Assembly: GCA_005116945.1 (NCBI GenBank)
Contig: SWDH01000027.1
Span: forward strand, 1 to 52,299
Direction of reading: 5' to 3'
Length of the DNA: 52,299 nucleotides
Origin: Nitrospira sp.
GTDB taxonomy: Bacteria; Nitrospirota; Nitrospiria; Nitrospirales; Nitrospiraceae
A program made the position numbers and the translations under genes. Shown one piece after another: positions 1 through 52,299 of the stretch. The stretch's first letter is position 1. Each line of letters begins with the position of its first letter. The notes under the pieces are model-generated. The model was not told the DNA's origin, did no database searches, and saw only the letters and a list, made by a program, of their open reading frames with translations.

Positions 1-1770
1 TTCGGCATTCTGATCATCAGCGTCGTCTTCCTGCCGCTGATGACCCTCCAGGGCATGGAAGGGAAGATGTTCGCGCCGCTGGCCTACACGTTGGTGATCG
101 CGCTCCTGGCTTCGGTCGTGGTCACGTTGACCCTGTCGCCGGTGCTCGCGTCGCTCCTCTTGCGCGGAGACCATCCGGAAGAAACGCGTCTCACGCGATG
201 GATGAAACAGCGCTATGTGCCCGTGTTGCAATGGACGCTCCGGCACCGCAGTCTCGTCCTGACCAGTTCGACGGTGATCGTGCTCTGCAGCCTTGCCCTC
301 GTTCCATTCGTGGGGCGGGAATTTATTCCAATCCTTGAGGAAGGAGCCCTGACTCCCCAAGTCGTGAGGCTGCCGAGTGTGTCGCTGGCCGAGTCCATCG
401 AGATGGAAAAGCAAACCCAGAAGGCCATATTGGAGTTTCCCGAAGTGAAGATGGCCGTGAGCAGAATTGGAAGAGCTGAAATTCCCTACCATCCAGAAGA
501 CCTGTATGAGAGCGACCCGATTGTATCATTGCACGACCGCAGTACGTGGAAGACGGCGACAACCCAATCGGGGTTGACCGATGCGATCCGCAGGAAACTC
601 GCAGAGATCCCTGGTATTTCCGTGCTGATGAGCCAGCCGATTCAGGAACGGGTTGACGAGCTGATCTCCGGCATCAGGACGGAATGCGCCATCAAGCTGT
701 TCGGAGAGGATCTCGATGTCCTGCACGATAAGGCGAAAGAGATTGCGGTCTTGATGCAGCAGATCGACGGCGTCAAAGATATCAAGGTCGAGCAGGTCGC
801 CGGCCAGCCCTATCTCACCGTCGATATCGACCGGCAGAAGATTGCCCGCTTCGGCATCAACGTGGCAGATGTGCAGGAGATCATCACCACTGCCATCGGA
901 GGCAAGGCAGCGACTCATGTCTACGAAGGCGAGCGGCGGTTTCAACTGACGCTTCGGTTTCCGGAACTGCAACGCAACAGCATCGGCGCCATTGGGGAGA
1001 TCCGGGTGAAGTCGGCCTCCGGCGCGCTGATTCCGATGAGCGAACTCGCCACGATCGAGATGCGCGAAGGCCCGGCTCGTATCAGTCGCGAGCATGCGAA
1101 ACGCCGCATTTACATCGGATTCAACGTCGTCGGGCGCGACATCGGCGGCGTCGTGGATGAAGGGCGGAAGAAACTGGAATCATTCGTACACTTGCCGGAA
1201 GGGTACAGCATCACATGGGGCGGAGCCTTCGAGAATATGGAGCGGGCCAATGCGCGGCTGTTGATCGTGGTGCCGATTACGCTTGGGCTCGTGTTCTTCC
1301 TGCTCTTCTGGGCGTTTCACTCACTCCGTTACGCGACGTTGATCATGATCAATCTCCCCTTCGCCTTGATCGGCGGCGTCGTCTCTCTCTGGCTGAGCGG
1401 ACAATACCTGAGCGTGCCGGCCTCCATCGGCTTTATCGAACTCTTTGGCTTGGCGGTCGGGAACGGCATCGTGCTGGTCTCCTATATCAATCAGCTTCGC
1501 GGTGAAGGCGAGCTGATGGACCAGGCGATCGTGAAGGGTTGCGTCCTCCGGCTTCGCCCGGTCGTCATGACCATGATGACGACGTTGCTGGGTTTGCTCC
1601 CGTTGGCCCTTGCGCAGGGGATTGGCGCCGAAGTCCAGCGGCCGCTCGCGGCCGTCGTCATCGGCGGCCTCTTCACCTCGACGGCGCTCACGTTGGTAGT
1701 CCTGCCGGTCTTGTATGGATGGTTTGCAGAAAAAGAAGCGGGGAAGGAGTATGCGCCGGAGTGGGTGTGA
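1..1770 (+). CDS. Heavy-metal efflux RND transporter, CusA/CzcA family (5' truncated)
   Basis: This is the C-terminal part (589 residues) of an inner-membrane pump that exports metal cations across the envelope using the proton gradient. The reading frame is already open at base 1, so the start lies upstream of the window. The fragment begins in a transmembrane stretch that contains PLMTLQGMEGKMFAPLAYTL, typical of the family. It continues through the second large periplasmic domain (about residues 60-390) and ends with the last block of membrane helices (about 410-575). Family members are about 1030 residues, so slightly more than half is present. The metal specificity (Cu/Ag or Zn/Co/Cd) cannot be told from this part. 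The partner membrane-fusion and outer-membrane genes would be expected upstream, outside the window. Downstream lie family A repeats. Confidence 0.93.
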   Translation, partial: FGILIISVVFLPLMTLQGMEGKMFAPLAYTLVIALLASVVVTLTLSPVLASLLLRGDHPEETRLTRWMKQRYVPVLQWTLRHRSLVLTSSTVIVLCSLALVPFVGREFIPILEEGALTPQVVRLPSVSLAESIEMEKQTQKAILEFPEVKMAVSRIGRAEIPYHPEDLYESDPIVSLHDRSTWKTATTQSGLTDAIRRKLAEIPGISVLMSQPIQERVDELISGIRTECAIKLFGEDLDVLHDKAKEIAVLMQQIDGVKDIKVEQVAGQPYLTVDIDRQKIARFGINVADVQEIITTAIGGKAATHVYEGERRFQLTLRFPELQRNSIGAIGEIRVKSASGALIPMSELATIEMREGPARISREHAKRRIYIGFNVVGRDIGGVVDEGRKKLESFVHLPEGYSITWGGAFENMERANARLLIVVPITLGLVFFLLFWAFHSLRYATLIMINLPFALIGGVVSLWLSGQYLSVPASIGFIELFGLAVGNGIVLVSYINQLRGEGELMDQAIVKGCVLRLRPVVMTMMTTLLGLLPLALAQGIGAEVQRPLAAVVIGGLFTSTALTLVVLPVLYGWFAEKEAGKEYAPEWV

Positions 1771-1783
1771 CGGGGCAAGCTCG

Positions 1784-1986
1784 CAGGTCCTCTGTGCTCG
1801 CGCAACGCGCGCCCTCGGAAGGGCCTCGTTCGACGCGCGCAGTCGAGGACCCACGAGCCCGCCCCTTTCTAAGAAGTGGCGAGCAAGCTTGAAGGGAGCA
1901 TAATAATAGTCGTTCGACGCGCGCAGTGGGAGATCAAGCAGACCACCCTCCCGTGAAGAGAAACAAGCGAGCTTGGAGGGAGCATT
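1784..1986 (+). repeat. Family A hairpin repeat (one full copy plus a 3' half copy)
   Basis: The core TGTGCTCGCGCAACGCGCG is followed by a short inner hairpin and an ACGCGCGCAG arm. The outer arms GGTCCTC (1786-1792) and GAGGACC (1845-1851) pair. A tail ending AAGCTTGAAGGGAGCAT follows, then a second copy of only the right half (about 1911-1986). The repeat fills the gap between the RND gene and the cytochrome gene; no coding potential is seen there. Confidence 0.85.
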
Positions 1987-2081
1987 CTGGAGTCCGCTGC
2001 GCATCTGTTGAGCTTCATCATTCGATGGGGTAGGGTTCAGATTACGTTCAACAGGTCCAACAACACTGGGTGGGGGAAAAC

Positions 2082-2444
2082 ATGAAGAGGAATTGGATAC
2101 TCAGGGTGTTAACGGTGGGGTTTGTGAGCGGTCTCTTATTCGGGACTGTGACGCAGGGACAGGCTGAGCCTAAGGCCCAGAACGGCGATGCGGCGCGTGG
2201 CAAGAGTCTGTTTGCCAGACACTGCACCGGTTGTCATGGCCCGGAGGGCGGAGGGGATGGGTACAAGTTTCTTCGCGGGCCTGATCCGGCTAATCTGAGA
2301 TCACCATCGATCAGAAAAAAAACCGACGCCGACCTGTTCCAAACGATTCATGAGGGCAAACCGAACATGCCGCCCTGGAAGACTCGTCTTTCTCAGGAAG
2401 AGAGCAGAGACATACTGGCCTATGTGCGGACTCTCGCCAAGTGA
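2082..2444 (+). CDS. Exported single-haem c-type cytochrome
   Basis: A 120-residue periplasmic electron carrier. The ATG at 2082 is chosen because a G-rich ribosome-binding site precedes it and the protein then begins MKRN followed by a hydrophobic stretch to about residue 28, a good signal peptide; an in-frame GTG at 2070 is less likely. The haem site is CTGCH, about residues 48-52, in the context HCTGCHGPEGGGDG. A likely distal methionine ligand is in PNMPPW near residue 93. The C-terminal helix ILAYVRTLAK is typical of class I cytochromes c. It resembles the cytochrome at 28335-28706 in size and haem context. Its redox partner is not shown by the neighbours. Confidence 0.9.
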   Translation: MKRNWILRVLTVGFVSGLLFGTVTQGQAEPKAQNGDAARGKSLFARHCTGCHGPEGGGDGYKFLRGPDPANLRSPSIRKKTDADLFQTIHEGKPNMPPWKTRLSQEESRDILAYVRTLAK

Positions 2445-2461
2445 AGGATGGGCAGGATAGC

Positions 2462-2610
2462 CTGGCGTCCTCCTGCTCGCGGAACGCGCACGCTCGGAAG
2501 GTGCTCGTTCGACGCGCGCAATCGAGGATTGACCAGGCTACCCTTGAAAGTGAAATCACTCAGTCTCCATCCGTAAAGAGGTCACGAGCAAGCTTGGAGG
2601 GAATTATTAG
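2462..2610 (+). repeat. Family A hairpin repeat
   Basis: This copy contains CTGCTCGCGGAACGCGCAC, an inner GCAC/GTGC stem, an ACGCGCGCAA arm and the tail AAGCTTGGAGGGA. It lies in a 320-base gap that otherwise shows no gene. Its outer arms pair less well than in the 1784 or 31164 copies. Confidence 0.8.
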
Positions 2611-2764
2611 GATATCCGCTTGGTCGATGGCCGCATCGGGGGGAACAGCACGGGTTGCCATGAAGAAATTCATCCACTGGTATTGTGCGAACACAAGACC
2701 TGACGATTATTGCAGGTTTTTCCCGATCATCGCCCTTCGATGAACCAAAGGAGCGAAGTACCGT

Positions 2765-3265
2765 ATGGTTCATGACATGTCTATAGGACCGCCACGGATC
2801 GCCACGATAGCGGCATGGGCGATCTGGACCACGCTTGCCGCATTCAGTTCTGGCTGCATTCCCCTGGTCGTCGGTGCGGCGGGGGGCGCGGCCGGCGCCG
2901 TCTATGTGATGGGCAAATCAACGGAGGAGCTCAGCTACGACGTGTCCGTCGTCCATAGGGCTACGCTGACCGCGATGAAGGAGTTGGGATTGACGCTATC
3001 AGAGGACCGGGCTGATACCCTGTCCGTCCATATGGAGTCGGAGTTCGCTGATCATGAGCATGTCTGGATTGATCTGGAGTCCATGAGAGAGTCCCAGACC
3101 CGGGTGACCATTCGCGTGGGCCGTACCGGTGACGAGGTTCGTTCGAGAAAGATTCTGGATACGATCAAGCAGTATCTCCCTCCGGCCAGCGGCGGCAGCA
3201 GGTCTGCCGTAGAGAAGGGATCTGTCGATCTTCTGGCTTCGCTCTTTGCCCCGACAAAGAGGTAA
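2765..3265 (+). CDS. DUF3568-type lipoprotein
   Basis: A 166-residue protein with an N-terminal hydrophobic segment ending in a lipobox-like AFSSGC (Cys near residue 31), so it is probably lipid-anchored in the envelope. After the Cys comes a small glycine/alanine-rich stretch. The segment starting KSTEELSYDVSVVHRATLTA is then characteristic of DUF3568, a family of unknown function seen in environmental Proteobacteria and Nitrospirota. An AAAGGAG lies 11 bases before the ATG at 2765; a second ATG at 2777 is possible. It stands alone between a family A repeat and the coiled-coil gene, 60 bases downstream. Confidence 0.8.
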   Translation: MVHDMSIGPPRIATIAAWAIWTTLAAFSSGCIPLVVGAAGGAAGAVYVMGKSTEELSYDVSVVHRATLTAMKELGLTLSEDRADTLSVHMESEFADHEHVWIDLESMRESQTRVTIRVGRTGDEVRSRKILDTIKQYLPPASGGSRSAVEKGSVDLLASLFAPTKR

Positions 3266-3325
3266 TGCGGTGTTCGGCAGAACGCAGTCGGTTTATCTGT
3301 TCCATTTCACACAGAGGAGGGCATC

Positions 3326-3961
3326 ATGTCGCGAATCAAGGAATTTAGGGCGTCGATAGGGAAGAAGTTGGATTCGTTGGAGCATCAGGCACTGGCGCTG
3401 GAGGCGCATCTGACCCAGACGAAAGATCATGCGATGCAACGACTGGAACAACGCAAGCAGCAGCTACGAGATTTGCTTGATCAAGTCCAGGTCGACGTAC
3501 AGAAGTCAAAAGAGATGGCAGCGCAGGCGAAGCTGGAGGTGCAGGCCAAGCTCGAACATCTACAAGTACAATTGGCTCTCGGCAAGGCAGAGGCTCGCGA
3601 CACGTTCGAGGAGCAGAGGGCGAAGACGCTCAATGCCTTGAGCGAGTTCGAATCCATTGCGGAAGAGAAACTGAAAGGGGCCTCGTTCGAGTCAGGTAAG
3701 GTCTGGGAGGATCTCGTAGACCGGACGAGTAGGCTTGAAGCTGAGTATGAGGTGCTCAAGGACCGGTTTGTGAGCGAGAAAGCCAAACAGGAAGTGGTGT
3801 TGGAGTCGAAGAAGGAGGAGTTGCTTGCCAAGCTGGTGTTGTTTAAGGATCAGGTCAAGGCCAAGCGCGTGGTGGTGCAGGCCAAAGCCGATGTGCTGGA
3901 AACCGACTTGCGTCAGGGGCTGGACCATATTAAAGCAGGGGTGAGGAGGTTGTTCGAATAG
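3326..3961 (+). CDS. Cytoplasmic coiled-coil protein of unknown function
   Basis: A 211-residue protein made almost entirely of charged helix. It is rich in Lys, Glu, Gln and Leu with heptad-like spacing from about residue 10 to 205, and has no signal peptide, membrane segment or cysteine. A strong AGGAGG lies a few bases before the ATG at 3326. Such a protein could be a scaffold or stress-related filament former, but nothing in the sequence identifies a function, and homology searches with coiled coils are unreliable. It follows the DUF3568 lipoprotein by 60 bases and may be co-transcribed with it. The gene ends against a cluster of family A repeats. Confidence 0.75.
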   Translation: MSRIKEFRASIGKKLDSLEHQALALEAHLTQTKDHAMQRLEQRKQQLRDLLDQVQVDVQKSKEMAAQAKLEVQAKLEHLQVQLALGKAEARDTFEEQRAKTLNALSEFESIAEEKLKGASFESGKVWEDLVDRTSRLEAEYEVLKDRFVSEKAKQEVVLESKKEELLAKLVLFKDQVKAKRVVVQAKADVLETDLRQGLDHIKAGVRRLFE

Positions 3962-3972
3962 AGGGGGGAGAG

Positions 3973-4100
3973 GGCAGCCTGTTGGTCTCCTGTGCTCGCG
4001 CAACGCGCGGCCTGAGAAGGCCCTCGTTGAACGCGCGCAGGGGGAGACCAAACAGCCCGCCCTCTAGGGGAGAAGGTTGTAAGCTTGGAGGGACCATTTC
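3973..4100 (+). repeat. Family A hairpin repeat
   Basis: A full copy with outer arms GGTCTCC (3984-3990) and GGAGACC (4043-4049). The arms differ from other copies but still pair. The inner stem is GGCCT/AGGCC. The tail ends AAGCTTGGAGGGACCAT. Confidence 0.85.
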
Positions 4101-4104
4101 AGAG

Positions 4105-4370
4105 TGCTTGCTCGCGGAACGCGCACGATGGGAATGTGCTCGTTCGACGCGCGCATTAGAGGAGCAACCATGCCGCCCTGTGCAGAGATGGGCAAAGGAG
4201 ATCGGAAGAAGGGGATTGGTGCAGTCAGACCGCACTTCTTGCTCGCAGAATAGAGGAGGGGATGGAGCCTGATGATCTTCTGTGCTCGCGCAACGCGCGG
4301 TCGCGGACTCCCCTCGTTGGACGCGCGCGGTTGAGGGTCAACCAAGCCACCCTTGATCTCAAATGGAGAA
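4105..4370 (+). repeat. Two further family A copies, degraded
   Basis: One copy spans about 4105-4190 (CTTGCTCGCGGAACGCGCAC form) and another about 4262-4370 (TGTGCTCGCGCAACGCGCGG form). With the copy at 3973 they fill the 577-base gap before the MFS gene. No gene is seen here. Confidence 0.75.
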
Positions 4371-4538
4371 TTGAACTCATGAAGTGATGAACTGGGTCGC
4401 TGTGCTCCACTCTCGAGGAGTCAATCAAAAGAATACCAGCGATTTGTATTGCCGCCAGCCTGTGAAGTCGTACTCGTCGTCGAGCGCTCTCGGGCAGCTC
4501 GCTTGTGCTGTCAGGTTCAATCAGTTATAGGATTGGAC

Positions 4539-6002
4539 ATGCTCGGCGTGTCGAGTGCTCCCATCACCACCAACATTCCGCAGCGAATGGACCGCTTGCC
4601 CTGGTCACGATGGCATTGGCTGGTGGTGACGGCTCTTGGCGTCACATGGCTGTTGGATGGACTTGAGGTATCCATCGTCGCCGCACTGGGTCCTGTTCTC
4701 ACACATACCACCACATTGCACCTCACGGAATCTGAAGTCGGGCTGACTGCGTCGGCCTACTTGGCCGGTTCTGTGTTCGGGGCCATCGTGTTTTCCTACC
4801 TCACCGATCGGCAGGGGCGGAAGAAATGGTTCATGTTCACGCTTCTGCTGTATCTAGTTGCTACGGTCTTGACCGCGTTGTCCTGGAATCTGTGGAGCTT
4901 CATGCTCTTCCGCTTCTTGACAGGCGCAGGAATCGGTGGGGAATATGCGGCGATCAATTCCGCCATCGACGAACTCATCCCTGCGCGCTGGCGCGGGCGC
5001 ACCAACCTGGCGATCAACGGCAGTTGGTGGCTGGGAGCGGGAGTCAGCGCACTCCTCATCATTGTGCTGTTGAACCCGGATATTATCCCGGAATATCTGG
5101 GATGGCGGCTCTGTTTCGGCTTCGGAGCGGTCCTGGGCGTGAGCGTCGTGTTGCTCCGGCGAATCATCCCCGAAAGTCCCCGGTGGCTCATGACCCATCG
5201 GAGGGTGAAGGAAGCGGAAGCGGTCGTCTCCAGTATCGAGGCGCAGGTCACGCGTGATCATGGACTGACCTCGTTGCCGATAACCGAAGGCTCGATCATC
5301 GTGCATGCCCAGCCACATGTGACATTGGGCACCGTGGCCCGCCAGCTCTGGACCGTCTATCCGAGGCGCACGATACTCGGCATTGCGCTCATGACCACGC
5401 AATCGTTTATGTACAACGCGATTTCATTTACCTATCCCTTCGTGCTCACGAAGTTCTACGATGTGCCGATCAGCAGCATCGGTTTCTTTATTCTACCGTT
5501 TGCGCTCGGTAACTTTCTCGGCCCGCTGTTGCTCGGCCGCTTCTTCGATACTCTCGGCCGTAAGCCGATGATTACCCTCACCTACGCCGCCGCCGGTTGT
5601 CTGCTGGCAGTGACGGGGTATCTGTTTGTCCAAGGCGCGTTGACCTCCGTCACTCAAACACTGGCTTGGACATGCGTATTCTTCTTCGCCTCGGCGGGCG
5701 CCAGCGCGGCCTATCTGACCGTCAGCGAGATCTTCCCCCTCGAAATTCGTGCGATGGCCATCGCGTTCTTCTTCGTTGTGGCGCAGGGAGCCGGGATTGT
5801 GGCTCCGTGGCTATACGGCAAACTGATTGAATCATCGGCCACGAGCGTGTTCTATGGCTACTTACTGGGAGCTGGCATGATGCTGGTGGGCGCGCTCGCC
5901 GAACTGTTTTTGGGTGTGAAGGCAGAGGGTCGGTCACTCGAATCCATTGCGATGCCACTTTCCGCGCAGAAGATATCGGAAGAATCGGCACGCACGTCAT
6001 AG
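4539..6002 (+). CDS. MFS transporter, sugar/organic-anion porter type
   Basis: A 487-residue inner-membrane carrier with about 12 hydrophobic helices. Diagnostic motifs are TDRQGRKK in the loop between helices 2 and 3, a GIGGEYAAINSAIDELIP stretch in helices 4-5, and PESPRWLM after helix 6, the signature of the sugar-porter and metabolite:proton-symporter branches. The ATG at 4539 is preferred: the upstream extension from a TTG at 4449 is polar, arginine-rich and unlike the family. The ribosome-binding site is weak; an ATG at 4587 is also possible. The substrate cannot be assigned. The gene is monocistronic, flanked on both sides by family A repeats. Confidence 0.85.
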   Translation: MLGVSSAPITTNIPQRMDRLPWSRWHWLVVTALGVTWLLDGLEVSIVAALGPVLTHTTTLHLTESEVGLTASAYLAGSVFGAIVFSYLTDRQGRKKWFMFTLLLYLVATVLTALSWNLWSFMLFRFLTGAGIGGEYAAINSAIDELIPARWRGRTNLAINGSWWLGAGVSALLIIVLLNPDIIPEYLGWRLCFGFGAVLGVSVVLLRRIIPESPRWLMTHRRVKEAEAVVSSIEAQVTRDHGLTSLPITEGSIIVHAQPHVTLGTVARQLWTVYPRRTILGIALMTTQSFMYNAISFTYPFVLTKFYDVPISSIGFFILPFALGNFLGPLLLGRFFDTLGRKPMITLTYAAAGCLLAVTGYLFVQGALTSVTQTLAWTCVFFFASAGASAAYLTVSEIFPLEIRAMAIAFFFVVAQGAGIVAPWLYGKLIESSATSVFYGYLLGAGMMLVGALAELFLGVKAEGRSLESIAMPLSAQKISEESARTS

Positions 6003-6017
6003 ACAACCCGTTGCACC

Positions 6018-6260
6018 CATCCTTCTTGCTCGAAGAACGCGCACGATGGAACGATGTTTGTCCGATTATGGCAACATCAAATGAGAAAGTACTCGCCTGG
6101 TCTCATGGCATGTCCTTGGAAATCGATGGCGAAGCAGTTGGAGGAGTAGGCGGGTAACAAATGTCTGCCAGTGGGTTGGTGAGCAGGTCCGCAGAGGGTG
6201 AGATCAATCAGCCGCCACGTCTCAAGAGAAAATGAGCGAGTGTGGAGGGAGCACGGCTTG
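6018..6260 (+). repeat. Degraded family A repeat material
   Basis: Fragments recognisable as family A include CTTGCTCGAAGAACGCGCAC (about 6026) and the tail form GAGATCAATCAGCC...GAGTGTGGAGGGAGCA (6200-6254). The rest of the 355-base gap to 6357 shows no gene. Confidence 0.6.
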
Positions 6261-6357
6261 CGATGATCCCTCCACGGTATCCTTGGCCCCCCGGAACGCC
6301 ATCAGTCCCTCCAGCCTCTTGCATTCTGGTTTCTCCTGCCCGTGCCTCCTGAACGTG

Positions 6358-8508
6358 TCACTCGATCGTGCCGGTCGTGGTGACCGAAATGGGATTAGGC
6401 CCTGTGCTTGCGGTTGGCGGGTTCAAGGGCGTGAGGGTACCGGTCGTACCGATGCCGTACTGTGAGACCGTGTTGCTGGGCCCATTCGCCACATAGACAG
6501 TGCGTCCGCTCGGGTCGACGGTGACCGAGGAGGCGGCAGTTCCCGTGTTCACGGTCGGCGGGCTCAAGGGCGTGAGGGTACCGGTCGTACCGATGCCGTA
6601 CTGTGAGACTGTGTTGCTGGGCCCGTTCGCCACATAGACGGTGCGTCCAGTCGGGTCGACGGTGACCGAAATGGCATTGGGCGTGCTGACGGTTGCAGGG
6701 GTCAAGGGGGTGAGAGCGCCTGTTGCGCCGATGCGGTACTGCAAGACGGTATTGCTGAGCCAGTTGGCCACATAGGCGGTGCGTCCGCTCGGGTCGATGG
6801 TGATCGTGAGGGGCTGAGGGTCCGTGCCCACGGTTGACGGGCTTAAAGGTGTGAGGGTGCCTGTCGCGCCAATGTTGTACTGGGAGACCGTGCTGCTGAA
6901 GTTGTTCACCGCATAGGCCCAGCGTCCGGTCGGGTCGACGATGACGAAACTAGGGCCACCTCCTGCGCTGACGGTGGGTGGGCTCATGGGCGTGAGGGCG
7001 CCTGTCGCACCGATGCGGTATTGTGAGACGATATTGTTAAGTTGGTTCGCCACATAGGCCCAGCGTCCGCTTGGGTCAATGGCGACTGAGAAAGGGAAAG
7101 GCGTATTCACGGTGGGCGGGCTCAAGGGCGTGAGGATACCCGTCGCGTCGATGCGGTACTGCGAGACAGTTTGGCTGTCGGCATTCGGCACATAGGCCCA
7201 GCGGCCGCTCGGGTCGACGGTGACCGGGAAGGAATGAGATTGATTCCCCGTGATCACGGTCGGCGGGTTCAAAGGTGCGAGGGCACCTGTCTCGTTGATG
7301 CGGTACTGCGAGACCGTAGTGCTCTCAAAGTTTGTCACGTAGGCCCACTGCGGCTTATACACCACTGGGCTCGTCCCCTTGGTCATGGCGATGGAGGTTG
7401 GGCCATTACGCGTGGCCACTGTCTGAGTCACGGCGGCGGGGGGCGTGAGGGCGCCTGTCGCGTCGATATTAAACTGGGAGATGGTGTGGCTCTCCCGGTT
7501 TGCCACATAGGCGCTACGTCCGCTCGGGTCGACAATGACCGAGGAGGGGGCCACCTCCGTGCTGACGGTGGGTGGGCTCAAGGGGGTGAGAGCGCCTGTC
7601 ACGTCGATGTGGTACTGCGAGACCGTGTTGCTGCCTTGGTTCGCTACATAGGCCATGCGGCCGCTCGGGTCGATGGTGATTGAATAGGGACGATCCCCCG
7701 TGCTGACGGTGGGTGGGCTCAAGGGGGTGAGGGCACCGGTCGCGCCGATGCTGAATTGCGAGATAGTGTCGCTGTTTTGGTTCACCACATAGGCGGTGTG
7801 GCCGCTCGGGTCGATGGTGACCGACTGGGGACGATCCCCCGTGCTGACGGTGGGCAAGCTTAAGGGGGTGAGGGTGCCCGTCGCGTCGATGCGGTACTGG
7901 GAGACCGTGTTACTGCCTTGGTTCGCCACATAAGCCATGCGGCTGCTTGGGTCGACGGTGATCGAGTAGGGGGTATTCCCCGTGCTGACGGTGGGCGGAC
8001 TCAAGGGCGTGAGGATGCCTGTCGCGTCGATATTAAACTGGGAGATGGTGTGGCTCTCCCGGTTTGCCACATAGGCCCAGCGGCTGCTCGGGTCGACGGT
8101 GATTGAGGAGGGAGCGGTCCCCGTGGTCACGGTGGGCGGGCTCAAGGGGGTGAGAGTGCCTGTTGTGCCGATGCGGTACTGGGAGACGGTGTCGCTCTCC
8201 CGGTTTGCCACATAGGCGGTGCGGCCGCTCGGATCGACGGTGACTGAATAGGGGCGGTCCCCCGTGCTCACATAGCCATTCGGGCGCAACTGCCCCGTCT
8301 CGGAATCGATGGCGAACTGAGACACCGTATCGGAGTCGGCATTGGCAACATAGGCGAACCGAGGGTAGGTCGCCGCTGGGGTCGACGCTCCTACACCCCC
8401 TCCCCCTCCACCATTTCCCCCATCATCGCCGCAGGCGGCGAGCAGACCCGCGAAGAGGATAGCTGCCGCAAGAGAAGAGAGGCGCCATGGGTTTCTGATT
8501 GTGTTCAT
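6358..8508 (-). CDS. Beta-propeller lipoprotein with 14 YVTN-type repeats
   Basis: A 716-residue surface or periplasmic protein. The ATG at 8508 is chosen because AGGAGG lies just upstream and it is followed by a lipoprotein signal ending LLAAC. A glycine-rich linker follows (about 30-45). Then come 14 imperfect repeats of about 46-47 residues, each containing a form of AYVANxxSxTVSQYxIxxTG, then LTPLSPPTV and ITVDPSGR. The family is the YVTN/lactonase-like propeller. Fourteen repeats would make two seven-bladed propellers, which is inference. The repeats are also strongly conserved in DNA (units of about 138-141 bases), suggesting recent duplication or gene conversion. No catalytic residues are recognised; ligand binding or adhesion is as likely as enzyme activity. 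Confidence 0.9.
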   Translation of the reverse strand: MNTIRNPWRLSSLAAAILFAGLLAACGDDGGNGGGGGGVGASTPAATYPRFAYVANADSDTVSQFAIDSETGQLRPNGYVSTGDRPYSVTVDPSGRTAYVANRESDTVSQYRIGTTGTLTPLSPPTVTTGTAPSSITVDPSSRWAYVANRESHTISQFNIDATGILTPLSPPTVSTGNTPYSITVDPSSRMAYVANQGSNTVSQYRIDATGTLTPLSLPTVSTGDRPQSVTIDPSGHTAYVVNQNSDTISQFSIGATGALTPLSPPTVSTGDRPYSITIDPSGRMAYVANQGSNTVSQYHIDVTGALTPLSPPTVSTEVAPSSVIVDPSGRSAYVANRESHTISQFNIDATGALTPPAAVTQTVATRNGPTSIAMTKGTSPVVYKPQWAYVTNFESTTVSQYRINETGALAPLNPPTVITGNQSHSFPVTVDPSGRWAYVPNADSQTVSQYRIDATGILTPLSPPTVNTPFPFSVAIDPSGRWAYVANQLNNIVSQYRIGATGALTPMSPPTVSAGGGPSFVIVDPTGRWAYAVNNFSSTVSQYNIGATGTLTPLSPSTVGTDPQPLTITIDPSGRTAYVANWLSNTVLQYRIGATGALTPLTPATVSTPNAISVTVDPTGRTVYVANGPSNTVSQYGIGTTGTLTPLSPPTVNTGTAASSVTVDPSGRTVYVANGPSNTVSQYGIGTTGTLTPLNPPTASTGPNPISVTTTGTIE

Positions 8509-9102
8509 CGCATCCTCCTGATGAAAGATACAGGCAAGCCGATTTTCCACGATGCTCGCACGCGAGAATAGGCGCGTGCTTGGTGCGAGATGGACGCGGC
8601 GGTCTCGTTGTCCTGCCCTATACGCACATAGGCCAATAATTAGCAAAGCGAATGCCATGTGATTGATGGGGGACGGGCTGGAAATATCGTAAGTGTTTTC
8701 ATCAAGATGCGCACAGAGGGTTGACCTTCATAGGAATGAGCAAGCACGACACGTAGTGAAATGCCTCAGAGTGAGATGAGGAGCTGTTGCAGAAAAGGGC
8801 AGGGGGGACAATAGGAGAGTAGGAAGCCAGGATGCGCAGTCAGCGTCGTATGCCAGTGTTTGAGGGGCCGCGCTTCTTTCACAGAATCCGGCACATCTTG
8901 GGGGCGGCGGTCGGTACGAGGGGGAACCTCCGCGCCATCGATGTGTTCAGGTTCTTCTGAAGCACAGGAACGGGATCAGGTTCAACGCCTGGTAGTCGTA
9001 CGGTTTCTTGGTGTGTGAATACCATTTCCGTGCCGACAGCGGGAGCGGTGGGGGCAACAGGGGTAAGGCCTGAGGATGTCCTGTGCTCTTCGACGCGCGG
9101 CG
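8509..9102. other. Intergenic, no gene seen
   Basis: This is the upstream region of the propeller lipoprotein gene (minus strand). It holds a short inverted repeat around CCTATACGCACATAGG (about 8617-8632) and a fragment of family A (about 9080-9100) against the stop of the next gene. No reading frame here has a ribosome-binding site and plausible composition. Confidence 0.5.
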
Positions 9103-9339
9103 TTAGTGGGCGGGGCGGGGCGCGGATTTCGTCTTGTACTCTGGCAGCCGCAGCATGTAGCGACGTTCGAGGCCGAACGTCACCAGGATCACGCCCTCTC
9201 GGCTTAACCGATCGATTTCAAGAAAAATCTGGCTCCAGGACAGGTCCGGGAGATTCTTCGTCAAGGTATCCAGATCGCACACGGGCATGCGTTGTAATTC
9301 GTCGAGAATGCGATCAGTGATTGGTGTACGTGATGCCAT
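9103..9339 (-). CDS. Small winged-helix-like protein
   Basis: A 78-residue soluble protein. The ATG at 9339 has AGGAGG eight bases upstream; the longer frame from 9444 has no such signal. The pattern TPITDRILDELQRMP, then DLDTLTKNLPDLSWSQIFLEIDRLSREGVILV, reads as helix-turn-helix plus a beta wing, as in small winged-helix regulators. The C-terminus is Lys/Arg/Pro-rich. A DNA-binding role is inference from the predicted fold; no target is evident. It stands alone, and its stop lies beside a family A fragment. Confidence 0.7.
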   Translation of the reverse strand: MASRTPITDRILDELQRMPVCDLDTLTKNLPDLSWSQIFLEIDRLSREGVILVTFGLERRYMLRLPEYKTKSAPRPAH

Positions 9340-10010
9340 GATCAGATCCTCCTCTGGTCGAACGTTCAATGCGATGTCGGATACGACCTCCTGTTTTTCC
9401 GGAGTCACATCGCCTGAACGGGGTTTGGTGCAAGCACGGAGCACACAGGCGACACAAGGGTCGAGGCCGGAATGGAAGGAGTACGTGGGGGCGTAGAGTC
9501 ACCATGGAGGCCCTCGTTCCCAAAGGTCCGAGTCCGAGCGGTGAAGTTCTTCGACAAAGGATCGGGCGTAAGAGCGAGGGGGGCTGCGCGAGTTCCGGCA
9601 CGTGGGATGACGGACAGGAGCGTGCGGAAGAAACAGCAGCCACCGTCACTGGAACGTCAGGAGTTATACTACGCCGATGGAGAGGCTCGATCAATGGTCT
9701 GTTGGTTGGCTTACAGAGCCAAGTTGCGGGGATAGGGAGCCACCAGACAGTCATTCTTTCTTGCAAAACGTGCATGCTCGATGCGGAAGAAGAAAGAGGG
9801 ATGTACTCAGTTTTTGAGGGCCTCGCCTGCGCACAGCCGTGCTAGGAGGGCCATGAAGAGATTTCCTGTTACCTTGGGCGTCTTGGATGAGGACGTGCTC
9901 AAGGCGAGCGTGATGAGAGAGCGATGCTCTGGGAGTTGCCATTCGCCCAGGTAGTTGAACACGGATGAACTGTTCCGATGGAGGGTGCATGATCGGCCAT
10001 GAAGACAGGC
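9340..10010. other. Intergenic, no gene seen
   Basis: Reading frames on both strands here lack ribosome-binding sites and look compositionally random. Around 9750-9800, TTCTTGCAAAACGTGCATGC weakly resembles the left half of a family A element. Otherwise nothing is recognised. Confidence 0.45.
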
Positions 10011-10316
10011 TCAACCGGATTCGTTCGTAGTCGCGCTGAGGTGGGCGACTGAGGCCGAGTGGTCGGGTATGGATTGAGCAGCGATGAGGGCCAGTTTTTC
10101 TGACCGGGCTAGGGATTTGATTGCAGCTTCACGTGTGAGGGCCGCGCTCTTGGTGCTTCGATGTTCGATATACCGCACCCTCAACGGACTTCGGTGTTTC
10201 GTATACTTGGCGCCTCGGCCCGCCCTGTGTTCTTCCAGCCGCCGCTCCAAATCATTGGTGATGCCGGTGTAGAGGCTGTTGTCTGCACACTCCAGGATGT
10301 AGACGACCCACTTCAT
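10011..10316 (-). CDS. GIY-YIG domain protein, YhbQ/UPF0213 type
   Basis: A 101-residue single-domain GIY-YIG nuclease-fold protein. The motif appears as [20 protein letters not shown] (about residues 6-25), followed by the conserved Arg in [18 protein letters not shown] and a Glu in TREAAIKSL. Family members are about 80-100 residues; some cut structured DNA, most are uncharacterised. The start ATG overlaps the stop of the L,D-transpeptidase gene by four bases (ATGA), so the two are translationally coupled, although no functional link is known. Confidence 0.88.
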
Positions 10317-11149
10317 TGTGGCTTGTGCGCAATGCGGGCTGGCGCCTGGCCGATGATGTGAACCCGTGGCCCATGAGAAAGTGGAATCACGCGATCGTCA
10401 TCCGGCTCATCGCCTAGCACCCACTCGAACAGCCTCTTCGCGTCATTCAGCTCCGGCTCTTTCGGGACGCCGTACTGTTCCTTCTGCATCGATTCATCGT
10501 AGAGGCCGATGCATCCATGTGAGGCAGGATAGCCCGGCATGTCTCGTCCATGGACCCAATAGGATACGCCTTCCCGATTCACATGGAACCGAAGCGCGTA
10601 GTTCATCGGATAGGGACGATCTGTCCCCTCAACTGTGTAGAGACAGGACTGATGAGAGCGGTGGGCAGCCGTCAAACGGAACTCCCCCGTGGGTGTTTCA
10701 TTGAGTCCGTCGCCAGACGCGATGGGGGTCGCAAAGCGAAGGGCTCCAAATTCATAGGCTCCGAGAAACTGCTCTGCTAGATCGATCAGAATGAATTTCT
10801 CGTCCTGTTCCGTGGCGTGATAGAGCAACGGGAGTGGATTGAACGATGACAGATCCTCGAGCCGTCTCGGCACTTTAATCGAGAGGCCAGGCCGCGCGTG
10901 ACGCCGATCAATCCGATTGAACCGTGCCACGTCCGCCCAGTGCTTCCCAAACATTGTCTCGATCGATGCGCCGGGTGGAATGATACGGCAATCCCACTCT
11001 ACCATGGCATCACTGGGGTGATGAACCTCGCAGAGGCCGCGCTGCTTCTTGGGAGAGTCAGCTTGCGCAGAAACGGGAAGAAACGCGACTGCCATGAGTG
11101 CGATGGCTATGAGTGGGCTCCAAACAGACCAGAGCATAGAGGTGGACAT
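10313..11149 (-). CDS. L,D-transpeptidase (YkuD domain), exported
   Basis: This protein should form or edit 3-3 cross-links in peptidoglycan in the periplasm. It is 278 residues from the ATG at 11149. A signal peptide (hydrophobic [19 protein letters not shown]) is followed by a LysM-like stretch ([20 protein letters not shown]) and then a YkuD catalytic domain (about 115-260). The active site is seen as [20 protein letters not shown], with the catalytic Cys in SHGC. The ribosome-binding site is weak; ATG 11137 is an alternative. The next gene, GIY-YIG, overlaps its stop. Upstream lies a family C hairpin. Confidence 0.9.
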
Positions 11150-11200
11150 GATCGATGTATTTCTGCGCAAGGCGACCCCGAATAAATACAATAGCACCAA

Positions 11201-11329
11201 GCAGAATGCTCAAAATGACATCCCAGCAAGGCCGCAGGGAGCTCGGCGACCGAAGCGTACCCTTGGGGTACGTTGCAGGGAGACGAGCGACTGAGAACGA
11301 CGCTGGGGGTCATTTTCAGCATCCTGTTA
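11201..11329 (-). repeat. Family C hairpin element (C1)
   Basis: A 129-base near-palindrome in reverse orientation. On the minus strand it reads CAGGATGCTGAAAATGACC at its left end and TCATTTTGAGCATTCTGC at its right end. The central hairpin is GTACCC/GGGTAC around 11260-11275. The stop TAA of the CBS gene is the three bases just before CAGGATGCTG. It is nearly identical to C4 at 28794-28919. Confidence 0.9.
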
Positions 11330-11761
11330 AGACCAATACTGCGATGCTTTCGTATACCCATATAACAGATCCCGCCGCGCCAGGATACCGACGAGCTTGC
11401 CGTTCCGAACTACTGGTACTCGTGTGATGTAGCGATCCTGGAACAGATTCGCAACCTCCTCCAGCTTCATCTCCTCGGTCGCCGTTACCGGATGAGTACT
11501 CATGAGTTCGACAGCCAAAACCTTCCGCAGATCCCGCCCATCGATCATGGCCTGGAGCAGATCATACTCGCTGATCAGACCAACTAAGGTCCGGTCCTCT
11601 TCCACCACCGGCAGGCTGCCGAAGTTACGCTGAGTCATCTGCCGGCTGATGGTCAGGGCATCGGTCCTGGAGCCGCAAGTAAAGACCGCGTCTTGCATCA
11701 ATTGCCCCACCGTCAAGGTCTTCGGATCACAAGCGGTCGTAAGGAATTCTGTTCGTCGCAT
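11327..11761 (-). CDS. CBS-pair protein
   Basis: A 144-residue cytosolic protein with two CBS motifs (about 16-70 and 82-140), forming one Bateman module that would bind an adenine nucleotide or similar ligand. Typical features are VGQLMQDAVFTC, SLPVVEEDRTLVGLISEYDL, VELMSTHPVTATEE and RVPVVRNGKLVGILARRDLL. GGGAGG lies just upstream of the ATG at 11761. A second CBS-pair gene lies upstream on the same strand (11942-12385). The C-terminus (SQYWS) ends at a TAA that abuts repeat C1, so the last residues may have been set by the repeat. Confidence 0.9.
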   Translation of the reverse strand: MRRTEFLTTACDPKTLTVGQLMQDAVFTCGSRTDALTISRQMTQRNFGSLPVVEEDRTLVGLISEYDLLQAMIDGRDLRKVLAVELMSTHPVTATEEMKLEEVANLFQDRYITRVPVVRNGKLVGILARRDLLYGYTKASQYWS

Positions 11762-11820
11762 AGAATCCTCCCTTTTGATCTTCTATCTAATAGCTTGCAG
11801 CACAACAGAATGGCATCCCT

Positions 11821-11945
11821 GCGGGATGCTCAAAATGACATCCCAGCAAGGCCGCAGGCGGAGCAAGAACCGGATGCGTACCCTCGGGGTACGTTGAGGA
11901 TTCTTGCGAGCTGAGAACGCCGCTGGGGGTCATTTTCAGCATCAC
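11821..11945 (-). repeat. Family C hairpin element (C2)
   Basis: Reverse orientation. The inner stems are GCAAGAA/TTCTTGC and GTACCC/GGGTAC. Its left end (11945) overlaps the stop codon TGA of the CBS gene at 11942-11944. It lies between the two CBS genes. Confidence 0.88.
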
Positions 11946-12385
11946 GCGCGTCCGGCCGCTAGGTATGCGCGTAACACATCCCTCCTGGCAATGACGCCCA
12001 CCAGCTTGTCATCGGCGTCCACCACCGGCACACGAATCAAATCGCTGGCTCTCAGCACATGGATCAGTGTCGGGAGCATCGCTTCCGGGTGGATCGAATA
12101 GGGGTTACACGTCATGATATCGCTGGCAGTGACGGCGCCAAGCTTCTTCCCATCATCCAATGCTCCAAGTAAATCATGTTCGCTGACGATGCCTAGGAGC
12201 CTATCCTCGGCGTCCACCACCGGCACGGCTCCGAATCCCTCGATCATGAGCGACGCGATGACATCGCCTTTGGTCTTGAGATGAGCAGCCTGCACCTGTT
12301 TCTGCATGACCTGTTTGACCATCATCAGGTCAAATTCTTTCTTCGTCCCTGTCCTGGCCTTCTTCGTCTTTTTCTTTGTTGGCAT
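11942..12385 (-). CDS. CBS-pair protein with basic N-terminus
   Basis: A 147-residue protein. A lysine-rich head (MPTKKKTKKARTGTKKE) is followed by two CBS motifs (about 22-75 and 88-140), with AVPVVDAEDRLLGIVSEHDL and RVPVVDADDKLVGVIARRDV as core strands. The ATG at 12385 has AGGAGGG five bases upstream. It shares layout and many residues with the CBS protein at 11327, so they are probably paralogues in one transcription unit interrupted by repeat C2. The basic head might contact nucleic acid or a partner; that is speculation. Confidence 0.9.
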   Translation of the reverse strand: MPTKKKTKKARTGTKKEFDLMMVKQVMQKQVQAAHLKTKGDVIASLMIEGFGAVPVVDAEDRLLGIVSEHDLLGALDDGKKLGAVTASDIMTCNPYSIHPEAMLPTLIHVLRASDLIRVPVVDADDKLVGVIARRDVLRAYLAAGRA

Positions 12386-12410
12386 ATGTTCCCTCCTCAC
12401 CAGTTATCTC

Positions 12411-12700
12411 GCAGGATGCTGAAAACGTCCGCCAGCAGCGTTCTCGCATCGTTCAGATCCTCAACGTCCGAAGAGATTCTCGGAAATTGGAATCTCTGGA
12501 GGGGTTTTTCCGTTCGCCAAGATCCATTGTACGGGCGAACAGCTCCACGAAGTGCGGTGGGTACCTCCTCCGGTCATTCACTCGCTGCGGCCTTGCTGGA
12601 CGGCCTTTTTGAGCATCCTGCAGGAGTGTTCTCCTGTTACGCCATACGTGCAGACTATCGAAGTTCTGCTACGTCGAATTGGTTTATTCCGGTCTTCTAG
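12411..12700 (+). repeat. Family B hairpin element with right module (B1, long form)
   Basis: The left end GCAGGATGCTGAAAACGTCC pairs with GGCCTTTTTGAGCATCCTGC at 12602-12621. The interior is expanded compared with 125-base copies and carries CCGTTCGCCAAGATC and GGGCGAACAGC arms, also found in B2. A further 79 bases end in GGTTTATTCCGGTCTTCTAG, a diverged form of the family's right terminus. Confidence 0.82.
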
Positions 12701-12802
12701 TCCGATGTATTGACGCGAATCACCACAGTGGCATGTCTCTCTCTGCTGCAAAACGCCGCACCATTCATAGGAGCCGGAGTATTGTTTCTCTCCGCAACCC
12801 CA

Positions 12803-12975
12803 AGGAACCTGTCCGACATTGACCGTTCTACTGCGGCAAATGATCCGCAACCATCTGCGTCGTTCTCGGCCCGAAAAAATCCTCAACGTATTCCAGCGAA
12901 TACGCTTCCGGTTTTTCCGGGCCTGCGGCCTCGCCTCCTTCGCCTCGTCACGAAGGCCATGTCGGACAGGCTCCT
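12803..12975 (+). repeat. Element E: B-type core with different terminal inverted repeats
   Basis: The left end AGGAACCTGTCCGACAT (12803-12819) matches the reverse complement of ATGTCGGACAGGCTCCT (12959-12975) at 16 of 17 bases. The centre carries GTTCTCGG, TCCTCAACGTATTC, GAATACGCTTCCGG and CTGCGGCCT, the core of families B and C. Together with B1 it fills the 709-base gap before the stress-protein gene. Confidence 0.8.
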
Positions 12976-13094
12976 AGGAACAGGGCTGATTCTCCTTTTT
13001 TCTTCCCGTGCATCACAGGCACATGCAATGCAGAACTGATACCTGAAATGGTTGTGTGTGTTTGGCGGCTTGTCATTGAGGAAGGGGGACCGTC

Positions 13095-14000
13095 ATGCGA
13101 ATTCTTTGTGCTGTGGATGGGTCTGAATGCTCGCAGTGGGGAGTGCAAGCACTCGAAGCGCTCGCTGGTCGTGAGCCGGAAGTAGTCACGCTTCTCCATG
13201 TGGTCGATCCGTCGGCCCTTCGAGCGGGGAGAGGCGGGAACCCTGTGGCAGAGAAGCGAGCTCTGGCTGCTATGGAGAAGGCCGGTGGCATCCTCCTCCG
13301 CGAGGCAGAGCGTTCCGCGCGAGTCGCCCTCGGACAGGCCGCGACCAGCCCGCACACCATATTTCACCGCACCTTAGCCCATGGCCCCCTCGCCCAGACG
13401 ATCGTGCGACAGGCACGGCGGGTGAGGGCCGATCTCATCCTCATCGGATCCCGCGGGTTGAGCGACATTCAAGGGTTCTTGTTGGGGAGCATTTCCCGGC
13501 AAGTGGCGTCGGTTGCTTCTTGCCCCGTCCTCGTCGTGAAACAGCCGCTTCCGAAGCTGACGCGTGTGACTCTCGCGGTCGATGACTCGAAGCATTCACG
13601 AGCCGCCGCTCGATTTCTTCGATCCCACATTCTTCCGGAATCTGCCACGACCACTATCCTCTCCTCGGCCGAAAGACCGGTGACCGACTTGGCTGTTCGA
13701 TACTTGTCCAAAGCTCAAGTCGCAGAGTTGGAACGGCCGGTCCTCGAACGAGCCACGCGACTGGTTACGGCATTGCGGGAAGAATTCCTGAAAGAAGGCT
13801 TTGCCGTCGACACGGACGTGCAGATGGACCACGTCATCGACTGCATCGTCAAACAGGTGGAGGCCACGCATGCCGACCTCCTGGTGATCGGGTCGCGCGA
13901 CTTAACCAAGAGCGAGCGGCTCCATCTCGGCAGCGTCTCGGAGAGTCTCCTTCGACATGCCCCATGTTCCGTCCTGATCGTGCGAGGCACGCGTGCCTGA
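13095..14000 (+). CDS. Universal stress protein, tandem UspA domains
   Basis: A 301-residue cytosolic protein made of two UspA domains (about 1-148 and 155-300). The first has a complete ATP-binding pattern, GSRG then nine residues then GS (GSRGLSDIQGFLLGS). The second has GSRD in place of GSRG, so one of the two glycines is lost and nucleotide binding there may differ. GAGGAAGGGGG precedes the ATG. Its last eight bases overlap the GTG start of the P-type ATPase, so the two are made together. Usp domains often report ATP level or stress, and a role in controlling the ATPase is a reasonable inference. Confidence 0.93.
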   Translation: MRILCAVDGSECSQWGVQALEALAGREPEVVTLLHVVDPSALRAGRGGNPVAEKRALAAMEKAGGILLREAERSARVALGQAATSPHTIFHRTLAHGPLAQTIVRQARRVRADLILIGSRGLSDIQGFLLGSISRQVASVASCPVLVVKQPLPKLTRVTLAVDDSKHSRAAARFLRSHILPESATTTILSSAERPVTDLAVRYLSKAQVAELERPVLERATRLVTALREEFLKEGFAVDTDVQMDHVIDCIVKQVEATHADLLVIGSRDLTKSERLHLGSVSESLLRHAPCSVLIVRGTRA

Positions 14001-16806
14001 CCACGACGAGCCACACCTCCACCAACTGACGGTGGCTGAAGCCTTCAAACACCTGGAAACCAGGAAGGGCGGCCTGTCGCCCGAAGAGGCACAGCAGCGG
14101 CTCAGTCGGTACGGCCCTAATGTTCTGGAGGAGCCGAATCGCTATTCATTGATTCGAGGATTCCTCCACCAGTTCACGCACTTCCTGGCCCTGTTGCTCT
14201 GGATCGCCGTCGCCCTGGCATTCACGGCAGAATTCATGAAGCCCGGCGAAGGGATGGCCACGCTCGGCTGGGCGATCCTCGGTGTGATCGTCATCAATGC
14301 CGTCTTTGCTTTCTTTCAGGAATATAAAGCGGAGCGGGCGGTGCATGCCCTCCATCGCCTCCTCCCTGCTCGAGCATGGGTCCTGCGCAACAACCAACCG
14401 CATGATGTGTCGCGGAGCGAGATCGTACCAGGCGACGTGCTCTTGATCGAGGAGGGAGAGCAGATCCCTGCAGACGCCCGGCTCATTGAAGCAGCCGACA
14501 TGCTGGTTGATCTCTCCTCTCTCACTGGCGAATCCCAACCGAAGCGGCGGACAGCGGAGCCGGTCATCGATGGCCATCTCCAGGACATTCCCAATCTCGT
14601 CTTCGCCGGCACCGCCGTGCTTTCCGGCAGAGGCCGGGCGGTCGTCTCCGCCACCGGCATGCAGACGGAATTCGGCAAGATCGCCCGCCTCTCCACGGGA
14701 GTGGAGACAGACCTCAGCCCGCTGCAAAAAGAGATCATGAAGGTCACCCATGTGGTCGCCATGCTCTCGGTCGCTATGGGCGGGGTCTTTTTCGTCATCG
14801 GCATCTCCATGGGCTTGGGCTTCTGGACCAGCGCGATCTTCGGGATCGGCATCATCGTGGCAAACGTACCGGAAGGACTGCTTCCCACTGTGACGCTGGC
14901 TTTGGCATTGGGCAGCCAACGCATGGCTAAACGCCACGCGCTCATCAAGCAACTGACGTCGGTGGAAACCTTAGGTTGTACCACCGTCATCTGTACGGAT
15001 AAGACCGGGACGCTGACCGAGAACCGGATGCACGTGGCTCGTTTCTATATGGACCATCTCGAAATCGAGGTGCAGGAACGCTGTCTGGTGATCGCCGGAC
15101 GTGTGACCAACGCGATCGAGGCCGAGGAGTACGCGCCGCTCTTCGATGCAATCATCCACTGCCACAATGCCAAGCTCGTGCGGCAGACCGGCAGCCGACC
15201 CTCCTTCACGGGGGATCCAACCGAAGTGGCCCTGGTCGAGTTCGCGCGCGATCACGGATTGCTCCACCAGGAACCGTTGCCCCGAATGGGCGAGCTGCCG
15301 TTCGACGCGGATCGGAAGCGCATGTCCACCCTCCATTGGCGTGAGGGCAAGCTCGTGGCCTTCGTGAAGGGGGCGCCGGAATCGCTCGTCCCCCTCTGCA
15401 ATCAGATACGTCACCAAGGCGCTTTGTCACCGATAAGTCAGGAAGATCTCCGGCGTATCATGGAACAAAGCCAGACCTTCGCGCAGCAGGCCTATCGAGT
15501 CTTGGCTGTGGCCATGCGAGAAATTGAAACGGGTGTCGAGAAGTTGGATATCGACCGTGTGGAACAAAACCTCATCTTCCTCGGCCTCGTGGCAATGATA
15601 GATCCACCGCGCCAGGAAGTGCCGGAGGCCATCGCGCGCTGTCGCCAAGCCGGCGTCCGCACCATGATGATTACCGGCGACCATCCGCTCACGGCCCTGG
15701 CCATCGCGCGCCAGATCGGGCTGGCGCCGAACGAGTCCCGCACCGAGCCGGTCGCATTCAGTCCCGTGATCGAAGGGCAGCAAGTCGAAACGATGAGCGA
15801 CGAGATGTTGCGTCGGCTCCTCACACCCACCCGCCCTGGCGAGCCTGAGCCGATCTTCGCCCGCATGGCCCCCCGGCACAAGATGCGCGTGGTGTCGGTG
15901 CTGAAAGACATGGGTGAAGTGGTGGCCGTCACCGGTGACGGGGTGAACGACGCGCCGGCGCTCAAGAAAGCCGATATCGGCATTGCGATGGGCATCACCG
16001 GAACCGACGTGGCGAAAGAAACGGCGGATATGATTTTGCTCGACGACAACTTTGCGACCATCGTCAACGCCATTGAAGAAGGCCGGGCCGTCTACGCCAA
16101 CATCAGAAAATTTTCCACCTACGTGCTGGCGAGCAACGTACCCGAAGTCGTCCCCTATCTGGCATATGGCCTGTTCGGAATTCCTCTGGCGCTCACGGTC
16201 CCTCAAATCCTCGCCGTAGATCTGGGGACCGACATGGTTCCGGCCTTGGCCCTTGGTACCGAAAAGCCCGACGCCGGTATGATGTCTATCCCGCCGCGCC
16301 CGCGCACGGAACGGTTGATGAACCTGCCGCTGCTCCTGCGCGCCTATGTCTTTCTGGGCCTGATCGAAGCCGGAATCGCTATGGGCGCATTTTTCTTATT
16401 GCTCCTCACACGGGGATGGACCTGGGGCATGCCGCTCGACTGGTCCGATCCGCTCTACAAACAGGCGACGGGCGCCACCTTCGCCGCCATTGTCGTCACC
16501 CAGGTGGCGAATGTGTTTGCCTGCCGTTCAGACCGGGTGTCGCTCTCTCAACTCGGCTGGTTCAGCAATCCCTTGCTCCTCTGGGGAGTCGCAACAGAAC
16601 TCGTCGTCCTGGCGTTCATCATCTATACCCCCTGGGGCAACGCGATCTTTGCAACCAGCCCATTGCCTGCCTGGATCTTCGGGCCACTTGTGCTAGGTGC
16701 CGTTGCGCTATTGCTCGCAGAGGAAAGCCGCAAGTTCATCATGAGCCGATTCAATAAGGGGCGGGCTCGCGAGTTCTCAAATGCGTCCGTCAAACGACCA
16801 CTATGA
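13993..16806 (+). CDS. Cation-transporting P-type ATPase, P2 (Na+/K+-like) type
   Basis: A 937-residue ATP-driven cation pump with about ten membrane helices. In order: N-terminal cation-ATPase domain (1-75), actuator domain with SLTGES (about 177-182), helix 4 with VANVPEGLLPTVT, phosphorylation site DKTGT (Asp336), nucleotide-binding domain, hinge TGDGVNDAPALKKAD (about 646-660) and a C-terminal helical domain. The PEGLLPTVT form is typical of the P2C (Na+/K+, H+/K+) side rather than the PEGLP form of P2A calcium pumps, but bacterial homologues have varied specificity, so the ion is left open. It starts at GTG within the stress-protein gene (eight-base overlap), so it is translationally coupled. 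Confidence 0.93.
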   Translation: MPDHDEPHLHQLTVAEAFKHLETRKGGLSPEEAQQRLSRYGPNVLEEPNRYSLIRGFLHQFTHFLALLLWIAVALAFTAEFMKPGEGMATLGWAILGVIVINAVFAFFQEYKAERAVHALHRLLPARAWVLRNNQPHDVSRSEIVPGDVLLIEEGEQIPADARLIEAADMLVDLSSLTGESQPKRRTAEPVIDGHLQDIPNLVFAGTAVLSGRGRAVVSATGMQTEFGKIARLSTGVETDLSPLQKEIMKVTHVVAMLSVAMGGVFFVIGISMGLGFWTSAIFGIGIIVANVPEGLLPTVTLALALGSQRMAKRHALIKQLTSVETLGCTTVICTDKTGTLTENRMHVARFYMDHLEIEVQERCLVIAGRVTNAIEAEEYAPLFDAIIHCHNAKLVRQTGSRPSFTGDPTEVALVEFARDHGLLHQEPLPRMGELPFDADRKRMSTLHWREGKLVAFVKGAPESLVPLCNQIRHQGALSPISQEDLRRIMEQSQTFAQQAYRVLAVAMREIETGVEKLDIDRVEQNLIFLGLVAMIDPPRQEVPEAIARCRQAGVRTMMITGDHPLTALAIARQIGLAPNESRTEPVAFSPVIEGQQVETMSDEMLRRLLTPTRPGEPEPIFARMAPRHKMRVVSVLKDMGEVVAVTGDGVNDAPALKKADIGIAMGITGTDVAKETADMILLDDNFATIVNAIEEGRAVYANIRKFSTYVLASNVPEVVPYLAYGLFGIPLALTVPQILAVDLGTDMVPALALGTEKPDAGMMSIPPRPRTERLMNLPLLLRAYVFLGLIEAGIAMGAFFLLLLTRGWTWGMPLDWSDPLYKQATGATFAAIVVTQVANVFACRSDRVSLSQLGWFSNPLLLWGVATELVVLAFIIYTPWGNAIFATSPLPAWIFGPLVLGAVALLLAEESRKFIMSRFNKGRAREFSNASVKRPL

Positions 16807-16807
16807 A

Positions 16808-16960
16808 TGGTCCCTCCAAGCTCGCTTGTTTCCTCTCCCCACCGCTGCACCCGAACGAGACACAGAAAGGGCGGTCCGGGTGAATCCAGAACTGCGCGCG
16901 TCCAAATAAGCACTGCTTTATCAATAATCTTTCCACCCTCGCATGCCTCGCTCGCTTAGG
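16808..16960 (-). repeat. Degraded family A repeat, reverse orientation
   Basis: The sequence GTCCCTCCAAGCTCGCTTG is the reverse complement of the family A tail, and GCGCGCGTCC about 80 bases on is part of its arm. It lies just after the ATPase stop. Confidence 0.6.
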
Positions 16961-17058
16961 AATGGCACCCTTGTTGGTCCCCCTGCGGCCGTCGAGCGAG
17001 CACATTCTGATCGTGCGCGCTCCGGGAACAAGGGATCAGCACGGGTGTCATTTCACCC

Positions 17059-17544
17059 CTATTCCTTTGCCTGCACCCCTTGATGATAGGTGCCGTACAC
17101 ATACACGGGGATAGACAGGTGGCCGAGATGTTTTTCTATCAGCGGCTTCACGTCCTTCCAGTCGAGCCCGCCCACGCCAGTGGCCAATCGTGGAAGCGCG
17201 ATACTCTTGAACTTCTCAGCTTCGATCACTTTGCCCAGCGCTTTGAGGCAGTGATTCACATTCTCGATCGTGGCCCGGCCCGGGTGGCTGGCCCCGTGAC
17301 TTGCAGCAGCCTCCTGAGTAAACAGGTTCACAATCCGAACAGCTCCGACGCCGGACCACGTCCATAACTCGCCGCTCTTGGGAGTAAACGTCTGAGAGTA
17401 ATGCCTGAAATCCTTATACATTCCCGGCCACCGCTCTCTGAGTGCCAAGGCTAACCCGTTTGCAAAATTGTCGTTGGGCGCGACGCCGTGCGCCAGAGCT
17501 TCTGCCTTCGTCAATAAAATATCCCCTGCCACTTCCTTCAACAT
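17059..17544 (-). CDS. Macro-domain protein (ADP-ribose binding)
   Basis: A 161-residue stand-alone macro domain. It starts MLKEVAGDILLTKAEALAHGV and includes NDNFANGLALALRERWPGM, the loop that would hold the ADP-ribose, and ends with LPRLATGVGGLDW, matching the phosphate-loop region. This arrangement resembles Poa1p-like macro domains, which remove phosphate from ADP-ribose-1''-phosphate or reverse ADP-ribosylation. GGAGGAGG lies nine bases before the ATG. It may be expressed with the ferritin-like gene upstream on the same strand, 130 bases away. Confidence 0.88.
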   Translation of the reverse strand: MLKEVAGDILLTKAEALAHGVAPNDNFANGLALALRERWPGMYKDFRHYSQTFTPKSGELWTWSGVGAVRIVNLFTQEAAASHGASHPGRATIENVNHCLKALGKVIEAEKFKSIALPRLATGVGGLDWKDVKPLIEKHLGHLSIPVYVYGTYHQGVQAKE

Positions 17545-17674
17545 GTGACGTCCTCCTCCATTGAGTTAGTAATGAATCGCGCATCGAGTCACAGAGGGCG
17601 AGATGAGTCGCTCCCCCGCTCATGCCTCGAAATGGTCCACTGACGTTCTTTTTCCTTCCAGGTTGATTGAAGGG

Positions 17675-18130
17675 TTAGGGGCGAAATGGTTGAACATCAC
17701 CTGACTTACGCAACATCTTGTTCACTTCGTCGAGGTGCAGTTCTTCGCCGACGATCATCTCTCGTGCATATTCTTCCAACAGGACGGACTTATCCTCGGA
17801 GACTTTCAGGAGTTCGTAATAAGCGCAGACGGCGGCCTTCTCGTGCTCCAAGCTTTCTTGCAGGATATCTCCCACATCATGTTTCTCGGTTTCGAGGAGT
17901 GCCCCGATTTTCAGCGACGGGTGGCCGCCGAGCAATGTGACCAGCTCTCCGGCTTTATGCGCATGGGCAAGGCTCTCGTCAGCATTACTCTTTAGCCAAG
18001 ATACGATAGGAATACGGTTATAGCCGTAGACCATGAGAGAGTAATGCATATAGCGGACGACTCCCGCCAACTCATGCTCCATAATCTTATTGAGAATCCC
18101 AATCGCGCGTTGCGTGTCTTGATCGTTCAT
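17675..18130 (-). CDS. Ferritin-like / bacterioferritin-type protein
   Basis: A 151-residue four-helix-bundle protein. The ATG at 18130 has CAGGAGGG just upstream; seven residues of possible extension lack support. Metal-ligand positions of the ferritin superfamily are visible: HELAGVVRYMHY in helix A, DESLAHAHKAGELV in helix B, EHEKAAVCAYYELL in helix C and GEELHLDEVNKMLRK in helix D. It is shorter than classical bacterioferritin and has no recognised haem methionine site in context, so a Dps- or bacterioferritin-like iron or oxidant role is likely but not certain. Confidence 0.88.
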   Translation of the reverse strand: MNDQDTQRAIGILNKIMEHELAGVVRYMHYSLMVYGYNRIPIVSWLKSNADESLAHAHKAGELVTLLGGHPSLKIGALLETEKHDVGDILQESLEHEKAAVCAYYELLKVSEDKSVLLEEYAREMIVGEELHLDEVNKMLRKSGDVQPFRP

Positions 18131-18482
18131 CTGATCCCTCCTGTTAGCCACACGATCCCGCCTGAAGAAGTAGCGAATCGGCTTGTGCTTAGCACGTCTG
18201 CTCCGTCAGGCATTTGCCGCTCGGCACACCACCGTCCGCCATTCGTTTAGAGACAAGTCTACTGGAAACCCCAATGCGTATCCACCTCGTTCTATCCATC
18301 CCAGCACGCAAGGCATTGAGTCCGACGAGCAGCTGTCCCGCTCCAGGCCGAACATACGAACACCTGATGGCATCACTCTTGTTTTTGTTTCGTCTCTCCC
18401 CTATAGAATGGGCTGAGTCGCATGCTGAACAATCGCCTGGTTTGGTGACGACTCCTCTCGCTGATACACAGGAGTGCCTGCT
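18131..18482. other. Divergent intergenic region, no gene seen
   Basis: This region separates the minus-strand ferritin-like gene from the plus-strand PII-like gene and presumably carries both promoters. No clear -10/-35 pair, operator palindrome or credible reading frame was recognised. Confidence 0.4.
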
Positions 18483-18788
18483 ATGAAGATGCTGCTGATC
18501 GTCTTTCGTCAATCGATGGTAGAACACATCCATGCCCTGCTGAAAGAATACGACGTCACCGCGTTTACTGAACTACACAATGTCGCAGGCAGGGGAGAGA
18601 CCGGACCCAACGTTCAGTTCTTTCTGTCACCCGGCACCAACTGTGTGATCTTCACCGCGGTAGCGGAGCCGCTTGCCTACCGCCTCATCGATGGGTTCAC
18701 CCGCTTGAAAGCAGAACAGGGGATGCGCCAGCAGGACGACGTCTTCTCCCTTCACGTTTTCGTCCTTCCCTGTGAGCAAGCGGTCTAG
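18483..18788 (+). CDS. Small protein, probable PII-like fold
   Basis: A 101-residue soluble protein starting MKMLLIVFRQSMVEHIHALL. An AGGAG precedes the ATG at 18483; a GTG nine bases earlier is possible. The order of a first strand, a helix, VTAFTELHNVAGRGE, then CVIFTAVAEPLAYRLIDGF resembles small PII-superfamily proteins, including those that accompany RND transporters (PG0541 type). No canonical GlnB T-loop or nucleotide motif is seen. The neighbouring lipoprotein gene, 113 bases downstream, may be in the same unit. The fold assignment is tentative. Confidence 0.6.
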   Translation: MKMLLIVFRQSMVEHIHALLKEYDVTAFTELHNVAGRGETGPNVQFFLSPGTNCVIFTAVAEPLAYRLIDGFTRLKAEQGMRQQDDVFSLHVFVLPCEQAV

Positions 18789-18901
18789 CCACGGACATCG
18801 GTTTATTGTCTTCGGCTGCAAACCGTCAAAATCCGTATTATCTGCTAAACTTATCTTGGGAGCGGCACTGAGACCTCGGCGCTATTAGAAGGGGTATTGC
18901 G

Positions 18902-19531
18902 ATGTGGTTTCGTCTTGGGTCCGGGCTCATGATGATGGGGATGCTCTGGGGATGTGCGACGCTGAATGATACACCGGCGCCACTGCCTGGGTCTGTCTCA
19001 GTATTTCAAGCCGATGAGATCGACACAGTCATCGTGCAAGCTGTACAGCGAGACCAAGACGCGTCGCTCAATACTTGTGCCCAACGCCAGTCTTGCGATC
19101 AGGTGTATTTTACACATGCGATGGTCGCGCTCTTCCAGAATGGAGAGGCGGCGGCAGCCTTATTTCAGCAGGCGATTGCCGTCGCACCGAAAGGTCCATT
19201 CGCGGACTCAAGCACGCGATGGCTTCGTTTTCTCACCAGCCGGACGGTCCACTCTGCTTCCGCCGATGAGTCCAATGGAGCGTTAGCCGTGATGAAAGGG
19301 CTCGTGCGTACGTGGCTGGAACACCAGTGGGTGACACATGAGTCTGCCCCCGAGCGGGCTGTAGAAACTGTCAAAAGTCCGAAGCAAGCAGTCCACATTC
19401 TTCAGCGACAGATTCGTGATCGCGATAAGCGGATCGCGGAATTGACGGATCAACTCAGTGCCCTCAAGCAGATCGATTTGGAAGTGCATAAGCCCAATAA
19501 GCTGAGTCTGCAGAGAACTCCATCCAAATAA
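18902..19531 (+). CDS. Lipoprotein with helical body and C-terminal coiled coil
   Basis: A 209-residue protein with a short lipoprotein signal ending MLWGC (Cys18). The middle (about 55-100) looks like tetratricopeptide-type helices (YFTHAMVALFQNGEAAAALF). The C-terminus has a coiled coil, QRQIRDRDKRIAELTDQLSA. Similar small lipoproteins are often seen beside signalling or envelope genes, but no function is established here. Its last 82 bases overlap the tail of the convergent HEAT-repeat gene. Confidence 0.72.
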   Translation: MWFRLGSGLMMMGMLWGCATLNDTPAPLPGSVSVFQADEIDTVIVQAVQRDQDASLNTCAQRQSCDQVYFTHAMVALFQNGEAAAALFQQAIAVAPKGPFADSSTRWLRFLTSRTVHSASADESNGALAVMKGLVRTWLEHQWVTHESAPERAVETVKSPKQAVHILQRQIRDRDKRIAELTDQLSALKQIDLEVHKPNKLSLQRTPSK

Positions 19532-20157
19532 CACTTCCCGCGAACACCTATCAACCGCCGCGAGCTTGGGAATACCGCTCTCTTTATGGATGGATTGGCT
19601 TTCGAAAGATCGGCGAGGAGTGTTCGTCCGCGGGCGCGCATCGCGGGGGTGCCATGCGCGGTCAGATTCTGCAGCTGCCGCAGGACTGCGGGGCGACGCT
19701 CGGGAGCCTGCGTCGTGAAATCGGCTAACCCTTGCATGGCGAAGGTCTTCACGATGCTGCTGGAGTCGCGCAGATAATCTACAAGGATGCGATACACAAC
19801 TTGGCGTTCGCCAGAATTCCACTGAAGGCGAGGCAGTATTTGCGCGATATGCCAACGTACTTCCTTCTGCTCGCAACGAGCGAGTTCACCGATGAGTGTG
19901 GTTCTGTAGGGACGCAGAAATTCCGGGTGAATCACTGAAATCTTTTCAACGGCGTCGGCAGCTCGAGCTCGCACGACTGGATCATCGACGGAAAGGCCGG
20001 CAAACAGTGCCCCAAACAGCTCTGGCCTCGCAAGCACCTCGGCAACAACCTCGTTGGACCGACCGATCGACCGGCGATCGCCACCTCTGAGTTTACGCAA
20101 GATTGAGGAGGTGGTCATTTCGGACGATTCCAGCATAGATTCGTTGGCCCACCCCAT
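19450..20157 (-). CDS. HEAT-repeat protein, downstream of nnrS
   Basis: A 235-residue alpha-solenoid protein with no signal peptide. About four HEAT-like helical pairs run from residue 40 to 180, for example DPVVRARAADAVEKIS, VRWHIAQILPRLQW and AMRARGRTLLADLSKANP. The ATG at 20157 shares its first base with the stop of nnrS (TGATG), implying coupling; a GTG one codon earlier is possible. The last 27 residues are antisense to the lipoprotein gene and look unlike the rest, so the natural end may originally have been near 19530. Confidence 0.7.
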   Translation of the reverse strand: MGWANESMLESSEMTTSSILRKLRGGDRRSIGRSNEVVAEVLARPELFGALFAGLSVDDPVVRARAADAVEKISVIHPEFLRPYRTTLIGELARCEQKEVRWHIAQILPRLQWNSGERQVVYRILVDYLRDSSSIVKTFAMQGLADFTTQAPERRPAVLRQLQNLTAHGTPAMRARGRTLLADLSKANPSIKRAVFPSSRRLIGVRGKCYLDGVLCRLSLLGLCTSKSICLRALS

Positions 20158-21341
20158 CACTCGTCGAGGCTTGTGCTAAGAAGGAGCGGTCCATAGAACA
20201 GGGCGAACAGCAGATAGGCCCCACTCCAGCTCCCTGCCGCCACACCCAACACAAGATTGGCCGGGAGCCCTGTCATCGGCCCGAATACTCTCAGCACAGC
20301 GCCGAGGTTGACCAGCATATAGATGAGGACCGTCAGAGGACCCGCGTGCCGGGGCCGCCCCGTATGGCCCAGGCTGGCACGAGTCATGACTGCCAGAGTC
20401 ATTGCGCCCACTGCGCCGGCGGTAAACGCATGCACCGCATCCTCTTGCGGCAGACCGATCCCAAGAATCGACCCCCCCAGGATGAACAGCGACAAGGCGA
20501 ACCAGCCATATCCACAATGCAGAATCAACACCAACGGCTCACGCCATGTGGCCCAACCATACCAGCGTGCCAGACGACCGAGATTGGCCGAGCCTGCCGC
20601 GACAAACATCCAACCTGTCGCGATGGACTCCGGCTGAACAATCCATGAGACAACAGCAAATGCAACAAGCGCGATCGACAGGCCATCATAACGGGAAAAG
20701 GGTGCAGGCCGTTCCGATCTGCCGGATTCAGCCAGAAATTCTTCGGTAAAATTGGGGGTCACGCGCCCGCCGATCAGCGTCAGCAACATCATGACCGTCG
20801 CGAGCGCCATGCGCTCGGCGCGATCCGTCTCCGTCCCACTCAGCGTGAGCACGTGAAACAGGATATTGGCGCCGGCGAGCAGACTCACCAGCACCCCCAT
20901 CGGGGCACGATCCCAGCTCTTCGTCACGGCGATTTCCCGCCAGACCAGCCCCGCCACCGCAACAAGAAACCCCACATCGACGATGGCGGAGACCAGGGGC
21001 GTGAACCACGGCATGGCGAGCAGCAGGCGTCCGGCCAGCCACAGGGTGGTGAGCAGCATCAGCTCAAGCCCTCGAATTGGTGGACGATCGGTCCAGTTGG
21101 GAATAGCCGTGAGCAGAAACCCTGTGATCACTGCGGGAAGAAAACCGAAGACCATCTCATGCACATGCCAATCCCGCGCCGGATAGAGAAAGGTCGAGTC
21201 GCCGACTCCGGCAAGGATCACAATCCAGACAGGGATCGCCATACCGGCAAACAGCGCGGCGCCGAGAAAAAACGGTCTGAACCCGTAGGAAAAGAACGCG
21301 GGCCCCTGATAGTTGGGAATCTCGGGTGCCTGGTCAGCCAT
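20157..21341 (-). CDS. nnrS: NnrS family haem-copper membrane protein
   Basis: A 394-residue inner-membrane protein with about 12 hydrophobic helices. Family hallmarks are the histidines in RDWHVHEMVFGF (about residues 57-68), GRVTPNFTEEFL (about 192) and HAFTAGAVGAMTLAVM followed by GHTGRP (about 310-330). NnrS proteins help cells tolerate nitric oxide and are often controlled with denitrification genes. In a nitrite-oxidising or nitrogen-cycling organism that role fits. It is followed directly by a coupled HEAT-repeat gene. No FNR/NnrR-type palindrome was recognised upstream. Confidence 0.93.
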   Translation of the reverse strand: MADQAPEIPNYQGPAFFSYGFRPFFLGAALFAGMAIPVWIVILAGVGDSTFLYPARDWHVHEMVFGFLPAVITGFLLTAIPNWTDRPPIRGLELMLLTTLWLAGRLLLAMPWFTPLVSAIVDVGFLVAVAGLVWREIAVTKSWDRAPMGVLVSLLAGANILFHVLTLSGTETDRAERMALATVMMLLTLIGGRVTPNFTEEFLAESGRSERPAPFSRYDGLSIALVAFAVVSWIVQPESIATGWMFVAAGSANLGRLARWYGWATWREPLVLILHCGYGWFALSLFILGGSILGIGLPQEDAVHAFTAGAVGAMTLAVMTRASLGHTGRPRHAGPLTVLIYMLVNLGAVLRVFGPMTGLPANLVLGVAAGSWSGAYLLFALFYGPLLLSTSLDE

Positions 21342-21761
21342 AGATGCGATCCGTACTACTCAACATGTGGGAATCCTAATGGCGGATGTGTCTTCCCTCA
21401 TGAAGAGAAGGCTCATCGGTTCGATGGACTCACCCGATGAAATTCGTGCCAAGCTACGTGCTGCTAGCAGCTCTGTCAACCGGCGGATGACTCATCACAG
21501 GTTGAAGCCACGCTATATTTAGTGGGAAACTGATGAGGGTGCCGTCGCGGGTCGGCCGAATATTAAAAGTAAGATGAAGTCCGTCACTTTTTTGTGATGT
21601 GCCGAGTTAGGCATATGATGAATCTCGAGGAGGAAGTTGCCGTTGTCACGAAACAGCCTCGCTTGAATATGTTGCTGAATTTTGTTGAAGTATTGTTCAC
21701 GATGCACAAAACTGTCAGTGAAAAGGATCGAGCGGTCAGCCTTACGTCGGTGTGAAACACG
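21342..21761. other. Intergenic region with a doubtful 46-residue frame
   Basis: A more AT-rich stretch upstream of the formyltransferase gene. A small plus-strand frame (ATG 21615 to TGA 21755, 46 residues, MMNLEEEVAVVTKQPRLNML...) ends seven bases before the formyltransferase start, but has no convincing ribosome-binding site and no recognised relatives. Nothing else is seen. Confidence 0.35.
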
Positions 21762-22841
21762 ATGAGCCCTGACCTCCGCACGAAAGCGGTCACGACAACC
21801 TCGAGGCTGCGGCTTCTGGTGCTTTCGGAAGTCGACGACTGGGATTTTGGCCGGCAGGTGAAAGCCAGCGGGCATGAGATTGTTGCCTGGGCCCGCCCTT
21901 TCTGGAAGCGAAATCCAAAGGGGTATGGTCTTGGTTATACGATCAGGACGTTCGTCAGAGCGATGTTGTGCCGATCCAAACCGATACGGACGATCACCCC
22001 TCGATTCGATACCTGGCGTTGGCTCAATAAGGAAAAGATCCAGCGCATCACGTCCCCCAACGTGAACTCCCCCACGTTTGTTGACTATGTGAAGAGCTTG
22101 AACATCGATCTGATCGTGGTCTTTTTCTTCCCTCAGATTTTGAAGCCGGCCCTGCTCCAAACCCCCCGTTTGGGAGTCTTAAACTGTCACCCTTCGTTGC
22201 TCCCTCGTTATGGAGGGCCGCATCCAGCGTTTTGGATGCTCAAGAACGGGGAATCGATGGCAGGAGTGACCGTTCATGTCATGACGGAAAAAATCGATGC
22301 GGGGGATATAGTCGTCCAACAAGAACTGATTGTCGGAGAGAATGAGAATGCCGGGCAACTCACACAGCGCCAACACCATGCCGCCGCAGGGCTCTTGACG
22401 GAAGCCGTCAATGCCGTGGCACAGGGAACCGTCAACCCCAAGCCACAAAATATCGCGGAACGCACCTACTTTGGGAAAAAGAAAGCTGCCGACACCGTGC
22501 TTGATTGGAGTGGATCTGCCAAACACATTGCCAATCTCTGGCGCGCGATGCAACCGTACGAACCGCTCGTTGCCTGTCTCAATGGGACCACCATCAAGAT
22601 TTACGATGCCCAACCTCAAGAGGGGGCTCCGTCAGGGAGAGTTCCAGGAGAAATCATGGCCAAGCGACCGGGGACACTATTGGTACAGACCGGCAATGGG
22701 TATCTCGAGATACGGTCCTATGAGATCGTCCCGTTTCACGGGTGGCTCAATCGTATCCTCCAAGGGTTCATGCTGCCTGTCGGCAGCCGTTTCGATCCGG
22801 TTCCGTCGGCCATGGGGCTCACCTCGAAAGCCGCGTCATGA
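21762..22841 (+). CDS. Formyltransferase-family protein (Fmt-like)
   Basis: A 359-residue cytosolic enzyme that should transfer a formyl group from 10-formyltetrahydrofolate. The catalytic Asn-His-Asp set is visible: N and H in LNCHPSLLPRYGG, and D in MTEKIDAGDIVV. The C-terminal part (about 240-340) resembles the Fmt C-terminal beta barrel. The N-terminus is longer and unlike housekeeping Fmt, which has a MRIVFAGT-type start, so this is probably a paralogue acting on another substrate such as an amino sugar, not the initiator-tRNA enzyme. The nearby genes give no pathway. Confidence 0.82.
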   Translation: MSPDLRTKAVTTTSRLRLLVLSEVDDWDFGRQVKASGHEIVAWARPFWKRNPKGYGLGYTIRTFVRAMLCRSKPIRTITPRFDTWRWLNKEKIQRITSPNVNSPTFVDYVKSLNIDLIVVFFFPQILKPALLQTPRLGVLNCHPSLLPRYGGPHPAFWMLKNGESMAGVTVHVMTEKIDAGDIVVQQELIVGENENAGQLTQRQHHAAAGLLTEAVNAVAQGTVNPKPQNIAERTYFGKKKAADTVLDWSGSAKHIANLWRAMQPYEPLVACLNGTTIKIYDAQPQEGAPSGRVPGEIMAKRPGTLLVQTGNGYLEIRSYEIVPFHGWLNRILQGFMLPVGSRFDPVPSAMGLTSKAAS

Positions 22842-22911
22842 ACAGAGGATGCCGACTAGACAGAATGACCCGCCGATCGTCGTGTATGCATAATCCCGAA
22901 CAGGCATCGAA

Positions 22912-23200
22912 CAGGATGCTGAAAAAGTCTCCCAGCTTCGTTCTCGCATCGCTCAGAGGCTCAACGTTGAGTGGTGCCCCTCGGATATTCGAACCGCTGA
23001 AGGGGCTTATCCGTTCGCCAAGATTCATTGCAAGGGCGAACGGCTACACGAAGTGCGGTCCGTACCTCCTCGCCTTTTCGCTCGCTGCGGCCTTGCTGGA
23101 CAGCCTTTTTGAGCATCCTGCGGCTTTGTTGTATCGGTGCCAACATGAAAGATTCTAATAGTATGTCCTGTGTAAACAGAGTTTTTCCGCAGCCTGTTAG
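22912..23200 (+). repeat. Family B hairpin element with right module (B2, long form)
   Basis: The left end CAGGATGCTGAAAAAGTC and the right end GAGTTTTTCCGCAGCCTG (then TTAG) are inverted repeats matching at 15 of 18 bases. The internal hairpin arm GAGCATCCTGCG lies at 23111-23122. The expanded interior is shared with B1. The right module overlaps the start of the next gene. Confidence 0.85.
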
Positions 23201-23546
23201 AGTTGTGATCGTGCTGCTCTTAGCCATCACCGTGAATGCCACCTCAGCGCTCTCGGTGTTGCGTGCTGAAGAGACGCCACGCGTTCCGATGCAATTGACC
23301 CAGCTGAACCAGACGCCACGGAAAAACCCATTCTTCGAGGGTGGAATGGTACGTCCTTCGCCGAAGGAGCGAGAGGCGGTCTATCAAATGCTGGCGCTCA
23401 AGCCGCGCCCCAAGACGCTGAAAGACGCGGATATGAAATTACTGCAGGGTCTGCGCGACAAGGCATCATGGTTTGTGCTCGATCAACGCATGGTGCATGA
23501 GATATGGGCGGAGGTATATGGCAAGGAATGGAGTGATGCACGATAG
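23145..23546 (+). CDS. Small exported protein of unknown function
   Basis: A 133-residue protein. From the ATG at 23145 (or 23163) it has a signal-peptide-like N-terminus: Arg at 'NRVFPQPVRV' followed by hydrophobic VIVLLLAITVNATSALS. The mature part is basic and helical (MVRPSPKEREAVYQMLAL..., LKDADMKLLQGLRDKASWF). No family is recognised. The first 18 or so residues are encoded inside the right module of repeat B2, and the stop TAG is directly followed by repeat C3, so repeats frame this gene on both sides. No good ribosome-binding site is seen. Confidence 0.6.
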   Translation: MKDSNSMSCVNRVFPQPVRVVIVLLLAITVNATSALSVLRAEETPRVPMQLTQLNQTPRKNPFFEGGMVRPSPKEREAVYQMLALKPRPKTLKDADMKLLQGLRDKASWFVLDQRMVHEIWAEVYGKEWSDAR

Positions 23547-23672
23547 CAGGATGCTGAAAATGACCCCCAGCGTCGTTCTCAGTCGCGTGCCTCCCTGCGA
23601 CGTACCGCAAGGGTACGCCTCAGTCGTCCCGCTCCCTGCGGCCTTGCTGGGATGTCATTTTGAGCATCCTGC
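23547..23672 (+). repeat. Family C hairpin element (C3)
   Basis: It begins CAGGATGCTGAAAATGACC directly after the TAG of the exported-protein gene and ends GTCATTTTGAGCATCCTGC. The central stem is CGTACC/GGGTACG around 23608-23624. Confidence 0.9.
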
Positions 23673-23769
23673 GCAATCGGCTAGGCAAGGAGAAGGTTGA
23701 GGTTTCGGCTAAGGCCGAGGCTAAAGCCGTTCGGCGCAGTGCTTTGTCTGCCCCTGCGCTACCACAGGG

Positions 23770-25365
23770 CTAGCCGAAGAGTTTTCCCTGTGGCTGCACA
23801 TCGGACCTGATCTCCGGCCAACACTTAACAAACGATGCTGCGGAAATGCGTGCCAGTTCACTCGGCTCAATCTTGTTCAAACCGCCACCATAAACACGGC
23901 CTTCGCCACGGAGTTCGTGGCCAGTGACTTGACCGAGCAAAGCATGGACGGCTTCGGCACGGTCAGGATGTCGGCGAAGCATCGCCGCGAGGCTGTTCTG
24001 TGGATAGAGCATCAGGTAAAGATTGGTTCCAATCGCCTTCGAGCGGTTCCAGATGAAGCGGAACGGCTGTTTGTCAGCAGAGCCGCGGCCCATGTATGTG
24101 CAGAGGAACGGGGTGGGCTCTCGCTGTTCCTGCTTGTACCACGGGCTGCGCTTGCCGATCAGATAACCATCCATGATGCCAAGTGACTGGGCGGACATCA
24201 GGTATTTCCAAAGCGCCGGGTGCTTGGCCTCGACCATCGGCTCGGGTAGGTTGCAATCGATAACGCACAATTGGCGGTCAAGGAGGGGATATCCATCACC
24301 GTCAGCGTCAATGCTCGTGGTCTTGAGATGACGTGGGCTGGGAAGGATTGGGCGGAGGTACTTGCTAGGAAGTCCGAGGCTCTTCGCGTCGGCGCGGTCG
24401 AGCACGAAAAACTTGTTACAGCCGGTGGCGATACCTCGCTGGACGCGAAAGAAATCGCCAAGCATCGGGCCGTTACTGCCGCTGAGTGTGTGTCGGTCGT
24501 TCTTGGCGTGACTCGGGTACACGGTCCATTTGCGAGATTCGCGCAATCGTTCACGTGGGATGAGGTCGCGGGCGTGCGGCTCGGCCAGCGTGCCTCCATA
24601 GGAGAATTCGACCGTATGAGCAGCGGAGGGTGGCGTCTTGCGGAACACCAGAACGACTGACGACACAAGGGCGTCACCGAACTGAACATCGTCGGGGTCA
24701 AAGCGGTGAGCACGGATCAGCGTGACACGATCCGTGAGGAAGCCCTTGAGGGCCATGCCGTAGTTGACGTCCATGAATTCCGAAGGGATGAGCCACGCGG
24801 CGATCCCACCGTCTTCCATCCAGGCCGTGGCGAGCAAAAGAAAGTAGACGTACAGACCGGCGAGGCCGCTGACTTCAACCCCGGTCATCTTGAACGTGAG
24901 GCCTTGGAGGCGTTCCTTGTCCTCTCGGTTCATGTGATGGTGTCGGACATAGGGCGGGTTTGCCAAAATGACGTTGGGTGCGGGTGGGCATGAGTCGGTC
25001 GCAACGAGTCGCGTGAAATCGCCGTGTACAACCTCAAGCCTGGCATTGGTCCACAGACTGCGGGCAGCATCGGCAAATGCGGGATCGAGCTCGACCCCGA
25101 CGGCGCTGCTGATTCGCTTGGAGCCGAAGACAGAGAGCGTCGCCGAAAAGAAACTGCCTGAGCCGATCGAAGGGTCGGCAAAGCGAATACTGCCTTTGGT
25201 CCGGCCGAGGACTGATTGAACGTAGTGAGCGATCTCGACAGCGAGTGCGTTAGGCGTTGCGAACTGGCCAAGGCGATTTCGCTCTGCTGCCGATTTGCGC
25301 GTATCGATCTCTGCCTGAATGGCTTGTCGCCGCGATTCAATCAAGTGGTCCTCGCCAGCGATCAT
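23770..25365 (-). CDS. DNA adenine methyltransferase of a type II restriction-modification system
   Basis: A 531-residue N6-adenine methyltransferase. Near the N-terminus, GQFATP is followed by ADPSIGSGSF (S-adenosylmethionine-binding motif I, about 65-74) and then NPPY (catalytic motif IV, about 138-141). This is the Eco57I-like layout with the target-recognition region in the C-terminal half (about 270-500). The ATG at 25365 is five bases past the stop of the nuclease gene, so both are on one transcript, nuclease first. It should protect the chromosome by methylating the same site that the neighbouring nuclease cuts. Confidence 0.9.
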   Translation of the reverse strand: MIAGEDHLIESRRQAIQAEIDTRKSAAERNRLGQFATPNALAVEIAHYVQSVLGRTKGSIRFADPSIGSGSFFSATLSVFGSKRISSAVGVELDPAFADAARSLWTNARLEVVHGDFTRLVATDSCPPAPNVILANPPYVRHHHMNREDKERLQGLTFKMTGVEVSGLAGLYVYFLLLATAWMEDGGIAAWLIPSEFMDVNYGMALKGFLTDRVTLIRAHRFDPDDVQFGDALVSSVVLVFRKTPPSAAHTVEFSYGGTLAEPHARDLIPRERLRESRKWTVYPSHAKNDRHTLSGSNGPMLGDFFRVQRGIATGCNKFFVLDRADAKSLGLPSKYLRPILPSPRHLKTTSIDADGDGYPLLDRQLCVIDCNLPEPMVEAKHPALWKYLMSAQSLGIMDGYLIGKRSPWYKQEQREPTPFLCTYMGRGSADKQPFRFIWNRSKAIGTNLYLMLYPQNSLAAMLRRHPDRAEAVHALLGQVTGHELRGEGRVYGGGLNKIEPSELARISAASFVKCWPEIRSDVQPQGKLFG

Positions 25366-25370
25366 GCGAT

Positions 25371-26330
25371 TCACAACCCTAGCTTCGCAAGGTCGTCGAT
25401 GCGATGCTCCCAGACCCAATCGATGCCTTCGGCAGCTTCGTAGCCCAAGTAGTCACTACCAAAGTAGCCACAGAGAAACAGCACGAACGGCACAGTTTCG
25501 CCATAGGCAGCTTGAAGTTGGTGAATCTTGGTGGCTTCTTCTTTGCGCCGCTTGTTGGTATTGGTGAAGTCACCTGCCGACTTGGCTTCGATCAAGATCG
25601 GCAGCCGATCCTTGCGCCGCCTCTTGGGCTGAGTCACCACGTCAACCGGGATATTGACTTTAAGAGCCTTGCCAACCGTGAGATTCATGCGGAATGTGTA
25701 CGTCGCGGCTTCCATTTCGGTGAGCGGTATCCCGCTGGGATGGCCTTGCTTCCGGTAGCCTCGGGCGTCGAGCCAATCGCCTACGAGTTTGAGTTGCCGC
25801 TGTTCCTGAGCGTTGCGGACGATTGGGTTTGCCACGGCACTGCATAAGCGGTCAGCGACGATCGTTGATGCTCGGTCGCGTTCGTGATCGGTCGGGTCTT
25901 TCGCGGCATCCAGCCATGGGAAGATGTCACGATCCAGCAGCCTTGAGATGATGCGACAGAGTTTGGTCAACTCCGCATTCAAGTCGTCCGCATTCATCTT
26001 GGTTGGGAGCTTGCCATCTTCCATCCGACCGACGAGATTCTTGCTCGCATCGGCCAAGCCGATCAAGCGGTCCACGGCCAACGGCGGAGCCGTACACATG
26101 CGGAGCGTTGACAGCGCACTCGGATTGCCCTTAAGGATGGCGGCGTCGATGCTGCGCAGGTCACGGGTGGCGAGCAACGCAGCTTTGACATGCCCGGTAG
26201 TCTTCACGCGTGTTGAACGAAACGCCTCGGGTGCGAAACGCATGAACCACTGGTTGAACTGGTCAACGGAAGCCGCGATGTCGGTCTTCCAGAGGTGCGG
26301 CTTGTCCGCATTGATCCGTCTAGCCATCAT
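25371..26330 (-). CDS. Type II restriction endonuclease, XamI-like
   Basis: A 319-residue protein starting MMARRINADKPHLWKTDIAA. I recognise the overall sequence as the XamI restriction-enzyme family, whose founding member cuts GTCGAC. A PD-(D/E)XK nuclease core is visible near residues 225-255: IPVDVV, then a basic loop, then ILIEAKSAGDF, giving D...E-A-K. The middle (100-190) is helical. The ribosome-binding site is weak and the second ATG (26327) is equally possible. The methyltransferase follows five bases downstream. The site specificity is inferred from family resemblance only. Confidence 0.82.
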   Translation of the reverse strand: MMARRINADKPHLWKTDIAASVDQFNQWFMRFAPEAFRSTRVKTTGHVKAALLATRDLRSIDAAILKGNPSALSTLRMCTAPPLAVDRLIGLADASKNLVGRMEDGKLPTKMNADDLNAELTKLCRIISRLLDRDIFPWLDAAKDPTDHERDRASTIVADRLCSAVANPIVRNAQEQRQLKLVGDWLDARGYRKQGHPSGIPLTEMEAATYTFRMNLTVGKALKVNIPVDVVTQPKRRRKDRLPILIEAKSAGDFTNTNKRRKEEATKIHQLQAAYGETVPFVLFLCGYFGSDYLGYEAAEGIDWVWEHRIDDLAKLGL

Positions 26331-26870
26331 GAGTCCATTTGTACATCGGTATTGGGTCTCCGGCTGTCGCGGTTACTGTCCTGGGGGGTCTAATTACGGA
26401 GTATGCCGACCAGCATAGTAGGCCAAGAGAGACTCCAATTGGTGCGGGATTGTCGCGCGCCTCATTCCACTTGTCAACTTGGACCAGCGCGCATGGTCTG
26501 TGTGCTATACGGATCGGCATAGCGCCATGATAGCTGCGAGGAGGTAAAATCATTGATCAGCGCATCCTCAGGGGCTAGGGATTGCCTTCCAGGCAGATTT
26601 AGAGCATGCGTTGAGATTATAGGCTTGGGCGTAGACTGCCAGACTTGGCATTAGCAGGGCGGTTACGTCTCCGGCACAGCACAAAGGGCAGCTACGAATA
26701 CTCCAAGGCTATACTTCAGTCATCTGGTTGATGGACACCGGAGGGTTCGATTTGGGGGGCTGGATTTTCGAGACCTTGCTGACTGGAATTCCTGCCTATT
26801 TTTTCGGTAGCAGACCTCCTCGTCTACTCTTCGTTCTTGGGCCCTTACCAATTAACCTTTGCTATAAAGG
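26331..26870. other. Intergenic, no gene recognised
   Basis: Upstream region of the restriction gene and downstream region of the pentapeptide-repeat gene. A minus-strand frame ends 11 bases inside the nuclease gene but has no C-protein or helix-turn-helix features. A weak hairpin ACCTTTGCTATAAAGGT lies at about 26855-26871, at the pentapeptide gene's stop. No promoter or controller-protein box was recognised. Confidence 0.4.
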
Positions 26871-28286
26871 TCATCGGCTCTTTTTCTTTTCTGCTGCCGC
26901 GCATGGAGCTGGGCGGGTGAGTTCTGCTGGTAGTTTTGTTTGCTCGTCTACGCAGGCTGTATCGAGCTGGGCTTGTGTCAGGCCCGAGACTGCGGACAGG
27001 TCGGTTCCATGTAACGTCGCGCGACGAAGGTCGGCCCCGTCGAGTCGGGCGCCGGTGAGGTTGGCTCCGGATAGCGTGGCGCCTTGGAGATTGGCTTCTT
27101 GGAGGTTGGCGTGGGCGAGATTGGCACGAGTGAAGTTCGAATTCGTCAGGTCCGCTGCGACGAGATTGACCGATTCCATCGTCGCCTCAGTGAATTGTGC
27201 ACGGTGGAATTGGGCTTTCGGTGCATGGATCTCGCTGAGATCCGCGTTCGTAAAGATGGTGCCGGTTCCCCTGGCGCCGATCAGCACTGCTTGAGAGAGT
27301 CGGGCGTTACGGAAATCCGCCTGGTCCAAGATGGCCTTATAGAAAATTGCCATTCGAAGTTTGCCGGACTGCACATTCGTTCTGACCAACCGTGCTCCTT
27401 CCAGGTTGGCCCCTTCCAGATCTGCCTGCTGCAAGCTGGCAGATTGGAAATTCGCGTATCGCAGGTCTGCCCCCCGGAGGATGGCCTCTTGCAGGTTTGT
27501 ACCCACCAGACTGGCGTCGTCGAGATAGGCGCTCTCTAAATCTGCTTCCACCATCTGGGCTCCGTCGAGCCGTGCTCCGTCGAGGAGGGCACCTTGCAGA
27601 TTGGCCTGATAAAGATTTGCCTTGCTCAGGACGGTTCGGCGGAGGTCAGCTTCCATCAGGTCGGTTCCTTTCAAGATGGCCCGGGAGAGGTTGGCCCCAT
27701 AGAAGTAGGTGTCGATGAAAGTGGCGTTCGTCAGATCGGCTGAGGCGAGGTCCGCCCCCTCAAAATGGGCCCGTTCGAAGGTGGTTTCGTGCAGTTGTGC
27801 CCCGGTCAAGACGGCGTCATAGAGCGCCGCTTCATCTCCGATTGCACGGAACAGATTGGCGTTCGACAATCGTGCATGCCGGAGATCGGCTCCCGCCAGG
27901 TTGCTGTCTTCCAAGACGGCTCTCGTGAGATCGGCTCCTGCAAGACTCGCTTGTGACAGATTACTCTGGTGCAGATTCGCTTGTCGAAGAATGGTCCCTT
28001 CCAATCGCGCTCGTTCTAGATTGGCCCCGGCGAGTTTCGCTTTGCGCAAGTCTGCCTGGCACAGATCCGCGCGTCGATGTTCCGGTTTCTCACGCTGTTC
28101 GAGCCACTGTTCATGCGATGTCACGATCGCTTGCAGCTGCTTGGGTGGAATGGTTTTCTTTTTGTACGGGCTGTCACAGCCGGTGAGATGACTGCTCACG
28201 TGACTCGGTTCTGCTGCTTGGATAATGGCCGGCAGGGCAAGAACGAGCGGTGCCAGGATCGTGGCGAGAACGGTACGTTGCGCCAT
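26871..28286 (-). CDS. Exported pentapeptide-repeat protein
   Basis: A 471-residue protein. The ATG at 28286 has GGAGAG seven bases upstream, and a signal peptide (VLATILAPLVLALPAIIQAAE) follows. A short N-terminal region (CDSPYKKKTIPPKQLQAIV) leads into an uninterrupted run of pentapeptides of the A(D/N)Lxx form from about residue 75 to 450. That would make roughly 18-19 turns of a right-handed beta helix. Most pentapeptide proteins are of unknown function; the known DNA-gyrase mimics are cytoplasmic and shorter, so an exported structural or binding role is more likely. A cytochrome gene lies 48 bases further along on the opposite side of its start, on the same strand. Confidence 0.9.
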   Translation of the reverse strand: MAQRTVLATILAPLVLALPAIIQAAEPSHVSSHLTGCDSPYKKKTIPPKQLQAIVTSHEQWLEQREKPEHRRADLCQADLRKAKLAGANLERARLEGTILRQANLHQSNLSQASLAGADLTRAVLEDSNLAGADLRHARLSNANLFRAIGDEAALYDAVLTGAQLHETTFERAHFEGADLASADLTNATFIDTYFYGANLSRAILKGTDLMEADLRRTVLSKANLYQANLQGALLDGARLDGAQMVEADLESAYLDDASLVGTNLQEAILRGADLRYANFQSASLQQADLEGANLEGARLVRTNVQSGKLRMAIFYKAILDQADFRNARLSQAVLIGARGTGTIFTNADLSEIHAPKAQFHRAQFTEATMESVNLVAADLTNSNFTRANLAHANLQEANLQGATLSGANLTGARLDGADLRRATLHGTDLSAVSGLTQAQLDTACVDEQTKLPAELTRPAPCAAAEKKKSR

Positions 28287-28334
28287 GCTGATTCTCTCCA
28301 AAATAATGTGTGCGATTTATGCGATTTGATCGAC

Positions 28335-28706
28335 TCACTGTGCCTGTTGGGACAAGAAGCGAACATAGGCCACCACGTCCTGCATCTCTCCATCCGTCAG
28401 CTGGCCTCGCCATGAATGCATGGGGCTGAAGACGACCCCGTGCTCGATGGTCCGCAGCAGTTCTTCGTCGGATTTCAGAAAAGACGAGAAACGGTGGAAG
28501 TTGGCCGGCGCTACCTTGAGGGCCTGCGCGTCAGGTCCATCCCCCCAGCCCCCGACACCGTGACACTTCTGGCAATGGCGCTCATACACGGCTTTCCCGC
28601 GCGTGGTATCAGCGGGATAATCTTGCGCTTGGAGGAGAGGAGCGAACAGGAGACCGATGAGTCCCATGGTCAGAGTGGCTGTCATGCTCCGAGAGAAAAT
28701 ACGCAC
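28335..28706 (-). CDS. Exported single-haem c-type cytochrome
   Basis: A 123-residue periplasmic cytochrome. The GTG at 28706 is chosen because AGGAGG lies just upstream and it supplies the basic signal-peptide head RIFSRS; starting at the ATG 28685 would leave no positive charge before the hydrophobic core. The haem site CQKCH (in RHCQKCHGVGGWGDG) is near residue 45, and a likely Met ligand is in FSPMHSW near residue 94. The C-terminus DVVAYVRFLSQQAQ is the usual last helix. It precedes the pentapeptide-repeat gene by 48 bases and probably shares its transcript. Confidence 0.88.
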   Translation of the reverse strand: MRIFSRSMTATLTMGLIGLLFAPLLQAQDYPADTTRGKAVYERHCQKCHGVGGWGDGPDAQALKVAPANFHRFSSFLKSDEELLRTIEHGVVFSPMHSWRGQLTDGEMQDVVAYVRFLSQQAQ

Positions 28707-28793
28707 CACTCCTCCTAAAGAGCTGCGGAAACCCCATAGGGGTATGTCCGGCATTGAAATGTTTCCATGCCATCGACCACAAGATTCGATCCT

Positions 28794-28919
28794 CCAGCAT
28801 ACTCAAAATGACATCCCAGCAAGGCCGCAGGGAGCTCGGCGACCGAAGCGTACCCTTGGGGTACGTTGCAGGAAGACGGGCGACTGAGAACGCCGCTGGG
28901 GTTCATTTTCAGCATGCGG
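28794..28919 (-). repeat. Family C hairpin element (C4)
   Basis: Reverse orientation, nearly identical to C1 over about 115 bases, with the same GTACCC/GGGTAC centre. Its left end follows the TAA of the FmdB-type gene with no gap (TAA then CCGCATGCTGAAAATG). Confidence 0.9.
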
Positions 28920-29084
28920 TTAGCTTTTCTTGGTCGTGTGGGCCACAAACGACGTATACAGTTGCTGCATCTTGCTGCTGCCGCATTTCGGGCATGTCAC
29001 GCGATTCGTTTCATGTTGCTTCAGCGTCAAGACCACCAACGATTCCTTCCCGCAGTCCAGACAATTATAGTCGTACATGGGCAT
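28920..29084 (-). CDS. FmdB-type zinc-ribbon protein
   Basis: A 54-residue protein with a perfect AAAGGAGG ribosome-binding site before the ATG at 29084. It begins MPMYDYNCLDCGKE and contains a second pair, TCPKCGSS, so four cysteines form a zinc ribbon of the FmdB/CxxC_CxxC_SSSS type. Family members are often encoded near C1 or amide metabolism genes and were first annotated as putative regulators; the true role is unknown. The C-terminus is basic (HTTKKS), and its stop abuts repeat C4. Confidence 0.9.
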   Translation of the reverse strand: MPMYDYNCLDCGKESLVVLTLKQHETNRVTCPKCGSSKMQQLYTSFVAHTTKKS

Positions 29085-29442
29085 GACGGTCCTCCTTTAC
29101 AACGTCAAGGGCAGTGCTCAACCTTGACCTCGGCCTGAGCTTGCTCAGATTGATAGCAGCAAGGGATGTGCCGCCATGTGAACGGAGGGGCGAGTCTATT
29201 GGTACGAGCCAGGGGACTGATTATTCATATCTCTGGCTGTCCCAGGCTGCTTCTCGCCTGGGCTTCGAGTGGTGCATTATTCCTCAGTGACTGCCTTGGC
29301 AATGCAGCTCAATGCGCCAGTGACAGGCGGCGGTCTGAGGTGCATGGACAGATTTTCCAATGTCTTTGTCTTTCTTCTCACCACAAGCCTCGTGCCGGCT
29401 GTTTGGTACCTGCCTGGAATGTGATTTGCGAGGCTGAGGTGT
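29085..29442. other. Divergent intergenic region, no gene seen
   Basis: Separates the FmdB-type gene (minus) from the phosphotransferase gene (plus). Open frames exist but none has a start signal or recognisable protein features. No clear promoter pair could be chosen. Confidence 0.4.
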
Positions 29443-30531
29443 ATGCCGACGTTGAGGAAGGATTCTCTTGAACAATATTTGCAGTCTCGCTTCGGTCCTG
29501 GCGTCACGTTACTGTCGTACGAGGTGATCGGCAAGGCCAGTTCGAAGGGAGCGCAGAAACAGTATGGCTATGGCACGCCGGTCAAGTTGACGTTCCGTGT
29601 GGGCCACAGGGTGCAGTCGGCCGTACTTGAAACCATGAAACCAGGTCCGTTCGGTCATGAGCATCCAGCGGACCGGGCCCAGGCGATCCTCTGGGATTAT
29701 GATTCCTATGGCCGGCTGCCGCGTCACGTGAAGGCGCTTGACGTCGGCGCGTTTACGGCCGATCAAGAGCTCAAGTCCGTCGCGTCGGCACAGGAGTTTT
29801 TCGTCCTGACTCAATGGGCGGAGGGGAGCAGCTATCATCTCGATCTGGAACGATTGGCCAAGGGCGGAAAGCTTCGGAAACAAGATCGAGAGCGGACGAA
29901 AGCCATGGCGCGCTACCTGGCAGAGATCCATGCCAGAAAATTGCACGATCCAGCCCTCTATCGGCGTCGGCTCAGGGAATTGATCGGCCACGGCGAATGC
30001 ATCATGGGTTTGACAGACAGTTATCCGGACCGCTACGAGTTCATCACGATGGATCTCTTGCGTGGGGTCGAAGAAGCTTGCAATCGGTGGCGCTGGCGTT
30101 TGCATGGGGAGGGCCAGCGCCTGTCGCAAGTCCATGGAGATTTTCATCCCTGGAATGTCTTGTTCCGGAAGGGAACGGATTTTTCCGTGCTCGACCGGTC
30201 ACGAGGGGAGTGGGGGGAACCGGCAGACGACGTGACCTCGATGACGGTCAACTACCTGTTTTTCTCACTCTGCCGTTGGGGCAGGTTGAAAGGGCCACTG
30301 GAGGTGCTGTTCCGGCTCTTTTGGGATACCTATATGGAGGCCAGTCGCGATCAGGCAGTGACAGAGTCGGCCGCTCCCTTTTTTGCGTTTCGAGGGTTGG
30401 TCTTGGCGAGTCCTGTGTGGTACCCCAAACTATCGATCGAGGTGCGCGGGACCATTTTCAGATTTATTGAACATGTGCTCGATGAACCGCAATTCAATCC
30501 GTCGCGGGTGAACGAATATTGCCGGAAGTGA
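29443..30531 (+). CDS. Aminoglycoside phosphotransferase-fold kinase
   Basis: A 362-residue cytosolic protein of the APH/choline-kinase fold. The catalytic loop is clear as QVHGDFHPWNVLF (about residues 227-239). A metal-binding Asp follows in FSVLDRSRGEWGEP, where the usual DxD/DFE region is altered to DRSRGEWG. The N-lobe contains LTFRV and the C-lobe is helical. Substrates of this broad family include sugars, amino acids and antibiotics, so none is assigned. It lies 43 bases before the APS-kinase-like gene. Some bacteria carry an APH-fold domain fused to a P-loop kinase, and the two adjacent genes may be a split counterpart. Confidence 0.82.
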   Translation: MPTLRKDSLEQYLQSRFGPGVTLLSYEVIGKASSKGAQKQYGYGTPVKLTFRVGHRVQSAVLETMKPGPFGHEHPADRAQAILWDYDSYGRLPRHVKALDVGAFTADQELKSVASAQEFFVLTQWAEGSSYHLDLERLAKGGKLRKQDRERTKAMARYLAEIHARKLHDPALYRRRLRELIGHGECIMGLTDSYPDRYEFITMDLLRGVEEACNRWRWRLHGEGQRLSQVHGDFHPWNVLFRKGTDFSVLDRSRGEWGEPADDVTSMTVNYLFFSLCRWGRLKGPLEVLFRLFWDTYMEASRDQAVTESAAPFFAFRGLVLASPVWYPKLSIEVRGTIFRFIEHVLDEPQFNPSRVNEYCRK

Positions 30532-30535
30532 AGGC

Positions 30536-30628
30536 TGGGGGTGAAGAGTGATCTGTGAACAGTGATGAGTGAATATGATGAAAGAACCATCCATTTCTGA
30601 TCACCCATCACCCATCACTCATCACTGG
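30536..30628 (+). repeat. Short palindromic repeat (D5, GTGATGAGTGA type)
   Basis: AGTGATGAGTGA on the left and TCACCCATCACCCATCAC with TCATCACT on the right form an imperfect palindrome. It spans the junction between the two kinase genes and encodes the first residues of the second. Confidence 0.7.
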
Positions 30629-31156
30629 TTGGCTTTCGCCATCTGGATCACCGGTTTGCCCGCCTCGGGCAAGAGCACAATTGTCTCTGCCCTGAAGCCA
30701 CAGCTCGAAGGGCTCGGATTAACAGTCGAGGTGTTGGAATCCGATGAGGTCAGGCGGGTTCTCACTCCGACGCCGACCTATTCAGAGGCAGAGCGGGATC
30801 TCTTTTACCGTGCGGTGGTCTTTACCGGCCAGAAGCTCGTGGCACATGGTGTGACCGTGGTCTTCGATGCGACGGCCAGTCGCCGGGTCTATCGGGACTT
30901 TGCGAAGTCCGTGATTCCTCGTCTTTTTGAAGTGTCCGTGGAATGTCCTCTCGCGATTTGCATGGAGCGAGACCGAAAGGGGACCTATCGAAAGGGCCAG
31001 CTAGGCGAATCTCTTACCGTCCCGGGGCTTCAATCTCTCTACGAAGCGCCGATCAACCCGGATCTCCGAATCGACAGTACCAGCACTTCCTCAGGCGACG
31101 CAGCCGGCCGGATCTTGGACCTGGTCAAAGCGAAATTCCTAGTAGCAGGCTGCTGA
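30575..31156 (+). CDS. APS-kinase-like P-loop kinase
   Basis: A 193-residue kinase with Walker A GLPASGKST (about residue 27) in the context FAIWITGLPASGKSTIV. The C-terminal pattern ERDRKGTYRKGQLGE...YEAPINPDLRID is typical of adenylylsulfate kinase (CysC). However, the stretch that holds the phosphoserine in true APS kinases (SFISPFR-like) is replaced by FDATASRRVYRD, so activity on adenylylsulfate is uncertain. The first 18 residues (ISDHPSPITHHW region) come from a repeat; the natural start may have been the TTG at 'LAFAIW'. The C-terminal AGC and stop come from a repeat end. Confidence 0.78.
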   Translation: MMKEPSISDHPSPITHHWLAFAIWITGLPASGKSTIVSALKPQLEGLGLTVEVLESDEVRRVLTPTPTYSEAERDLFYRAVVFTGQKLVAHGVTVVFDATASRRVYRDFAKSVIPRLFEVSVECPLAICMERDRKGTYRKGQLGESLTVPGLQSLYEAPINPDLRIDSTSTSSGDAAGRILDLVKAKFLVAGC

Positions 31157-31482
31157 AAGAGAGGAGGGGATGGAGCCTGATGATCTTCTGTGCTCGCGCA
31201 ACGCGCGGCCTGAGAAGGCCCTCGTTGGACGCGCGCAGTGGAAGATCAATCAGCCCTCATCCTTGAAGAGAGAACGAGCAAGCTTGGAAGGACCATCGTT
31301 GTTCGCTCACTGCGGCCTTGCCTGCGGAACGGCGCGTCTTGGCGCGCCGGGGTTGGGCGGGTGAGATGTCTGGCCTTTTTGAGCATCCTGAGGCCATCAG
31401 GTCTTCAATACCTGTTGCTGGGGCATACAGAATATTTCAACGGCGTGATCCGTATGAACCGAGGTTTTCCGCAACCTGCTAG
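31144..31482 (+). repeat. Family B element interrupted by a family A copy
   Basis: A left end (AGCAGGCTGCTGAAAGAG, 31144-31161) is followed by a complete family A copy (31164-31300). Then comes the right half of a B hairpin (CTCACTGCGGCCTTGCC, TTTTTGAGCATCCTGAGG) and its right module ending GAGGTTTTCCGCAACCTGC-TAG at 31482. The family A arms GATCTTC (31182-31188) and GAAGATC (31241-31247) pair. The order implies nested insertion. Confidence 0.72.
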
Positions 31483-31485
31483 AAC

Positions 31486-31592
31486 CGTAAAAAGTAAGAC
31501 GTGAAAGGTGAAACGTCGAGATGCCCGATGTTCGTACCGCTAAACCTTTCACCTTTTACGTTTCACGAACGGCCTTTTGAGCATCCTGCCTT
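31486..31592 (+). repeat. Family D palindrome next to a solo B right end
   Basis: GTGAAAGGTGAAACGTCG and ACCTTTCACCTTTTACGTTT are near inverted repeats (31486-31569). They are followed by GGCCTTTTGAGCATCCTGCC, the right arm of a B hairpin without its left arm. Confidence 0.7.
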
Positions 31593-31644
31593 CTGAAGAT
31601 TTGTACTGTGAAACCATAGAGCGTTTGGCTATGATGACCTCATT

Positions 31645-32640
31645 ATGTCACGTGACCGGCGAGACTTTACACCGGCAGCCTTGCTCCGCAATCCCCATTT
31701 TATGACCGTGCTCCCAGGCTGTTGGCCTCGCCGAGCACTCCTTGCTGGAGTCCCGGCCGTGTCTCGGCTCTTCACGACCGAGTCTCATACCCAATTGCTC
31801 GGTTTCTGCCACTGGCAGCCGCATCGCACTGCTTGTCAGACCGTCGTACTCGTGCACGGGCTGGAGGGGTCCAGCGAGTCGCACTATATGCGCGGTATTG
31901 CTTCGAAAGCCTATCGTGCAGGATTCAACGTCATCCGGATGAACCAGCGTACGTGTGGCGGGACCGAGCACCTCACACCGACGCTGTACAACAGCGGATT
32001 GAGTCAGGACTACCGAGCCATCGTGCAGGAGTTGTCGCGCGTGGATGGGCTCACTCGCATCTGGCTTGTCGGCTATTCGTTGGGAGGGAATCTTGTCCTG
32101 AAAGCAGCTGGAGAAGCCGGCTCGTCAGACACGGCGTTGGCCGGTGCGATCGCGGTCTGCCCGACCATCGATCCGGCGCAATGCGCCAAAGCCTTGGAAG
32201 CGCCTCGGAACTGGGTCTATCACTATCACTTTTTGACTCAACTCAAACGGCGTTTGCGGCGGAAAGCGAGGATCTTTCCCGGCAAGTGGGATCTCGCCGG
32301 GCTGGACGGCATTCGCATCCTCAGTGAATTCGAAGACCGCTACACGGCTCCAGACGGAGGGTATGCCAGTGGAGCCGACTACTACGATCGCTCAGGCGCA
32401 CGCCTGGTACTCGATTCCATCACCGTCCCCACCCTTATTATCACGTCACAAGACGATCCCTTCATTCCGTACTCCATGTTTACGGTTCCGCTGATTCAGC
32501 ATCATCCGAAGATTCGGGTGATCGCGCCTCGCCACGGAGGCCATTGCGGGTTTTTTCATTGGTCACACAAGGGAGAAGACCCCTACTGGGCAGAGAATCG
32601 GATTGTGGACTTCATGCAAAACCGTTCACTCTCCATGTAG
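31645..32640 (+). CDS. Alpha/beta hydrolase, YheT/EMB8 type
   Basis: A 331-residue cytosolic hydrolase of the YheT (COG0429) group. It starts FTPAALLRNPHFMTVLPGCW, a hallmark of the family. The oxyanion region is VVLVHGLEGSSESHYMRGIA; the nucleophile Ser is in GYSLGGN (about residue 145), the acid is in SQDDPFIP (about 271), and the His is in HGGHCGFFHW (about 299). YheT-family enzymes act as esterases on short acyl esters, with unknown natural substrates. It stands alone after the repeat cluster. Confidence 0.92.
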   Translation: MSRDRRDFTPAALLRNPHFMTVLPGCWPRRALLAGVPAVSRLFTTESHTQLLGFCHWQPHRTACQTVVLVHGLEGSSESHYMRGIASKAYRAGFNVIRMNQRTCGGTEHLTPTLYNSGLSQDYRAIVQELSRVDGLTRIWLVGYSLGGNLVLKAAGEAGSSDTALAGAIAVCPTIDPAQCAKALEAPRNWVYHYHFLTQLKRRLRRKARIFPGKWDLAGLDGIRILSEFEDRYTAPDGGYASGADYYDRSGARLVLDSITVPTLIITSQDDPFIPYSMFTVPLIQHHPKIRVIAPRHGGHCGFFHWSHKGEDPYWAENRIVDFMQNRSLSM

Positions 32641-32835
32641 CCGGTATGATTCGCGAGTAGTTTCTCCCGTTCTCGCCTCACGTCTGTTTTCTCTGCAAAT
32701 TCGCCACAAACAATCTTGAACAATACGGGGTAGGGATCGCGGCTAGGCCAGCGATTCAACGGCGATGCGTACGCGCGGGCAGTCGATTCTGCCGGGCGAA
32801 AGGGCTCGTACAGACTGCAGAAGCAGCGAGCGGGG

Positions 32836-33129
32836 TCATGACACTGGGCCTATTTCCTTGAAGTCCTGCCTCACGGTTTCTTCGACCTTTGTGAGACAGT
32901 TCGGACAGTAGGTGTGCGAGAGAGCAAGATCGGCTGGATTGATCCCATGGGTCTTTCGGTACGTCCGTTGCGTGATCCAGAGCTCACGACCTGGGGAAAA
33001 TCTTGTATCGTCGCGAATGAGTCCGCAGGCGCAACAGATGGGGAGCAACGTCGGCGGAATGAACGTGTCCCTCCCCGGAGCGAAAGGCGCTTCGCGAATG
33101 AGCTGCATCACGGTTTCCTTAATAGACAT
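32836..33129 (-). CDS. Stand-alone zinc-binding signalling module
   Basis: A 97-residue soluble protein. The ATG at 33129 is preceded by GAGG six bases away; longer versions of the frame are low quality. Two cysteine pairs, in PICCACGLIRDD (Cys32/33/35) and SHTYCPNCL (Cys75/78), match the zinc-binding tail IC.xC..IRD...W...SHGxCPxC that is usually found at the C-terminus of PAS-type sensor proteins and response regulators. Here it is free-standing. Its promoter shares a three-CTAG operator with the receiver-only regulator gene at 37452, so it is probably part of the same signalling circuit. Confidence 0.75.
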   Translation of the reverse strand: MSIKETVMQLIREAPFAPGRDTFIPPTLLPICCACGLIRDDTRFSPGRELWITQRTYRKTHGINPADLALSHTYCPNCLTKVEETVRQDFKEIGPVS

Positions 33130-33339
33130 GGCAGCCCTCGATGTATTCGTCGGTGGAGCCCTATTGAAAATTTCTCGTTGACCCAAAGCTGTGTGTCTGC
33201 GCGAAAGCAGCAGATGTGGGAACCTTCCCCTGACTCCATCCTGGAGCCACACGCCCATATCGTGATACCCGCATTGTCGCACCATGTAATCGTGAGGGAA
33301 TGCATGGTGCCGTGGTGGTATGTCGAAACATGCCGAAAC

Positions 33340-33406
33340 TATATACAAGAGAGGACTCGCCTCCGATACTAGGATTTTTACTAGTTCTGGAAGGAAACCT
33401 TACTAG
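33340..33406 (-). promoter_or_regulatory. Promoter with triple-CTAG operator (zinc-module gene)
   Basis: Reading leftward: CTAG at 33403, 33381 and 33369 (spacings 22 and 12), then -35 TATCGG (33368-33363) directly against the last CTAG, a 17-base spacer, and -10 TATATA (33345-33340). Every spacing is identical to the promoter at 37347-37413. The weak -35 touching the operator suggests activation by a bound regulator. Confidence 0.65.
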
Positions 33407-33622
33407 CGGGAGGCTCAGGGGGCAGCGAGTTCGGCCGGCGAACAGGAGTCGACTTGAGTCAGTTGCCGATGGATTTCCGATTCAGTAAATATGGTTGCGT
33501 CCTGTGTCGCATCACAACAGAAAATAGCGCGGAGGACGCCTCCGCATCGCCCGCACCATCCCCGCCCCCCGCTCAATGGACCGTGAGTCATCACGCATAC
33601 GGCAAGGATTCGCTTAGAGAAA

Positions 33623-33638
33623 CTAGGGAATTCACTAG
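33623..33638. promoter_or_regulatory. CTAG-N8-CTAG site
   Basis: CTAGGGAATTCACTAG has the same 12-base CTAG spacing as the two promoters, but there is no third CTAG 22 bases away. Read leftward it abuts TTTCTC and, 17 bases on, TATGCG. It may be a weaker or auxiliary site for the same regulator. Confidence 0.45.
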
Positions 33639-33799
33639 GTCTGAAGGAAGGCCTTCTTCGGGCCTGCACTACGATGATGATCTCCCTGCTTGTCTGATCG
33701 TGGGGAAAAGCCTAAACTCTGATTACTAATCAGCCCATCAGCCGCGAGCGACGACTGTTTAGCGCCGCGGTCTCTGTCATTCAAGGGAAGACACACACT

Positions 33800-36589
33800 G
33801 TGGGTACGGCACGGAAGACTCCGAGAAAGACTAATCCTGCTAAAGCTGGGGCCAAACGCAAAGGCGCCAAGCCAAGACCTATGAAAAGGCCACTTCCTCG
33901 TTCAGAACGCGATGCCTCTCAGATGCCGCAGAACGAGGAACTGCGCCAGGCTCAGATCGAACTCGAAGCGGCCCGTGATCGCTATGCGGCGCTCTACGAT
34001 TTCTCCCCAGCAGGCCATCTTATGTTGGATAGCCACGGCACGATTGTGGAGGCTAATCTGAGGGCTGGGACGCTCCTCGGTGTCAACCAGAAAGAGCTGA
34101 TCGGCCAATCATTCGGCCACTTCGTTGCACAGGATGATCAGGACACCCTCCATCGGCATTGTCAGGAAGTCTTTAAGACAGGCACCCGGCAAAGTTGCGA
34201 GATGCGGCTCACGGAAAATCCAGACGCCGCCTGTTGTGTCCATCTCGAGAGCATCGCGATGCAGGAGGAATCAGGGCATAGTGCCCATTGGCGGACGGCG
34301 CTTCTCGATATCACCGAACGGAAGCGGGCTGAGCAGGAACAAGCCCGGCTCATCGAGGACCTGACTCGGTCGCAACAACATTTTCAATCTCTCTTCCACT
34401 GGATTCCCTCCGCCGTCGGAATCAGTACCGTGGCGGACGGTCGATTTATTGATGTGAATGAGGGGCTTAGCCGGCTGACCGGGTATAGGCGAGAGGAAGT
34501 GATTGGCCGTACCACTTTAGAATTGGGAATGTGGGCTGATCCATCCCAACGCGCGATTGTGCTCCAAGAAATTCGGGAACAGGGCTTTCTGCACAATCGG
34601 GAAGGACAGCTTCGGACCAAGTCCGGAGAGATTCGTTCTCTCATGATCTCCGTCCACCCGATCCAACTCGGGGCCACTCCCTGCCTGATCTATCTGGCTC
34701 ATGATATTACCGATCGCAAGCGGGCGGAGGAGGCGCTGCGTAAAAGCGAGGACCAGTATCGCGCGCTGTATCAAGACAGCCCCTTCATGTATTTCACCGT
34801 GAGCGCGGATGGAGCCATCCTTTCCGTCAACCGGCTGGGTGCTGAATCGCTCGGTTTTCTGGCCGAGGAACTGATGGGCCGGTCCGTATTGTCGATATTC
34901 CATGAGGAAGATCGGGCCGCGGCGCGCATGTCCCTCGACAGAAGTTTGGCGAATCCAACCGATCTGGCCACCTGGGAGTTCCGCAAAGTGCGTAAGGATG
35001 GGACCACCCTCTGGGTCCGGGAAACGGTCCGGCTCGTAGAGGACGATGGTGGAGCGCTTGTCATGCTACTTGCCTGTGAAGACATCACCGAGCGAAAACG
35101 AGCGGAGGAGGCGTTGCGCGAGAGTGAATCGCGCTTCCGGATCATGGCGGATACGGCGCCGACCCTGATCTGGATGTCGGGCCTCGACAAGTTGTGCACG
35201 TATGTTAATCAGGTCTGGTTGGACTATACCGGCCGGACGATGGAGCAGGAACTGGGGAACGGCTGGACGGACGGCGTGCACCAGGAAGACGTCGACCGTT
35301 GTCGGAAGACGTATGCCGAGGCGTTCGATCGGCGCGAGCCCTTCCAGATGGAATACCGCCTACGCAAAGCGGATGGGCAATATGGCTGGGTGTTTGATAA
35401 AGGCGTACCGCGCTACTTCCCCTCCGGCGAGTTTGCGGGATACATCGGCACCTGCATCGACATGACTGAACGCAAGTGGGCCGAGGCGGCACTGCAGGCC
35501 AGCGACGTCTTTACCCGTGCGGTCCTGAACTCACTTTCCGCGCCTGTCTGCGTGCTGGACAAAGAAGGGGTCATCGTCACGACGAATGATCCCTGGAGAG
35601 AATTTACCAAACGGCACGTGGATCGTGCCTTCATCTTTGGGGAGGTCTCAGACAATTATCTTGATTGCTGTCGTCATACCGCTGCCGGCAGTCTGTTGGA
35701 AGGCCAGGCTATTCTTCAAGGTGTTGAGGATGTACTGATGGGCAGCGAACGGAGTTTTATCTATGAATATGCCTGTCATGTGCCGGAAGAGGAATGCTGG
35801 TTTCTGATGCGCGTGACTCCGTTGAAAGATGCGAAGGGCGTGGTCATTTCTCATACGGATATCTCACGGCGTGTCCGGATGGGGTTGGCGCTGGAGCAAA
35901 AAACAGTGCTGCTCGGCGAAAAACAGAAGGAATTGGAATCCTTGGCCGGGAAGCTGATCGAAACTCAAGAAGCTGAGCGCAAGCGGATTGCACGCGAACT
36001 GCACGACGACTTCAATCAGCGATTGGCGGCTCTGTCGCTGGAACTGGAGAGCATGGAGAGAGCCCCTATCGCTCTACCAGAGCCGATCGCCCGGCAACTC
36101 GCCGCGGTCCGCGTTCAGACTGGAATGCTGTCCGATGACCTGCACGATCTGGCGTACAGGTTGCACCCGTCCTTGCTCGAGCATGTTGGCCTGGAGGTTG
36201 CTGCACGAGATCACGTCTCCGAGTTTGCGAAGCGGACCGGGTTGTCCGTGAGGTTTATCGGCCGAGAGGTACCGAAGATGCTCTCGCCGGAGGTCGCCAC
36301 CAATCTGTTTCGCGTCTTGCAGGAGAGTTTGCAGAATGTATCCAAGCATGCCCAGGCGACAGACGTCACTGTCAGACTGAGCGGCTCGTCCAAAGGGGTC
36401 GGCTTGTCGGTGCGCGATAATGGCAACGGGTTCGACTTTGAGGACAAGAACGCCGGCGTAAGAGGACTTGGCTTGGTGAGCATGCAGGAGCGCACGCGTG
36501 GATTGGGAGGGCTTCTTCGGATCCATTCCTTGCCCAGGAGCGGGACGAAGATCTGTGCGTGGATTCCCAATTTACAGGAGGACGCATGA
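33800..36589 (+). CDS. Cytoplasmic multi-PAS sensor histidine kinase, NarX-type core
   Basis: A 929-residue kinase without membrane segments, starting at GTG 33800. A very basic head (RKTPRKTNPAKAGAKRKGAK) is followed by five PAS domains (roughly 50-175, 190-310, 320-440, 450-570 and 580-695), most ending in DITERKRAEE-like linkers. Then come a HisKA_3 dimerisation domain with ERKRIARELHDDFNQR (phospho-accepting His735) and an HATPase domain with NVSKHAQ, DNGNGFD and GLGLVSM (about 845-920). It senses a soluble, probably redox or metabolite, signal and should phosphorylate the NarL-type regulator whose start codon overlaps its stop (ATGA). The signal cannot be read from the sequence. Confidence 0.92.
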   Translation: MGTARKTPRKTNPAKAGAKRKGAKPRPMKRPLPRSERDASQMPQNEELRQAQIELEAARDRYAALYDFSPAGHLMLDSHGTIVEANLRAGTLLGVNQKELIGQSFGHFVAQDDQDTLHRHCQEVFKTGTRQSCEMRLTENPDAACCVHLESIAMQEESGHSAHWRTALLDITERKRAEQEQARLIEDLTRSQQHFQSLFHWIPSAVGISTVADGRFIDVNEGLSRLTGYRREEVIGRTTLELGMWADPSQRAIVLQEIREQGFLHNREGQLRTKSGEIRSLMISVHPIQLGATPCLIYLAHDITDRKRAEEALRKSEDQYRALYQDSPFMYFTVSADGAILSVNRLGAESLGFLAEELMGRSVLSIFHEEDRAAARMSLDRSLANPTDLATWEFRKVRKDGTTLWVRETVRLVEDDGGALVMLLACEDITERKRAEEALRESESRFRIMADTAPTLIWMSGLDKLCTYVNQVWLDYTGRTMEQELGNGWTDGVHQEDVDRCRKTYAEAFDRREPFQMEYRLRKADGQYGWVFDKGVPRYFPSGEFAGYIGTCIDMTERKWAEAALQASDVFTRAVLNSLSAPVCVLDKEGVIVTTNDPWREFTKRHVDRAFIFGEVSDNYLDCCRHTAAGSLLEGQAILQGVEDVLMGSERSFIYEYACHVPEEECWFLMRVTPLKDAKGVVISHTDISRRVRMGLALEQKTVLLGEKQKELESLAGKLIETQEAERKRIARELHDDFNQRLAALSLELESMERAPIALPEPIARQLAAVRVQTGMLSDDLHDLAYRLHPSLLEHVGLEVAARDHVSEFAKRTGLSVRFIGREVPKMLSPEVATNLFRVLQESLQNVSKHAQATDVTVRLSGSSKGVGLSVRDNGNGFDFEDKNAGVRGLGLVSMQERTRGLGGLLRIHSLPRSGTKICAWIPNLQEDA

Positions 36590-37233
36590 AGAAACCACGT
36601 GTGCTCATGGCTGATGACCATTCGTTGATCCTCGCCGGATTGCGGAAGCTCGTGGAAGTTGAGTGTGAGGTGGTGGGCACGGTGGAAGACGGGCGATCAT
36701 TGGTTGAAGCGGCGCAGAAGTTACAGCCGGATCTGATTCTCCTGGACATTGCGATGCCGTTTTTAAATGGGCTCGAAGCGGCCCGGCAACTCCGGGTACT
36801 GGTGCCGGAAAGCAAACTCATTTTTCTCACCATGCATGCCAGCCCGACCTATGCCACCGAGGCGTTCCAGGCAGGGGCTTCAGGATATCTCCTCAAGCGC
36901 TCCGCGGCCTCAGAGCTCAGCGCGGCGATCCGATCAGTCCTCCACGGCCAACATTATCTGACCCCATTGATTACGAAAGATGTGCTGGACTCGGTTCTCA
37001 ATCCCTCCTCGGGAGAACGAGGTACGACTGTGTCCATGGCGCTTACCCCGCGCCAGCGGGAAGTGCTGCAGCTTGTCGCTGAGGGCCGCGGCACCAAGGC
37101 GATTGCCACGGCGCTCAAGGTGTCGGTGAAAACGGTGGAGTTTCACAAGTCCCGCATCATGCAGCAGTTGGACATTCATACCACTGCCAGTTTGACCAAG
37201 TATGCGATCACTCACGGCATCACCAGCCTCTAG
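36586..37233 (+). CDS. NarL/FixJ-type response regulator
   Basis: A 215-residue regulator. The ATG at 36586 overlaps the kinase stop (ATGA), with AGGAGG directly upstream, so the pair is coupled. The receiver domain (1-125) has the acidic pair ADDH near residue 10, phospho-acceptor Asp54 (LILLDIAMP) and Lys in GYLLKRSAA. The LuxR-type helix-turn-helix (about 148-210) is LTPRQREVLQLVAEGR followed by VSVKTVEFHKSRIMQQL. It should bind DNA when phosphorylated by the PAS kinase. The CTAG sites at 33369-33406, 33623-33638 and 37347-37384 are the nearest candidate targets. Confidence 0.93.
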   Translation: MKKPRVLMADDHSLILAGLRKLVEVECEVVGTVEDGRSLVEAAQKLQPDLILLDIAMPFLNGLEAARQLRVLVPESKLIFLTMHASPTYATEAFQAGASGYLLKRSAASELSAAIRSVLHGQHYLTPLITKDVLDSVLNPSSGERGTTVSMALTPRQREVLQLVAEGRGTKAIATALKVSVKTVEFHKSRIMQQLDIHTTASLTKYAITHGITSL

Positions 37234-37244
37234 CCGGACGTAGC

Positions 37245-37313
37245 GCGTGAAAGGTAAAACGTGAGACGTGAAACGTCGCTCGTTTCCGGACTAGAACGTT
37301 TCACTTTTCACGA
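37245..37313 (+). repeat. Family D palindrome (D2)
   Basis: GCGTGAAAGGTAAAACGTGA and GAACGTTTCACTTTTCACGA are imperfect inverted repeats just after the regulator stop. They could form a hairpin at the end of the kinase-regulator transcript. Confidence 0.72.
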
Positions 37314-37346
37314 GAGACCCCCTACGTCTCGCGCCCCTGCCGGGAT

Positions 37347-37413
37347 CTAGTCGAATGGCCCCTCAATGCTAGGGTTTCACCTAGTTTCTTTCACTCTCAA
37401 AAAATCCTATAAT
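37347..37413 (+). promoter_or_regulatory. Promoter with triple-CTAG operator (receiver-only regulator)
   Basis: CTAG at 37347, 37369 and 37381 (spacings 22 and 12), -35 TTTCTT (37385-37390) immediately after the last CTAG, a 17-base spacer and a consensus -10 TATAAT (37408-37413). Predicted transcription would start near 37420, about 30 bases before the gene. The geometry is the same as the leftward promoter at 33340-33406. Confidence 0.72.
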
Positions 37414-37451
37414 ATCTATATCGTTGCCTGTCCTAGATGAGACGATAACAC

Positions 37452-37883
37452 ATGAAGAAACTGCGGATCCTTCTAGCCGACGACCATCCGGAAATGCTGA
37501 ACGCGATATGTGGTGTGTTGGAAGACAAGTTTGGCGAGGTCGTGGAGACGGTGGGAGATGGGGAGGCCCTTGTGGAAGCGGCACAACGGCTGAAGCCCGA
37601 CATTATTATCGCGGATATTTCGATGCCCAGGCTGAACGGCCTCGAGGCCACTCGAGTCTTACAGGCCAGTGTTCCACAGAGCAAAGTCATCATTCTTTCG
37701 GTTCATCGGGAGCCTGTTTACGTGTCCTTGGCGTTCAATGCAGGAGCTCGCGGGTACCTGCTTAAGAGAACGGGCCTCCATACAGAATTGCCGAAAGCGC
37801 TTCAGTGTGTGACCGCGGGCGATCGCTATATCGGGTTGGGGATACGAGAAGAGTGCGCGCTTTCGGATGGAGCCGAAGTGTAG
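37452..37883 (+). CDS. Receiver-only response regulator
   Basis: A 143-residue stand-alone receiver domain with ADDH near residue 10, phospho-acceptor Asp55 (IIIADISMP), Ser/Thr in ILSVHRE and Lys in GYLLKRTG. After the receiver there is only a short tail and no DNA-binding domain, in contrast to the 215-residue regulator next door, to which it is otherwise similar (GDGEALVEAAQRLKPD). It may act as a phosphate sink or as an adaptor for another kinase. It has its own CTAG-type promoter. The ribosome-binding site is weak. Confidence 0.9.
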   Translation: MKKLRILLADDHPEMLNAICGVLEDKFGEVVETVGDGEALVEAAQRLKPDIIIADISMPRLNGLEATRVLQASVPQSKVIILSVHREPVYVSLAFNAGARGYLLKRTGLHTELPKALQCVTAGDRYIGLGIREECALSDGAEV

Positions 37884-37992
37884 CAGGCCGCGGAACCATC
37901 TGGCCTACCTGTTTCGCTCTTACAACCAGACAGACTGAACGGCATACATGAACGAGCCAGGCTGGCGGATGCTTAGTGTTCTGCCGCCTGCT

Positions 37993-38862
37993 TCATGAGT
38001 GAAAGGCCAGCACCGGGCAGGGCATCTTGTGCAACACGGCATGAGATACGCTCCCGAGCACAAAGCGAGTGATGCCCTTCCTGCCTCTTGTACCCATCAG
38101 AATCAGATCCGATCGCAGGGTGGTCGCTTGTTGCAAGATCATGGCAGAGGGTGTTCCGACCACAGCGACTCCATGCGCCTGATAGCCTATGGCGCGCAGA
38201 CGTTCTGCCACACTCTCGACGTACTCGGCTTGCGTCTCCAGTATCTCGGTGGAGGCTGCAGCAGCTTTGGCATTGTCCGGCCATGGCGGCTCTGTCGAAG
38301 GCAAGACAGTCATGAGTGTTAACTCAACCGCTTCGTGAAACGGTTTGAGCTGGAGAAAACGAATCGCGGCTTCCGCGTCGAATGAGCCTTCGAGTGGCAG
38401 TAAGATCTGTTTCATCGCTTTGACCGGGCCGTTCACGATCAATGTGGCGCAAGGGGCCAGGGTGAGGATGCGGTGTGACACGCTGCCGAGTAGCCGCTCC
38501 TTGATGGGGCCAAGACCCCGTGCTCCGATCACGATGAGGTCGGTGTGCTGCTCCTCAGCCATCGAGATAATCACTTCTGCCGGAGATCCGATTTGAAGAT
38601 GTTTCCTTGTGGGGCCTGCGTGCAGCGGGAGGAGGGACTGAACCCGATCGAGCAGCCGTTCGCCGTCTTCCCGCATGCTCTGCTCAAGAGCCGTATACAT
38701 CTCCTCCACCGCTTCCGGCACCATCATCATTTCAGGGTACGCCGGCCGTGGGACGTTCAAGGCGTGAAGCAGGGTGAGTTGTTCTGCCCGGGCTATGTAT
38801 TTCATGACATGAACGGCCTCATAGGAATTATCCGATCCGTCAACCGCGAGTATGGTTTTCAT
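37993..38862 (-). CDS. Universal stress protein, tandem UspA domains
   Basis: A 289-residue protein with two UspA domains (about 1-145 and 150-289). Both ATP-binding signatures are complete: GARGLGPIKERLLGS and GTRGRKGITRFVLGS. AAAGGAGC lies just upstream of the ATG. The start overlaps the stop of the hydrolase gene by four bases (ATGA), so the two are coupled. It is convergent with the receiver-only regulator, 109 bases away. Confidence 0.93.
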   Translation of the reverse strand: MKTILAVDGSDNSYEAVHVMKYIARAEQLTLLHALNVPRPAYPEMMMVPEAVEEMYTALEQSMREDGERLLDRVQSLLPLHAGPTRKHLQIGSPAEVIISMAEEQHTDLIVIGARGLGPIKERLLGSVSHRILTLAPCATLIVNGPVKAMKQILLPLEGSFDAEAAIRFLQLKPFHEAVELTLMTVLPSTEPPWPDNAKAAAASTEILETQAEYVESVAERLRAIGYQAHGVAVVGTPSAMILQQATTLRSDLILMGTRGRKGITRFVLGSVSHAVLHKMPCPVLAFHS

Positions 38863-39560
38863 CGAAGATGCTCCTTTGTTTGCGCACCTGTACTCTTGTG
38901 CTTCGCAGGGTGAACGTGTTGCTGAAACCAGGCGAGCGCATGCTCCGCCACCTGCTCAAGTGTGCCGGGCTCTTCGAAGAGATGCGTGGCACCGGGCACG
39001 ATTACCAGACGCTTAGGATAGGAAAGCAGTCGGTAGGCTGCTCGATTCATCTCGATGACCGGTTCATCGTCTCCACCGACAATCAACATGGTCGGCGCAG
39101 TAACCGACGGCAGATAGGCTTCGGCCAGATCCGGCCTGCCCCCTCGCGACACGATGGCCTGAATCGACGAGGGGTCGCGTGCTGCCGCCTGCAGCGCCGC
39201 GCCTGCTCCGGTACTGGCTCCAAAATAGCCGATGCCCAGGCCCTTCGTCCGGTCGTCCTGTTCGAGCCAGGTTTTGGCCAACAGAAGCCGATCTGCCAGC
39301 AGGTCGATGTCGAAGACCTTGCGGCGGTCTTCGGCTTCATCCGGGGTCAGGAGGTCGATCAAGAGCGTGGCCACTCTTCCTTGCTGGAGAAACCGGGCGA
39401 CGAAATTATTGCGCGGACTGAATCGCCCGCTGCCGCTTCCGTGGGCGAAGACCACCATGCCGAGCGGCGACACAGGAATCCCCAGATGGCCTTTCAGGCT
39501 GACGCGGCTGGATCGGATCGTCACCTCCTGTGGAGCTTGCATGTCCGTCGATGATGCCAT
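38859..39560 (-). CDS. Alpha/beta hydrolase, dienelactone-hydrolase-like
   Basis: A 233-residue cytosolic hydrolase. The oxyanion region is VVFAHGSGSGRFSPRN, the nucleophile Ser lies in FGASTGAGAA (about residue 116), the acid in VGGDDEPV (about 168) and the His in GATHLFEEPGTL (about 197). This subgroup is often linked to universal stress proteins and phosphoribosyltransferase domains in bacterial genomes; the substrate is unknown. AAAGGAAG precedes the ATG. It is translationally coupled to the downstream stress-protein gene. Repeat B4 lies just upstream. Confidence 0.85.
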   Translation of the reverse strand: MASSTDMQAPQEVTIRSSRVSLKGHLGIPVSPLGMVVFAHGSGSGRFSPRNNFVARFLQQGRVATLLIDLLTPDEAEDRRKVFDIDLLADRLLLAKTWLEQDDRTKGLGIGYFGASTGAGAALQAAARDPSSIQAIVSRGGRPDLAEAYLPSVTAPTMLIVGGDDEPVIEMNRAAYRLLSYPKRLVIVPGATHLFEEPGTLEQVAEHALAWFQQHVHPAKHKSTGAQTKEHLR

Positions 39561-39573
39561 CGTCTTCCTTTAA

Positions 39574-39891
39574 TAGGATGCTGAAAAAGTCGCTTTACTC
39601 ACCCGCCCAGCCCCTGCGCGCCGAGACGCACCTTTCAGCAAGCGGCGTTCTCGCATCGCTCAGATCCTCAACGGGGACCCGGCCGCCTCACTAACTCGGC
39701 GGCGCGCACAGACGTGGTGCTCCTTATTCGTCGCACCGTGCGCCCCAGAGGGTACGCTTCCGGTCCTTCACTCGCTGCGGTCTTGCTGGACAGCCTTTTT
39801 GAGCATCCTGCTGGCCATTCAAGCACGAGCACCCCATGTATTACCTCCACAGCGTGTCGTACAAAAACTGGGTCTTTCCGCAGACTGCTAG
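39574..39891 (+). repeat. Family B hairpin element with right module (B4, expanded)
   Basis: It runs from TAGGATGCTGAAAAAGTCGC at the left, through CAGCCTTTTTGAGCATCCTG at 39791-39810, to CTTTCCGCAGACTGCTAG at 39891. The interior is enlarged by about 110 bases that differ from the B1/B2 insert, so it may be an independent insertion. The 349-base gap holds no gene. Confidence 0.8.
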
Positions 39892-39909
39892 GTCTCGATC
39901 GTCCTACGC

Positions 39910-40854
39910 TCACAGGATGAGCGACGCGATTCCCAGATACACCGCCACACTGAGAATGTCTTGTACCACGGTGGCCACAGGACCACTCGCGAGTGCGGGA
40001 TCAATGCCTGCTCGGCTCAGTCCAATCGGTAACAGGCTGGCGACGAACGTCGCGATCATGGCGGTCAAGGCGAGCGTGATCGCGAGCGTAAAGGCGACCG
40101 ATCTCGCCCCGCCCCAGGCCAGCAGGCAGGCTCCAGCGGACAGTCCCACGATCCCGCCGATGAGGAGGCCGACCGCACCTTCCCGTAATAATTGCGCCCC
40201 CAACGACACCCTCCCGTAAGCTAACGCACGGACGAGAATTGTTTCAGTTTGGGTTCCGACGGCGTCGGCCATATACACGACCAGCGGTAAAAAGAAAGCC
40301 AAGGTGATGTTCTCTTTCAGCGTGGCTTCGAGCAACGACGCGACCGCACCGGCCAAGAATCCTCCTGCCAACCCGATCAAGAGCCAGGGCACACGCGCTC
40401 GAACGATCTGAGCAATTCCTCCCACCTCAGGCGGGGCCGGATGAAAGGCGGCAAGACCCCCCATGCGCAGAATGTCGTCCACATGTTCTTCATGCAGCAG
40501 CGCCAGCAACCGTCCGATAGGGATGGCCCCCATGAATCGGCTGGACTCGTCGAGCACCGCCACGTCGGCATCGTGTTGCTCGACGGCGAGCAGGGCCACG
40601 GTTTCCGCATTGTCGCCGACTCGGACGATCAACGGCGGATCCCCACGTAGCGTATCCAGCCGACTTTCTGGGGAAGCTGCGAGCAGGCGTTCGATCGGGA
40701 CTTGCCCGGCCAGCCGCAATGCGTCGTCCACCACGTACACATGCCCGACTTCTGCCCATGTCCGGCTCTGCAACAACTTCATGGCGTCGGCTACCGTGTT
40801 GTCCTCGCGAGCCTGCGGGACAGTCGCCGTCATCAGATCCGCCGCGGTCGCCAT
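39910..40854 (-). CDS. MgtE-like divalent cation transporter without N-terminal domain
   Basis: A 314-residue protein with two CBS motifs (about 1-125) followed by an MgtE membrane domain with five helices (about 155-314). The pore-region motifs PLVVYMADAVGTQTET and DPALASGPVATVVQD correspond to those of MgtE Mg2+ channels. Standard MgtE is about 450 residues and begins with an acidic MgtE_N domain that closes the pore at high Mg2+; here that domain is absent, and the protein starts directly in the CBS region. AGGA lies nine bases before the ATG. A possible 59-residue gene ends 11 bases upstream. Confidence 0.85.
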   Translation of the reverse strand: MATAADLMTATVPQAREDNTVADAMKLLQSRTWAEVGHVYVVDDALRLAGQVPIERLLAASPESRLDTLRGDPPLIVRVGDNAETVALLAVEQHDADVAVLDESSRFMGAIPIGRLLALLHEEHVDDILRMGGLAAFHPAPPEVGGIAQIVRARVPWLLIGLAGGFLAGAVASLLEATLKENITLAFFLPLVVYMADAVGTQTETILVRALAYGRVSLGAQLLREGAVGLLIGGIVGLSAGACLLAWGGARSVAFTLAITLALTAMIATFVASLLPIGLSRAGIDPALASGPVATVVQDILSVAVYLGIASLIL

Positions 40855-40865
40855 GGCACCGGTTC

Positions 40866-41045
40866 CTATACCGTCAGTGTTATCCGATCATCACGGCGAA
40901 GACGTGTGCGGTTCGATTGTTTCACCACGCGATGTAGCCAGTTGCGATGGGTGGTTCGGTTCATCATGATTCCGAGCTGAGCGACTTCGCCACAATTCAC
41001 GCAACGCCACACCCGTAACCAGAGCGGGTCGCTGCTGCTGCCCAT
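40866..41045 (-). CDS. Possible 59-residue protein with a CxxC motif
   Basis: A short frame beginning MGSSSDPLWLRVWRCVNCGE and ending in a strongly basic tail (VKQSNRTRLRRDDRI). One CxxC pair is visible. The start has no clear ribosome-binding site, but the frame ends 11 bases before the MgtE-like gene on the same strand, and the composition is protein-like. No family is recognised. It could be a genuine small zinc-binding protein or a chance frame. Confidence 0.45.
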   Translation of the reverse strand: MGSSSDPLWLRVWRCVNCGEVAQLGIMMNRTTHRNWLHRVVKQSNRTRLRRDDRITLTV

Positions 41046-41147
41046 GTCGATTTAGGAATCCACGGTCATCATTCCGTGATATCGGTGGCACGGCATCGCA
41101 CATCTCCTTTGGTACTCTTGCTCCGCACGACGAGCAAGCTCGGGCGA

Positions 41148-41355
41148 CTAACAGGCTACAGAAAACGTAACGTACACTTCTTGAACACCGTTGGATCTCC
41201 CACTAGTGTCGATGCAGGAATCGCCGCAGGATGCTCAAAAAGGCCGTTCAGCAAGGCCGCAGTCGATGAAAGCACCGGAGGCGTAGCCTCTGGGCTACGT
41301 TGAGGATGCTTTCGAGGCGAGAACGCTGCTGGCGGACTTTTTCAGCATCCTGCTA
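41148..41355 (-). repeat. Family B hairpin element with right module (B5)
   Basis: Reverse orientation. The hairpin at 41228-41355 has inner stems GTAGCC/GGCTAC and GAAAGCA/TGCTTTC. The right module continues to CTAACAGGCTACAGAAAA at 41148-41165. Its left end overlaps the TAG stop of the 31-residue membrane protein. Confidence 0.88.
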
Positions 41356-41448
41356 CTGACAGTCAGTTGGACAGAAGAACAGGATATACAGCCCGACCGC
41401 CAACCCTAGCAGCACCGCCCCTAAGAGCAACCATTGATTGCGCGTCAT
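41353..41448 (-). CDS. 31-residue single-span membrane peptide
   Basis: A short protein, MTRNQWLLLGAVLLGLAVGL followed by YILFFCPTDCQ: a basic head, one hydrophobic helix (about 6-26) and two cysteines at the C-terminal end (C27, C31). An AAGGAG lies upstream, though at long distance, with a closer AAAGG. The stop TAG runs directly into repeat B5. Single-span peptides of this sort commonly assist a membrane complex, but no partner is evident. Confidence 0.55.
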   Translation of the reverse strand: MTRNQWLLLGAVLLGLAVGLYILFFCPTDCQ

Positions 41449-41824
41449 ATGTCGGCACGACCTTTCTCCTTGCAATATCTCAGCAAGTCCAATGCCGTTA
41501 TCTTAACGACTGCATGAGGGGTAAGGGGTAAAGCGTAAGGGGTGAGGAGTGAAAGGCATTCGGCTTCGTTTCTCTTCCCACTCCTCACGAGTAAAGTCTC
41601 ACGGTTCCACGCCTTCTGTCGCGTTCTGCCACAGCAAAGAAAGTCGAGCTGTAGCAGGACACCCCTGCTCACAATGCAAAGAGTCGATGGTGGATAGCGT
41701 AGGGTCCGACAAGAAAGACAAAGTCTTTGTTTCCACTATGCTCTTAGTCATTGCTCTCGACTTTTGGTGCGGTGGCACCGCCCTTGCTGGTAGCAGGGAA
41801 TGAGTCGATCCAGTGGGAGTTCGT
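41449..41824. other. Intergenic with a D-type palindrome and a doubtful short frame
   Basis: A palindrome of GGGGTAAGG and CTCCTCAC units lies at 41520-41602. A 38-residue frame (ATG 41687 to TGA 41803) contains a hydrophobic MLLVIALDFW stretch and lies before the stress-protein gene, without a convincing ribosome-binding site. AAAGACAAAGTCTTT (about 41716-41730) can form a small hairpin. Confidence 0.4.
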
Positions 41825-42331
41825 ATGGCTGACCCGTTCTGCACGAGGATTCTTGTTCCGGTGGATTTTTCTGCTTGCTCAGAAGAAGCCTTCCGCATCG
41901 CGCTGACGCTTGCCAGGACCTTTCAGGCCGAGCTGTTACTGTTGCACGTGATCGATACGAGTGCCCTGGCGGCTTTCAATCGGCTTGGGTTGTTGGCTGT
42001 GCCGTCCGACGCGCAAGCTCAGAAGCGGCGACTGCGGCATCACGCCCGCTTGAATACGCGGCGGTTACTCGATTCGGAACCGGCCAAAGGTGTGAAGATT
42101 ACCAGGCTGCTGGCGGAAGGTGTTCCCTTTGTGGAGATTGCGAAGATGGTCCGGGTGGAAAAAGTCAACCTGGTGGTGTTGGGCAGTTATGGGGGGCGGT
42201 CGGACACGCTCGAGAAAATATTTTTTGGCAGTACGGCAGAAAGGGTGGTGCGGACTGCGGGTTGTCCCGTGTTGACTGTTCCGCTGCCACCCAAGCCGAG
42301 TCGTTCATCATTCGTGAAAGGTGAAACGTAA
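41825..42331 (+). CDS. Universal stress protein, single UspA domain
   Basis: A 168-residue protein. The ATG at 41825 has GGGAG five bases upstream. It begins DPFCTRILVPVDFSACSEEA and has the nucleotide-binding pattern GSYGGRSDTLEKIFFGST, where GSYG replaces the usual G-x2-G with small-residue spacing kept. The last residues, SSFVKGET, and the stop TAA are encoded by a family D repeat (GTGAAAGGTGAAACG), so the original C-terminus was probably changed by insertion. It is followed by the cupredoxin gene 91 bases on. Confidence 0.92.
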   Translation: MADPFCTRILVPVDFSACSEEAFRIALTLARTFQAELLLLHVIDTSALAAFNRLGLLAVPSDAQAQKRRLRHHARLNTRRLLDSEPAKGVKITRLLAEGVPFVEIAKMVRVEKVNLVVLGSYGGRSDTLEKIFFGSTAERVVRTAGCPVLTVPLPPKPSRSSFVKGET

Positions 42332-42409
42332 AACGTGAAATGTCTCGGAGGAACGATATTCTCCAGTCACACGTTTCTCCTTTCACGTCTTACCTTTTAC
42401 GGTTTCAAA
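42314..42409 (+). repeat. Family D palindrome (D3)
   Basis: GTGAAAGGTGAAACGTAAAA on the left is mirrored by CACGTTTCTCCTTTCACG and TACCTTTTACGG-type units on the right. The left arm encodes the C-terminal end and stop of the stress protein; the right arm ends just before the cupredoxin ribosome-binding site. Confidence 0.78.
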
Positions 42410-42422
42410 GAAGGAGGGGTAC

Positions 42423-42848
42423 ATGAGCAGTCATAAGATACAGTGGGGATGGGTCCTTGTGCTTGCCGTCACGTGTGGGTTTTGGTGGGAGGCGGCGGGG
42501 CCTGTATCCTCGCAGTCGGAGCAAGCCGTCGAGGTCACAATCAAAGATTTCAAGTTCGTGGCCAAGCAGGCAGTGCTGCGCCTTGGATTTCCCACCGTAA
42601 TTAAGATCAGAAACGAAGATGCTGAAAAGCACGACTTTGGCTCGACCATGTTCGAGGGCATCCCGACTCAGGTCGAGAAGGACGGGGTGATCGTCTACGG
42701 CCGAGGGGTGGGTGGAGTGTTTCTTGAGCCCAAACGGGAGGTGGCCATTCGCTTCAACATGTCGCGGCCTGGCCGGCACGAGTTCCGCTGTTCGATCCAT
42801 CCGAACATGAAGGGCGAGTTACTCTTACTCAGCGCGGAGGCGGTGTAA
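42423..42848 (+). CDS. Exported cupredoxin-like copper protein
   Basis: A 141-residue periplasmic protein. AAGGAGG lies just before the ATG, and a signal peptide (VLVLAVTCGFWWEAAG) follows. The type 1 copper ligand set is visible as His70 (AEKHDFGS), Cys123, His126 and Met129 (FRCSIHPNMKGE), matching plastocyanin-like proteins. It should carry single electrons or bind copper in the periplasm. It sits between stress-protein genes, but an operon link to them is uncertain because repeats separate them. Confidence 0.87.
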   Translation: MSSHKIQWGWVLVLAVTCGFWWEAAGPVSSQSEQAVEVTIKDFKFVAKQAVLRLGFPTVIKIRNEDAEKHDFGSTMFEGIPTQVEKDGVIVYGRGVGGVFLEPKREVAIRFNMSRPGRHEFRCSIHPNMKGELLLLSAEAV

Positions 42849-42852
42849 GCAA

Positions 42853-42981
42853 GCGGGCTGCTGAAAAAGTCCGCCAGCGTCGTTCTCACCTCGAAAGCAT
42901 CCTCAACGTAGCCCAGAGGCTACGCCTCCGGTGCTTTCATCGGCTGCGGCCTTGCTGGACGGCCTTTTTGAGCAGCCCGCT
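42853..42981 (+). repeat. Family B hairpin element (B6), no right module
   Basis: The tips are GCGGGCTGCT and AGCAGCCCGC, a compensated change from CAGGATGCT/AGCATCCTG in other copies. The inner stems are GAAAGCA/TGCTTTC and GTAGCC/GGCTAC. It lies four bases after the cupredoxin stop. Confidence 0.9.
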
Positions 42982-43012
42982 AAGGGCTGGGAGTAGGGGG
43001 GAGAGGATATCA

Positions 43013-43990
43013 GTGATCAAGCGAATGTTGTTTGCGACGGACTTTTCGCAGTGGGCCAGGCGGGCGGAAGACTATGCCTGTGCTCTTGCCTGCTCGTGGA
43101 AGGCCTCATTGACGGTGCTGTGCGTCGCGGAGTTTCCACCGGGACTCAATCCCGATTACCTCGTCAATCAGCAATACCTAGCCGACCTGCTCAAGGCCGA
43201 ATCGTCGCAGCTCGTCGATTTTAAAGGTCGTGCAGAGCTGCGTGGGATTGCGGTTACGACCAGGGTGGCTACGGGAATTCCGAGTGAAGAAGTGATCACT
43301 GCGGCACGGGCGGAGGACTCAGACTTGATCGTCGTAGGGACCAGGGGCAGGACCGGCCTTGCGCACGTCTTGTTGGGCAGTACTGCCGAACGGGTCATTC
43401 GTGGAGCCCCTTGCCCGGTGCTGACGGTGCGAACGGAGCCGGAAGACAAGGAGGACACGAGCGCCTTGTCGAAGCCTATCACACTGGAGCGTATCCTCGT
43501 GCCGGTCGATTTTTCCGATTGTTCCCTCGATGCCTTGGGGTATGCAGCCGTGGTGGCACAGCAGGCGAAGGCCTCTCTCATGTTGCTGCATGTCATGGAG
43601 CCGGTTTCATATGGCTTGGACTTTACCCTCGGCCAGAGTAGGGCACGTCGTTTGGAAGTCGAGACCTGGACGAAACGACTGGAGGAGCTGGTCTCTTCCC
43701 TCCAGCATCCCACTATGCAGGTGGCGTCTCAGCTGCGGGGAGGGTTTCCTGCCGATTCAATCTTAGATTCTGCCCAGACCCTGCCGTGCGACCTCATCGT
43801 GATGGGTACGCACGGGCGCCGTGGGATCTCTCACACCATTTCTGGCAGCGTGGCCGAGGCCGTTCTGCGAAAAGCTCGCTGCCCTGTCATCACGGTGCGG
43901 AGCCCAAAGTTAGGACCAGGCTCTCGCCAGACGATTCCAGAAGAAGACTCTCCCGTCCTATCCCCCTCACGACAAAGGAGCGAGGTATGA
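43013..43990 (+). CDS. Universal stress protein, tandem UspA domains
   Basis: A 325-residue protein with two UspA domains (about 1-145 and 155-305). Both signatures are complete: GTRGRTGLAHVLLGST and GTHGRRGISHTISGS. The GTG at 43013 is chosen for the AGAGG six bases upstream; ATG 43025 is too far from it. The C-terminal 25 residues are polar and variable. Its stop overlaps the ATG of the DUF2934 gene (ATGA), which in turn overlaps the 457-residue gene, forming a tight three-gene operon. Confidence 0.92.
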   Translation: MIKRMLFATDFSQWARRAEDYACALACSWKASLTVLCVAEFPPGLNPDYLVNQQYLADLLKAESSQLVDFKGRAELRGIAVTTRVATGIPSEEVITAARAEDSDLIVVGTRGRTGLAHVLLGSTAERVIRGAPCPVLTVRTEPEDKEDTSALSKPITLERILVPVDFSDCSLDALGYAAVVAQQAKASLMLLHVMEPVSYGLDFTLGQSRARRLEVETWTKRLEELVSSLQHPTMQVASQLRGGFPADSILDSAQTLPCDLIVMGTHGRRGISHTISGSVAEAVLRKARCPVITVRSPKLGPGSRQTIPEEDSPVLSPSRQRSEV

Positions 43991-44211
43991 TGAGTGCAAC
44001 AAAACCCACAAAGAAAATGAAACCTCCGATGCGATCGCCCTTGGCGGCATCGCCACGATCGATTGAGTTGCCGGAAGGTATGCGGGAACGGATATTGAGT
44101 AAGGCGTTCGACTTGTGGCAAGAGCGGGGCTATCGAGACGGACACGATCTTGAAGACTGGCTCGACGCTGAGGCCATCGTGATGGAAGAAATTCATGAAG
44201 CTCGCGAGTGA
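43987..44211 (+). CDS. DUF2934 protein
   Basis: A 74-residue protein. AAAGGAG lies six bases before the ATG, which overlaps the preceding stop. A basic head (KPTKKMKPPMRS) is followed by the DUF2934 domain, RILSKAFDLWQERGYRDGHD then LEDWLDAEAIV. The function of this widespread small domain is unknown. Its 3' end overlaps the next gene by 17 bases. Confidence 0.9.
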   Translation: MMSATKPTKKMKPPMRSPLAASPRSIELPEGMRERILSKAFDLWQERGYRDGHDLEDWLDAEAIVMEEIHEARE

Positions 44212-45568
44212 GACAACAGCCGGTCTCTGGGTACCTCTTGCCCCGTCGCTCGACGCGTTGCTCGCTCGGCTGGATATCCTTTCGTCGGAACAGAGGATGG
44301 TTGGCCAGCGGCAGATCGCGCTAGGTCTTGCCCTTCAGCCCTATCTTGAGGGTGGGGCAGGAGCCTTGTTGTCTCCGCTGCCGCAGGAAACGGAGTTAGC
44401 CGACCTCATCCTCTACGCCGACTTCTACCCGCAGGACGGGCAACTGACGTTGATCGAGCAGTTGCGCGATGTCATCACTGAGCATATACCGCAAGAAGAG
44501 CGGGCATGGTTGGATCCGCTGAAACATTCCTCTCTCGACCTGGCCGAATTCCTGTCGGTCGACGAGCCCGCCCAGCGTCTGGTCTTCCGCTCGATCGGAA
44601 ATGGGCGGGTCTATCGCGTGCCGGACGGAGCCTTCCGCAAGGATCTACAGCCTGGACAGGTGCTTCTTACGCGGTTGATCCGCGAGCCGGGGGATGTGGA
44701 GTGGGAGCGGGCGGTCATTGCGGGCGCTGCAATCCGGTTATCCAACGAGGACGGAAAGGGCTTGCTGAATGCCACACTCGATTATCGGCGGCAGGTAGAA
44801 ATTTCTGCCGGGTCTTTCGAACTCGGCGATTGGCCGGAATTCGCCAAGCGCTATGGACATGTATTGTTGTGGACGTTCGCGCGCATGCGGTTTGCCGCGC
44901 TCATCGACGCCGTGAACAGTATTCACTATGTGGCAGAGGGGGGGCAGCCCTATCTGTATGCCTTGGCCCTGTACGATCATTGCGAATATGGATACATAAA
45001 CGAGACGCTCGCAGGTCTTGAAGGATTCGAGCGGGAAGCAGCCGCTTCCTCACCCAGTGGGATCACAACGTCAAGGGACGCGCAGCATTTCGTGCAGCGA
45101 GGGGCATCAGGGTCCTTTGAATCCGCAGTGGTTTCAAGACTGATCCTCACGGCGACTCAGTTGTGGGCGGAGTGCGATTCGAGGGAGCGGCTCGATACTG
45201 TTAAACACAAACTGGCGGCCACGTTTGGATTCTCTCTTCATTTCCGCGGCGAGACCTATAGGCCACCTCCGCGACAGCTCAAGGAGTCGGAGTTGGCCAT
45301 CGAGGAGCCTCTGACACTGGTGATTTCGGCGGAGGAAGGTCGATCTCTCTTGAACGGGTTCCTCGAGACTCTGTACTTAGGCTGGGCAGAACGGGCCTGC
45401 CCGTCGCTGGGGAATCACATGCCGCGTCACGTTGCGACGTCAGCAGCAGGCCGCGAGCAGGTTGCCGCCTTGATTGCCGACATGGAGCGCCATGACCCTG
45501 GAATCAGGCGGGTCGGCCAGGCCTCGTTCGACTATAACAAGCTGAGGGCCCATGTGGGACTCGACTAA
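44195..45568 (+). CDS. 457-residue cytosolic protein of unknown function
   Basis: A large soluble protein with no signal peptide, membrane helix or recognised catalytic motif. The N-terminal half is helical and Leu/Ala-rich. The C-terminal segment PSLGNHMPRHVATSAAGREQ, followed by VAALIADMERHDPG and then YNKLRAHVGLD, loosely resembles the C-terminus of SEC-C-type uncharacterised proteins (G-x-TPR-x-A...GR...V..LL..ME...L...LGL). It is translated from within the DUF2934 gene (17-base overlap), so the stress protein, DUF2934 protein and this protein are made together. The stop TAA is followed at once by repeat B7. Confidence 0.75.
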   Translation: MKLASETTAGLWVPLAPSLDALLARLDILSSEQRMVGQRQIALGLALQPYLEGGAGALLSPLPQETELADLILYADFYPQDGQLTLIEQLRDVITEHIPQEERAWLDPLKHSSLDLAEFLSVDEPAQRLVFRSIGNGRVYRVPDGAFRKDLQPGQVLLTRLIREPGDVEWERAVIAGAAIRLSNEDGKGLLNATLDYRRQVEISAGSFELGDWPEFAKRYGHVLLWTFARMRFAALIDAVNSIHYVAEGGQPYLYALALYDHCEYGYINETLAGLEGFEREAAASSPSGITTSRDAQHFVQRGASGSFESAVVSRLILTATQLWAECDSRERLDTVKHKLAATFGFSLHFRGETYRPPPRQLKESELAIEEPLTLVISAEEGRSLLNGFLETLYLGWAERACPSLGNHMPRHVATSAAGREQVAALIADMERHDPGIRRVGQASFDYNKLRAHVGLD

Positions 45569-45690
45569 CAAGATGCTGAAAAAGCCCGCCAGCGGCGTTC
45601 TCGCATCGCTTCGAGGCTCAACGTACCGAAGCGTACGCCTCGCCTCTTCGCTCGCTGCGGCCTTGCTGGACGAACTTTTTGAGCATCTTG
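45569..45690 (+). repeat. Family B hairpin element (B7)
   Basis: The tips CAAGATGCT and AGCATCTTG pair (compensated relative to CAGGATGCT/AGCATCCTG). The inner stem is CGAGGC/GCCTCG. It starts at the base after the TAA of the 457-residue gene. Confidence 0.9.
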
Positions 45691-45718
45691 AATAGATTTG
45701 CCGTCCGGAGGTGCCGCG

Positions 45719-46189
45719 ATGAGGATTCGGAACAAGACTCAGCTCGCCGAGACGCTCGAAACCTGTCGTCCTGCGTTACTGGACAATCCGAACATCCTCA
45801 AGGCACTCCTGGCTATCCAGTCTGCCCGAGGCTATGTGCCGACGAATGCCATCCCTCAGATTGCGCAGGTACTAGGGGTGACGGAGGCTCAGGTTGCGGG
45901 GGTCTTGTCCTATTATTCCGACCTACGGACTCAGCCGCCCGGTCGGCACCTTATTCGAGTGTGCATGGGCGAATCCTGCATGGCTAACCACGGCGCGCGT
46001 GTCTTCCGTACCATCCAAGAATATATACGTATAAATGCTAGAGATCCCACGCAGGCAGAGCGCTTCACTGTGGAGCAGATGTCCTGCGCAGGAAACTGCG
46101 CGTTGTCGCCGACCGTGATGATCGATGCGGATCTCTGTGGGCGAGTGACGCCGTCCGATGTGCTGTCACTTCTGGAGCCCTATAGATAG
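45719..46189 (+). CDS. fdsG: NAD-dependent formate dehydrogenase, gamma subunit (NuoE-like)
   Basis: A 156-residue thioredoxin-like [2Fe-2S] protein. GGAGG lies seven bases before the ATG. The cluster ligands are Cys82 and Cys87 (VCMGESC) and Cys123 and Cys127 (SCAGNC). The N-terminal helical part is typical of NuoE/HoxE/FdsG. With the next two genes it forms the NADH-side arm of a soluble FdsGBA-type complex, relaying electrons from formate toward NAD+. The order gamma-beta-alpha is that of fds operons. The stop TAG is followed directly by repeat B8. Confidence 0.9.
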   Translation: MRIRNKTQLAETLETCRPALLDNPNILKALLAIQSARGYVPTNAIPQIAQVLGVTEAQVAGVLSYYSDLRTQPPGRHLIRVCMGESCMANHGARVFRTIQEYIRINARDPTQAERFTVEQMSCAGNCALSPTVMIDADLCGRVTPSDVLSLLEPYR

Positions 46190-46390
46190 CAGGATGCTGA
46201 AAAAGTCTGCCAGCAGCGTTCTCGCATCGCTTCGAGGCTCAACGTACCGAAGCGTACGCCTCGCCACTTCGCTCGCTGCGGCCTTGCTGGACAGCCTTTT
46301 TGAGCATCCTGAAGCTCTGCTGACAACGGCAGCACGATGTATGTTTCCAACGCTGCATGTGCATAGATTGAGTTTTTCAGAGTCTGATCA
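46190..46390 (+). repeat. Family B hairpin element with diverged right module (B8)
   Basis: Starts at the base after the TAG of fdsG. CAGGATGCT/AGCATCCTG tips, inner CGAGGC/GCCTCG stem, 115 of about 122 bases shared with B7. A right module follows, ending GAGTTTTTCAGAGTCTGATC at the fdsB start codon. Confidence 0.88.
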
Positions 46391-47899
46391 ATGAAGACAA
46401 TGCGCTGCTATCTTGCCAACGATACCTCTTCCCGTGCGGCCGGCGCCGAACGACTTGCCGATGCTTGGAGCGAGCGTCCTGAAATTCAACTGATTCGCAC
46501 GTCCTCGCGCGGAGCCTTCTTTCTGGAGCCGATGGTGGAGCGAGAGACACCCAACGGGCGTGAGGCCTGGTTCAACGTGGCGCCGAACGACTTGCCTCGC
46601 ATCGTAGCCGGCGTGGGTGGGACGCCGGTTGCCGGGATACCGTTCTTGCAACAACAGACCCGCTTTACCTTCGCCAACTTCGGCATCACCGAGCCGCTTG
46701 CGCTCGATGAGTATCAAGCGCGAGGTGGACTCAAAGGATTGGCGGCGGCGGGGAGCCTCTCGCCGGAAGCCATCGTCGAAGAGTTGCGCATCTCGCGATT
46801 GCGCGGTCGCGGAGGCGCGGCGTTTCCCGTGTGGAAGAAGTGGCAGGTTGCGCAGCAGGCGTCGTCGGAACAGAAATATGTGGTGGCGAATGCCGACGAA
46901 GGGGACGCCGGCACCTATTGCGATCGGATGATCATGGAGGGCGATCCCTTCCGATTGATCGAAGGCATGATGATCTGTGCGCGTGCGATCGGGGCGACTC
47001 GTGGCTATATCTATTGCCGGCACGAATATCCAGCGGCGGCGCAGGCCATGCGGTTCGCGATTCAGAAAGCGCGTGAGGCAGATCTGTTGGACAGCGACGA
47101 CTACCCGTTTGATCTTGAGGTGGTGAGCGGTGCCGGCTCCTACGTCTGCGGCGAAGAAACCGCCTTGCTGGAATCGCTTGAGGGCCGCCGTGGCGTCGTG
47201 CTGGCCAAGCCGCCCTACCCGGCAGAGTCCGGACTCTATGGCAAACCGACGATCGTCAGCAACGTTCTAACGTTCGCGACGATTCCCAATATTCTCGCCA
47301 ACGGGGGCGCGTGGCATGCCTCCATCGGGACAGAAGGGTCGCGCGGGACGATGGCCGTGCAGCTCGGTGGTCGGGTGAAGCAGCCCGGGCTGATTGAAAT
47401 TCCTTTTGGCCTCACGCTCCGTGACATCTTGGATCGATTCGGTGGCGGCATGGCAGCAGGCTCGAGGTTCAAAGCTGTGCAGATCGGGGGGCCGTTGGGG
47501 AGCCTGTTTCCCGAATCGCAACTGGATATCCCTATTTGCTATGACGCGTTCGCCGAGGTCGGAGCCATTCTCGGTCATGGCGGTATCGTCGTCTATGATC
47601 ACGAGACGGACATGGTCGAGTTGGCACGGCACTTCATGGCATTCACGGCGGACGAGTCGTGCGGCAAGTGTACCCCATGTCGAATTGGTTCGGTCCGCGG
47701 TCGAGAAATTCTCGAACGGATTCAGATCGGTCAGGGAACCGCGGAAGATCTCGTCCTCTTGTCTGACCTCGGCGAGACCATGAAGGCAACCAGCCTCTGT
47801 GCGTTAGGGGGGCGCGCTCCCTATCCTGTGTTGACGGCGATTGAACATTTTCCGAATGAATTCAGAAGCAAGCTGTCAGCATTCAGCAGTCAGCAATAA
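46391..47899 (+). CDS. fdsB: NAD-dependent formate dehydrogenase, beta subunit (NuoF-like)
   Basis: A 502-residue flavoprotein that passes electrons to NAD+. The N-terminal 110 residues are a thioredoxin-like extension without cluster cysteines, as in FdsB. The FMN/NADH region has RGRGGAAFPVWKKW and NADEGDAGTYCDR (about 138-180). A [4Fe-4S] site is formed by Cys424, Cys427, Cys430 (SCGKCTPC) and Cys470 (SLCALGG). The last residues, SKLSAFSSQQ, and the stop are encoded by a TCAGC-type repeat, so the natural end was probably near FPNEF. An ATG at 46400 is an alternative start. Confidence 0.93.
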   Translation: MKTMRCYLANDTSSRAAGAERLADAWSERPEIQLIRTSSRGAFFLEPMVERETPNGREAWFNVAPNDLPRIVAGVGGTPVAGIPFLQQQTRFTFANFGITEPLALDEYQARGGLKGLAAAGSLSPEAIVEELRISRLRGRGGAAFPVWKKWQVAQQASSEQKYVVANADEGDAGTYCDRMIMEGDPFRLIEGMMICARAIGATRGYIYCRHEYPAAAQAMRFAIQKAREADLLDSDDYPFDLEVVSGAGSYVCGEETALLESLEGRRGVVLAKPPYPAESGLYGKPTIVSNVLTFATIPNILANGGAWHASIGTEGSRGTMAVQLGGRVKQPGLIEIPFGLTLRDILDRFGGGMAAGSRFKAVQIGGPLGSLFPESQLDIPICYDAFAEVGAILGHGGIVVYDHETDMVELARHFMAFTADESCGKCTPCRIGSVRGREILERIQIGQGTAEDLVLLSDLGETMKATSLCALGGRAPYPVLTAIEHFPNEFRSKLSAFSSQQ

Positions 47900-47936
47900 G
47901 CTGCTCGCTGAGAACTGATTGCTGAAAGCTGGAAAC
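47872..47936 (+). repeat. TCAGC-type palindrome (T1)
   Basis: AGCTGTCAGCATTCAGCAGT and GCTGATTGCTGAAAGCTGG-like units form an imperfect palindrome. It encodes the end and stop of fdsB and reaches into the leader of fdsA, contributing part of its ribosome-binding region. Confidence 0.72.
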
Positions 47937-47937
47937 G

Positions 47938-50685
47938 ATGAATCTAACCATCAATGGCCGTTCTGTCGCTGCCGAACCGGGCGATACCATTTATATGGCC
48001 GCGCGGAAGGCTGGGATTTCGATCCCCAGCCTCTGCGTCTCGCATCAACTCGCTCCCTTCGGCTCCTGCCGACTCTGTATCTGCGAAATTGAGGGACAGT
48101 CAGAAACTCCTGCCTCCTGTACGACTCCAGTCAGACCCGATATGGTCGTCCGCACCGAGAGCGATCGGCTCAGGCGGCATCGCCATAACATCGTCGAACT
48201 CTATGTGTCTGAACAGCCTGAAGGCAGCGAGATGTCGGGCCCATTGCGCGAGCTGGCACTCGCCTGCGGCGTGGATAGAGTGCGGTATCCCGATGGGGCG
48301 CGCAGCAAGCGCGCTTCCGTGCGGGACGACTCGAACCCGTTTTTCACCTTCGACAATGCAGCCTGTATCTCCTGCGCCCGCTGCGTGCGAGCCTGCGATG
48401 AGATTCAGGGCACGCATGCATTGACGATGTCGGGGCGGGGATTTGGGGCTAGGCCTACAGCAGGGGGCGGATTCTTCATGGGTGAGATGTCAGCGTTTGC
48501 CACATCCAATTGCGTGTCGTGTGGCGCCTGTGTGAAGGAATGTCCGACCGGAGCGCTCACGGAAAAAACAGTGCTGGAGAAGGGCATATCGACCGGGACT
48601 GTGCGGACGACCTGCGCCTATTGTGGGGTAGGCTGTGCGTTCGATGCCGGTGTGCGGGATGGACGAGTGGTTCAGATGATGCCTGCAGACGATGGACCCT
48701 CAAATCGGGGGCACGCCTGCATGAAGGGACGGTTCGGCTGGACCTACAACGATGCATCGGATCGGCTGCGTGTTCCACTGCTACGACGCGGGAATGATTG
48801 GGAAGAGATCTCCTGGGAATCGGCCTTGGATCTGGTCGCGCAGGAGTTCATGCGTATCAAGGAGAAACATGGTCCGGATGCCCTCGCGACCATTTCGTCC
48901 AGCCGAGGCACGAACGAAGAGAATTATCTCTTCGGTAAGTTTATGCGTTGTGTGATCGGCACAAACCACATCGACAACTGTGCGCGCGTCTGCCACAGCG
49001 CGACCGTTACCGGCATGATGGAAACACTCGGTGCCTCAGCCGCAACCAATTCCATTCAGGACCTCGATTTGACTCAGCTGATTATGGTGGTGGGAGCGAA
49101 CCCGACCGAGTCCCATCCCGTCGTCGGGGCCAAGATCAAGCAGGCGCATCGGCGAAGGGTGCCCTTGATCGTCATCGATCCCAGGCGCACGGAACTGGCG
49201 CGGCTGGCCGATCTTCATCTGCAATTGCGGCCAGGCAGCAACGTCGCCTTGCTCAATGCGATGGGCCATGTCTTGGTGAAAGAGGGGCTTCTCGATCATA
49301 CTTTCATCGCGGGAAGGACCGAAGGAATCGAGGATTGGCTCAATACGGTTTCGGACTGCACGCCGGAAGCGGCTGAGGTTATCACCGGTGTGCCGGCCCA
49401 TCTCATCGCACAGGCGGCACGACTCTATGGGAGCAGCGGTGCCTCGTTCTGTGTCCATGGTCTCGGTGTGACAGAGCATCGATGGGGGAGTCATGGGGTG
49501 ATCGCGCTCTGCAACCTCGCCTTGGCCACCGGCAACATCGGAAAGCCGGGCACCGGCATCAATCCCTTGCGTGGACAAAACAATGTGCAGGGGGCCTCGG
49601 ATATGGGCTGCCTCCCAACCTACTTCGCCGGCTACCAGAGTTTGGATGATCCGAAGCTGGCAACGCTGCATCAGACCATTACCGGCCGTCCGTTGCCCAC
49701 GAAGCGCGGCATGAAAACCCCCGATATGTGGGACGCGGCGATTGCGGGTCGGCTCAAGGGGCTCTGGATCATCGGTTATGACGTCGCACAGACCGATCCG
49801 AATTTGAAGAAAGTGCATGAGGCGTTGAAGCATGTTGAGTTTCTGGTGGTGCAAGATCTATTTCTCAGCGAGACCGCGAAGTTTGCACATCTAGTATTGC
49901 CCGGCGCATCGTTCCTAGAAAAGGACGGCACCTTTACCAATCTTGAACGTCGTATTCAGCGGATCAGGAAGGCGGTGGAGCCGCCTCACGGGATTCTTCC
50001 AGATTGGCGCGTGGTCTGCGAAGTTTCAACCAGGATGGGCTATTCCATGCACTATCAGCATCCCTCGGAGATCATGGACGAGATTGCGAGGCTCACACCG
50101 ATGTTCGCTGGCGTGTCCTACGACCGGCTCGATCAGCATGCCGGGTTGCAGTGGCCTGTGCCGACTGCCATGCACGAAGGCACAGCACTGATGCATCAGG
50201 AGACATTCCCAACGGGGAAGGCGCATTTTGTCGGCGTTGAGTATTTGCCACCGGGAGAAGCGGCGAGCAAGGAGTATCCATTCGTGCTGACGACTGGCCG
50301 TATTCTCCAGCATTATAACTGCGGGGCTCAAACCAGGCGGACAGACATTCTCGAACTGGTCGATACTGATGTGCTGGAAATGCATCCAGTCGATATGAAG
50401 GGGCTGCAGCTGCGTGACGGTGAGATCGTTCGTGTGGTGAGCGCCCGTGGCGAGGCACTGCTTCCCGTCGTGGGGAGTGAACGAGTCATGTCGGGACATC
50501 TCTTCACCAGCTTTCACTTCCCGGCCTCAACGGTGAATGCATTACTCTCATCGAGTGCGGATGAAAGTTCAAAGTGCCCAGAGTACAAGGTGTCTGCCGT
50601 GCGGGTGGAGCCGGTCGAACGGGATGAACTCGACCCGGAAGATGAAGCGGAACTGCGGCATATGCGACGGCAATTGATTACATAA
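47938..50685 (+). CDS. fdsA: NAD-dependent formate dehydrogenase, alpha (molybdenum or tungsten) subunit
   Basis: A 915-residue cytosolic catalytic subunit, formate to CO2. In order: a [2Fe-2S] ferredoxin domain (Cys33, 44, 47, 61), two ferredoxin-type [4Fe-4S] sites (ACISCARCVRACDE and NCVSCGACVKECP, about 142-205), and the molybdopterin domain with its own [4Fe-4S] site (CAYCGVGC...ACMKGRFG). The metal-binding residue is Cys352 in ARVCHS, so this is a cysteine, not selenocysteine, enzyme. The H-CxxC-x5-C cluster motif that many NuoG-like proteins carry after the first ferredoxin domain is absent, as in FdsA of Ralstonia type. No Tat signal. No fdsC or fdsD gene is seen nearby. Confidence 0.94.
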   Translation: MNLTINGRSVAAEPGDTIYMAARKAGISIPSLCVSHQLAPFGSCRLCICEIEGQSETPASCTTPVRPDMVVRTESDRLRRHRHNIVELYVSEQPEGSEMSGPLRELALACGVDRVRYPDGARSKRASVRDDSNPFFTFDNAACISCARCVRACDEIQGTHALTMSGRGFGARPTAGGGFFMGEMSAFATSNCVSCGACVKECPTGALTEKTVLEKGISTGTVRTTCAYCGVGCAFDAGVRDGRVVQMMPADDGPSNRGHACMKGRFGWTYNDASDRLRVPLLRRGNDWEEISWESALDLVAQEFMRIKEKHGPDALATISSSRGTNEENYLFGKFMRCVIGTNHIDNCARVCHSATVTGMMETLGASAATNSIQDLDLTQLIMVVGANPTESHPVVGAKIKQAHRRRVPLIVIDPRRTELARLADLHLQLRPGSNVALLNAMGHVLVKEGLLDHTFIAGRTEGIEDWLNTVSDCTPEAAEVITGVPAHLIAQAARLYGSSGASFCVHGLGVTEHRWGSHGVIALCNLALATGNIGKPGTGINPLRGQNNVQGASDMGCLPTYFAGYQSLDDPKLATLHQTITGRPLPTKRGMKTPDMWDAAIAGRLKGLWIIGYDVAQTDPNLKKVHEALKHVEFLVVQDLFLSETAKFAHLVLPGASFLEKDGTFTNLERRIQRIRKAVEPPHGILPDWRVVCEVSTRMGYSMHYQHPSEIMDEIARLTPMFAGVSYDRLDQHAGLQWPVPTAMHEGTALMHQETFPTGKAHFVGVEYLPPGEAASKEYPFVLTTGRILQHYNCGAQTRRTDILELVDTDVLEMHPVDMKGLQLRDGEIVRVVSARGEALLPVVGSERVMSGHLFTSFHFPASTVNALLSSSADESSKCPEYKVSAVRVEPVERDELDPEDEAELRHMRRQLIT

Positions 50686-50687
50686 TG

Positions 50688-50776
50688 ATAGCGCTCAGCG
50701 ATCAGCTGTTAGCTTTCAGTGGACGAATCTGAAAGATAGTTCGAGCTGACCGCTGATGGCTGAAAGCTGATCACCA
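50688..50776 (+). repeat. TCAGC-type palindrome (T2)
   Basis: TCAGCGATCAGCTGTTAGC and GACCGCTGATGGCTGAAAGC form an imperfect palindrome between fdsA and the formate channel gene. Confidence 0.7.
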
Positions 50777-50785
50777 ACTTACCCA

Positions 50786-51616
50786 ATGGATCAAACAACC
50801 GCCACGCCGATTGCTTTTCTCGATGCCTACTCACCCGCGGAGATTGCCTTGCGGGTGCGTGAAATCGGCGTCGCGAAAGCGGCGATGCCGGTCCTGACTA
50901 TGTTTGCCCTGGCCGTCTTGGCAGGGGCCTTCATTGCGCTGGGCGCCTTGTTCTATACCGTCACGATGACCGGGGGCAAGACCGGTCAACTTCCGGCGTT
51001 TGGACTCATGCGTGTGGCGGGCGGTATCACGTTCAGTGTGGGGCTCATTCTCGTGGTGGTGGGCGGGGCGGAGCTCTTTACCGGCAATAATCTGATTGCG
51101 ATGGCCTGGGCTTCCGGTCGAGTGACGACACAACAAGTCATGAGGAATTGGGGATGGGTCTATCTCGGCAACCTGGTGGGCGCAGTTGGAACAGCAGTGT
51201 TAGTATGGCTGGCTGGCATACAGAGCATGAGCGATGGCGCGGTCGGAGAGACGATGGTCCAGATTGCGCGTGGCAAGATCGCACTCGATCCGGTCTCGGC
51301 AATAGCCCGTGGCGTCCTCTGTAATGTGCTGGTCTGTCTGGCCGTCTGGTTGTGCATGGGAGCACGGAGTGTCACGGACAAGATCCTTGCGATTCTTTTC
51401 CCCATCAGTGCCTTCGTCGCCTGCGGATTTGAACATTCCGTGGCCAACATGTATTTTCTCCCCATCGGCGTGGCACTCGCTGCGGGAACCTCGATGCCGC
51501 TCTCAGCCGTTGATGCAGTCAGCAATCTTGCGCTCGTCACGATCGGTAATATCTTCGGCGGGACTGTTCTCGTCGCATTGGTCTATTGGACGGTGTATTT
51601 GAGAAACTCGGAATAG
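50786..51616 (+). CDS. Formate/nitrite transporter, FocA/NirC family
   Basis: A 276-residue inner-membrane channel with six helices. Family motifs are GGAELFTGNNLIAMAW (about 95-110) and CGFEHSVANMYFLPIG (about 213-228), where the central His gates anion passage. Since the gene directly follows fdsA, formate is the likely substrate, although FNT proteins also carry nitrite or hydrosulfide. The ribosome-binding site is weak, and the leader is repeat T2. Its stop TAG abuts repeat B9. Confidence 0.92.
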   Translation: MDQTTATPIAFLDAYSPAEIALRVREIGVAKAAMPVLTMFALAVLAGAFIALGALFYTVTMTGGKTGQLPAFGLMRVAGGITFSVGLILVVVGGAELFTGNNLIAMAWASGRVTTQQVMRNWGWVYLGNLVGAVGTAVLVWLAGIQSMSDGAVGETMVQIARGKIALDPVSAIARGVLCNVLVCLAVWLCMGARSVTDKILAILFPISAFVACGFEHSVANMYFLPIGVALAAGTSMPLSAVDAVSNLALVTIGNIFGGTVLVALVYWTVYLRNSE

Positions 51617-51821
51617 CAGGATGCTGAAAAAGTCCGCCAGCGGCGTTCTCAGCTCATCGAAATCCTCAACGTACCCCAGAGGGTACGTCTCCGGTTTCGA
51701 CTCGCCTGCGGCCTTGCTGGACGGACCTTTTGAGCATCCTGCTGACTATTCAGGTAGTAGTGTCCTACGTGCTCCCAGACAGTTTGTTACACGAAAATTG
51801 AGTTTTCACACAAACTGTTAG
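51617..51821 (+). repeat. Family B hairpin element with right module (B9)
   Basis: CAGGATGCTGAAAAAGTC begins right after the TAG of the channel gene. The inner stem is GTACCC/GGGTAC, the arms are CGAAA/TTTCG and the tip is AGCATCCTG. The right module contains its own hairpin, ACAGTTTGT with ACAAACTGT (51780-51819), and ends at TTAG. Confidence 0.88.
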
Positions 51822-51842
51822 CATCACAGGAGTTTTGACATT

Positions 51843-52299
51843 ATGCCTTCCCCTCGCGCGACTGTCGGTATCCTAGTCGGGGGTGGACCGGCGCCGGGAA
51901 TCAACAGTGTCATCAGCGCGGTCACGATCCGCAGTATTCTCGGCGGCTGCGACGTGGTCGGCATCATTGACGGATTCAAGTGGCTTATGGAAGACAGTGA
52001 GAGTCGGGTACGCCCCCTCTCCATTGAAGAAGTCAGTCGCATTCACTTCCGGGGCGGGTCGTATCTCGGTACCTCGCGGGCGAATCCGACGAAGAAGGCT
52101 GAGTCTCTCGCCAAGGTCCTATCCTCCTTGATGAGGTTAGGCCTTACGCGCTTGGTGACCATCGGCGGCGACGATACCGCCTTCTCATCGCTCAAACTGG
52201 AGGAGCAGGCGGCTGGGCGGATTCAAGTTGTGCATGTGCCGAAGACCATCGACAACGACCTCGATCTTCCTTATGGCATTCCGACGTTCGGTTTTCAAA
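51843..52299 (+). CDS. Phosphofructokinase, probably pyrophosphate-dependent (3' truncated)
   Basis: The first 152 residues of a phosphofructokinase, cut by the window edge. It phosphorylates fructose 6-phosphate in glycolysis. Visible motifs are GGGPAPGINSVI (nucleotide or pyrophosphate loop, about 13-24), GGSYLGTSRANP (about 71-82), IGGDDTAFSS (about 107-116) and VPKTIDNDLDLP (about 134-145). GGDD rather than GGDG and the Lys in PKTIDND are characteristic of pyrophosphate-using enzymes. CAGGAG lies upstream of the ATG at 51843, at rather long spacing. Confidence 0.9.
   Translation, partial: MPSPRATVGILVGGGPAPGINSVISAVTIRSILGGCDVVGIIDGFKWLMEDSESRVRPLSIEEVSRIHFRGGSYLGTSRANPTKKAESLAKVLSSLMRLGLTRLVTIGGDDTAFSSLKLEEQAAGRIQVVHVPKTIDNDLDLPYGIPTFGFQ

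Follow-up and report, generated by a model that had tools for sequence, protein, structure and literature searches.

Putative activator sites of a NarL/FixJ-type response regulator: a rigidly spaced CTAG operator in Nitrospira and related bacteria

The Signalling Locus and its CTAG Sites

The window, by which we mean the whole stretch of 52,299 nucleotides of Nitrospira sp. DNA that was analyzed, contains a sensor kinase gene and an overlapping response regulator gene, with CTAG-rich sites on either side of the pair (Table 1). The protein encoded at 36586 is a member of the NarL/FixJ family, as its receiver domain (Response_reg, 93.5 bits, cut-off 30.2) is followed by a GerE-type helix-turn-helix (60.8 bits, cut-off 23.5), and its partner kinase, encoded by the overlapping upstream gene, is of the HisKA_3 type (43.0 bits, cut-off 24). 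This regulator is 97% identical in Nitrospira sp. CG24A and fits no named NCBIfam equivalog among the best 25 listed, where MctR stands first with 175.5 bits against a cut-off of 300 and SsrB, UvrY/GacA, NarL, BvgA-like RcsB and others are also below their cut-offs. The zinc-module protein is below every cut-off in Pfam and NCBIfam, and the N-terminal part alone is recognizable in the remnant of a winged-helix gene.

The first-pass annotation had described two promoters in the window with an identical CTAG-N18-CTAG-N8-CTAG geometry, and exact pattern matching has confirmed both the coordinates and the spacings. These two sites, A and B, are the only exact occurrences of the pattern (hereafter, triads) in the window, and the pattern is absent from 100/100 dinucleotide-preserving shuffles of it. 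CTAG is itself depleted in the window (49 observed vs. 93.5 expected), and 12 of the 49 fall between 33369 and 37476. The promoter spacing was likewise correctly read: in both cases the last CTAG is followed by 6 + 17 nt and then by a -10-like hexamer, TATATA (33345-33340) or TATAAT (37408-37413). Site A also has an alternative -10, TATAGT, whose first base lies 2 nt beyond that of TATATA. A third site, C (33655-33594), leftward and degenerate, is located between site A and the kinase gene; its distal box (33657-33660) is decayed, and a near relative reads CTAA there.

Table 1. Genes and predicted regulatory features of the window locus.
Feature	Position	Strand	Basis or remarks
Zinc-module protein, 97 aa, ATG at 33129; predicted target of site A	32836..33129	-	
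Predicted -10 of site A, TATATA	33340..33345	-	Sequence
Site A operator, CTAG-N18-CTAG-N8-CTAG, leftward	33369..33406	-	Kept in relative G004; present with changes in relative G009
Remnant of small winged-helix gene family, between sites C and A	33415..33516	-	tblastn E 0.02-0.04
Weak -10 of site C, TATGCG	33594..33599	-	Sequence
Site C operator, degenerate	33623..33660	-	CTAG-N8-CTAG intact at 33623-33638; promoter model match 33655-33597
Sensor kinase: several PAS domains, HisKA_3, HATPase_c	33800..36589	+	Domain search
NarL/FixJ-type response regulator, receiver + GerE, helix SVKTVEFHKSRI	36586..37233	+	Proposed binder of sites A, B and C
Site B operator, CTAG-N18-CTAG-N8-CTAG, rightward	37347..37384	+	Pattern match, alignment of relatives
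Predicted -10 of site B, TATAAT	37408..37413	+	Sequence
Receiver-only protein; predicted target of site B	37452..37883	+	Domain search

Conservation of the Spacing and of the Promoter Columns

The proposal of an operator had been staked on conservation of this spacing in related genomes, and our analyses have identified it in 23 of 32 genomes of the same genus, at 48 sites. Exact triads are present in 53 of the 395 genomes examined from the phylum, representing 6 of 169 genera, all of them within the order to which the window belongs. When the distal gap was left free (3 to 33) in searches of the genus, a gap of 18 was found in 48 of 72 rows and any other gap in at most 3. This histogram and the shuffles of the window rule out chance, and the remaining form of that explanation, viz. 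that the sites are copies of a repeat element, has in its favor that CTAG-N8-CTAG palindromes at C20:126750 and 128969 sit within duplicated sequence, so that repeats with such boxes do exist in this genome. A repeat element is rejected because the sequences between the boxes differ while the spacing holds, and the spacer and -10 columns of orthologous sites are also more alike than their upstream flank; taken together, chance or repeat copying is a very improbable origin of these sites.

The conservation extends to the promoter that follows. Among 104 distinct sites, the distance from the last CTAG to the best -10-like hexamer is 23 nt in 44 and 24 nt in 13, and TANNNT begins at 23 in 21 of 60 non-redundant sites, at 24 in 9 and at 25 in 5, with at most 4 at each position elsewhere. 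The informative columns in these 60 sites consist of the CTAGs, [T/G][A/G]A after the distal CTAG, GG after the middle CTAG, C before and T after the last CTAG, and TA at the -10. A weak -35 element had also been suggested directly after the last CTAG; a T at that place is kept in 48 of the 60 sites, and no further -35 consensus is seen over the set.

In an alignment of site B from the window and 11 relatives, the identity of the three boxes is 0.98, 0.85, and 1.0, values that reflect partly the choice of rows, which had been selected for a site that deviates by no more than one mismatch and is followed by TA at the -10; the gaps and the promoter spacer have an identity of 0.70-0.76 vs. 0.52 for the upstream flank. 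The middle box reads CCAG in several relatives. At 80 named regulator loci an exact triad is found in 40 and an exact or near one, by our own criteria for nearness, in 56, leaving 24 of the 80 with neither. Some triads in distant genera lack a -10 and may be due to chance.

Sites Elsewhere in the Nitrospira Genome

The assembly from which the window derives (3.39 Mb, 46 contigs) contains three exact triads, viz. sites A and B and one on another contig (C32:59875-59912), which is located just after a kinase–NarL-regulator pair, has TATAGA at the same -10 place and precedes a porin-like gene. The KTVEFHK helix is present in 2 of the 15 GerE-domain genes of this genome, exactly the two beside triads; the other 13 have neither this helix nor a triad in their examined stretches.

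Two models were used for searches of this genome. The full-promoter model, R1, was built from 31 sites that included the three exact triads of this genome and excluded site C. Its top four hits all flank the two regulators, and site C is ranked third (E 9.5e-6), the only hit of these that is independent, since R1 was trained on the three triads. Because of this dependence an operator-only model, R2, was made from other genera, using the 13 regulator-linked sites of their 23 operators. R2 recovers three sites at a threshold of E 0.01, viz. site A, the C32 site and a near-site (C12:50388) that precedes a 485-codon frame; site B has no R2 match at this level. Across the genus, R2 identifies 35 sites in 18 of 32 genomes.

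Association of the Triad with One Type of Regulator

Forty-four of the 104 distinct triads follow the open frame of a NarL-type regulator on the same strand at a distance of 0–379 bp (measured from the frame end to the site center), and all 44 of these upstream regulators contain the helix KT[VI]EFH[KR] and are mostly preceded by a HisKA_3 kinase. The other 60 triads are not directly preceded by such a regulator on their own strand within the stretch examined, which for many loci was only 1.5 kb on each side, so that more distant regulator links were missed. Sites divergent from the kinase, as is site A, occur at four further loci (L050, L053, L055, and L092). Some sites stand alone before genes for small proteins, with no regulator in the stretch examined.

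A helix-turn-helix profile of this helix type matches 172 of the 395 phylum genomes at E 1e-22 or better, a count that rests on the profile match, with the helix letters themselves read in part of the genomes. All 53 genomes with triads match this profile, and triads are found in none of the 223 genomes that do not. Within the family (110 genomes) 97 are profile-positive and 49 have triads (P 2.5e-4), and in the genus sample the association of helix and triad is 12/12 vs. 0/3 (P 0.0022), these genome-level associations being inflated by shared ancestry. An exact triad is lacking in 119 of the 172 helix-positive genomes, including all 67 outside the order, and is also lacking in two relatives labelled Acidobacteria/Vicinamibacterales. 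Use of the operator by all KTVEFH-type regulators of the phylum is not supported, no exact triad having been found outside the order among the 395 genomes.

Wrongly spaced triads of the genus provided a control. TA is found at the -10 place in 6 of 20 wrongly spaced rows vs. 44 of 47 correctly spaced sites (P 1.9e-7), and the regulator helix lies within 700 bp of 0 of 20 vs. 16 of 47 (P 0.0016). The correctly spaced set comprises the 47 distinct sites of the 48 (duplicates over 70 bp were dropped); the wrongly spaced rows derive from 17 of 18 loci, as no separate row was obtained from the G000:C25 locus, and 4 of 24 rows that overlap true triads were left out. Among the six TA-bearing control rows, some (L288, L293, and L301) resemble real sites with another spacing.

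These results bear on the alternative that the operator is owned by some other DNA-binding protein, for which the regulator pairs would be only targets or neighbors. The sites that stand alone before small-protein genes are in keeping with such an owner, but the restriction of triads to genomes with a helix match, the single helix type of every directly upstream regulator, the absence of triads from the stretches around the 13 other GerE genes of this genome, and the resemblance of the half-site to those of RcsB and BvgA, as given in the available parts of the papers cited below, all argue against it, and we consider it improbable.

In 45 of 48 regulator–site pairs with a valine before KT, the distal CTAG is followed by T; with P or T at this position of the regulator it is followed by G in 14 of 15. 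As evidence of helix–operator covariation this was rejected, because the residue changes only twice on the 63-row regulator tree, which leaves 1-2 independent pairs, too few for significance.

Genes Downstream of the Sites

Downstream frames were chosen by a simple coding score, which makes single cases uncertain, and none was obtained for 10 of the 104 sites. Three clusters recur: a small protein of ~80 residues (20 sites), a group of 11 members that are mostly receiver proteins, and a group of 11 porin-like members, of which the one scanned matches ExtI with 52.7 bits, below the cut-off of 150. No Pfam or NCBIfam family matches the small protein above cut-off; in the structure predicted for it (mean pLDDT 78) helices and strands follow one another as in a winged helix, and the closest experimental structures, those of Z-alpha/Z-beta, Fur, MarR, and centromere-binding domains, are at E 3e-3 or worse. 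Another genome encodes, after a near-triad, a relative of the window's zinc-module protein with 57% identity. A pair of CxxC motifs similar to that of the zinc-module protein is also present in a CBS–receiver protein whose gene follows a triad in a distant genus.

A Putative Two-Dimer Activator Operator

The suggestion that these are protein-bound activator sites served by the NarL-type regulator at 36586 gains support from the comparative tests, viz. the conserved spacing, the co-location with one helix type and the wrongly spaced control. Sites A, B, and C are, with a probability that we put at roughly 0.8, activator sites of the NarL/FixJ regulator encoded between them, each forming a two-dimer operator; from the geometry, its conservation, the -10 position and the co-location with one regulator type, all of which are read directly from the sequences, we infer binding, phosphorylation, activation and transcription starts. 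Rather than a triad, the unit would be a tandem of two dimer sites spaced by 22 bp, in which one half-site has lost its CTAG. Each unit would consist of two 16-bp inverted repeats of the 7-2-7 form, with a half-site of about CTAG[G/T][G/A]A and with repeat centers 22 bp, or two helical turns, apart. CTAG would be kept in three of the four half-sites and the right half of the distal repeat would be relaxed; the 60 non-redundant sites have only weak T-rich columns in this fourth half-site. Taking the start as 7 nt after the -10, the repeat centers would lie at about -43.5 and -65.5.

In the mechanism that we propose, the kinase would phosphorylate the regulator, and two phosphorylated dimers would occupy adjacent sites on the same DNA face, where the proximal dimer would stand in for the -35 element and the pair would recruit sigma-70 RNA polymerase to a TA-type -10 starting 23 nt after the last CTAG. 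The predicted outputs are local signalling genes, here those for the receiver-only protein and the zinc-module protein, and in relatives those for a small winged-helix protein or a porin-like protein. The same regulator could instead bind and repress, its dimers over about -51 to -36 excluding the polymerase until the signal changes; the sign of regulation is not given by geometry alone and the proximal site abuts the promoter, but the lack of a -35 consensus over 60 sites is as expected of activator-dependent promoters, and the BvgA, CrbR, and NarL sites at this position activate, according to the parts of the published accounts considered below. Repression is accordingly about as improbable as ownership by another protein.

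Beyond the window, it is conceivable, if somewhat unlikely, that a single rigid CTAG operator for two dimers serves the KT[VI]EFH[KR] subfamily throughout the Nitrospirales, and in one case in a bin labelled Woeseiaceae, in many local sensor circuits. In this reading the residue that precedes KT (V, or P/T) would determine whether T or G follows the distal CTAG, and paralogous pairs in one cell would thereby be insulated. Nitrospira are major nitrifiers, and since the operator has base-exact spacing and can be found by a simple pattern, it provides a handle on the regulon and on which sensor pairs control which genes. The paralogous regulators are also a natural series for testing how NarL-type helices choose their sites.

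Comparison with Known Systems

Searches of open-licence literature, including the accessible part of PMC5767232, have yielded no CTAG operator for the NarL/FixJ family and no regulator–operator pair for Nitrospira. The comparisons that follow are limited to the available portions of the cited papers. The closest layout is that of BvgA, a NarL/FixJ-family regulator of Bordetella, whose head-to-head dimers occupy one face of the DNA at 22-bp intervals, with the last abutting the -35 (PMC7250471). The sites reported here share the sequence geometry of this layout: the half-sites are inverted with centers 22 bp apart, as seen in the 60 non-redundant sites and the gap histogram, and the proximal site abuts the -35 position, with the -10 beginning 23 or 24 nt after the last CTAG. 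The strong BvgA site TAAGAAATTTCCTA, an inverted heptad, closely resembles the CTAGG-A/T-CCTAG repeat of the present operator; however, BvgA employs three to six dimers, often at sites without recognizable sequence, whereas two sites with rigid CTAG boxes are found here (PMC7250471). The present regulator also belongs to a different subfamily from BvgA, as defined by its KTVEFH helix.

The ACTU motif of CrbR, a LuxR/NarL-type regulator of Pseudomonas, is an inverted repeat of imperfect symmetry that occupies -52 to -36, immediately ahead of the -35, and thus resembles the proximal site in position, but its sequence differs (e.g., TACTACCATCGTCGAAT) and a single repeat is described in the text available (PMC5715377). 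Identity with the ACTU consensus was considered and rejected, as the published matches, judged by eye from that text, have no paired CTAG boxes at N8 and N18. NarL at the Escherichia coli ogt promoter binds two 7-2-7 sites, the proximal one centered at -44.5, and its tandem dimers activate, but the distal center is at -77.5, 33 bp away, and the heptamer differs from that of the operator here (PMC7419079). The half-sites of the RcsB box, TTAGGAA and TCTAAGA, resemble the CTAGGGA and CTAGTAA found here; RcsB is an enterobacterial regulator, and the part of that paper available does not report a paired layout with 22-bp spacing (PMC5829831). Hence, the protein family and the promoter layout are known, while the half-site and its unusually rigid conservation are new.

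Triads in other genomes

Near-identical triads (CTAG-N18-CTAG-N8-CTAG) are present upstream of a gene for a Crp/Fnr-type regulator in three genomes from the genus Nitrospira. An exact triad is also found beside a NarL/FixJ-type regulator (65% identical) in an assembly bin labelled Woeseiaceae (Gammaproteobacteria), where it is the only triad in the whole assembly, and this occurrence is attributed to either transfer or mis-binning. Another exact triad (L100) is located ~211 nt, counted from the predicted -10 end, before a gene identified by domain scan as ammonia monooxygenase subunit C (AmoC; 351 bits). This triad lacks a -10 at the usual place, 23 nt past the last CTAG, the regulator was not found within the DNA stretch examined around the locus, and the triad itself may be a chance occurrence.

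Partial sites and a winged-helix gene in the genome of the window

The near-triad in this genome, which has a mismatched last box, is followed by a 485-codon frame beginning 85 nt from the site start, a possible unlinked target. The single CTAG-N8-CTAG (L005) lacks the distal box and is possibly a one-dimer promoter. The two palindrome copies lie 2.2 kb apart within duplicated sequence, score weakly against the promoter model (operator plus -10) and lack a -10 at the usual distance. Elsewhere, triads often have members of the small winged-helix family as their target; the window also contains an intact relative of this family. Because CTAG is absent between this gene and position 9842, the gene is outside the control of the triad operator.

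Locations of triads, partial sites and the winged-helix gene
Feature	Location	Strand	-10 place or other detail
Triad before Crp/Fnr-type gene	L024 (G009), L029 (G017), L046 (G004)		TAGGTT
Exact triad beside regulator	L191:6501-6568		TACCTT
Exact triad upstream of AmoC gene	L100, G256:C46:2737-2774		
Near-triad	G000:C12:50388-50428		CATGAT; last box CCAG
Single CTAG-N8-CTAG	L005, G000:C19:144168-144183		TATGAT 23 nt further
Longer perfect palindrome around CTAGGGAGCCCCCTAG	G000:C20:126750-126765 and 128969-128984		
Winged-helix gene, 78 aa	window 9106-9339	-	tblastn E 2.5e-10
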